From an uncultured Alphaproteobacteria bacterium (GTDB taxonomy: Bacteria; Pseudomonadota; Alphaproteobacteria; RF32; CAG-239), in contig CALYAX010000016.1 of NCBI GenBank assembly GCA_944393665.1, positions 1 through 36,568 on the forward strand: a stretch of 36,568 nt of DNA. The letters are read 5' to 3'. The notes beneath the pieces are model-generated. The model had not been told where the DNA came from. It did no database searches and was given only the letters and a program-made list of their open reading frames with translations. The stretch's first letter is position 1; every line of letters starts with the position of its first letter. Of the stretch, positions 1-36,568 are shown in pieces. The position numbers and the translations under genes were made by a program.

Positions 1-540
1 TTCGTACAGCAGGCCGAAGTGGCGATACAGCTCCCGTTACAGGTCTTCTGGCCCATCTCCTCACAGCTTTTGGCAACGCAGGAACCGGAAGAACATTTCT
101 TGCCGCTGCCGCAGTCACTGTCCGTGCAGCAGGCCGAAGAAGCAATACAGCTTCCGTTACAAGTCTTCTGACCTTTTTCTTCACAGGTCTGGGAAACGCA
201 GACATTGTCAAAACATTTTAAACCGCTGGCACAGTCCCCGTTCACACAGCAGGCTGTTTTGCCAATGCATTTGCCGTTACAGGTCTTCTGACCCATCTCC
301 TCACAGGTTTTGGCCACGCAGGAACCGGAAGAACATTTCTTACCGCTGCCGCAGTCATTGTTCGTACAGCAGGCCGAAGTGGCGATACAGCTCCCGTTAC
401 AGGTCTTCTGGCCCATCTCCTCACAGCTTTTGGCAACACAGGAGCCCGAAGAGCATTTCTTGCCGCTGCCGCAGTCACTGTCTGAACAGCAGGCACTAAC
501 GGCTATACAACCGCTTCCGCAAGTTTTAAGACCGCGTTCT
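1..540. repeat. Tandem 120-bp coding repeats with a 360-bp higher-order period
   Basis: Successive 120-bp units encode the 40-residue, eight-cysteine repeat of the minus-strand gene covering 1-974. Bases 1-77 are identical to 361-437, while the neighbouring units are more diverged, so copies three units apart are the most alike. That suggests recent duplication or gene conversion of a three-unit block. The array continues beyond the left edge. Confidence 0.85.
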
Positions 541-974
541 TCACAGGTTTTGGGCTGACAGGCATTATACTTGCCGTCACAAACCGAACCGGAAGGTTTC
601 CTGTCTCCGAAACAATTGGAAGACGTATATTTATAACTGTCGGGACAAACACATTCCATAGGGCAGAAGAGATCTCCGGCAGCCCGGACTTCTACACCAC
701 CCAGAATACGGGGAGAAGAACATTTCGGAGAATATTTCTCGCAGCCGAGCGGAATATCCCCGCCGCCTGAAGGAGCGGTGTCGGACCGAGAACCCCAACC
801 GGCCTGCCAATCGGGGAGGAACCAGGTTCGTGCCATCTTAAAGGAAGCCGAAGAAACTGAGAGTTCCGGAGCAGTTAAGGCGGTGTGATGTGTGTGTGCG
901 TTATCAAGAGGGGACCCGAGAGCAGGACGAATTCCTGCCAAGAAAAAAGCAAAAGCGAAAAAGACTGTCCTCAT
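1..974 (-). CDS. Secreted cysteine-rich tandem-repeat protein (C-terminus cut by window edge)
   Basis: Open on the minus strand from an ATG at 974 to the window edge, 324 codons visible. A second in-frame ATG at 980 lies too close to the GGAG ribosome site; the one at 974 has 7 nt spacing. Residues 1-20 (MRTVFFAFAFFLAGIRPALG) look like a signal peptide. Residues about 50-75 carry WFLPDW...SRSDTAPSGGGDI, nearly the same module as the N-terminus of the next minus-strand gene (1110-3212). From about residue 140 on there are 40-residue repeats with eight cysteines each, of the type C-EEMGQKTC-NGSC-...-ACC-...-DC-GSGKKC-SSGSC. The pattern recalls small disulfide-core modules (Dickkopf/WAP-like), but that is only a spacing resemblance. 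Likely an exported surface or secreted protein; function unknown. No membrane anchor is visible, but the C-terminus is missing. Confidence 0.85.
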   Translation of the reverse strand, partial: MRTVFFAFAFFLAGIRPALGSPLDNAHTHHTALTAPELSVSSASFKMARTWFLPDWQAGWGSRSDTAPSGGGDIPLGCEKYSPKCSSPRILGGVEVRAAGDLFCPMECVCPDSYKYTSSNCFGDRKPSGSVCDGKYNACQPKTCEERGLKTCGSGCIAVSACCSDSDCGSGKKCSSGSCVAKSCEEMGQKTCNGSCIATSACCTNNDCGSGKKCSSGSCVAKTCEEMGQKTCNGKCIGKTACCVNGDCASGLKCFDNVCVSQTCEEKGQKTCNGSCIASSACCTDSDCGSGKKCSSGSCVAKSCEEMGQKTCNGSCIATSACCT

Positions 975-1059
975 GACCATTCTCCAATAATTGCTGTTCC
1001 GGAACTATTTCCATTATATATCAATTATTAAAAATAATCAATGATTAATTTATCCGGCT

Positions 1060-1097
1060 GGACACAAAAAACTCCCCGGATAAATCCACCGGGGAGT
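1060..1097 (-). terminator. Rho-independent terminator of the 1110-3212 gene
   Basis: A 9-bp GC-rich stem (ACTCCCCGG at 1071-1079, its complement at 1089-1097) with an 8-9 nt loop. On the minus strand it is followed by a T-run (1065-1070). It lies just past the stop codon at 1110. Confidence 0.85.
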
Positions 1098-1109
1098 ATT
1101 TCGGAAACG

Positions 1110-3212
1110 TTACTGTTTTATGTAAGGTGAAAAAGCATTTCTGGTATAATCGCCAGGTCTGTCTATCACAATATATTGGCCGGATGAAAGCGGCACCGAT
1201 CCGAACGTAGATGTTTCTTGAGCATAACTAAAGAAATAAAAAGTCGTATCGTTATTCACCGTCAGCCGTTGCAGCTCTGTCTTCCCGTCTGTTTCCCCAT
1301 GAAAATCAACATCTGCTAGAATGAGGTTGCCAAACGCCGTCATGCCTGTTGGAGCGTCAAACTTAACCCTTCCCTGTCCATAGGTTGGAGCAGAATAGCT
1401 GTTATCGAAAATAAGATCATTAAACTGAACCCGGGTAAAAGCATATCCGCCGGCATTTCGAACGACCGTCTGAGCATAATTCTGGAAAATAACTTGGTTA
1501 AAGACAGCATTGATTCCCACAACATCCATAATAGCCTGTCCACCGAATTCTGCTTTCTCGTTGACCGTAAACATGATTCTGCCAACCCGGACAATATCGC
1601 CGAAACCCTCCAGCTGAAAGCCCATATCGGTTGACATAAAGACCACGGCTCCGGAGTTGGTAACCGAAATTTCCTCTAAGGTAATTGCCGTTCTGGCAGG
1701 ATCAATCTCAAATACCAGCGCGCCGCCGTTAGATGCGGTAAATTTACCACTTACTTCAGATGTTTGTGAAAAATTTGCCTGTAAAGGTATGCCATAAAAA
1801 GCATCAGCTCCGACATAAGTAAAGGTCGGGCTTTCAATTTCGGAATGATCAAAATAAAAGCTGGCATTTCCTTGGGTTACAAAGCTGTTGTCAATCATTC
1901 TCAGATAATTCAAATGCAATTCTGCAGAAGCTGAACCGGCGGGGATGTTCAGAGAACCGGTTACCCTCGGTTTGGAAAGTCCTGCACAGGCCTCGGTATC
2001 AGCATATTCAGCGGCACTGGTTAATTTGGCGTAAGTGGCCTGATTAAATTTAATCGTTCCCAAATCAATATCCTTGTCAACCAGTACAATTGTTTGCACG
2101 CCGGAACTAAAAGTATCACCGTTAATGGAACATTTGTTTGTACAAACCGAGCGGATGTAATTTTCGCAGGCCAGGGTTGATTTGCCGCAGGTTCCGTTTA
2201 TACAAGCCTGTCCGTTCGGGCAGCCGCCGCAGCACTCGGTTTGGGCAATACAACTGCTGCCGCAGGTCTTAAGACCGCGTTGTTCGCAGGTTTGGCAGGT
2301 ATAGCACTGAGAGTCTCCCGCAAAATATGAGTTGGCAACCGGCGTTGTCGGTGCGGCACAGCTGGTGCTTCCTGCAGCGCAGGTTTTCGCCGTACATTTT
2401 CCGCAGGTCGTGTTACCGCTTTTGACACCGGTAGAAAACGACCAGCCGGCGGGATGACTTTTGCCGTTGCAGTTTTCAAGCCCGGCCGTATACCCTGAAT
2501 CGCAGGGTTTGGCGGTGCATTTGCCGCAGACTTGGTCTCCGGAATAACCGTTTGAACCATAAGTCCAGCTGGAGGTGTTGCTGCATTGTGAAATTCCTGC
2601 CGTATATCCGGCGGCACAGCTTTTGGCCGTGCACTTGCCGCAGATGCTGTCTCCGGCATAACCGTTAGAGGCATAAGTCCAGCCGGCCGGAAAAGATTTG
2701 CTGTTACAATTGGCCAGCCCGGCGGTATAACCTGAAGGACAGGACTTGGCCACGCAGCGGGCACAGTCCTGAGAACCTGCCTTTCCGTTCACCTCGCGGT
2801 TATAACCCTGGCTGCAGGTCTTGCCCGCCACATAACCAGATGGACAGGTGTCTGCATCGCAGCGCGGATAGTAATTAACGCCCCCGGCGGAACAGACTTC
2901 GCCCGCCAGATGGGAGCCGCTGGAGCAGCTGGTCTTATAAGTATTGGGGCATTTGCAGCGGTAACAGGTCGTTTTGCCAAAAGTATATTCGGCATCAGGC
3001 ACCATCGGAGCCACACAAGCTGAAACTAAGCCGTAAACCGTTTGACAGTCCACTTTGCCGATATCACCGCCTCCGGAAGGAGCGCTGTCTGAGCGGCTGG
3101 AATAGTTGTTGTTCTGATAATCAGGCAAGAAATATAATTTAGCCCTGGCTTCTGCTGCGGCTAAAAATGATGCCAGCATAACGCATAGCACCAAAGAACG
3201 AGAGTTGTTCAT
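1110..3212 (-). CDS. Secreted protein: cysteine-rich repeats plus C-terminal beta-rich region
   Basis: 700 residues from an ATG at 3212 that has an AGAGGTGG ribosome site about 6 nt upstream; an ATG at 3242 in frame would add ten residues before an otherwise standard signal peptide (MNNSRSLVLCVMLASFLAAAEARA). After it comes LYFLPDYQ...SRSDSAPSGGGDIG, a module shared with the neighbouring cysteine-rich gene. Residues about 40-345 are cysteine-rich; three or four units of roughly 35-40 residues read SC-xxGYTAGL-xxC...GWTY...GYxGD-xxCGKCTAK. The last 350 residues have few cysteines and many alternating hydrophobic and polar residues with Asn/Ser turns, as in a right-handed beta-helix or adhesin passenger; this is an inference from composition. 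No autotransporter barrel or anchor motif is evident. Probably a cell-surface or secreted protein of a lineage-specific family; role unknown. Confidence 0.85.
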   Translation of the reverse strand: MNNSRSLVLCVMLASFLAAAEARAKLYFLPDYQNNNYSSRSDSAPSGGGDIGKVDCQTVYGLVSACVAPMVPDAEYTFGKTTCYRCKCPNTYKTSCSSGSHLAGEVCSAGGVNYYPRCDADTCPSGYVAGKTCSQGYNREVNGKAGSQDCARCVAKSCPSGYTAGLANCNSKSFPAGWTYASNGYAGDSICGKCTAKSCAAGYTAGISQCSNTSSWTYGSNGYSGDQVCGKCTAKPCDSGYTAGLENCNGKSHPAGWSFSTGVKSGNTTCGKCTAKTCAAGSTSCAAPTTPVANSYFAGDSQCYTCQTCEQRGLKTCGSSCIAQTECCGGCPNGQACINGTCGKSTLACENYIRSVCTNKCSINGDTFSSGVQTIVLVDKDIDLGTIKFNQATYAKLTSAAEYADTEACAGLSKPRVTGSLNIPAGSASAELHLNYLRMIDNSFVTQGNASFYFDHSEIESPTFTYVGADAFYGIPLQANFSQTSEVSGKFTASNGGALVFEIDPARTAITLEEISVTNSGAVVFMSTDMGFQLEGFGDIVRVGRIMFTVNEKAEFGGQAIMDVVGINAVFNQVIFQNYAQTVVRNAGGYAFTRVQFNDLIFDNSYSAPTYGQGRVKFDAPTGMTAFGNLILADVDFHGETDGKTELQRLTVNNDTTFYFFSYAQETSTFGSVPLSSGQYIVIDRPGDYTRNAFSPYIKQ

Positions 3213-3428
3213 TGCACCACCTCTTGATAAAGACATACACACACATTCAATTATACATCAAATGGTATAAACTGCAAGGACAAATCGGCTGACAAATTTT
3301 CGGTCAAAATTCATAAATTTGTAACATTTGTTTTTTAGACGTTTTTTAACTTTTTTTGCTTAGTATTATCTATAATTATATGGTCTGAAATTGTTATCGA
3401 TAAAATAGTCAAACTTGACAAAAAACTA

Positions 3429-3457
3429 TTGAAATTGACTCTAAAATGTTGTATAGT
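3429..3457 (+). promoter_or_regulatory. Probable sigma-70-type promoter of the giant gene
   Basis: TTGAAA (3429-3434), 17 nt, TATAGT (3452-3457). Transcription would begin near 3464, leaving a leader of about 38 nt before the ATG at 3502. The 289-bp divergent gap from 3213 to 3501 is very AT-rich and holds nothing else I can name. Confidence 0.6.
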
Positions 3458-3501
3458 CATAGCAATTGAAAGATTTAACTGTATCTCAAGGAGATTTTCT
3501 T

Positions 3502-6500
3502 ATGCCTGCGACAATGACTCTTGATTATGCTAAAAGCCTGTGTACCCCGGCTTTGCTGCGCGACCTTCCCATGACGCAAATTGCGGAAATCCGCCAGGTT
3601 TTGCTTGCTAATAATGCGTTGACGGAGTTGCAGGAACTTTTTAGTTTTACCGATCCGTGGCTGAATAAAACCGACATCGATCCGCGGAACTTAGAACCGT
3701 TGCGCAGTATCTATGAAAATAATCCGGCACAAATTAATCAGCTTGACCGCCGCGGCGCCTCTCTGCTGGCAGACAGCGAGCGGAACGGTTTTCTCAGCCA
3801 TTATGCCTCGGGTACAAGCGATACCTATGTCGGGACTGCTTCTTTGGCATCCCTGGCGCAGGATATTGCTCTTTTGCAATATGATGCAGATCATAATCCT
3901 GCTCACAGCAAAGTTGCGGAACTGGCTGACCTTAAAAGCAGAACAGCTGCCCGCCTGAATTTGAATGCTCCTTTGGAGACCTATGCCGATCTGGAAGCTG
4001 CGGAGTATCTGGTTAATAATGCCGGGCTGGATACCGTTGGTCTGGTTGTTAAGGCTAAAGATCTGGATGTTCAGGCCACGGTTCTTGATACGGAAAATGG
4101 CCTGCCTGATTTCAATACCGCCGGCATGGTTGATCTGGTTAATAAAAACTCGGTCGCTTTGAACCGCAGCTTTAATAATATCACGCCGAATGATGTTCTG
4201 ACAATTGATCCTGACCTGAAAGTGTTGTGGGATAATGTCGAGGTCGCCAAAGATACGATGCAGGCCGGTTTGCCCGACAAAACCAAAGACGAATATCTGG
4301 ACAGCTTGTTCCAGGCAGCCCAGGTTGAAGTTTATCGTGAAAATATCGCTAATGATAAATTTAGTGTTTTGCCTGTTGACGCACAGCGCGAATATGTTCT
4401 TGGCGCCGTAAAGAATCAGCTTATCTCTGATATCATTGTCGCCCGCGCGGCTTCCGGATTTGATGACACCATTCGTGAAAAATTGGGAATTGCCCGGCCG
4501 AATGATGCCCAGAAAATTGCCGGTTCTCCGGAGCAGGCGGAATATAACCGCTTGGTTTTGGAGCAGATTAAGAATAAACTGGGAAATGAAACTTCAGCGA
4601 CGGCCCTGCTGAATGATCTGACGAATTATCTTAATGATCCGCTGGTAGCGGCTGACGATAAAAAAGTTAAAATCAAGCCCTGTATGTTGTTGGCAAATCA
4701 TGCTGATAAAGATGTTGATCTGGAGGTTTTCACCCGCCGTCTGAATCAGAAATTGATTGATCATGATAAAGCCGCCAAATCTAAAAAATACCGCCATACC
4801 GTCGTCCGGCTGGCCAACCGCCTGCATAGCCGTGTCGAGGAAAAAGGCCGCAAAATCTTTGGCGAAAAGGCTTATGCCCTGGCAGTCAATATGCGCCGCT
4901 ATATTAACAATCATCCCGGAAAAGCCTGGGAGCTGGCGGCAAACCTCGGCATAGCCGGCGGTTCGATAGCCATGACTTTGGGCTGGGTTTCCAATCCGGC
5001 AGCTTATGCCATCGGCGGTGCCATGGTGACCCACTATTTTTTCAAAAGCTACCTCTATCCCACTTTAGATCAGATGAAACGTCTGTCAGCTACCAGTGAG
5101 GAATACGCTAATGCCAACTTGATGAAAAAGTGGAAAATGGCCCGTGCGGCGGCGAAAAAAGCTGATAAATATCATAATTTTGGCCGAAATGCCGCAGCAA
5201 TGTCTATTGTAACCGGTGTTGCCGGCGGTCTTTTTGCCGGACCTCTCGGCGCCCGTGCCGGTGTTTCCTTTATGACGGCCGGAGCCAATATGTGGCGTAC
5301 CTGGCGCGAGGCCAATCAGGCTAAAATTATGTATAAACGTACCGGCGATCCCAAATATCTGGCCCAGCTGAACGGCGCGTTTGATGATAAAATTGCCAAC
5401 TCCAGAGGCTTGAAAAAGCTGGGCTGGAAAGTCTGGAATTTTGCAACCTCCAAAAAAGGCCAGAAAGTTGTTGCCACCGGCGGCTTCCTTGGGGCATCTT
5501 TCGGCGCGGCCATGCGTCTGGCCAATGCCAACACTGTTACCGAGCTTGCCTCCCATGGACAACCGGTAAATCAGACCGGCTTAACCGCTGACGGATCGCA
5601 CAATCTGTCAACACAGCAGATTGCCGCTTCTGAATACACCCGTGTTCAAACGAGGGTAGATACAACGAAAGTTAATCAGGAAATGATGACAGTATCTCCC
5701 AAATCGATGGCAGATACAACCGTAATTAACCAGGAAACAACAATGACTGGTTTGGTCATTCCTAAGGATGCCTCTCTGGAACAGTTGCAAAAGCTGAATA
5801 AGATTGATGAACAGCGTGGTCTGGATTTCCAGGCCGCTTTGGATAAAGATGTCAATACTCAGGCCAAAATGCTGCCGAGTTTCCGTAATCTGCAGGACAA
5901 ATTGAATTACGTCAACGACTATGACAGCAAACATCTTTCAACGCCTGCCGGTGATCCTCTGCGCGATGTTCTGGAAAAAGACATGCAGGAGCAGTTGAAG
6001 CTGCTGGCTGATGACCCTGTTTTCAAACAGCTTAAAGCCTCTTTGCCGCAAGAGGATCAGGAAATTGTTGATGCCCTCATCAAATCCGGCAACTACCGTG
6101 GGGTATCACAGTTTATTGAAAGCGGCAAATTCCAGTCACATGAGGATTATCTCCGTAATATGATGAAGGAGGCTTATGAAAGCGGCCTTGGCCAGCTTAA
6201 AGAAGGCGGCCATGAGATAACAGAAAATTATCAGGCTGATTCTGCATATATTAATGCCAAATTTGAGGAACTTCTTGCTGATAAAGATACTGCCAAAATT
6301 ATTTCAGGGCTTGATGAGAAAGGGCGTAATGAATTTGCAGATGCTCTTCTGACCAAAGATCCCGAAAAAATTAATGTTTTTCTGCAAAAATATCAGGCAG
6401 GTGTGCGTTTGGATGCTGAAGGCAATGTTCTTAACAGTGTTCCGCACAGTTCAGCCAATGAAATTTTGTACGGGGACGGTCATCGTTCCGGTGATGCTGA

Positions 6501-8382
6501 GTTTATGAAAACTTATACCACCCGGACGGATGCTGCCTATACCAGAATGCTTGACCGTCAGGCTGTCCACAGCAATTATAATGACCATTTCACCATCAAC
6601 GGCGAGCACCGGATAGTTACCTCGGCAGAATATCTGAAAGATGCCCAGGACCGGGTTGCCGAAGACTTTATCAAAGGCAAGCCGGAAGGAATGACGGTTA
6701 AGGACTATGTGGTTCACCGCCATATGCTGCGCGAATATATCCATGTTGATACCGAGCGTGACCTGAACGGCGAGTTAAGCCGGATCGGCGTTACCCGCGA
6801 GCAGTGGGCTTCCTTCATGAAAGGTGAATATACGGCGGAAATTTCCGATAAGATCTTTAAATCCAAACTCGGCGGTCATGCCGGCCGGGTTCTGATTGAT
6901 AAGGAAGTTATCTGCGGGGAGCAGCTGAATGCCGAACAGGTCAAAATTGTTCACCGCGCCTTGTCGCTGAACAACCATGATCCCAAGAGTGTCTTTTCAG
7001 CCGGCCGGGCTTTGTATGTTGAGGCTTACGGGGTTCCTTCCGTTGCCAATAACAATTACAGCCTGCAGACTCACTGGCACTATGAACTGGACTGCGACGG
7101 CAAAGGCAAATGGGTTCAGCATATTGTCGGGTCTGAAAAGAAAACCGTTAAAGTGCCCGGTCTTATGAAAATGCAGGAAATCCCAGATGGTCCGGTCGAC
7201 GTTGATGAAAACTTGGAAATCAATGATGACATCGAGTTCAAACCGTCATTTACCGAACCGAAAACCGAAGCCAGCGGTTATGTCATTAACCGTATTACCG
7301 GAAAAGGCGGCAGTTTTGATATGATGGAAAAACCTGAGCATCCGGCTTATATCACTTTTGACAAAGAGGGAAGCGATCGTCTTGTCACAGGCAACGAACC
7401 TCTTCCGCTGGAAAAGCTCAACCAGGGGAAAACGCCCGAGCTGGTAAAAGAGGCAGCTGCCAGAAACAGCGGTATCAAGATGAATAAAAGCTTTGATCTG
7501 GATAGTCAGAAATTGTATCTCTGGCGTAATGTTGATGGTAAATGGGTCAGCCGGAAAATATCATCGGATGACATTATCCTGAATAAAGGAGGACAGGCAG
7601 TTCTTGCTGAACCGGTAACTTACTCCAAAGAGCAAATTCAGGAGGCGATTAACAAAATTGCCGAAAAAGCAAAAATTACGCTGGAGCCGGATAAAGTGGT
7701 CGCAACAGGCAATGGTGGTTATGCGATGATTACCGATAAAGGTTTGGTAGAAGCCATGCCGGTTAAGGAAAATACTTTGACAATAAAGATAACTGGTCTC
7801 GACAATAAACCGACCAATCTGTCTCAGGAACAGCAGCAGGCAATTTTTGAGAAAATGCAGCAGCAGATCCAGGAAGGACAGAACAGCTCGGAGGGTCAGA
7901 ACTTAAATTCTGCAGAACAAACCGGAAAGACGGAAAATCTGTCCGGTGGTAACGGAGATGTTTCCAAGCAAATCGCCGCTTTGGAAAGAACTGGGAATGT
8001 CAAGTTGAATGAAATCGAGATACAAGTCAATCCCGACAATTTTCTGGAGCGCGGAATGCGTACTGTCACCAAAGAAGGTTTCTTCAACGAAATCCGCAAT
8101 ACCAATACCGGAGAAGTTATCCGTGTCGAAGGTGTTGATATTAACGGAAACCCAATCCCGAAAGAGGTCTTGATGTCGGATCAGGCGCCGGAAAGCTATA
8201 AAAAATTCCACCATCTGATGGAGCTTCGGGAGAAAAAACGCTTGGGCACCAACTTTAAGGGCGGATATGTCGAAACCTCCAAAGGAGACGGCATTGCTGC
8301 AAATGTCACAGATCGCCGGATTGGGCAGCAAGTTAATCCGGTTATCGGCCAGGCATTGGGAAATGCTAAAAATCGTGCCTGA
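3502..8382 (+). CDS. Very large uncharacterised protein (about 1626 aa)
   Basis: I do not recognise this protein. The start is the ATG at 3502, with AAGGAG 8 nt upstream; the frame is open further up only through a TTG at 3466, close to the predicted transcription start. There is no signal peptide. Residues 1-470 are mostly charged and probably helical. Three Gly/Ala-rich hydrophobic stretches follow at about 475-520 (LGIAGGSIAMTLGW...), 564-596 (IVTGVAGGLFAGPLG...) and 656-676 (VVATGGFLGASFGAAM); they resemble glycine-zipper or channel-like segments. The remaining 950 residues are hydrophilic, with a Gln/Ser-rich stretch near 1455-1500 before a C-terminal domain. It is monocistronic, with its own promoter and a strong terminator. 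Size, a cytosolic start and central amphipathic membrane-like helices are compatible with a secreted effector or toxin, but no catalytic motif supports that. Codon use resembles its neighbours. Confidence 0.9.
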   Translation: MPATMTLDYAKSLCTPALLRDLPMTQIAEIRQVLLANNALTELQELFSFTDPWLNKTDIDPRNLEPLRSIYENNPAQINQLDRRGASLLADSERNGFLSHYASGTSDTYVGTASLASLAQDIALLQYDADHNPAHSKVAELADLKSRTAARLNLNAPLETYADLEAAEYLVNNAGLDTVGLVVKAKDLDVQATVLDTENGLPDFNTAGMVDLVNKNSVALNRSFNNITPNDVLTIDPDLKVLWDNVEVAKDTMQAGLPDKTKDEYLDSLFQAAQVEVYRENIANDKFSVLPVDAQREYVLGAVKNQLISDIIVARAASGFDDTIREKLGIARPNDAQKIAGSPEQAEYNRLVLEQIKNKLGNETSATALLNDLTNYLNDPLVAADDKKVKIKPCMLLANHADKDVDLEVFTRRLNQKLIDHDKAAKSKKYRHTVVRLANRLHSRVEEKGRKIFGEKAYALAVNMRRYINNHPGKAWELAANLGIAGGSIAMTLGWVSNPAAYAIGGAMVTHYFFKSYLYPTLDQMKRLSATSEEYANANLMKKWKMARAAAKKADKYHNFGRNAAAMSIVTGVAGGLFAGPLGARAGVSFMTAGANMWRTWREANQAKIMYKRTGDPKYLAQLNGAFDDKIANSRGLKKLGWKVWNFATSKKGQKVVATGGFLGASFGAAMRLANANTVTELASHGQPVNQTGLTADGSHNLSTQQIAASEYTRVQTRVDTTKVNQEMMTVSPKSMADTTVINQETTMTGLVIPKDASLEQLQKLNKIDEQRGLDFQAALDKDVNTQAKMLPSFRNLQDKLNYVNDYDSKHLSTPAGDPLRDVLEKDMQEQLKLLADDPVFKQLKASLPQEDQEIVDALIKSGNYRGVSQFIESGKFQSHEDYLRNMMKEAYESGLGQLKEGGHEITENYQADSAYINAKFEELLADKDTAKIISGLDEKGRNEFADALLTKDPEKINVFLQKYQAGVRLDAEGNVLNSVPHSSANEILYGDGHRSGDAEFMKTYTTRTDAAYTRMLDRQAVHSNYNDHFTINGEHRIVTSAEYLKDAQDRVAEDFIKGKPEGMTVKDYVVHRHMLREYIHVDTERDLNGELSRIGVTREQWASFMKGEYTAEISDKIFKSKLGGHAGRVLIDKEVICGEQLNAEQVKIVHRALSLNNHDPKSVFSAGRALYVEAYGVPSVANNNYSLQTHWHYELDCDGKGKWVQHIVGSEKKTVKVPGLMKMQEIPDGPVDVDENLEINDDIEFKPSFTEPKTEASGYVINRITGKGGSFDMMEKPEHPAYITFDKEGSDRLVTGNEPLPLEKLNQGKTPELVKEAAARNSGIKMNKSFDLDSQKLYLWRNVDGKWVSRKISSDDIILNKGGQAVLAEPVTYSKEQIQEAINKIAEKAKITLEPDKVVATGNGGYAMITDKGLVEAMPVKENTLTIKITGLDNKPTNLSQEQQQAIFEKMQQQIQEGQNSSEGQNLNSAEQTGKTENLSGGNGDVSKQIAALERTGNVKLNEIEIQVNPDNFLERGMRTVTKEGFFNEIRNTNTGEVIRVEGVDINGNPIPKEVLMSDQAPESYKKFHHLMELREKKRLGTNFKGGYVETSKGDGIAANVTDRRIGQQVNPVIGQALGNAKNRA

Positions 8383-8393
8383 TAATAAAACCA

Positions 8394-8426
8394 AAAAAAC
8401 AGCCGGATTTTTCCGGCTGTTTTTTT
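8394..8426. terminator. Bidirectional terminator between the giant gene and alr
   Basis: Stem AACAGCCGG with its complement around a short T-rich loop, flanked by A-run and T-run, so it can stop transcription from both directions. It sits between the convergent stop codons at 8382 and 8445. Confidence 0.9.
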
Positions 8427-8444
8427 GCTATCCTCAAGGAGGTT

Positions 8445-9539
8445 TTATTCTTCGGTATAACGGCGGATAAAACGGGTATTTTTACCGAGCCGTGACATAA
8501 TTTCATAAGAGATGGTCCCCGCATCGCGGCCCATATCGTCCAGAGTATAAAAACTGTCGCATAAATAAGCCGTGTCACCGCTTTGCAGCCCCTCAATGCC
8601 GGTCACGTCGCAGATAATATTGTCCATAGAAATACGCCCGATCATTCTGGCTTCGTGCAACTGGCCGCCGACCTTAAAAAAGACTTTTCCGACATTGGAC
8701 AGCGACCGCGGAATTCCGTCGCCGTAGCCGATGGAAATAATGCAGATTTTGCGGCGGCTGTTTGCCCGGTAAGTTGCCGAGTAGCCCACAAACTCGCCTT
8801 CCGGCAGGTCTTCAACCTGCAGGACCGGGGCCGTGACCCGGACGACATTTTGCATTTGGTTTTCACGGTAAGGCGCCGTATTGATGCCATACATGGCCGC
8901 GCCCAGGCGTACCACATCCTGTAAAAAGTCTCCGCCCAGAAAAACGCCGTCAGAAGCCGATAATGAGGCGGGAAGCCTGGGAAAATACTGCTCTTTTAAA
9001 CGTTTGAAGTTGTTTAACTGGTGTTCGTTCATAAAATGGTCTTTTTCATCAGCACAGGCCAGGTGGGACATGACCATCATAAATTCGTTACGGTCGGAGT
9101 CGCTCAGGCGCTCCAGTTCGTTTTCGCGAAAACCCAGACGGTTAAGCCCGGTTTCAATATGGATAACCGGTTTGCGCCCGTTAAGGCGGTGTTGTTTATA
9201 ATAGTCAAACATTGACGGGTTGCTGATGACCGGAATGAGGTTGGGAACCCGTTCAAAAACCTCACGGCTGTCCTCGCCATAGCCCTGGAGCACAAAGATC
9301 TTTGCTTCCGGGGCAACAGAAGCCACTTTTTCCCCCTCAACGGCATGCGCCACAAAAAAATTGCGACAGCCGCCTTTTGTGTACAAAAGACCAGCGACTT
9401 TAACTGCTCCCAGCCCGTAGGCATCGTCTTTCACCACGCCGGCGCTGGCCGCTTTGGGCGCCAGTTTTTGCAGCATCTTGAAGTTATTCAGCAAATTGGT
9501 TAAATTTATTTCTAAAATTGGTCTTGTCAAAATCATCAT
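8445..9539 (-). CDS. alr: Alanine racemase
   Basis: PLP-dependent enzyme that interconverts L- and D-alanine for peptidoglycan. About 364 residues, normal for the family. The PLP-binding lysine lies in GVVKDDAYGLGA (K37); most family members have KANAYGHG here, so the residues after the lysine are unusual, but the Lys and Tyr are kept. The second catalytic tyrosine is in SIGYGDGIPRSL, and RLGAAMYGINTAP and MIGRISMDN are family motifs. ATGs at 9539 and 9536 both have the AGGTGA ribosome site at workable spacing; a GTG at 9545 overlaps that site and is less likely. It is convergent with the large gene and divergent from tatD. Function is confident from the motifs. Confidence 0.95.
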   Translation of the reverse strand: MMILTRPILEINLTNLLNNFKMLQKLAPKAASAGVVKDDAYGLGAVKVAGLLYTKGGCRNFFVAHAVEGEKVASVAPEAKIFVLQGYGEDSREVFERVPNLIPVISNPSMFDYYKQHRLNGRKPVIHIETGLNRLGFRENELERLSDSDRNEFMMVMSHLACADEKDHFMNEHQLNNFKRLKEQYFPRLPASLSASDGVFLGGDFLQDVVRLGAAMYGINTAPYRENQMQNVVRVTAPVLQVEDLPEGEFVGYSATYRANSRRKICIISIGYGDGIPRSLSNVGKVFFKVGGQLHEARMIGRISMDNIICDVTGIEGLQSGDTAYLCDSFYTLDDMGRDAGTISYEIMSRLGKNTRFIRRYTEE

Positions 9540-9603
9540 CGTCACCTAAAATTTACACAAATCCTGCCGGGCAGAAAATCCCGGCTGCCTGAAAGCTGTT
9601 TTG

Positions 9604-10347
9604 ATGTACTTTATCGATACTCACATTCATTTGCAAGCTTATAACGCCAAAACTGCACCGCAGATTATCAGCGAGGCGGCGGCTTGTGATGTCCAAAAAC
9701 TGGTCTGCGCCGCGGTGACGGAAGCTGACTGGCAAATGATTGGCGGCTGGGCGGAAAAATATCCGCAGGCGGTTGTCCCCGCCTTTGGGATTCATCCCTG
9801 GTATCTGGAAACACTTTCCAACGGCTGGCAGGGGCGCCTGGCTGAACAGCTGGAACGCTTTCCGCAGGCATTGATTGGCGAAACCGGGCTTGACCGCAGC
9901 CGCAATCCCGAACCGGAGCCGCAGGCGGAGGTTTTTCGGATTCATCTGGAACTGGCGGAACAATTTGACCGCCCGCTGCTCATCCATGCTGTCAAGGCCT
10001 GGGATTGGCTGGAAGCTTATTGGCCGCAACTCCGGGAGCGGCGTTTTGTCATTCATTCTTTTAATGCCCGGCGCGAGCAGCTGGATAAGATTATCAAAGC
10101 CGGCGGATATGTTTCTTTTTCCAATTCCATTTGCCGCAACCGTGATTTTGCCGCTTTGGCGGCAGCCGTCCCGGCAGAAAAACTTCTGTTTGAAACGGAT
10201 GGCCCGTTTCAGGGACCGGAAGGAAAAGACTCCCATCCCTGCCAGATTGCGGCTCTTTGTGCCAAAGTGGCGGCTACCCGCCCTGAACCGGCTGCTGATC
10301 TTGCCGCTCGGGTTTATATGAATTCTTTGAGGTTTATCAATGTCTGA
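9604..10347 (+). CDS. tatD: TatD-family metal-dependent hydrolase
   Basis: 247 residues in the amidohydrolase-type TIM barrel family of TatD/YcfH/YjjV, which act as metal-dependent nucleases or phosphoesterases. The metal ligands are visible in order: DTHIHL near residue 5, E in IGETGLD, H in LLIHAVKAW, H in VIHSFNA and D in FETDGPF. The protein is slightly shorter than the usual 255-265 residues. The ATG at 9604 has no clear ribosome site; a TTG directly before it would add one residue. The 3' end overlaps tcdA by 8 bp, so translation of the two is probably coupled. TatD paralogues cannot be told apart from sequence alone, so the exact substrate is open. Confidence 0.88.
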   Translation: MYFIDTHIHLQAYNAKTAPQIISEAAACDVQKLVCAAVTEADWQMIGGWAEKYPQAVVPAFGIHPWYLETLSNGWQGRLAEQLERFPQALIGETGLDRSRNPEPEPQAEVFRIHLELAEQFDRPLLIHAVKAWDWLEAYWPQLRERRFVIHSFNARREQLDKIIKAGGYVSFSNSICRNRDFAALAAAVPAEKLLFETDGPFQGPEGKDSHPCQIAALCAKVAATRPEPAADLAARVYMNSLRFINV

Positions 10348-11089
10348 AATTTTTTCTCCCCGTCTGACGCGAACCCGTATGCTGCTTGGCGATGAGGGAA
10401 TAACCCGGCTGCAGCGCGCAACAGTCATGCTCATCGGGCTCGGCGCTGTCGGCGGTTATGCGCTGGAGGCTTTGGCCCGCTCCGGAATAGGACGGCTGAT
10501 TCTGGTTGATTTTGATGTTTTTGACGAAACCAATATCAACCGCCAGATTTTGGCCTTGTCTTCAACTGTCGGGCGTCTCAAAACCGAAGTGGCGCGCGAA
10601 AGAGTTCTCGATATTAATCCTGATTGCCGGGTGGAAGTCCGCAATTTGTTTGTCAATGCCGAAACGCTTCCGGCCCTGTTAGAAACGCCGGTTGATTTTG
10701 TCATTGATGCCATCGATGCCCTCAATCCCAAATGCTGCCTGATGGAAGAGTTATACCGCCGCGGAATCCCTTTCATTTCTTCGATGGGAGCAGCCCTCAA
10801 GTCTGATCCGGCATTTATTAAATGCGGGACGCTGAGCGCCAGCAAAAACTGCGGCCTGGCTAAATTTATCCGCAAACGCCTGCGCCGTCGCGGCGTGGAA
10901 ATCAACCGGATTCAATGTGTTTATTCCGATGAGCAGGTCTCTCTGCCGGAAACCGCCCTCTGCGCTGCCGAAACCGCAGCGGAAAACGGCCGTGTCCGTC
11001 ATACTTTGGGTTCTTTGCCGACTATCACCGCCATTTTCGGTCTGACTATTGCCAATTATGTCATTACCCGTCTGTCCGGATACAAATAA
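10340..11089 (+). CDS. tcdA: tRNA threonylcarbamoyladenosine dehydratase (E1-like, CsdL/TcdA family)
   Basis: 249 residues of the ThiF/MoeB/HesA E1-like fold. TcdA uses ATP to cyclise t6A to ct6A at position 37 of tRNAs that read ANN codons. Visible are the nucleotide-binding loop MLIGLGAVGGYALEALARSG, the acidic strand LVDFDVFDETNINRQ, DFVIDAIDALNPK, and a C-terminal hydrophobic ATIFG-like segment (TITAIFGLTIANYV). It lacks the CxxC zinc pairs of MoeB/ThiF, which favours TcdA. The ATG at 10340 has GAGG 7 nt upstream and lies inside the tatD end. hydF follows after 16 nt, so tatD, tcdA and hydF probably share a transcript. Confidence 0.9.
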   Translation: MSEIFSPRLTRTRMLLGDEGITRLQRATVMLIGLGAVGGYALEALARSGIGRLILVDFDVFDETNINRQILALSSTVGRLKTEVARERVLDINPDCRVEVRNLFVNAETLPALLETPVDFVIDAIDALNPKCCLMEELYRRGIPFISSMGAALKSDPAFIKCGTLSASKNCGLAKFIRKRLRRRGVEINRIQCVYSDEQVSLPETALCAAETAAENGRVRHTLGSLPTITAIFGLTIANYVITRLSGYK

Positions 11090-11105
11090 AGAAAGGAATG
11101 TTATC

Positions 11106-12311
11106 ATGAACTCGGCACCAAAATCATTACGTCTGCATTTGGCATTAATGGGACGCGTCAATTCGGGTAAATCCAGTTTTTTAAATCTGGTTTCCGGCCA
11201 GAATATCTCAATCACATCCCCGCACGCAGGAACCACGACCGATGTGGTTGAAAAAACGCAGGAACTGTTGCCGCTGGGGCCGGTTGTCTGGCTTGATACG
11301 GCGGGATTTGGCGATTTGACGGAGCTCTCGTCGGCGCGTTTGAATAAAACCAAAGCCGTATTTGACCGCGCGGATATCATTCTTTTGGTTTGCGAGGGCA
11401 ATCAAATCGGCTCTTATGAACGGCAGATTATTGATGAAGCCGCCGCCCGCAAGCTGCCGCTGATTAAGATATTTAACAAAGCCGATCTTTTTCCGCACGA
11501 CGGCGGGGGCATAGCCGTTAATTCCACCGATTTCTCGAGCCGTGACCGGGTTTTGACCGCCCTGAAAGCTGAATTAATCAAAGCCTGTCCCGAAGAAATT
11601 ATCAATACGCCGGTCTTGCTCGGCGATTTGGCGCCGGCCGGCGGCCAGGTCATCATGATTGTTCCGGTAGATTTTGAGGCACCCAAAGGACGGCTGATTT
11701 TGCCTCAGGTGCAGGCTATCCGTGACGCGCTGGATCATGATCAGATTGTTACCATCGTCAAAGAAAGCGGATTTGAGAAAGCACTGGCTCAATTAAAACA
11801 GGCGCCGGATTTGGTGGTTTGTGATTCCCAGGTAGTTGATTTTATGACTGCAAAAACCCCGGATTCGGTTAAATGCACGACTTTTTCGGTTTTGTTTGCC
11901 CGCTTAAAAGGCGACATCGTCAAACTGGTGGAGGGAGCGGCGGCCATACGCCGCCTGAAAGACGGCGACAAGGTTTTGATTGCCGAGTCCTGCACGCACC
12001 ATGCCGTTGAAGATGATATCGGCCGGGTTAAAATTCCCCGCTGGCTGCTCGCCAAAACCGGTAAAAAACTTGAAATTAACCATGTCGCCGGTCATGATTT
12101 CCCGGACAATTTGGCAGAATATAAACTGGTGGTGCAATGCGGCGGCTGCATGTTTAACCGCCGTGAGGTTTTGTCACGGATTAACCGTGCCGAACAGGCC
12201 GGTGTCCCCATCACCAATTACGGTGTCTGTATTTCTGAGTTAAAAGGCGTTTTGGAAAGGGTTTTGCAGCCTTTCCCCGAGGCTTTGCGCGCCTATAAAG
12301 GCAACGAATAA
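11106..12311 (+). CDS. hydF: [FeFe]-hydrogenase maturation GTPase HydF
   Basis: 401 residues. HydF is the scaffold that receives the CO, cyanide and dithiomethylamine ligands and delivers the 2Fe precursor to hydrogenase HydA. The N-terminal GTPase has G1 GRVNSGKSS (from G16), G3 DTAG and G4 NKAD. The C-terminal iron-sulfur site has CTH at C296-H298 and CGGC at C345/C348. Family members usually have HCxxC, whereas here the residue before C345 is Gln, so the exchangeable histidine ligand seen in some HydF proteins is missing. The start is the ATG at 11106 with AAAGGA upstream; the longer open frame from 11049 runs back into tcdA. It is transcribed with tatD-tcdA and followed 88 nt later by hydG. 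hydE and hydA are not in the window. Confidence 0.95.
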   Translation: MNSAPKSLRLHLALMGRVNSGKSSFLNLVSGQNISITSPHAGTTTDVVEKTQELLPLGPVVWLDTAGFGDLTELSSARLNKTKAVFDRADIILLVCEGNQIGSYERQIIDEAAARKLPLIKIFNKADLFPHDGGGIAVNSTDFSSRDRVLTALKAELIKACPEEIINTPVLLGDLAPAGGQVIMIVPVDFEAPKGRLILPQVQAIRDALDHDQIVTIVKESGFEKALAQLKQAPDLVVCDSQVVDFMTAKTPDSVKCTTFSVLFARLKGDIVKLVEGAAAIRRLKDGDKVLIAESCTHHAVEDDIGRVKIPRWLLAKTGKKLEINHVAGHDFPDNLAEYKLVVQCGGCMFNRREVLSRINRAEQAGVPITNYGVCISELKGVLERVLQPFPEALRAYKGNE

Positions 12312-12326
12312 AGTTTCAGACAGCTA

Positions 12327-12354
12327 TTGACTCTCAGGCTCAAAGGTCTAAATT
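12327..12354 (+). promoter_or_regulatory. Possible promoter of hydG
   Basis: TTGACT (12327-12332), 16 nt, TAAATT (12349-12354), located in the 88-nt gap between hydF and hydG. The hydG ATG has no visible ribosome site, and read-through from hydF is equally possible. Confidence 0.4.
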
Positions 12355-12399
12355 AACCATCGTGACTAATTTTGATGTTTAATTTTATAAATTATATCT

Positions 12400-13833
12400 A
12401 TGGAAAAGAAAACTGGACTGCCAAAAGTCAATGTTGAAGGACTGAAAAGTTTCATTCCCGAAAATGAAATTAAAGATTTGCTGAAAAATGCTTCCGGCGA
12501 TAAAAAACAAGTCGGGGATATTATTGCCAAATCTTTGGCCAAAAACCGCCTTGATCCTCAGGAAATGGCGATTTTGCTGAATGCAGACGATCCCGAAATT
12601 ATCGAACAGATAAAAGAAGGCGCCCGTACGCTGAAAAAGACCATTTACGGCAACCGGATTGTGTTGTTTGCACCGCTGTATGTCGGTAATGACTGCATCA
12701 ACAATTGCACTTATTGCGGATTCCGCAAGGATAATCTGGATATTGTCCGCAAAACGCTGACTTTGAAAGAACTTGAAAAAGAAGTACGGACTTTGGAATC
12801 CCGCGGCCATAAACGGTTGATTATGGTTTACGGCGAACATCCGCGGTATGATCCCGAGTTTATTGCCGAAACCGTGCGTAAGGTTTATGAAACCAAAGAG
12901 GGCAAAGGCGAAATCCGCCGCGTCAATATCAATGCCGCTCCTCTGGACGTGGAAGGTTTTAAAACCGTTAAAGCGGCAGGTATCGGGACATATCAGATTT
13001 TTCAGGAAACCTATCACGAACCGACATACCGCGCTGTTCATCCCAGCGGGCTCAAAGCCAATTATCTGTGGCGTCTCTATTCTTTTGACCGGGCGATGGA
13101 AGCAGGAATTGATGATGTCGGCATGGGAGCGCTGATCGGGCTGTATAACCACAAGTTTGAGGCTCTGGCGATGCTGTATCATACCATTCATCTGGAAGAA
13201 AAGTTCGGCGTCGGCCCGCATACAATTTCATTTCCGCGGATAGAGCCGGCAATTGGTTCTGATTATGCCAGCCACCCGCCCTATGCGCCGACAGATGAAG
13301 AGTTTATGAAAATGATAGCGGTTATCCGTCTGGCTGTGCCTTATACCGGAATGATCCTGACGGCCCGCGAACCGGTTGCGCTCCGTAATGAAGCTATCGG
13401 TTACGGAATCAGCCAGATTGACGCAGGTTCTGACATCGGTGTCGGTGCTTATTCCGGACAGGATGAAATCAGCAGCGACAAAAAAAGCCAGTTTGTTTTA
13501 AGTGACAACCGTTCGTTGGACCAGGTCATCGGAGAACTCTGCGAGGCGGATTTTCTGCCCTCGTTCTGTACCGGATGTTATCGTCTGGGACGTACCGGAG
13601 AACACTTTATGGAATTTGCGCGTCCCGGATTCGTCAAACGCTTTTGCACCCCAAATGCAATTCTGACATTGCTGGAATATGTCATGGACTATGCCAGCCC
13701 GGAAACGTATGATAAGGCGATGGCGGCGATTGACCGGGAGGTCAGGGCTTATCCTGACAGCGATCCCCGCAAACCAGTTTTGCTGGCTCGGATCGAACAG
13801 GTCAAAGCCGGAAAACGGGATTTATTTTTCTAA
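12400..13833 (+). CDS. hydG: [FeFe]-hydrogenase maturase HydG (radical SAM tyrosine lyase)
   Basis: 477 residues. HydG cleaves tyrosine by radical SAM chemistry to give CO and cyanide bound to iron, the precursor of the H-cluster. The radical SAM cluster motif is CINNCTYC (C99, C103, C106). The C-terminal auxiliary cluster motif CX2CX22C is complete (C390, C393, C416), which separates HydG from the related thiamine enzyme ThiH. Length is normal for HydG (about 470). The start is the first ATG after hydF; the region ahead is AT-rich without a clear ribosome site. A terminator follows directly. With hydF this implies an [FeFe] hydrogenase elsewhere in the genome and an anaerobic, hydrogen-producing or hydrogen-using life style. 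Confidence 0.96.
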   Translation: MEKKTGLPKVNVEGLKSFIPENEIKDLLKNASGDKKQVGDIIAKSLAKNRLDPQEMAILLNADDPEIIEQIKEGARTLKKTIYGNRIVLFAPLYVGNDCINNCTYCGFRKDNLDIVRKTLTLKELEKEVRTLESRGHKRLIMVYGEHPRYDPEFIAETVRKVYETKEGKGEIRRVNINAAPLDVEGFKTVKAAGIGTYQIFQETYHEPTYRAVHPSGLKANYLWRLYSFDRAMEAGIDDVGMGALIGLYNHKFEALAMLYHTIHLEEKFGVGPHTISFPRIEPAIGSDYASHPPYAPTDEEFMKMIAVIRLAVPYTGMILTAREPVALRNEAIGYGISQIDAGSDIGVGAYSGQDEISSDKKSQFVLSDNRSLDQVIGELCEADFLPSFCTGCYRLGRTGEHFMEFARPGFVKRFCTPNAILTLLEYVMDYASPETYDKAMAAIDREVRAYPDSDPRKPVLLARIEQVKAGKRDLFF

Positions 13834-13837
13834 ACCG

Positions 13838-13868
13838 ACAGGCTCCTATCCGGGGGCCTGTTTCTTTC
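13838..13868 (+). terminator. Terminator after hydG
   Basis: Stem ACAGGCTCC (13838-13846) pairs with GGGGCCTGT (13853-13861), one G-T wobble, followed by TTTCTTTC. Confidence 0.75.
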
Positions 13869-13895
13869 TGTGGAAGATCAGGCAATAAACCTTTA

Positions 13896-13924
13896 TTTAA
13901 ATGCCCAAACCAGCTATTACATAT
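13896..13924 (+). promoter_or_regulatory. Possible flagellin-type promoter (chimeric flagellin)
   Basis: TTTAAA (13896-13901), 17 nt, ACATAT (13919-13924). The TTTAAA box and the spacing match those found ahead of the flagellins at 20051, 21547 and 23496; the -10-like part is less well conserved. Confidence 0.35.
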
Positions 13925-13964
13925 AAAAAAGAAATTTATCAACTAACCGGGCGGGGACAAAATT

Positions 13965-16022
13965 TTGAGCGGAATCAGCCTGACATCATCCATGCGGAAC
14001 AATCTGCTGTCGTTGCAGCAGACGGCTAAGCTGCAGGACCTGACCCAGAACCGCCTCGCCACCGGACTGAAAGTCAATTCCGCGATTGATAATCCGTCTT
14101 CCTATTACACTGCCCAGTCTTTGAACAACCGCGCCGAGGATTTGAACGTCCTGCTGGACGCGATGAGCCAGGGGATACAAACCTTAAAAGCCGTCAACGA
14201 AAGTATCGAGGCCGGAACCAAATTTCTGGAACAGGCGAAGTCCATCGCCAACAGCGCGCTGGAAAACCCGCGGGCAATCGGCAAAGGTGGCGGCGGAGAA
14301 ATTCGCTCGTTGGAGGAATACATATCCGAGGGCTACACTGCAATAACCAAAGACATGACCGCAGCGGAAATCGAAACTTTGTTAACTTCCGGCGCCAAAG
14401 TTGTTCTTGCCGGAGATATCACTCTTGACCGGGGACTAAAAGTTACCGCTGACAATATCAAATTAGATGGCAATGGACATAAACTGACCTATGCAGCTGC
14501 CGGAGTCGGTGAAGCAGTCATTACCATAGACGGCAATGGAGCGGGTGCAGATATTTCCAACTTAAGGATAAGCGCTTCCGGGGAGAAAGTCATCGGTATT
14601 AAAGCTGCCAACGGCGGAAAATTGACCTTGGACAATCTTCAGGGCATAAAAGTCAGCGGCCTTGGTGCGCAGGCCTTATGGTATCGCGATAAAACTTTAT
14701 ATGACGGCAAGGGTAATACGGAAGCGATAATAAAACAACAGGGTGCCAACGCTTTGGCAGCCACGGCCGCAAATCAGTTTTATGTCGGTGACAAGAACGG
14801 AGCTTTTGGTCAGGGTAACTGGTATCTTCCCGCCATCGGCGAGTTGATGGAAATGTTCGGTACTGATACCTCGGCAATGATAGACGGCAGGGGTGTCAGC
14901 GGTGTCATCGGCGATAATAAAAACGCCATTGACAAAGCGCTCACAATCTTAAAGAGTAAAGGTGTGGAGGCTGAAGCTTTGGGTAATAAATATTATTGGT
15001 CTTCCGCAGAGTTTACTAGTAACTTTTCGTGGGTACTCAACGGAGGTAGCGGTAACCGTCACCTCGTCAGTAAGACTAACGCCTACGGCGTGCGGTGTTT
15101 CCAGCTTTTAGAAAATTGTTTTTCACCCTTTAACTCTTCCGCCGCCGGAACCGGCGGCGGCTCAGGGAGCGGTGTAGCTGCTCCGAAAATCGGCGATATT
15201 ATGTATTCCGACAAGACCTGGGGCTCGGCTGACGACTATGTCCGGGGCGGCGGCAAAACCGCCGTAGGCGTTGTCGTTGGCGTTAACGCCGATGGCTCCG
15301 TCAAAATCATGAACCTGAAAGATTTAACTTTTAGCTCTAAAGGCTCAACCGGCAATTTTAACCCCGATAAACCTTATGGGGGAAGTGTGTCAAACAGCTA
15401 CTGGTCAACCGCCTATCAAGACATAACGGCTATTCCAAACTACGGGAGAGATGAACTTTTAACTGCGGCGCAATCCGGCGGCAAAGTCAATATTACCTTT
15501 ACCTCTTCCGGTACCGGCGGTATTTCTTCCAGTATTGCTTCTTCCTATACCGATCAGTTCAACCAGATTCTGACGCAGTACGACCAGTTAATCAACGATT
15601 CCTGGTACAAAGGCGTCAATCTGCTTAAAAGCCAGGACCTGAAAGTGATTTTTAATGAATCCAGAACTGCCGATTTGGACATCAAAGGCGTGGACGCCAC
15701 GTCTGCCGGTCTGGGGCTGGGAACCGCGTACTGGAGCAGTGCCGCCGGGGTGCAAAAGTCGCTTGACCAGATTGACAGCGCCATCAACCAGCTGCGGCTG
15801 TATGCCTCGGAGTTCGGTAACTACTACCAGATTGTCACCACCCGGGAGAATTTTACCAATTCGCTGATTAATGTTTTGACCGAGGGAGCGGACGCCTTGA
15901 CCTTGGCAGATATGAATCAGGAAAGCGCCAATATGCTGGCCTTGCAGACCCGCCAGCAGCTGGCGGTTAATTCCCTCTCGCTTGCCTCTCAGGCCAGCCA
16001 GAGTGTTTTGAAGTTGTTTTAG
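13965..16022 (+). CDS. Chimeric flagellin with inserted beta-helix-like and C-type-lectin-like domains
   Basis: 685 residues against about 370 for the other flagellins here. Residues 1-102 are the flagellin N-terminal D0/D1 helices (SGISLTSSMRNNLLSLQ, LATGLKVNSAIDNPSSYY) and about 527-685 the C-terminal D1/D0 helices ending LASQASQSVLKLF. The roughly 424 residues between replace the surface domain. In order: a beta-helix-like stretch (146-233, DITLDRG...DGNGHKLTY), a lectin-like half (about 237-387) with GNWYLPAIGELMEMF at 284-298 and YYWSSAEF...GVRCFQ at 343-380, a Gly/Ser-rich linker (about 388-407), then GDIMYSDKTWGSADDYV from 410. The last two belong to a DUF1566-like C-type-lectin fold, apparently in reversed order. 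The start is TTG at 13965, exactly where the paralogues have ATG, with GGGGA upstream. The end of the lectin half looks like a retroelement-diversified region. Confidence 0.93.
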   Translation: MSGISLTSSMRNNLLSLQQTAKLQDLTQNRLATGLKVNSAIDNPSSYYTAQSLNNRAEDLNVLLDAMSQGIQTLKAVNESIEAGTKFLEQAKSIANSALENPRAIGKGGGGEIRSLEEYISEGYTAITKDMTAAEIETLLTSGAKVVLAGDITLDRGLKVTADNIKLDGNGHKLTYAAAGVGEAVITIDGNGAGADISNLRISASGEKVIGIKAANGGKLTLDNLQGIKVSGLGAQALWYRDKTLYDGKGNTEAIIKQQGANALAATAANQFYVGDKNGAFGQGNWYLPAIGELMEMFGTDTSAMIDGRGVSGVIGDNKNAIDKALTILKSKGVEAEALGNKYYWSSAEFTSNFSWVLNGGSGNRHLVSKTNAYGVRCFQLLENCFSPFNSSAAGTGGGSGSGVAAPKIGDIMYSDKTWGSADDYVRGGGKTAVGVVVGVNADGSVKIMNLKDLTFSSKGSTGNFNPDKPYGGSVSNSYWSTAYQDITAIPNYGRDELLTAAQSGGKVNITFTSSGTGGISSSIASSYTDQFNQILTQYDQLINDSWYKGVNLLKSQDLKVIFNESRTADLDIKGVDATSAGLGLGTAYWSSAAGVQKSLDQIDSAINQLRLYASEFGNYYQIVTTRENFTNSLINVLTEGADALTLADMNQESANMLALQTRQQLAVNSLSLASQASQSVLKLF
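14991..15104 (+). other. Candidate DGR variable region (VR) in the flagellin lectin-like domain
   Basis: Encodes residues 343-380, YYWSSAEF to GVRCFQ. In the 25 codons from F350 to Y374, 20 end in C or T while their first two bases are scattered (TTT, ACT, AGT, AAC, CTC, GGT, AGC, CGT, CAC, GTC, GCC among them). That is what adenine mutagenesis of AAC/AAT template codons produces. The fixed YYWSS start and VRCF end match the usual frame of lectin-type DGR targets. No template repeat or reverse transcriptase is in the window, so this is an inference from codon pattern and domain type. Confidence 0.6.
15139..15160. repeat. GC-rich perfect inverted repeat downstream of the candidate VR
   Basis: CCGCCGCCGG (15139-15148), two bases AA, then its exact complement (15151-15160). 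As a folded hairpin this gives a 9-bp stem and a GAAC tetraloop. It starts 34 nt after the last VRCFQ codon and lies in the linker coding sequence. Known DGR targets carry a GC-rich hairpin or cruciform just downstream of the variable region that aids retrohoming. It could instead simply be a Gly/Ala linker with skewed codons. Confidence 0.85.
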
Positions 16023-16083
16023 CGGTACACAAATGAACCGGGCCGCTTTCAAGGTATTTCCATTTTCCGCCATGCGATTTTTT

Positions 16084-16120
16084 GATTTTTCTAGAAAATT
16101 TCTGAAAAATCGTTTATTTT
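16084..16120 (+). terminator. Possible AT-rich terminator after the chimeric flagellin
   Basis: GATTTTTC plus AGAAA pair with TTTCT plus GAAAAATC (16084-16111) with a single bulged T, followed by GTTTATTTT. The stem is almost all A-T, so strength is doubtful. The rest of the 176-bp gap holds a TATAAT box (16157-16162) with no good -35 partner. Confidence 0.4.
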
Positions 16121-16198
16121 CCGCCGTTTGTTTACCGGATATTAAAGCTTGGATTTTATAATAGTTCCAAAATCTTGTGCTGAATGGGACTCCGTACC

Positions 16199-17059
16199 AT
16201 GAAAATGATTAAACCAATCGTAAATATCTCCAAAGTCGCCGACAATTACGACACTTTTGTCCTTGGCTTCAACGGCGTTTTGACTGATGGTGCCGGAATT
16301 TATCCGGAAGCGGCCAATGCCCTGATTAGTCTGTATAAAAACGGCAAAAAAATTATTTTGCTCAGCAATACCCCCCTGCGGATTGCAGCCTTGGTTTCCT
16401 GGCTTCAGATTCATAAAGTTCCTTTAGAACTGTTCAGTTGTATTATGACCGCTGGCGAAATTCTCCATTACAAATTAAAAGCGGCTTCGGGAGAACTGGC
16501 CGCCATCGGAACGGATTATTATCATTTGGGCAATTCCTCCGATAAGGGAGTTTTTGCAGGTTTGAATTACCATGCCGTTCACGCTCTGGAAACAGCTCAT
16601 TTCCTTTATATGAGCGCGGTTGCCGACCAGTCTGACCTTTTGGAAAAATATCTGCCGGCTTTGGAACATGCGGCTGGTCTCGGGTTGCCGTTTATTTGTG
16701 CCGGCAATGACACATCTTGTTTTCTTAATGGTAAAATCGCCCTTGCTCCAGGTGCCCTGGCCGAGCAGTATGCCGTTATGGGCGGCCGCATTATCACCCT
16801 TGGCAAGCCCGATACCAGGCTGTTTAATTATTGTCTTGACGGTATCGACAACCCTGGCGCTGTTTTAGTCATCGGTGACAATGTGGCGACCGATATTAAA
16901 GGGGCAGAGCTTTTGGGGCTTGATTCGATGTTGATTTCCAAAGGCGTGCACGTCAATTTCTTAGGGGAGGGCTATATCCCCGACGTGGCCAAAACCCGTG
17001 AATTGTCCAATAACTATGACGCTTCGCCCAACTATGTCGTTTCCGGATTGAGGTGGTAA
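16199..17059 (+). CDS. HAD-superfamily class IIA protein, probable pseudoenzyme
   Basis: 286 residues from the ATG at 16199 (GGGA 9 nt upstream); an in-frame ATG at 16184 would add five residues. It fits the alphaproteobacterial HAD-IIA family (NagD-like, about 290 residues). The late HAD motifs are intact: the lysine in GKPDTRLFNY and the acidic pair in VIGDNVATDIKGAELLG. The first motif, normally D-x-W/D-G-V-L, reads FVLGFNGVLTDG, so the nucleophilic Asp is Gly. A dephosphorylation through an aspartyl-phosphate is then impossible; the protein may be a binding or regulatory relative. The stop codon is directly followed by the ATG of the next gene, so the two are probably cotranslated. A TATAAT box at 16157-16162 may be its -10. 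Confidence 0.8.
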   Translation: MKMIKPIVNISKVADNYDTFVLGFNGVLTDGAGIYPEAANALISLYKNGKKIILLSNTPLRIAALVSWLQIHKVPLELFSCIMTAGEILHYKLKAASGELAAIGTDYYHLGNSSDKGVFAGLNYHAVHALETAHFLYMSAVADQSDLLEKYLPALEHAAGLGLPFICAGNDTSCFLNGKIALAPGALAEQYAVMGGRIITLGKPDTRLFNYCLDGIDNPGAVLVIGDNVATDIKGAELLGLDSMLISKGVHVNFLGEGYIPDVAKTRELSNNYDASPNYVVSGLRW

Positions 17060-17614
17060 ATGAATTGGCGCAATAATTTAATTCTTCTCGCGGCAGTTAT
17101 TTTCGTTGGCTGGGTTATTGCAACCCCGGTTAACCGTATCGGTAAAATCAGCCTGAACAGTTATGATCAGGCGCCGGCTGCCGATGAAAAAATTACCCCG
17201 CAGGAAATGAAATCTTTTTTGGCAATATGGTCGCAGTTCATGCAAAAAGATTTGAGCCGCAGCGGTATTCAGCAGCTGTCTTTGGCAAGCGGCAAACCAT
17301 CGGAAGTTTTGCCGGCTCCTTTGTTGCGCTGGCTTAAAGGCGAGGGCTGGAATGCCGACCGTTTCTTTTTTGTAGAGCAGCGGCTGCGTGTTATTGTCAA
17401 AACCGCGGTTCTCAAACGTAACCTTGAGGCCAATCAGAAAATGCTGTCTTCCGTAAAAGGCAAAGATCAGGAAAATATGCGCCGGATTATTGAAGAACAG
17501 GAACGCCAGGTTAACGCCGAAAAAGTAACCCCGGAAGAATTAAACCTGGTCAGCGGCAATTTATACCAGATTAATGCCATTCTTGAGGGAAAAGCGGTTT
17601 ACAGTCCCGATTAA
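17060..17614 (+). CDS. Uncharacterised membrane-anchored protein
   Basis: 184 residues, not recognised. Residues 6-23 (NLILLAAVIFVGWVIATPV) form one N-terminal transmembrane or uncleaved signal segment; the rest is hydrophilic and mostly helical, with a likely coiled coil at about 115-160 (LKRNLEANQKMLSSVKGK... RRIIEEQERQ). It should therefore sit in the inner membrane with the body in the periplasm. It starts in the nucleotide after the HAD stop codon, so the two form a transcription and probably translation unit. It ends convergent with uup, with 4 bp of overlap at the two stop codons, and no terminator lies between them. Confidence 0.8.
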   Translation: MNWRNNLILLAAVIFVGWVIATPVNRIGKISLNSYDQAPAADEKITPQEMKSFLAIWSQFMQKDLSRSGIQQLSLASGKPSEVLPAPLLRWLKGEGWNADRFFFVEQRLRVIVKTAVLKRNLEANQKMLSSVKGKDQENMRRIIEEQERQVNAEKVTPEELNLVSGNLYQINAILEGKAVYSPD

Positions 17615-19443
17615 TTTTGTTCCAGGGTTTCTTTAAGCAGCTGCAGTTCCAGCCACTGGTTTTCTTTAGTTTCTTTTTCCGCCTGCTTTTCCGGAAGCTC
17701 CCGGCTGAGGCGGTCAAAACGTTCCGGGTCGTCGGTATACAGATTTGGGTCGGCCAGGGCCGTTTCCAGTTCGGCAATCTGCCGCTCCAGCTGTTCCACT
17801 TCAAGAGGGAGCACCTCAAGCAGGCGCTGCTGGTTGTAACTTAATTTCTTGCTACCGGAATTCTTTTCTTTGGACTGGGAAGCCGTTTTGGATGTCAGGA
17901 GCTTTTTCTTATCCTCCTTTTTAAGCGGATTCCCGGTTCCCGCCGGGTTTGGGGTGCTGATTTTATTCAGCAGGTCGCTGTAACTTCCGGCATGCTCGCT
18001 GACTGTTCCGTCGCCTTTCATATAGATAACGGAACTGACAATCCGGTCCAAAAAGTCGCGGTCATGGCTGACAATTAAAATGGTTCCCTGATAGTCGTCC
18101 AAAACCTCCTGCAGCAGGTCCAGCGTGTCCATGTCCAGATCATTGGTCGGCTCGTCCAAAACCAGAAAGTTCGACGGCTGCGCCAATGTCAGTGCCAGCA
18201 TCAGGCGGTTTTTCTCGCCGCCCGACAAAGCCCCCACCGGGCAGTGCGCCTGGTCGGGACGAAATAAAAAGTCTTTCAGATAGGCCACCACATGGCGGTA
18301 TTGGCCGCGGACCATGATATGGTCGCCTTTGCCGCACAGAGTCTGCCACAATGTTTTTTTGGGGTCCAGTTCAATCCGGTTTTGGTCAAAGTAAGCTTCT
18401 TCCAAATTTTTACCGATTCGCACTGTACCGCTGTTAGGTTCCAGCCGTTTGGTCAGCAGTTTGATGAGCGTGGTTTTCCCGGCTCCGTTAGGCCCGACGA
18501 TGCCGATTTTGTTGCCTTTGATAACCCGGGATGAAAAATCGCCGACAATCAGCCGTTCCCCAAAACTTTTGCTGATGTGCTTGGCTTCAATCACCAATTT
18601 GGAGCGGTAATCGCCCTCATCGATTTTCAAGTCAATTTTTCCGGCCTGTTTAATTTGCTCACGCCGTTCAATCCGCAGTTGCTGGAGCTTGCGCAACCGC
18701 CCCATATTGCGCCGGCGCCGCGCCGTCACGCCTTTGTGCAGCCATTCGGTTTCTTCCTCGATTTTTTTATCCAGGTGATATTGGGCCAGCAGTTCCTGAT
18801 TGATAATTTGCTCCTGCCATTCTTCAAAAAAACGAAAACCCCGGCTGCTCATATGCATAATGCCCCGGTCCAGCCAAAAGGTTGCGCTTGAGATGTTGTT
18901 CAAAAACATCCGGTCGTGAGAAATCACGATAACCGCGCCGAAAAAATCGGCAATGATTTTTTCGAGCTGCTCAATCGTCGGCAGATCCAGATGGTTGGTT
19001 GGCTCGTCTAAAAGCAGCAGGTCCGGCTCCCCGATCAGCGCTTGTGCCAAAGCCGCTTTGCGCCTTTCCCCGCCGGAAGCCTGTTGCGGGTTTTGGCCGG
19101 CGGCAATGCCCAGCCTGCTGATGAGAATATCGGCCTTAAACTCCTGACCGGCAGGGGTTTCCAAACCGGCAAGCACGACATCTTTAAGCGTCTTGAAACA
19201 TCCGAAATCCGGTTCTTGCGGCATATAGGAGATTTTGAGGCCCGGCTGCCGGAAAACCTCTCCGGAGTCCGGCTCCAATTGTCCGGAGATCACTTTCAGA
19301 AGTGTGGATTTTCCCGAGCCGTTGCGCCCCACCAGCGATATTTTGTCGCCGCGGCTGATATACAGCTCCACATCCCGGAACAGCTGATTATTGCCAAACG
19401 CCAGACTGACGTTTCTCAATCCGTAAATCGGGGGTTCTTTCAT
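17611..19443 (-). CDS. uup: ABC-F family ATPase Uup
   Basis: 610 residues: two ABC cassettes without membrane domains. Walker A motifs are GRNGSGKST and GPNGAGKTT, signatures SGGERRKA and SGGEKNRLM, Walker B motifs LLLLDEPTNHLD and LVLDEPTNDLD. The arginine-rich linker between cassettes (TARRRRNMGRLRKLQQLR) is the ABC-F interdomain region that reaches the ribosome. The wording DEPTNDLDMDTLDLL and a C-terminal coiled coil (LPLEVEQLERQIAELE) point to the Uup branch, involved in ribosome function and tolerance of DNA transposition or replication stress. It starts 2 nt after the stop of the upstream TerB-like gene, so both share a minus-strand transcript. Confidence 0.93.
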   Translation of the reverse strand: MKEPPIYGLRNVSLAFGNNQLFRDVELYISRGDKISLVGRNGSGKSTLLKVISGQLEPDSGEVFRQPGLKISYMPQEPDFGCFKTLKDVVLAGLETPAGQEFKADILISRLGIAAGQNPQQASGGERRKAALAQALIGEPDLLLLDEPTNHLDLPTIEQLEKIIADFFGAVIVISHDRMFLNNISSATFWLDRGIMHMSSRGFRFFEEWQEQIINQELLAQYHLDKKIEEETEWLHKGVTARRRRNMGRLRKLQQLRIERREQIKQAGKIDLKIDEGDYRSKLVIEAKHISKSFGERLIVGDFSSRVIKGNKIGIVGPNGAGKTTLIKLLTKRLEPNSGTVRIGKNLEEAYFDQNRIELDPKKTLWQTLCGKGDHIMVRGQYRHVVAYLKDFLFRPDQAHCPVGALSGGEKNRLMLALTLAQPSNFLVLDEPTNDLDMDTLDLLQEVLDDYQGTILIVSHDRDFLDRIVSSVIYMKGDGTVSEHAGSYSDLLNKISTPNPAGTGNPLKKEDKKKLLTSKTASQSKEKNSGSKKLSYNQQRLLEVLPLEVEQLERQIAELETALADPNLYTDDPERFDRLSRELPEKQAEKETKENQWLELQLLKETLEQN

Positions 19444-19445
19444 GA

Positions 19446-19871
19446 TCAGATATCTTTTTCAATCAGGCGCGAGCCTTCCAGCTGCCATTCCAGTCCCTGC
19501 GCCGCCCAGAGGAAAAAGTCATTGATTTTTTCTTCCTTGATGCCGGCCTTAATGCCAATTTCATAGATATTGGTCATTTCATTGTCGGTCAGCTCGTGGT
19601 CGGCTACTGCCAGCAGAATCATCTCGCGGAGAATAAAACGTTTAAGTCTCACATCAGAAACGGTTTTAAGTTCTTTGGCAAGTTCGTCCGCTTTTTTGGG
19701 CTTTTTGATATTTTTGAGTTCTTTTTGGTCAAAACCGATCTGCTCGGCCTGGCGGATCAGATAATTTTTATTATGGTCGGAAGCGCGTTTTTCCACACCC
19801 AGAATATACAGTAACGCCCTCAAAAAAATAACTTTTTCATCTTCCCCTAGACTCTGTTTATAATCAATCAT
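19446..19871 (-). CDS. TerB-like small helical protein
   Basis: 141 residues from an ATG at 19871, with AAAGGA 7 nt upstream; the open frame reaches 19934, but no better start exists there. The composition is all-helical with acidic helix ends, and FLRALLYILGVEKRASDHN and MILLAVADHELTDNEMTNIYEIG match the TerB/DUF533-like pattern, in which a helix ends in A-D-(G/H)-x-(L/I)-x-x-x-E. TerB-type proteins are small cytosolic factors with poorly defined roles. It is the first gene of a two-gene unit with uup. The family assignment is by pattern only. Confidence 0.75.
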   Translation of the reverse strand: MIDYKQSLGEDEKVIFLRALLYILGVEKRASDHNKNYLIRQAEQIGFDQKELKNIKKPKKADELAKELKTVSDVRLKRFILREMILLAVADHELTDNEMTNIYEIGIKAGIKEEKINDFFLWAAQGLEWQLEGSRLIEKDI

Positions 19872-19962
19872 ATCTAATCCTTTGAGCGGTTTTGGCCATA
19901 ACTTGGTTATAACCAAAATTTTCCTAAATTGCAAAAGTTATTATCAGGCTAAAAATAAACTG

Positions 19963-19991
19963 TTTAAAATTAGTTAAGAATATGTTAAGAA
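19963..19991 (+). promoter_or_regulatory. Probable flagellin promoter (gene at 20051)
   Basis: TTTAAA (19963-19968), 17 nt, TAAGAA (19986-19991). Read as a flagellar sigma-28 site it is TAAA-N15-GTTAAGAA. The box and spacing are shared with the two flagellins downstream. Confidence 0.4.
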
Positions 19992-20050
19992 ACTAATTGT
20001 TGTTACTGGAATACCTTGCGTATTCCCTAACCAGAGTGGAGAAAATAAAC

Positions 20051-21190
20051 ATGTCAGATATTCATTTGACCGCAAGTATGCGGACCAACCTGTTATCATT
20101 ACAGGGTACCCAGAGCCTTATGGACCGGACCCAGGAGCGCTTGTCTTCAGGCCTGAAAGTTAACTCTGCGATTGATAACGCTTCATCTTACTACGCCGCC
20201 CAGTCGCTTAACAACCGCGCCAGCGACTTAAATGCCCTGCTTGACAGCATGGGACAAGGCATTCAAACCATTAAAGCCGCCAATGAAGGTATCGAAGCCA
20301 TTACCAAATTCGTTGAGCAGGCTAAAGCAACTGCCAATTCTGCCCGCGATGAAGCCATGAACAGCACAAAGATGACGGTTAATCTGGGTATTACCGACAA
20401 ACCGGCGGCAGAGTCAACCATTGTTTTTGATGTAACCGATAAAGAAAACAACACCACTCAGACAACGGTGACAATTGATCCGGCAACAGAAGATGACGCC
20501 GATAAAGTGATGGATAAAATCAAGGCTGACCTGGCTGATGTTGCCGATGTAACCTTTGATGCTGACGGTAATATGACCATCACGGCCAAAGAGTCCGGCA
20601 CCACCATCAAAGTAAAAAGCGGCACCGCTGACTATAAAGATGCGGCTGATGCTGCAATCGCCGAAGATGCCGAGGCCAAAATCGAGTATAACAATACCCG
20701 CGCCAAATATGCCGCCCAATTCGATTCTCTGCTCACCCAGATCGACAAGCTGGCCAAAGACTCGGGCTACAAAGGTGTAAACCTCCTGCAGCTGAATGAC
20801 CTGAAAGTTGTCTTCAATGAAGACCGCTCTTCGGATATTGATATTAAAGGCGATGATGCTTCTTCCAAAGGCCTGGGCCTTGAAGCTTCAACCAATGCCT
20901 GGCAGAGCAATACCGATATTGATAACGCGATCGAAGCCGCAGATAAAGCGATCAGCGAGCTGCGCATTATGGCTTCAGATTTTGGTAACTATTACAGTAT
21001 TGTTCAAAACCGTCAGGACTTCACCGATTCTCTGGTCAATGTACTGACCGAGGGTGCCGATAATCTGACCCTGGCTGATATGAACGAAGAGTCCGCCAAT
21101 ATGCTGGCTCTGCAAACCAGACAGCAGCTGGCCATTAACTCACTGAGCCTGGCCTCTCAGGCTGCCCAGTCGGTTCTGAAATTGTTCTAA
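20051..21190 (+). CDS. Flagellin
   Basis: 379 residues. The ATG at 20051 has GTGGAGA upstream; an open frame from 19997 has no such site. Residues 1-102 and about 220-379 are the D0/D1 helical segments (SDIHLTASMRTNLLSLQ...; C-end SLASQAAQSVLKLF), well matched to the other flagellins here. The variable middle (103-219) carries a small beta domain, STIVFDVTDKENNTTQTTVTI... DVTFDADGNMTITAKESG, longer than in its paralogues. Flagellins are exported by the flagellar type III system and form the filament. Of the four short flagellins, this one and the one at 25144 differ most from the near-identical pair. It is preceded by its own promoter and followed by a terminator. Confidence 0.95.
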   Translation: MSDIHLTASMRTNLLSLQGTQSLMDRTQERLSSGLKVNSAIDNASSYYAAQSLNNRASDLNALLDSMGQGIQTIKAANEGIEAITKFVEQAKATANSARDEAMNSTKMTVNLGITDKPAAESTIVFDVTDKENNTTQTTVTIDPATEDDADKVMDKIKADLADVADVTFDADGNMTITAKESGTTIKVKSGTADYKDAADAAIAEDAEAKIEYNNTRAKYAAQFDSLLTQIDKLAKDSGYKGVNLLQLNDLKVVFNEDRSSDIDIKGDDASSKGLGLEASTNAWQSNTDIDNAIEAADKAISELRIMASDFGNYYSIVQNRQDFTDSLVNVLTEGADNLTLADMNEESANMLALQTRQQLAINSLSLASQAAQSVLKLF

Positions 21191-21450
21191 ACCAGATTTT
21201 CTTCATTCTGAAAGGGTGTCCTTTGGGGCGCCCTTTTGTTTTAAAAAAGCAAAAAAATCCATTATCCTGCTGGAAATTCTGGACTTTTATTAATAAGTTA
21301 TTCATAATACTTGTATAGACTAAAAAACGAACGTTAGAAAGCAGTGGGGCTGAATATAACTTTAGCTATATTTATTTTGGCTAACTATCTGAAAATAAAT
21401 ATAAAAATGTAAGGTTATTTTTTTCTCCGACTGGCTGTAATTATTATTTC
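21191..21450. other. Non-coding stretch between flagellin genes
   Basis: Apart from the terminator at 21211-21243, this AT-rich stretch has no credible gene. Its start (about 21297-21325, GTTATTCATAA...CTTGTATA) recurs with few changes at 23245-23272, after flbT. That fits an old duplication of the flagellin unit with its leader. Confidence 0.6.
21211..21243 (+). terminator. Terminator after flagellin 20051-21190
   Basis: AAAGGGTG (21211-21218) pairs with CGCCCTTT (21229-21236) with one G-T wobble, followed by a T-rich tail. Confidence 0.8.
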
Positions 21451-21479
21451 TTTAAACCTGTTGAATTTTGTGCTAATAT
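21451..21479 (+). promoter_or_regulatory. Probable flagellin promoter (gene at 21547)
   Basis: TTTAAA (21451-21456), 17 nt, TAATAT (21474-21479); read as sigma-28 it is TAAA-N15-GCTAATAT, 5 of 8 to the usual GCCGATAA. The same arrangement occurs at 23400-23428. Confidence 0.5.
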
Positions 21480-21855
21480 TAAGTTTGTAATGTTAGTATA
21501 ACATTCACAAAATTTTTAATGTGTTCCACAGTATTGGAGAAAAACAATGTCAGACATTTCCTTAACCGCAAGTATGCGCACTAACCTGCTTTCCTTGCAG
21601 AATACCCAGAGCCTGATGGACCAGACTCAGGAGCGTTTGTCGACGGGTTTGAAAGTAAACTCGGCGATTGATAATGCTTCATCGTATTATACCGCGCAGT
21701 CATTGAACAACCGCGCGAGCGACCTGAACTCGCTGCTTGACAGCATGGGTCAGGGCGTTCAGACCATTAAAGCCGCCAACGAAGGTATCGAAGCGATTAC
21801 CAAATTCGTCGAGCAGGCCAAGGCGACAGCCAACTCCGCCCGTGATGAAGCTATG
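21474..21855 (+). repeat. Direct repeat, copy 1 (promoter plus flagellin N-terminus)
   Basis: Matches 23423-23804 with about nine differences in roughly 380 bp, by eye. It covers the -10 box, the leader and codons 1-103 of the flagellin. A second block, 22183-22660 against 24138-24615, covers the C-terminal half at somewhat lower identity; the middle is unrelated at the DNA level. Confidence 0.85.
21489..21505. promoter_or_regulatory. Inverted repeat at the start of the flagellin leader
   Basis: AATGTTA, 3 nt, TAACATT, about 10 nt after the -10 box, so at or just after the likely transcription start. Conserved exactly at 23438-23454. Could be an operator, or a leader hairpin acting on the mRNA, for example through FlbT. 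Confidence 0.5.
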
Positions 21856-22656
21856 GCTTCTGAATTTACCATCAATCTTGGTATTAAAAATAAACCAAGT
21901 GCCGATTCTTCGGTAACTTTCCGTGTTGTTGATGAATCAGGCCAAGCCACGGATGTTGAGGTTAAAGTTGTTGCGGCTAGTACGAACGATGGTGCGGCCG
22001 CCCAGAAAGTCTTTACTGATAAAACGGAACTCACCAATGCCGCTGAAGTTTCTTTTGATGCTGACGGCAACCTGACCATTAAAGCCAAAGAAGGTTACTC
22101 ACTGGCTGTTACGGCCGGAACCGGCGACTATGAAGCTGCTGCTACCGCTGTTAAAAACACCACCCGTGAGAAATATGCGGCTCAGTTTGACAGCATTATG
22201 AGCCAGATTGACAAGCTGGCCAAAGACTCCGGCTACAAAGGGATTAACCTGTTGCAGTCCAATGACCTGAAAGTCGTCTTCAACGAATCCCGTACCTCGG
22301 ATATTGATATTAAGGGTGAAGATGCTTCTTCTAAAGGGCTGGGCCTGAGCGCCGCGACCAACGGATGGCAGACCAACGCCGATATTGATGCTGCCATCGA
22401 GGAAGTTGATGCCGCGATCAGCAAACTGCGTATCATGTCTTCGGACTTTGGTAACTACTACAGTATCGTTCAAAACCGTCAGGACTTCACGTCGAACCTG
22501 GTCAATGTATTGACCGAAGGTGCCGATAACCTGACCCTGGCTGATATGAACGAAGAGTCTGCCAATATGCTGGCTCTGCAGACCAGACAGCAGCTGGCCA
22601 TTAACTCACTGAGTTTGGCTTCTCAGGCTGCCCAGTCAGTTCTGAAACTGTTCTAA
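21547..22656 (+). CDS. Flagellin
   Basis: 369 residues; GGAGAAAAACA precedes the ATG. N-terminal D0/D1 segment 1-102, variable segment about 103-205, C-terminal D1/D0 segment 206-369 ending LASQAAQSVLKLF. The middle has an individual small domain (EFTINLGIKNKPSADSSVTF... EVSFDADGNLTIKAKEGYS). The first 100 codons, leader and -10 are almost identical to the flagellin at 23496, and so is most of the C-terminal half. The pair can recombine, or be kept alike by gene conversion, while the exposed middle diverges. A terminator follows, then flbT. Confidence 0.96.
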   Translation: MSDISLTASMRTNLLSLQNTQSLMDQTQERLSTGLKVNSAIDNASSYYTAQSLNNRASDLNSLLDSMGQGVQTIKAANEGIEAITKFVEQAKATANSARDEAMASEFTINLGIKNKPSADSSVTFRVVDESGQATDVEVKVVAASTNDGAAAQKVFTDKTELTNAAEVSFDADGNLTIKAKEGYSLAVTAGTGDYEAAATAVKNTTREKYAAQFDSIMSQIDKLAKDSGYKGINLLQSNDLKVVFNESRTSDIDIKGEDASSKGLGLSAATNGWQTNADIDAAIEEVDAAISKLRIMSSDFGNYYSIVQNRQDFTSNLVNVLTEGADNLTLADMNEESANMLALQTRQQLAINSLSLASQAAQSVLKLF

Positions 22657-22678
22657 ACCAGAACCAGACAATAAAAAA

Positions 22679-22704
22679 GGCGGCCGGAAACGGCCGTCTT
22701 TTTT
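22679..22704 (+). terminator. Terminator after flagellin 21547-22656
   Basis: GGCGGCCG (22679-22686), GAAA loop, CGGCCGTC, then TTTTTT. Confidence 0.9.
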
Positions 22705-22819
22705 GTTTGCCCGAGTCTTTTATCTCCATCTTAAAAATAATCAATTGCAAAGATTGTAAAAAGAGTTATATAATTAAAACCGCTAATAGAAACACTTTGC
22801 AGGCAGGGAGAATCAGCAA

Positions 22820-23218
22820 ATGCCGCTTAAAATCGAATTAAAACCCCATGAAAGTATCATCATTGGAGAATCGCTCATCACCAATGACGGCGAGCGTACT
22901 CGTTTTTATATTGAAGGCAATGTTCCGATTTTGCGTGAAAAATTTATTTTGCGCGAAAGCGAGGCTAACACTCCCTCCAAACGGGTCTATTTTGTGGTTC
23001 AGCAAATGTATCTGTCACGTGGGGACGCGCAGCTTCAGGATTTGTATCTTGAATATGTGCGTGATTTGCAGCATGCCGCACCGAGCCTGATTCCCTATAT
23101 CACCCCGATTAATGAAGATATTATCCGGGCGGATTACTACAATGCGATTAAAAACGCCAACAAACTGCTCCAAAAGGAAGAGGAACTTTTTGGCGAGGCG
23201 CTTAAAGGCTCGCTCTAA
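22820..23218 (+). CDS. flbT: Flagellin synthesis regulator FlbT
   Basis: 132 residues, the normal FlbT length. FlbT is specific to Alphaproteobacteria; in Caulobacter it binds the leader of flagellin mRNA and promotes its decay when assembly is blocked, while it acts positively in some relatives. Family features seen are LKPHESIIIGESLITN at the N-terminus and the conserved core YFVVQQMYLSRGD followed by YVRDLQHAAPSLIPYI. The ATG at 22820 has CAGGGAG upstream. It lies between two flagellin genes, as expected for its role. FlaF, the usual partner, is not in this window. A short all-AT hairpin at 23218-23240 follows, of doubtful terminator strength. Confidence 0.93.
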   Translation: MPLKIELKPHESIIIGESLITNDGERTRFYIEGNVPILREKFILRESEANTPSKRVYFVVQQMYLSRGDAQLQDLYLEYVRDLQHAAPSLIPYITPINEDIIRADYYNAIKNANKLLQKEEELFGEALKGSL

Positions 23219-23399
23219 ACAAAAAAATTATTTTTTTGTTAAGGGGTTATTCATAAAGCTTGTATAAACTGAATAATGAATAACTAATGGCGGTAGAAAA
23301 ATTATGACTTTAGATATAAATATTTTTTCTAAAGGATTGATATTTAGGCTAAATTTATAATTGCTGTTTTTTGCAGACCATTCAAGAATATTATTATCC

Positions 23400-23428
23400 T
23401 TTAAATTAACCAGAATTTATGCTAATAT
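23400..23428 (+). promoter_or_regulatory. Probable flagellin promoter (gene at 23496)
   Basis: TTTAAA (23400-23405), 17 nt, TAATAT (23423-23428). Same arrangement as at 21451-21479, although most of the spacer differs, which suggests that the boxes are under selection. Confidence 0.5.
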
Positions 23429-23804
23429 TAAATTTGTAATGTTAGTATAACATTCACAAGATTTTTAATGTGTTCCACAGTATTGGAGAAAAACAATGTC
23501 AGACATTTCCTTAACCGCAAGTATGCGCACTAACCTGCTTTCCTTGCAGAATACCCAGAGCCTGATGGACCAGACTCAGGAGCGTTTGTCGACGGGTTTG
23601 AAAGTAAACTCGGCGATTGATAATGCTTCATCATATTATACCGCGCAGTCATTGAACAACCGCGCGAGCGACCTGAACTCACTACTTGACAGCATGGGTC
23701 AGGGCGTTCAGACCATTAAAGCCGCCAACGAAGGTATTGAAGCGATTACCAAATTCGTTGAGCAGGCCAAGGCGACAGCCAACTCCGCCCGCGACGAAGC
23801 CGTC
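23423..23804 (+). repeat. Direct repeat, copy 2 (promoter plus flagellin N-terminus)
   Basis: Second copy of the block at 21474-21855; most differences are at third codon positions. Confidence 0.85.
23438..23454. promoter_or_regulatory. Inverted repeat at the start of the flagellin leader (second copy)
   Basis: AATGTTA, GTA, TAACATT, identical in sequence and relative position to 21489-21505. Confidence 0.5.
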
Positions 23805-24611
23805 AACGTTAACAAAGTTGAAACTGATACGGTCGTTAATGCTGAGATTACGGCAGAATCTACGTTGGTATTTAGCGTAACCGATAAAGAGAATAGCACC
23901 ACTCAGAAAACCGTAACTTTGGCTGACGGTGATAGCGCGGCTGAAGCACAGACCAAAATTGCTGAAGCTCTGAAAGATGTTGCAGACGTTACTTTTGATG
24001 CCAGCGGCAAAATGAGCATTACCGCCAAAGCCGGCAACACGGTTAAATTAGCCAGCGGTACCGCGGATTTTGCAGCTGCCACGGCTTCGGAAGAGTCCAA
24101 GGCGGAATACAATACCACCCGCGAGAAATATGCCACTCAGTTTGACAGCATTATGAATCAGATTGACAAGCTGGCTAAAGACTCCGGCTACAAAGGGATT
24201 AACCTGTTGCAGTCCAACGACCTGAAAGTCGTCTTCAACGAATCCCGTACCTCGGATATTGATATTAAGGGCGAAGACGCCTCTTCCAAAGGCTTGGGCT
24301 TAACTGCTGCGACCGGTTCTTGGCAGACCAATGCTGATATTGATGATGCTATTGAGCAGGTTGATGCCGCCATCAGCAAACTGCGCATCATGTCTTCGGA
24401 CTTTGGTAACTATTACAGTATCGTTCAGAACCGTCAGGACTTCACGTCGAACCTGGTCAATGTATTGACTGAAGGTGCCGATAACCTGACCCTGGCTGAT
24501 ATGAACGAAGAGTCCGCCAATATGCTGGCTCTGCAGACCAGACAGCAGCTGGCCATTAACTCACTGAGTTTGGCTTCTCAGGCTGCCCAGTCAGTTCTGA
24601 AACTGTTCTAA
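23496..24611 (+). CDS. Flagellin
   Basis: 371 residues with the same GGAGAAAAACA site and ATG as the copy at 21547. Residues 1-102 are the same as in that copy; the middle (about 103-207) is of a different type, STLVFSVTDKENSTTQKTVTLADG... DVTFDASGKMSITAKAG, closer to the middles of the flagellins at 20051 and 25144. The C-terminal segment again matches the 21547 copy. This mosaic suggests exchange of the exposed domain between shared ends. A terminator follows. Confidence 0.96.
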   Translation: MSDISLTASMRTNLLSLQNTQSLMDQTQERLSTGLKVNSAIDNASSYYTAQSLNNRASDLNSLLDSMGQGVQTIKAANEGIEAITKFVEQAKATANSARDEAVNVNKVETDTVVNAEITAESTLVFSVTDKENSTTQKTVTLADGDSAAEAQTKIAEALKDVADVTFDASGKMSITAKAGNTVKLASGTADFAAATASEESKAEYNTTREKYATQFDSIMNQIDKLAKDSGYKGINLLQSNDLKVVFNESRTSDIDIKGEDASSKGLGLTAATGSWQTNADIDDAIEQVDAAISKLRIMSSDFGNYYSIVQNRQDFTSNLVNVLTEGADNLTLADMNEESANMLALQTRQQLAINSLSLASQAAQSVLKLF

Positions 24612-24632
24612 ACCAGAACCAGACAAAAAAGA

Positions 24633-24659
24633 GACGGTCGGAAACGGCCGTCTTTTTTT
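24633..24659 (+). terminator. Terminator after flagellin 23496-24611
   Basis: GACGGTCG (24633-24640), GAAA loop, CGGCCGTC, then seven T. A close copy of the terminator at 22679, so the duplication unit included it. Confidence 0.9.
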
Positions 24660-25143
24660 GTCATTTTTGCCCGGACCGGAAAAGCCGGAAAATTAAATCC
24701 TCTTGTAATTGCAATTTATCTACAACCTGAATAAAAATTCTTTTATTTTATAAAATTAAGATATAATTAACCACATTAACAGAGTCGTTCTGTTTTGGGG
24801 GCTGGTGTTTGCCGCTGTTACCGAAAGACTTTGTTGTTGTGGTTAGCAAATATGCTATTCGCGTGTGGGGATGCACCCTTTGGAAGATTTTCCGCCTTGG
24901 GTGCGCGATTTGCATCATGCCGATTTGGGCCTGATACCCCGCTGTTTCGAAACTTTCGGGACGGTTGTCGCGCGAAATCTCTGGCAGATGTATGTCTGGC
25001 TTATGTTTTCAGTAAAATGTTTCAGGTTCAAAACCGCGGGCTGCTGCCTTTTGGCAGGAGCTGATTATTGTGCATTTTGAACCCTTTTTACACAACCAAA
25101 ATCTTGTGATGCCGCAGCGCATTACAGAAAACGGAGAATAATA
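24660..25143. other. Intergenic stretch with flbT remnant
   Basis: 484 bp between two flagellins without an intact gene. The left third is AT-rich with a TATAAT box at 24762-24767; the centre holds the flbT-like remnant. The flagellin at 25144 lacks the TTTAAA-N17 arrangement and the AATGTTA inverted repeat seen ahead of the others. Confidence 0.6.
24820..24960 (+). pseudogene. Probable decayed flbT copy
   Basis: DNA from about 24829 to 24945 aligns with the core of flbT (about 22990-23105) at roughly two thirds identity by eye. TTGTGGTTAGCAAAT matches TTGTGGTTCAGCAAAT, the GTGGGGA block follows at the same distance, and GTGCGCGATTTGCATCATGCC matches codons for VRDLQHA. The match needs at least two indels, so no single frame is open; short open frames here read parts of it (for example WVRDLHHADLGLIPR). 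The ends, corresponding to the N- and C-termini of FlbT, are no longer recognisable. Its position ahead of a flagellin matches that of the intact flbT. Confidence 0.5.
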
Positions 25144-26259
25144 ATGTCAGATATTTCCTTAACCGCAAGTATGCGCACCAATCTGCTCTCTTTGCAAGAT
25201 ACCCAGAGCCTGATGGACCGCACGCAGGAACGCCTTTCCACCGGGTTAAAAGTAAACTCGGCAATTGATAATGCGTCATCTTACTATACTGCCCAGTCTT
25301 TAAATAACCGCGCCAGTGACCTGAACTCGCTGCTTGACAGCATGGGACAGGGTATCCAGACCATTAAAGCCGCCAACGAGGGTATAGAAGCGATTACCAA
25401 ATTTGTTGAGCAAGCCAAGGCTTCGGCAAATTCCGCCCGTGACGAGGCGATTAAAGTCAACCGTGTAGAAAGCGAAATCGTAGTTGACAAAGAGATTGCC
25501 GCTAACAGCACCCTGATTTTTGAAGTTACTGATAAAGAAAACCAGACTACCCAGAAAACCGTAAATTTGGCACAGGATGATACGGCAGAAGCAGCACAAG
25601 CTAAAATCGCCGAAACAATGAACGAATTTGCTTATCTCACTTTCGATGAAGCCGGAAAAATGACCATTACCGCCAAAGCCGGATATACAGTAAATTTAGA
25701 GAGCGGCACCGGAGATTTTGATGCCGCGGAAGCCTCGGAGAAATCTGTGGCAGAGTATAATTCTACCCGCGAAAAATATGCCGCGCAGTTTGAGGGAATT
25801 CGTGACCAAATTGACAAGCTTGCTAAAGACTCCGGTTATAAAGGGATTAACCTGTTGCAGCTTAATGATTTAAAAGTTGTCTTTAACGAAGACCGCAGTT
25901 CCGATGTTGATGTTATCGGAACCGATGCGTCTTCCAAGGGGCTGGGGCTGACCGCCTCGGTGAACAACTGGCAGACCGATGAAGATATCAATGCCTCGAT
26001 TACTGAAGTTGATGCCGCAATCAGCCAGCTGCGTACCATGGCTTCGGATTTTGGTAACTATTACAGCATTGTTCAAAACCGCCAGGATTTCACCGGAGAA
26101 TTGATTAATGTTTTGACCGAGGGAGCCGAGAACCTGACCCTGGCCGATATGAATGAAGAATCTGCCAATATGCTGGCTCTGCAGACCAGACAGCAGCTGG
26201 CGATTAACTCCTTAAGCCTGGCTTCCCAGGCATCGCAGTCGGTGCTTAAACTGTTTTAG
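25144..26259 (+). CDS. Flagellin
   Basis: 371 residues; ACGGAGAATAATA precedes the ATG. N-terminal D0/D1 1-102, variable segment about 103-207 (STLIFEVTDKENQTTQKTVNLA... YLTFDEAGKMTITAKAG), C-terminal D1/D0 to residue 371 ending SQASQSVLKLF. It is the most diverged of the short flagellins; like the chimeric one it ends SQASQ rather than SQAAQ and has NEDRSSDVDVIGTD where the near-identical pair has NESRTSDIDIKGED. Its upstream region differs from the others, so it may be expressed under different control. A terminator follows. Confidence 0.95.
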   Translation: MSDISLTASMRTNLLSLQDTQSLMDRTQERLSTGLKVNSAIDNASSYYTAQSLNNRASDLNSLLDSMGQGIQTIKAANEGIEAITKFVEQAKASANSARDEAIKVNRVESEIVVDKEIAANSTLIFEVTDKENQTTQKTVNLAQDDTAEAAQAKIAETMNEFAYLTFDEAGKMTITAKAGYTVNLESGTGDFDAAEASEKSVAEYNSTREKYAAQFEGIRDQIDKLAKDSGYKGINLLQLNDLKVVFNEDRSSDVDVIGTDASSKGLGLTASVNNWQTDEDINASITEVDAAISQLRTMASDFGNYYSIVQNRQDFTGELINVLTEGAENLTLADMNEESANMLALQTRQQLAINSLSLASQASQSVLKLF

Positions 26260-26274
26260 GTTGATGGCTGCGCG

Positions 26275-26303
26275 AAAAAAACGGCCGTGAAGGCCGTTTT
26301 TTT
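26275..26303 (+). terminator. Terminator after flagellin 25144-26259
   Basis: AAAAAACGGCC, GTGAA loop, GGCCGTTTTTTT. Confidence 0.9.
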
Positions 26304-26367
26304 ATTTAAATCTTTGCCAAACGTTAACACAAATCGCTTATACTGAATCATCATTGGTATTTGTGTA

Positions 26368-27492
26368 ATGAGAACGGCAATGAAAAAAATGTGTTTATGG
26401 GCGGCCTGGGCCGTAATTCTGATTTCTCCGGCGGCTTGGGCCGGCGATGACGGAGCTTTTGTGTCTTTGTTTGATAACACCTCCCAGGCTGATAAGATTG
26501 ATAAGACTTCTGTTGAAGAACCCGGCGATGAACACGGTATATTTTCATTTTTGAATTTCAAACCCAAAAAGAAAACCGAGCCTAAACTGACTGTTGCTGA
26601 TGAAAAACGTCTTTCGCCGCTTGAGCAAAGCATTAAGCTGGCCGGGCAGGGAGATTTAAATGCCCAGCTGCTGTTAGGCTATTCTTATCTTTATGGCGAA
26701 AACGGTGCAGAAGTTAATTATGACAAGGCCTTTGAATATTATGCCCGCGCCGCGATGCAAAATGACAACGTCGGCCTTAATAACCTGGGCAGTTTGTATT
26801 ACAGCGGGATAGGCATTGAACGCAATACGGCCAAAGCGGCTATTTTGTTTGAAAAAGCCGCAGCTTTGGGAAACGCTGAAGCTGCCGTTAATCTTGGTTT
26901 TATTCTCATCACCGGCAATGGGGTCAAAAAAGATCCGCTTCAGGCAATGAAACTGTTTGAGCAAGGGGCCGAACTGAATAATCCCACGGCAAAATTCATG
27001 CTCGGCTATGCTTATTACACCGGTAAACTGCGTCCGGTCGATTACGGCCAGGCGGCTAAATTAATGAAGGAATCGGCCGCCGCCAAGTATGATGAGGCCC
27101 AGTATATTTTGGCGTTGATGTATATTAACGGCCAGGGGCTGCCTCAAAACTACGGCAATGCCGTTAAAAACTTAAAAGCGGCTGTCAGTCAGGGACATGT
27201 ACTGGCAATGACGACTTTGGGCGATATTCTGGCCAGCGGCAAAAAATATACCAAAGATAATTTTACGGCCCATGTGATGTTTAACCTGGCGGCCGTCCGC
27301 GGAGCCCCAACAGCGTCTGAAAAACGTGATTTTCTGGAAGAAAAGCTTAAAATCGACGAATTGCTGTCAGCACAGGCGCAGGCTGAAAGCTTTCATGAAA
27401 AACCGTCCGAACTGACAACCTATGTGCGCCAGACTTTCGGAACCGACACCCGTTCTTATATTGATACGGCAGTCGTTCCTGATAAAAATTAA
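26368..27492 (+). CDS. Secreted Sel1-repeat (TPR-like) protein
   Basis: 374 residues from the ATG at 26368; an ATG at 26380 (MKKM) is an equally plausible start, and neither has a strong ribosome site. Residues 1-25 form a signal peptide with a likely cleavage after AWA. From about residue 90 to 310 there are five or six Sel1-like repeats of 36 residues, for example DNVGLNNLGSLYYSGIGIERN, AEAAVNLGFILITGNGVKKD and AQYILALMYINGQGLPQN. Such helical solenoids bind proteins, often in the periplasm, in cell-envelope or motility functions. It follows the flagellin cluster but has its own unit, so a flagellar role is only suggested by position. It ends convergent with accC. Confidence 0.88.
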   Translation: MRTAMKKMCLWAAWAVILISPAAWAGDDGAFVSLFDNTSQADKIDKTSVEEPGDEHGIFSFLNFKPKKKTEPKLTVADEKRLSPLEQSIKLAGQGDLNAQLLLGYSYLYGENGAEVNYDKAFEYYARAAMQNDNVGLNNLGSLYYSGIGIERNTAKAAILFEKAAALGNAEAAVNLGFILITGNGVKKDPLQAMKLFEQGAELNNPTAKFMLGYAYYTGKLRPVDYGQAAKLMKESAAAKYDEAQYILALMYINGQGLPQNYGNAVKNLKAAVSQGHVLAMTTLGDILASGKKYTKDNFTAHVMFNLAAVRGAPTASEKRDFLEEKLKIDELLSAQAQAESFHEKPSELTTYVRQTFGTDTRSYIDTAVVPDKN

Positions 27493-27493
27493 A

Positions 27494-27522
27494 AAAATCC
27501 CCGGCAAACTGCCGGGGATTTT
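27494..27522. terminator. Bidirectional terminator between the Sel1 gene and accC
   Basis: ATCCCCGGC and its complement around a short loop, with an A-run before and TTTTAATT after it, between the convergent stops at 27492 and 27525. Confidence 0.85.
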
Positions 27523-27524
27523 AA

Positions 27525-28874
27525 TTACAGCTCCTGATGTTGCTTGGCCATGAATTTTTCCAGCCAGTGAATGTTATACTGGCCGTCAATAAACTCGGCT
27601 TGCGAGATGATTTCCTGCTGCAGCGGAATGGTTGTCTTAACACCTTCAATGACAAACTCTTCCAAAGCCCGGCGCAGCCTCATCAGGGCGGCGTTGCGGG
27701 TTTTGCCGCTTACAATCAGCTTGGCAATCATGCTGTCATAAAACGGCGGAATGCTGTAGCCGGAATAAATTTCCGAATCCACGCGGACACCAAGGCCTCC
27801 CGGAGCATGCCACTCGGTAATTTTGCCCGGGCAGGGGGCAAAAGTTTCCGGATCTTCGGCATTAATACGGCACTCGATGGCATGGCCGGAGAAAGTAACA
27901 TCGTCCTGCGTATAGCCGAGCTGGGCGCCGCTTGCAATACGGATCTGTTCGCGGACAATATCAATGCCGGTCACCGCTTCGGTAATCGGATGTTCTACCT
28001 GCAGGCGGGTGTTCATTTCCAGAAAATAAAACTTGCCGTCTTCATACAGGAACTCCAGGGTTCCGGCATTGGTGTAGCCGATTTTTTCCATCGCGGTGCG
28101 CACGGTCTCGCCTATTTCTTTACGCTGTTGCGCATTCAGGGCCGGCGAAGGCGATTCTTCAATCACTTTTTGATGGTTGCGCTGGATTGAGCAGTCGCGC
28201 TCTCCCAAATGAACCACATTGCCGTATTTGTCGGCCAAAATCTGCATTTCGATATGACGCGGTTTCTGAAGGTATTTTTCCATATAAACCACATCTGACG
28301 GAAAAGCGGCTTTAGCCTCGGCTTGGGCCATTGTATAAGCTTCAGCCATCTCGGCGTCGTTAAAAGCGGTTTTCATTCCTTTTCCGCCGCCGCCGTCTTT
28401 TGCCTTAACAATAACCGGATAACCGATTTTGTTAGCCCACTCAATGGCGTGCTCAACGCTTTCCAGGGCCGGAGAACCCGGCGTAACCGGCAGACCCGCC
28501 TCAATCGCCGCTTTGCGGGCGGTAATCTTATCGCCCATCAGCCGCATTTGCGCGGCGGTTGGCCCGATAAAAGTAATGCCGTGCTCTTCAACCATTTCTG
28601 CAAAATCAGCGTTTTCGGATAAGAAGCCGAAACCGGGATGAATGGCATCGGCGCCGGTAATAACCGCGGCCGAAATAATAGCTGACTTATTTAAATAAGA
28701 GTCGCTGGAACGGGCCGGTCCGATACAGACAGCCTCGTCAGCCAGCCGCACATGCATGGCGTTGGCATCAGCCTCCGAATGCACGGCAACGGTTTTAATA
28801 CCCATCTCGCGGCAGGCCCGGTGAATTCGGAGCGCTACTTCGCCGCGGTTGGCAATCAGTACTTTTTCAAACAT
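27525..28874 (-). CDS. accC: Acetyl-CoA carboxylase, biotin carboxylase subunit
   Basis: 449 residues, the standard AccC length. It carboxylates the biotin on AccB with ATP and bicarbonate in the first step of fatty acid synthesis. Seen are the N-terminal FEKVLIANRGEVALRIHRACREMG, the ATP-grasp glycine loop KAKDGGGGKGM, and the catalytic FLEMNTRLQVEHPITEAVTG. The ATG at 28874 has AGGA 6 nt upstream. It follows accB by 19 nt on the same strand, the usual accBC operon. Confidence 0.97.
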   Translation of the reverse strand: MFEKVLIANRGEVALRIHRACREMGIKTVAVHSEADANAMHVRLADEAVCIGPARSSDSYLNKSAIISAAVITGADAIHPGFGFLSENADFAEMVEEHGITFIGPTAAQMRLMGDKITARKAAIEAGLPVTPGSPALESVEHAIEWANKIGYPVIVKAKDGGGGKGMKTAFNDAEMAEAYTMAQAEAKAAFPSDVVYMEKYLQKPRHIEMQILADKYGNVVHLGERDCSIQRNHQKVIEESPSPALNAQQRKEIGETVRTAMEKIGYTNAGTLEFLYEDGKFYFLEMNTRLQVEHPITEAVTGIDIVREQIRIASGAQLGYTQDDVTFSGHAIECRINAEDPETFAPCPGKITEWHAPGGLGVRVDSEIYSGYSIPPFYDSMIAKLIVSGKTRNAALMRLRRALEEFVIEGVKTTIPLQQEIISQAEFIDGQYNIHWLEKFMAKQHQEL

Positions 28875-28893
28875 GATAAATCCTGTCGGTTGC

Positions 28894-29376
28894 CTATTCG
28901 ATAATGACCAGAGCTTCGCCGTATTCGACCGGATCGCCGCCCTCTACCAAAATTTTGGTGACTTTGCCGCCTTTGTGGGCTTTAACCGGGTTAAAGGTTT
29001 TCATGGCTTCAATCAGACAGACAATATCGCCTTCTTTCACGCTGTCGCCCACTTTAACATAGTTGGGGGTGTTGGGATCCGCGGACAGGTAAACCACGCC
29101 GACCATCGGTGATTTGACGGCATTCGGGCTTTTTGAATAATCTTCATTTTCCGCTGCCGCAACAGGGGCAGCCGGAGCAGCCGCCGGCAAAGCTGCCGGA
29201 GCCGCAGGCATGGCCATCGGCAAAGGAGCAGCCATCGGGGCCGGAGCTGCCGGACGATGCTCTTTGGTCAGGCAGATGCGGCAGCCTTCGTCTTCATATT
29301 CCAGCTCGGTGAGGTTGCTTTTATCAAGTATTTCAGCCAGCTTGCTGATAACTTTGGTATCAATGGGGTTAGACAT
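28894..29376 (-). CDS. accB: Biotin carboxyl carrier protein of acetyl-CoA carboxylase
   Basis: 160 residues. An N-terminal helical part (1-45), an Ala/Pro-rich flexible linker (about 50-80), and a C-terminal biotinyl domain from about residue 82 (VKSPMVGVVYLSADP). The biotinylated lysine is K126 in EAMKTFNPVKA; most AccB proteins have AMKLMN, so TF in place of LM is a small deviation. First gene of accB-accC, with a clear promoter upstream at 29463-29490. Confidence 0.96.
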   Translation of the reverse strand: MSNPIDTKVISKLAEILDKSNLTELEYEDEGCRICLTKEHRPAAPAPMAAPLPMAMPAAPAALPAAAPAAPVAAAENEDYSKSPNAVKSPMVGVVYLSADPNTPNYVKVGDSVKEGDIVCLIEAMKTFNPVKAHKGGKVTKILVEGGDPVEYGEALVIIE

Positions 29377-29462
29377 GAGATTATTCTCGCTTTCCTATAG
29401 TTAAAACTAAAATCAAAATATCTGTTTACTTTTACCCCTGATTTTAAAAAAAGACAATAAAA

Positions 29463-29490
29463 ATTATAATTTTATGCAAATTTTGAGCAA
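29463..29490 (-). promoter_or_regulatory. Probable promoter of accB-accC
   Basis: On the minus strand TTGCTC (29490-29485), 16 nt, TATAAT (29468-29463), about 85 nt ahead of the accB ATG. The whole divergent gap 29377-29647 is very AT-rich. Confidence 0.5.
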
Positions 29491-29647
29491 AAAACGCTCT
29501 AAAATGATGTATTTTTGCTGTTTTTTTATAAAATATAATTTTTTAAAATTTTGCGGTTGATGAATGTCGATTTGGCAATTTTTAGTAGATGTTATTTGGC
29601 ACGATTCCTGCAAAGAAAGCCGCGGATTTAATTTTAAGGAGTATACA

Positions 29648-30082
29648 ATGGCAGAATATTTATGGCTGGTCTATGCGTTATTATCCGCAGTTATGGCGGC
29701 TTTGGTAAGTGTTTTTGGAAAAATCGGCCTGCAGGAAGTTGATTCCTCAACGGCAACGGTCGTCAGAGCAGTGGTCATGGCTTTGTTTTTGATCGGGGTA
29801 ATGATCGTTCAGCGCAATTTTGAACATATCGGAGAGGTTCTGGCCAACCGCCGGGCCATGATGTTTATTATCATCAGCGGTATTGCCGGCGCGTTGTCAT
29901 GGTTGTTTTATTTTGTGGCCCTCAAATACGGCAGGGTGTCCCAGGTGGCTCCGGTGGACAAGCTCAGCGTGGTTTTGGCGGCGGTGATTGCGGTTGTTTT
30001 TCTGCATGAAACCGTTTCCCTGACCGGGATGGCCGGGATAGGCCTGATCACAGTCGGCATTATCATGGTTGCATTGGGATAA
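29648..30082 (+). CDS. Half-size EamA-type (drug/metabolite transporter family) membrane protein
   Basis: 144 residues from the ATG at 29648, with AAGGAG 8 nt upstream; the frame is open to 29564 but without a ribosome site. Four to five hydrophobic helices: about 4-24, 37-55, 71-93, 99-117 and 122-143. The protein is one EamA repeat (APVDKLSVVLAAVIAVVFLHETVSLTGMAGIGLITVGI is the typical last part), whereas most EamA carriers have two repeats and about 300 residues. Single-repeat forms are thought to work as dimers. Substrate unknown. It stands just ahead of the fliK promoter and is not obviously connected with motility. Confidence 0.85.
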   Translation: MAEYLWLVYALLSAVMAALVSVFGKIGLQEVDSSTATVVRAVVMALFLIGVMIVQRNFEHIGEVLANRRAMMFIIISGIAGALSWLFYFVALKYGRVSQVAPVDKLSVVLAAVIAVVFLHETVSLTGMAGIGLITVGIIMVALG

Positions 30083-30084
30083 AA

Positions 30085-30101
30085 TTGGCACGGATTTTGC
30101 A
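30085..30101 (+). promoter_or_regulatory. Sigma-54 promoter of fliK-flgD-flgE
   Basis: TTGGCACG-N4-TTGCA, a full match to the -24/-12 consensus of RpoN promoters with correct spacing, 41 nt ahead of the fliK ATG. It implies that an enhancer-binding activator (FlbD-like in alphaproteobacterial flagellar systems) switches on the hook genes. It starts directly after the stop codon of the EamA gene. Confidence 0.88.
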
Positions 30102-30141
30102 TTAATAACTTCAGAGATAAATTTTACTAGGGTTGAAAGCC

Positions 30142-31905
30142 ATGGATATTAAAGACATCAATAATAATGCTGCGGCAATGTTTCTGAACCTCAGAAACGG
30201 GCTTGCCGGAACCGCCGGGAATGTTCCCGGCGCCGGATTTGCCAGCCTGCTCAGCCAGACGTCGTCGGTAATGGATATTGTTCCTGCCGGGGCAGATAAA
30301 AGCCTGCCGGACCAGACGCCGGCGGCTGCGGCAGCTGATGACAAATTTCCTGCGGCTGACACCCGTCCTGAAGATGATAAAGCTTCTGAGGTCCGCAAAG
30401 ATAAAAAAGCGGCTGCCAAACCGGAAAAATCTGCCGCCAGAAACAAAAATATCCGCGGCAAAGAAGAAGCTCCGGCAGCGGCCGTTGAAGCAGCTCCGGC
30501 TCAGGTGAAGGCCCCGGCAGAAAAAAACAGCCCGGTTGCCGGCATCGTTGAGGGGACAGCGCCTGTCATGGCTGAGGATGCCGCATCGGAAAGCCAGCCT
30601 TTAAATATTGCTGTTATTGAGCAAAACGGCGTTTCCACCGGCGCTATGGAAGGGGCTTTTGCCGCGCAGGGAATTGTCGGAATAATGACTGACGGGACCA
30701 TCGCTTTGGCCGATTCCTCTTTAACGCTCGAAGCGCTGGCCGCTATGCCCGAAGTTAAGGTGATGCAGGCTGACGGGTCAATCGTAACAATGACCGGAGC
30801 CGAACTGGCTGCCCAAATTCAGGACGCCGGGGGAGAGGCCGCTTTGCAGCAGATTCCTTTCCTGGAAGCGGTTAAGCAGACGGAAATTCCTTCCGAACTG
30901 GTTAAAGAAGCCTCGCGCCTTTTCAATGAAACCACGGTTGCCGTTCAGAATAATTCTCCGGCTGCCGTTTATACCGATACCGAACTGGCAGCACAGGCCG
31001 CGGCCTTGGATAAAAAAACCGAACCGCGCCATAAGTTTGATGTCAAAGTTGATGTTAAAGAGGAAAAAATTTCCCAGACTGCCGATAACAGCCTGATTAA
31101 AGATAAAGTTGTTTTGGCCGATGCGGTTAAAGCGGCGGGGGCTGTGTCTGAAGATGAGGCTGCGGAGAGCTTTTTGCCGGCGGAACAGATGGGTGGCAAA
31201 CCCGCGTCCGCCCCGGCAAATTCTGCCCCGGCGGCTCATGCCCAGGCATCGGTTAAGCCGGCTGCCGAACTGGCTGCCGCAATGGTTGCCGCCGCTCCGG
31301 CTGCAGATAATGCCGAAACGGCCGCTGCCGTAACGGCTGGCAGAATCAGCGGGGTAACTGAAATCAATTCATCGGCTCTGGCCCGGGCCGGCAGCACCGG
31401 CAGCGAGTTTGTCAATGCCGCCCGTGCCGAAGCCAAAGCCCAAACCGCCGATACCACTCTCCGCGATGTCTATAAAGGCATGAGCAAAGAGGTTATCGAC
31501 CAGGTTAAAGTAAATATTACCAAATCCGCCGTTAAAGGCGTTGATAAAATTGACGTTTCATTAAAACCGGAAGAGCTGGGCCATATTGAAATTAAGATGC
31601 AGATTGCCAAAGACGGCAAATTGCATGCCCATATCATTGCCAGCCGCCCGGAAACGATGGAAATCCTGCAGAAAGAAGTCCAGAACCTGGAAAAAGCCTT
31701 TAATGATGCCGGATTTTCGACCGATGCAGACAGCCTGAGCTTCAGTTATAACGAAGGCAATCAGGCCGGAGCACAGTCTGACAGAAATTCAGACCTCCGC
31801 AATTTCATCGGCAATGTGTTTGCTAATGAAGCCGGTGACAATGCCGCCGGCAATGATAACCTTTATTATTGGGACCCTTCCAAAGGGCTCAATATCCGGG
31901 TTTAG
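30142..31905 (+). CDS. fliK: Flagellar hook-length control protein
   Basis: 587 residues from the ATG at 30142; a TTG at 30133 in frame is less likely. FliK is exported during hook growth, measures hook length and switches export to filament proteins. The first 450 residues are Ala/Pro/Lys-rich and of low complexity, as usual. The conserved C-terminal domain begins near 455 with VKVNITKSAVKGVDKIDVSLKPEELGHIEIKM, followed by HIIASRPETMEILQKEVQNLEKAF. First gene after the sigma-54 promoter; flgD follows after 18 nt. Confidence 0.92.
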   Translation: MDIKDINNNAAAMFLNLRNGLAGTAGNVPGAGFASLLSQTSSVMDIVPAGADKSLPDQTPAAAAADDKFPAADTRPEDDKASEVRKDKKAAAKPEKSAARNKNIRGKEEAPAAAVEAAPAQVKAPAEKNSPVAGIVEGTAPVMAEDAASESQPLNIAVIEQNGVSTGAMEGAFAAQGIVGIMTDGTIALADSSLTLEALAAMPEVKVMQADGSIVTMTGAELAAQIQDAGGEAALQQIPFLEAVKQTEIPSELVKEASRLFNETTVAVQNNSPAAVYTDTELAAQAAALDKKTEPRHKFDVKVDVKEEKISQTADNSLIKDKVVLADAVKAAGAVSEDEAAESFLPAEQMGGKPASAPANSAPAAHAQASVKPAAELAAAMVAAAPAADNAETAAAVTAGRISGVTEINSSALARAGSTGSEFVNAARAEAKAQTADTTLRDVYKGMSKEVIDQVKVNITKSAVKGVDKIDVSLKPEELGHIEIKMQIAKDGKLHAHIIASRPETMEILQKEVQNLEKAFNDAGFSTDADSLSFSYNEGNQAGAQSDRNSDLRNFIGNVFANEAGDNAAGNDNLYYWDPSKGLNIRV

Positions 31906-31923
31906 TTTAGGGGAGAAACTATT

Positions 31924-32703
31924 ATGACCGATTTAAGCGGAATTACCGGAGCGGTTCAGACGGGTATCAGCAATACCAACAGCAGCAGCCAGACGCTGTC
32001 TGCCGATATGAATACTTTTCTGACCCTGCTCACCACACAGTTAAAATATCAGGATCCTCTGGATCCGATGGATACGGCAGAATTTACTAACCAGCTGGTT
32101 CAGTATTCCAATGTGGAACAGTCTATTCAGATGAACTCAAAACTGGATAACCTGCTCACCTTAAATATTGCCAGCCTGGCCTCGCAGGCCGTATCTTACA
32201 TTGGCAAAACCGTCCAGGTATTGGGCGATGTTATGCCTCTGGAAGGCGGCAAAGCCAAAGCAACTTACACTTTGGATAAAGACGCCTCTTCCGTAACCAT
32301 TACCGTTAAGGATATGAATGGCAAGGTTGTCTATACCGAGTCCGGTGAAAAGACTTCCGGAACCCATGAGTTTACCTGGGACGGTAAAGATAAAGACGGC
32401 AACCAGCTCGAAGACGGTGCCTATCAGATTATCGTTTCGCCGAAGGGTGCAACCAGCAGCGATACTGTTAAAGTAACCACCACTATTTTCGGTAAAGTAA
32501 CCGGCGTGGCTAGTGACGGCAACGGTATTTATGTCGGCCTCGGTGATGCGGTTACCGCCAATCTTAATGATATTATCACCATCCGTAACGACGATTATTT
32601 TGATAAGATCGACGGCGGCAGCAACGGTGATAATGAAAATGGCGGCGGGGAGGAAACTCCTCCGGAGGACGGAGATAATAACAATAATACGGCTTCGGCT
32701 TAA
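31924..32703 (+). CDS. flgD: Flagellar hook assembly (capping) protein
   Basis: 259 residues with GGGGAGAA upstream of the ATG. FlgD caps the growing hook and is needed for FlgE assembly. The N-terminal signature is MNTFLTLLTTQLKYQDPLDPMDTAEFTNQLVQYS (about residues 29-62); the C-terminal part has the FlgD Ig-like and tudor-like domains (GTHEFTWDGKDKDGNQLEDGAY). The last 30 residues are an acidic Gly/Asn/Glu tail (GSNGDNENGGGEETPPEDGD) that most FlgD proteins lack. Between fliK and flgE, the common order. Confidence 0.95.
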   Translation: MTDLSGITGAVQTGISNTNSSSQTLSADMNTFLTLLTTQLKYQDPLDPMDTAEFTNQLVQYSNVEQSIQMNSKLDNLLTLNIASLASQAVSYIGKTVQVLGDVMPLEGGKAKATYTLDKDASSVTITVKDMNGKVVYTESGEKTSGTHEFTWDGKDKDGNQLEDGAYQIIVSPKGATSSDTVKVTTTIFGKVTGVASDGNGIYVGLGDAVTANLNDIITIRNDDYFDKIDGGSNGDNENGGGEETPPEDGDNNNNTASA

Positions 32704-32729
32704 TTATTAAATGTTTTAGGAGAACGAAA

Positions 32730-34964
32730 ATGAGTTTATTTGGTGCAATGCAATCGGGAATTTCCGGCCTGTCGGCGCAGTCTACCGCCATGGGCGCGAT
32801 TTCTGATAACATTTCCAATGTGAATACCATTGGTTATAAAAACAGCTCGGTTGCTTTTCAGACCTTGGTTACAAAACAAACCTCAACCAACAGCTATTCC
32901 CCCGGCGGTGTTCAGCCGGCAACCAAACAGACCATCAATGCGCAGGGCCTGCTTGCTGCCCACTCGTCATCAACGGCTTTGGCTGTCAGCGGTAACGGCT
33001 ATTTTGTCGTCAATACTTCGGCCAACCCCGGTGAGGGCGATATGTGGGCTTATACCCGTGCCGGAGATTTTGATATTGATGAAAACGGCTATCTGAAGAA
33101 TACCGGCGGTTTCTACGCCCAGGCATGGTCTTTGCTGCCCTGGGACGGCAATCCCGAGGCGACTGTCGTTCAGGTCAACGGCATAAACTATATGAAAGCT
33201 TATTACGACAGCCAGGGCAAAACCGTGTATATCAATGATAATATCGTGGATAACCGCAACCTGCGCCCGGTCAATCTGTCTACCATCGGCGGTTCGGCGG
33301 CACCCACCCATCAGATTAAATACGGGGCTAACCTGCCTTCCGGCGATCCGATCTTTGATGCCTCGTCCCCGTCTGCCGGTGGCCGTCATTCTGTCAACGC
33401 TTTGATTTATGACAGCTTGGGCAATGCCAGCAACCTGAGCCTGACCTATACCAAAACCAGTTCCAACGGCTGGTCGATGGGGTCGTCAATTCCCAGCGGG
33501 GCTGCTTCGGTAACCCTGACCGGCAATTTTGAAAACTACGGCGATGCTTCGGCTGATGTTTACTATGCCGCCGGGCAGCTGGAATTTACCGGCGTTCCGC
33601 AAAACGGGTCGATCATCAGCATTAAAGACGCGCAAACCAACCAGACCTTTAACTTTGAGGTTCTGGCCAACCCCGGCGATACCGCACAACCCGGCAATAT
33701 CGGAATTGATGTGTCTGCCGGCGTGGTTTCTGCCAGTGACTTTGTTCAGCGCTTAAATGACGCCATTCAGGCCAATATGCCTGGTGCCAAACGTTTCACG
33801 GCCGATTCGAATACATTGCAGATTGTGCAGTCAACGGGCGGCGGAGCTTTGGAAATTGACGTCAGCAAATGTCTGGCTTGTAAACAGTCTCAGGTCAATC
33901 CGGTTGTAGAAACCGGGATCCCGACCGGCAAATTTACCGTCCAGCAGATTGATAATGATATTAAGAATGCCGGCAATATCAGCTTTACATCCAACCAGGT
34001 TAACGCTTATCAGGGAAAAACCGTTACCATCGACGGCAAGACCTATGAGTTCACCAACGGCGGAGCGGCCGGTGGCGGCAATATTGGTGTAGACCTTGCC
34101 GGTTGCCTGAATGGTGACGGCACGGTTAACCAGGTCAAATTAATGGACTCTTTTGTTTCCAAAGTCCGCCAGAATGTAACCGAGCCGGAGCGTTTCAGTG
34201 CCAGCGGCACCACTCTGGAAATCCTGCCCTCGGCGACGGGAGGTGATATTGACATTGATTTCCGCGCTCTCGGCAATGCCGTTGCCGGAACCGCCCGCAG
34301 CAACAACATCTGGGTTGATGTTGCCACCAATGAGGCCACCATCAGCAGCTCTTTCAGCGTCAACAATACCGATGTGGAAAGCGGCTCAATGGTTCCGGCT
34401 GTCCGTTTTAATGCCGACGGTACCCCCAAATACTACTTTGTCGATGAAATGTCGATTGAGTGGGCCAACGGTGCCGAGAATATGAACGGCGATTATAACC
34501 AGGGAACCACCATTAAGCTTGATATGGGCAATGTCGGAACCAATGACGGCCTGACCAGTTTGTCCGGCAGCTTCAACACCAACTACATCAAGCAGGACGG
34601 TGCCAAATTCGGCAGTTATGCCGGTGTATCGGTTGGAGAAGACGGCGTGGTAACCGCTTTGTATGACAATGGTGAAACCCGTCCGATTGCGATTTTGCCG
34701 ATTGCGACTTTTTCCAACCCCAACGGCATGAGCGCTCTAACGGGTAACGCCTGGATTGAGACTGACTTTTCCGGTCAGGCGCTGCTTAAAATGGCCAGCA
34801 CCAACGGCGCCGGCAAAGTCGAAGCCAACTCTCTGGAACAGTCCAATGTGGACTTGGCAACAGAATTTGCCAATATGATTATCACTCAGCGGGCTTATTC
34901 GGCCGCCACTAAAATTATTACCACGGCCAACGATATGCTCGACGAGCTCACCAGAATGACCTAG
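32730..34964 (+). CDS. flgE: Flagellar hook protein FlgE
   Basis: 744 residues with AGGAGAACG upstream of the ATG. FlgE forms the hook, the universal joint between basal body and filament. The N-terminal rod/hook motif is SLFGAMQSGISGLSAQSTAMGAISDNISNVNT-GYK in outline, and the C-terminal helix is EQSNVDLATEFANMIITQRAYSAATKIITTANDML. The enterobacterial protein has about 400 residues; here some 340 extra lie in the middle, where two related segments (TNQTFNFEVLANPGDTAQPG..., KTYEFTNGGAAGGGNIG...) each precede an IGVD/IDVD stretch and so look like internally duplicated surface domains. Long hooks of this type occur in other Alphaproteobacteria. A terminator-like palindrome follows. Confidence 0.95.
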   Translation: MSLFGAMQSGISGLSAQSTAMGAISDNISNVNTIGYKNSSVAFQTLVTKQTSTNSYSPGGVQPATKQTINAQGLLAAHSSSTALAVSGNGYFVVNTSANPGEGDMWAYTRAGDFDIDENGYLKNTGGFYAQAWSLLPWDGNPEATVVQVNGINYMKAYYDSQGKTVYINDNIVDNRNLRPVNLSTIGGSAAPTHQIKYGANLPSGDPIFDASSPSAGGRHSVNALIYDSLGNASNLSLTYTKTSSNGWSMGSSIPSGAASVTLTGNFENYGDASADVYYAAGQLEFTGVPQNGSIISIKDAQTNQTFNFEVLANPGDTAQPGNIGIDVSAGVVSASDFVQRLNDAIQANMPGAKRFTADSNTLQIVQSTGGGALEIDVSKCLACKQSQVNPVVETGIPTGKFTVQQIDNDIKNAGNISFTSNQVNAYQGKTVTIDGKTYEFTNGGAAGGGNIGVDLAGCLNGDGTVNQVKLMDSFVSKVRQNVTEPERFSASGTTLEILPSATGGDIDIDFRALGNAVAGTARSNNIWVDVATNEATISSSFSVNNTDVESGSMVPAVRFNADGTPKYYFVDEMSIEWANGAENMNGDYNQGTTIKLDMGNVGTNDGLTSLSGSFNTNYIKQDGAKFGSYAGVSVGEDGVVTALYDNGETRPIAILPIATFSNPNGMSALTGNAWIETDFSGQALLKMASTNGAGKVEANSLEQSNVDLATEFANMIITQRAYSAATKIITTANDMLDELTRMT

Positions 34965-35001
34965 GCTTGGATCTTCAAGAATTGAAACTCTCCTAAAACC
35001 G

Positions 35002-35035
35002 ATTACCCCGCAGCAGTTGCTGCGGGGTAATTATT
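35002..35035 (+). terminator. Terminator-like perfect hairpin after flgE
   Basis: A 14-bp perfect stem, ATTACCCCGCAGCA (35002-35015), 2 nt, and its complement (35018-35031). Only a weak T-tract follows, but position and stability fit termination of fliK-flgD-flgE. Confidence 0.7.
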
Positions 35036-35129
35036 AAAAGAGAACGGCGGCAATCCGGAGCCGGGTTGTGGATAGGTTAATTTATGCGTTCACTAAATCA
35101 GATTTTTAAGTTAAGACATAAATAAATGG

Positions 35130-35144
35130 GGAAATGTGATTTCC
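35130..35144. promoter_or_regulatory. Short palindrome ahead of fliF
   Basis: GGAAAT, GTG, ATTTCC, about 55 nt before the fliF start. A possible activator or repressor site; no promoter boxes are convincing around it. Confidence 0.3.
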
Positions 35145-35197
35145 GGCCTGTTCGGGTTGGAAATTGATTGATTTTAAAACTATGATTGGGGAATCTG

Positions 35198-36568
35198 GTG
35201 AATAATTTACTGCAAACCATTAAAAACCTGTCACCGGGACGTCTGGCCTCGCTGGCTGCGATCATCATTTTTTTGATAAGCTTTTTTGTTTATATCGGTG
35301 TCCGCATGAACGGCGGCGAATATGCCGTTTTATATACCGACCTTGAATTGGAAGATGCCAAAAATATTGTCGCCCGCCTGGAAACGGCTAATGTTAAATA
35401 CCGCCTCGCCAAAAACGGGACAGAGGTTCAGGTTCCTGCCGACGAAGTGAATAAAATGCGCGTGGATACCGCCGAACTGGCCATGGCCTCTGCCGGTTCC
35501 AACGTCGGATACGAGGTTTTTGACAATACCGATGCGCTGGGTTCCACCAACTTTGTGCAGAATGTCAATCTGATTCGCGCGCTGGAGGGCGAGCTCTCCC
35601 GGACAATCCGCTCGGTTGACAATATCCGTTCCGCCCGGGTTCATCTGGTTTTGCCCAAGCGCGAAATGTTCTCCCGTGAGGAACAGACGCCCACGGCTTC
35701 GGTTGTTATTAAAACCCGGCAGGGCAAGCTCAGCCTGCAGGAAATCCAGTCTATACAAAAGCTGGTGGCTGCAGCAGTACCCAAGCTTGACGTAAAAAAC
35801 GTCGCCATTGTTGACAATGCCGGCAATTTGCTGACCAATAATTTCCAGGATGAGGAAACCGTCAACAACGCCAATAATGAGCTTTTGCGCCTGGAAGCCG
35901 AGCGCAAAATGGCTTCCAAAGTTCAAAATCTGCTCGAAAAAACCGTCGGTCCCGGCAAAGCCCAGGCCCAGGTCAATATTGAAATGGATTTTGACCAGGT
36001 GGTTACCAATGAAGAAATTTATGATCCTGACAGCCAGGTTGTCCGCTCCCAGGCAACCGTGACCGAGGAAGGAACATCCGGCCAGCAGGCGGCTCCGGTC
36101 ACCGTGGCACAGAATATTCCCAACGGCGACGGCGTTACTTCTTCCGGCGGCATGTATAACCAAAATTCCAAAACCGAAGAAACGATCAATTATGAAATTT
36201 CCAAAGTTGTCCGCAACAAAGTTAAGAATACCGGCGAAATTAAACGCCTGACCGTGGCGGTTATGGTTGACGGCGTTTATGAAAAAGATGCCGAGGGCAG
36301 GGAGGTTTACCGGGCCCGCACCGCGGAAGAAATGGATAAAATCACTTCTCTGGTCAAATCGGCGGTCGGTTATGATGCCAACCGCGGCGATCTGGTGGAT
36401 GTCCAGAATATGAAATTTGCTTCGGTTTCTCCGGACTTTATCGAAATGAGCGAAACCCTTTACTTCGGATTTACCAAAGATGAACTGATCCGCATTGCCG
36501 AAGGGCTGGGCGTTGCAATTGTAGCAATACTGGTTATTTTGTTAGTTATCCGCCCGTTGATTAACAAT
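35198..36568 (+). CDS. fliF: Flagellar MS-ring protein FliF (C-terminus cut by window edge)
   Basis: 457 codons visible from a GTG at 35198 with GGGGA 5 nt upstream; the nearby ATG at 35182 is out of frame and stops at once. FliF forms the MS ring in the inner membrane, the base of the flagellar motor and export gate. Residues about 16-36 are the first transmembrane helix (LASLAAIIIFLISFFVYIGV). Next comes the periplasmic YscJ/FliF domain with EYAVLYTDLELEDAKNIVARLE and GSTNFVQNVNLIRALEGELSRTI. The second transmembrane helix (VAIVAILVILLVI) is just reached at about 438-452. The roughly 100-residue cytosolic tail that binds FliG lies beyond the edge. The unit starts a new transcript after the flgE terminator. 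Confidence 0.96.
   Translation, partial: MNNLLQTIKNLSPGRLASLAAIIIFLISFFVYIGVRMNGGEYAVLYTDLELEDAKNIVARLETANVKYRLAKNGTEVQVPADEVNKMRVDTAELAMASAGSNVGYEVFDNTDALGSTNFVQNVNLIRALEGELSRTIRSVDNIRSARVHLVLPKREMFSREEQTPTASVVIKTRQGKLSLQEIQSIQKLVAAAVPKLDVKNVAIVDNAGNLLTNNFQDEETVNNANNELLRLEAERKMASKVQNLLEKTVGPGKAQAQVNIEMDFDQVVTNEEIYDPDSQVVRSQATVTEEGTSGQQAAPVTVAQNIPNGDGVTSSGGMYNQNSKTEETINYEISKVVRNKVKNTGEIKRLTVAVMVDGVYEKDAEGREVYRARTAEEMDKITSLVKSAVGYDANRGDLVDVQNMKFASVSPDFIEMSETLYFGFTKDELIRIAEGLGVAIVAILVILLVIRPLINN

Follow-up and report, generated by a model that had tools for sequence, protein, structure and literature searches.

The window analyzed here, a stretch of 36,568 nucleotides from an uncultured alphaproteobacterium (GenBank assembly GCA_944393665.1, contig CALYAX010000016.1), carries on its forward strand an open reading frame (13965..16022, +) that begins with TTG, ends with TAG, and encodes a flagellin of 685 residues in which a large insert separates the helical N- and C-terminal parts of the filament. 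As the original prediction, made from the sequence alone, had stated, this protein contains the segment YYWSSAEF...GVRCFQ, and it passes the Pfam cut-offs for both Flagellin_N (31.2 bits; cut-off 26.6) and Flagellin_C (33.7 bits; cut-off 23). The insert holds a domain of the Lcl_C/DUF1566 type, putatively C-type-lectin-like (14736..15098, +; residues 258-378), whose Lcl_C match of 27.1 bits falls below the Pfam cut-off of 34.9; Foldseek returned nothing for this domain at E 0.001 or better, and its likeness to the Legionella Lcl C-terminal domain (8q4e) is modest. Ahead of the variable domain, the stretch 14400-14642 resembles pectate lyases at an insignificant level (E 0.12).

The variable region (VR) comprises 37 codons (14997..15107, +), from W345, whose codon begins at 14997, to L381, whose codon finishes at 15107, and is homologous to the template repeats of seven related genomes (G125, G127, G055, G001, G016, G059, and G082). 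Eighteen of its positions were taken as variable (residues 350-354, 357, 359, 361, 362, 364, 366-369, and 371-374), and its 3' end, GVRCFQL (15087..15107, +), is the counterpart of the 3' end common to template and target in the relatives. A GC-rich hairpin follows (15139..15160, +), which can be drawn as a 10-bp stem with an AA loop or as 9 bp with a GAAC loop; this is the perfect 10-2-10 inverted repeat that had been predicted, 34 nt past the Q380 codon. The predicted count of NNC/NNT codons, 20 of the 25 at residues 350-374, is exact, and against 59.8% in the remaining ORF it yields P = 0.028; codon bias over this segment is thus weak taken alone and was dropped as proof of a diversity-generating retroelement (DGR). 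At the 18 template-derived variable positions, 17 codons are NNC/NNT (P = 0.0013).

Variable positions in orthologues and across the family

At the level of aligned proteins, the evidence that goes far beyond chance is comparative, and comes from the window flagellin set beside its orthologue P0005. With the variable columns chosen from templates (mainly those of G125, G127, and G059) after the VRs of homologues had been viewed, and with residues 360, 370, and 375 scored as frame even though their template codons carry adenine, 12 of 18 variable positions differ between the two, compared with 15 of 254 in the remaining insert (binomial 2.4e-11). The two proteins are identical at 242 of 246 residues of the filament core (98%), 239 of 254 of the insert outside the VR (94%), and 18 of 19 of the VR frame, and at 6 of 18 variable positions (33%); P0005 has one extra residue in its VR and lacks the hairpin-coding linker. 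More distant orthologues repeat the pattern: P0012 shares 221/237 core residues (93%), 195/247 in the insert outside the VR (79%), 18/19 in the frame, and 4/18 at the variable positions, while P0008 shares 156/246 (63%), 189/264 (72%), 18/19, and 6/18, respectively. Four still remoter orthologues are 57-65% identical to the window flagellin outside the VR, with 14-15 of 19 frame residues and 1-4 of 18 variable residues retained. From this pattern of identity it follows that, in the window gene's own lineage, change concentrates at positions of the template type, and the contrast with P0005 implies that one of these lineages, or both, diversified recently.

The same arrangement extends through the family. 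The homologues number 193, of which 120 were listed; these include 106 flagellins by Pfam (counting the window's own) and 10 non-flagellins with the domain. Among these 120, a strict VR pattern is matched by 65 of the 106 flagellins, with 64 distinct VRs, and placement is internal, at a median relative position of 0.52 in the 65. In the homologues' VRs, clusters of high-entropy positions are framed by invariant residues (WSS-E, G, R, and R-Q), and at 17 variable columns 1093 of 1105 residues (98.9%) are reachable from AAY codons, compared with 83% in whole proteins. A VR profile finds matches at E <= 0.01 in 58 of 126 family genomes, some of them outside flagellins; order-wide, a template profile at 1e-9 finds matches in 20 of 153 genomes, all 20 from the window's family. 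VR-bearing flagellins stand at all 13 loci fetched from G096 and at all four fetched from G043; an RT search of these two genomes at E 0.001 found no reverse transcriptase (RT).

Several other observations concern the number of copies. Two non-flagellin proteins of about 1100 residues, P0002 and P0003, have three VR-like copies apiece. In G026, three template-like short-frame repeats lie in series beside one RT (G026:C14:31131-31773), and the genome has 33 profile matches, so that one DGR possibly serves dozens of remote targets there. Profile matches are comparably numerous in G040 (30), G004 (25), and G019 (24); no RT of the flagellin-associated kind was found in G019 or G004.

Could an ordinary DUF1566/Lcl_C domain under diversifying selection, with no retroelement involved, account for these data? 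Such a domain does occur in the 10 non-flagellins among the listed homologues, and the codon bias by itself is weak, but selection of this kind would have to place positions of 33% identity within surroundings of 94-98% and keep nearly all variable residues within reach of AAY codons, and in related genomes template, RT, and Avd genes adjoin the flagellins with adenine-biased mismatches (below). We therefore regard it as very improbable. Slightly less probable still is gene conversion between VR-bearing flagellin paralogues, in the style of pilin antigenic variation. Genomes of the family do hold several VR flagellins (two in the window's, and the 13 fetched from G096); however, P0005, P0008, and P0012 all keep the framework of the window lineage (SWVL, GGSG, GVRCFQ) with different variable residues, and a search of the window's genome turned up just one further VR, on contig C8, which has a different framework.

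Retroelement cassettes and hairpins in related genomes

Template repeats appear among the profile matches as short open frames in G125, G055, G001, G016, G059, and G082, and also in G127, matching the VR profile with E values down to 1.8e-20; one example reads FVWSSSENSNNNSWHLNMGSGNRNNNNKNNNNYVRCFQLF. In these templates most of the variable positions are AAY codons. A DGR-type RT adjoins the template in six of the seven genomes (G055, G001, G016, G125, G082, and G127). Template, RT, Avd, and flagellin are consecutive on one contig in G082 and G001; RT, Avd, and flagellin are consecutive in G016, whose template is on a separate contig, and in G055 the flagellin is on a different contig from the cassette. 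G125 has template and RT, but a VR search there found none. In G059 a flagellin-type template is present (L084:6139-6261, on G059:C10) without any VR match and with no RT found at E 0.001; this template is a decayed cassette. The cassette contigs often break, inside the RT in G125 and G016, inside the flagellin in G001, and 273 bases past Avd in G127. A scan of a contig collection matched at least nine loci, one of which (L144) is a record of the G001 cassette.

All six RTs contain IGNLTSQ, which fits the DGR RT motif (I/V/L)GxxxSQ (PMC3521204). They are 61-95% identical among themselves and 27-31% identical to the single RT found in the window's genome, on contig C14 (41% over 87 residues for the G016 fragment). 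RTs of the broader flagellin-associated kind were found at E <= 1e-60 in 23 of the 126 family genomes, a count that excludes the window's own (G000). The Avd genes of G127, G082, and G001, the three scanned, all score above the Pfam bAvd cut-off, and the two run against the NCBIfam Avd model fall under its cut-off of 80 (G127, 50.2; G082, 54.0); the NCBIfam matches of the RTs are to models of other RT groups, all under cut-off.

The signature of adenine mutagenesis is clear in the same-genome pairs of template and flagellin VR from G082, G016, G001, and G055, whose targets are flagellins by N- and/or C-terminal match to the window flagellin: mismatches fall on 59 of 161 template adenines and on 6 of 286 other bases. 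Taken singly, the counts at adenines and at other bases are 13/41 and 2/73 in G082, 15/41 and 0/70 in G016, 16/41 and 3/70 in G001, and 15/38 and 1/73 in G055. A cross pair, the G001 template against the G016 VR, gives 16/41 and 5/70. In G127 the counts are 20/42 and 1/69, for a target that was dropped as a flagellin and counted separately, namely a 302-aa cysteine-rich protein (L152:243-1148; G127:C108) that has the inserted domain and the VR of the flagellins, with a hairpin at nearly the same place. Similarity between template and VR extends to CAGCTT (CTGCTT in G082) and ends there. To judge from their sequences, then, the elements of these relatives are DGRs, with the RT motif, adenine-specific mismatches, and Avd all found.

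In three genomes the flagellin VR is interrupted, by a 2-base insertion in L081 (G001:C185) and L080 (G055:C34) and by a TGA in L156 (G113:C18). These flagellins are either broken, as off-alleles produced by mutagenesis, or products of mixed assemblies.

The predicted association of a hairpin with the VR recurs in the family. Among 23 VR genes, which are those caught by a text pattern in the fetched loci with four of the 13 G096 loci absent, 10 have a stem within one base of a common place 3' of the VR (those of the window, G082, G016, G055, G127, and G024, three of G096, and one of G113). These ten hairpins, of which three have identical windows, have z values from -1.7 to -5.7, and equally stable control windows number zero in nine of the genes and 2 of 48 in G082. 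For the window gene, z is -3.4, and none of the 48 control windows taken further downstream in the flagellin gene is as stable as its 35-base window. All four template-positive genomes that could be tested (G016, G055, G082, and G127) have the hairpin; 13 of the 23 genes, C8 included, have no such hairpin at the common place, and two of these 13 are also unmatched by their own controls (0/48). The loop is TTCNG in G016, G055, G082, the three G096 genes, and the G113 gene, GACA in G127, TTCTA-like in G024, and AA or GAAC in the window. An alignment of five of the ten, from which two duplicates were dropped and the window, G127, and G024 hairpins were omitted for their differing loop or arm lengths, has 90% of cells paired (equaled by 0 of 500 shuffles). 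Both-side changes occur in 4 of its 10 pairs, matched by 21 of 500 shuffles, and its pair-type count is matched by 328 of 500, so that covariation in the stem is suggestive only.

The window's own genome

The window's assembly (42 contigs, 1.74 Mb, completeness estimate 100%) was searched for a template and an RT, and here the original prediction fared less well. No template for the flagellin VR was found in the 42 contigs, the relevant matches being only the flagellins of C16 and C8, and the assembly likewise yielded no RT of the type that accompanies flagellins in relatives; at E values up to 1, the RT search yielded the C14 gene alone, which belongs to another DGR. In G125 and G127 the cassette sits behind RsmB; at the corresponding site, 900 bases of G000 and 500 bases of G059 contain neither template nor RT, and this empty site alone proves no loss, because the G082 cassette is located elsewhere. 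Aligned with each of the foreign templates, seven in all, the window VR has mismatches at 19-23 of 38-42 adenines and at 14-23 of 69-73 other bases; with so many non-adenine differences, none of them is its own template. Flagellin_N scores above cut-off at 15 of the 20 places listed in the window's genome, many with long inserts, and a second VR flagellin lies on C8 (C8:39803-39913). The window and C8 VRs differ by 15, 16, and 15 changes at the three codon positions, whereas third positions change most in four flanking regions; given this equal distribution, these two VRs have no common template.

The DGR on C14 (L012, minus strand) comprises an RT, an Avd-like gene (bAvd 23.0 bits, under the cut-off of 40), and a template and VR at 3882-3995 and 5518-5631. 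Template and VR are 89% alike, their differences inside the repeat fall on template adenines, and the VR lies in another gene, in frame toward a downstream region that we named by eye as a MoxR-like AAA ATPase; the VR reads TGA where the template reads TAA. That this element mutates the flagellin in trans is the least probable of the explanations considered. It is the sole RT found and comes with an Avd-like gene, a template, and an adenine-specific VR, but its template encodes an unrelated segment and its RT, where the alignments are longer, shares about 30% identity with the RTs associated with flagellins. In a similar search, as a positive control, the C14 VR finds its own template at 7e-37; in a base-or-A scan it leaves 1 mismatch in 114 on that template, and the flagellin VR gives only background over both halves of C14 (at best 33 to 36 mismatches in 111), by which the C14 template was rejected for the flagellin.

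Loss in the lineage is the most likely reason for the missing template and RT, and unassembled DNA is less likely. Repeated loss leaves orphan VRs, which would account for the absence of detected RTs in G096 and G043 and for the template without an RT in G059, and DGR activity may fade after a target has become well adapted (PMC3521204). That a DGR is present and active in the strain, with template and RT in DNA missing from the 42 contigs or on an unbinned mobile element, is, we think, a minority prospect. Cassette contigs of the relatives often end in or near the cassette (G125, G016, G001, and G127), G096 and G043 are rich in VR flagellins and likewise yield no RT, and the comparison with P0005 points to diversification not long ago in one lineage or both; yet the completeness estimate is full, even the permissive RT search returned the C14 gene alone, and a search of a viral contig collection found no relatives of the templates or the flagellin, so that a viral carrier was set aside.

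We therefore retain part of the prediction that this bacterium diversifies its filament by retroelement mutagenesis: it holds for the lineage, in view of the templates, RTs, and adenine-specific mismatches in four genomes, and is not supported for the strain, in whose assembly no template or RT for this VR was found. The flagellin VR is not part of any DGR found in the window's own genome, and its working likeness to one is strong. Very probably, the VR was diversified by a DGR of the kind that adjoins flagellins in related genomes, and it appears as an orphan in the window assembly. Error-prone cDNA of the template would replace the VR segment (mutagenic homing), the downstream hairpin would mark the homing site, and the diversified residues would make up an exposed face for binding that recurs along the filament. 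It is likely that the filament surface of the window bacterium has been shaped by targeted mutation. We offer more tentatively, as doubtful at present, that the filament in this family is a DGR-diversified display array, with a lectin-like face repeated along it, a repertoire of several flagellins (13 in one relative), and a hairpin in the coding sequence that directs cDNA to an internal site, the window flagellin being live and served by an unassembled cassette.

Flagellin as a target and comparison with known systems

Host immunity is directed to a large degree at flagellin, and flagellotropic phages use the filament as a receptor. Salmonella, for example, alternates between two fixed flagellin genes (Hin; PMC8987985); if the reading above is true, a retroelement that rewrites selected flagellin codons would add another way of diversifying the filament, DGR action would extend to an internal VR in a polymer that assembles itself, and the binding partners of the variable faces would become directly testable. 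An internal VR in a flagellin had been predicted to be new. Its internal placement is borne out by the 65 flagellins, but a 2019 survey already includes "flagellin", as one word without description, in a list of DGR target gene functions (PMC6642488). In a literature search on DGRs and flagellin that covered the main text of mostly open-access journal papers, a flagellin target appeared only in that survey; the string "flagell" is absent from the main text of Roux 2021 (PMC8144416), and passages of PMC10769870, PMC12926258, and PMC9938205 hold nothing bearing on flagellin DGR targets. As a variation on known DGRs, the target in this family is a flagellin, its VR sits inside an insert, and the coding sequence often includes a hairpin.

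The DGR of Bordetella phage BPP-1 acts on a phage tail protein (Mtd) with a C-terminal VR. It is alike in its template and variable repeats, its adenine mutagenesis, and the GC hairpin behind the VR, the stem of which it requires; hairpins of phage DGRs have stems of 7-10 bp, 4-nt GRNA loops, and a distance of 4-34 bp (PMC3240598). Unlike in BPP-1, the VR of the window is internal and in a bacterial flagellin, with the hairpin within the coding sequence, and unlike the GRNA loops of phages, the loop is TTCNG in three of the four template-positive genomes tested, while the GACA of G127 fits GRNA. DGR targets with DUF1566 domains, such as those of Vibrio cholerae and Stenotrophomonas, share the domain family of the window target, although the survey places the Vibrio VRs at the C-terminus (PMC6642488), unlike the internal VR of the flagellin. 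The Legionella Lcl C-terminal domain lies outside any flagellin. Alphaproteobacterial flagellins such as Caulobacter FljK, finally, have the filament core in common with the window flagellin, and FljK, at about 270 residues, has no room for such an insert.
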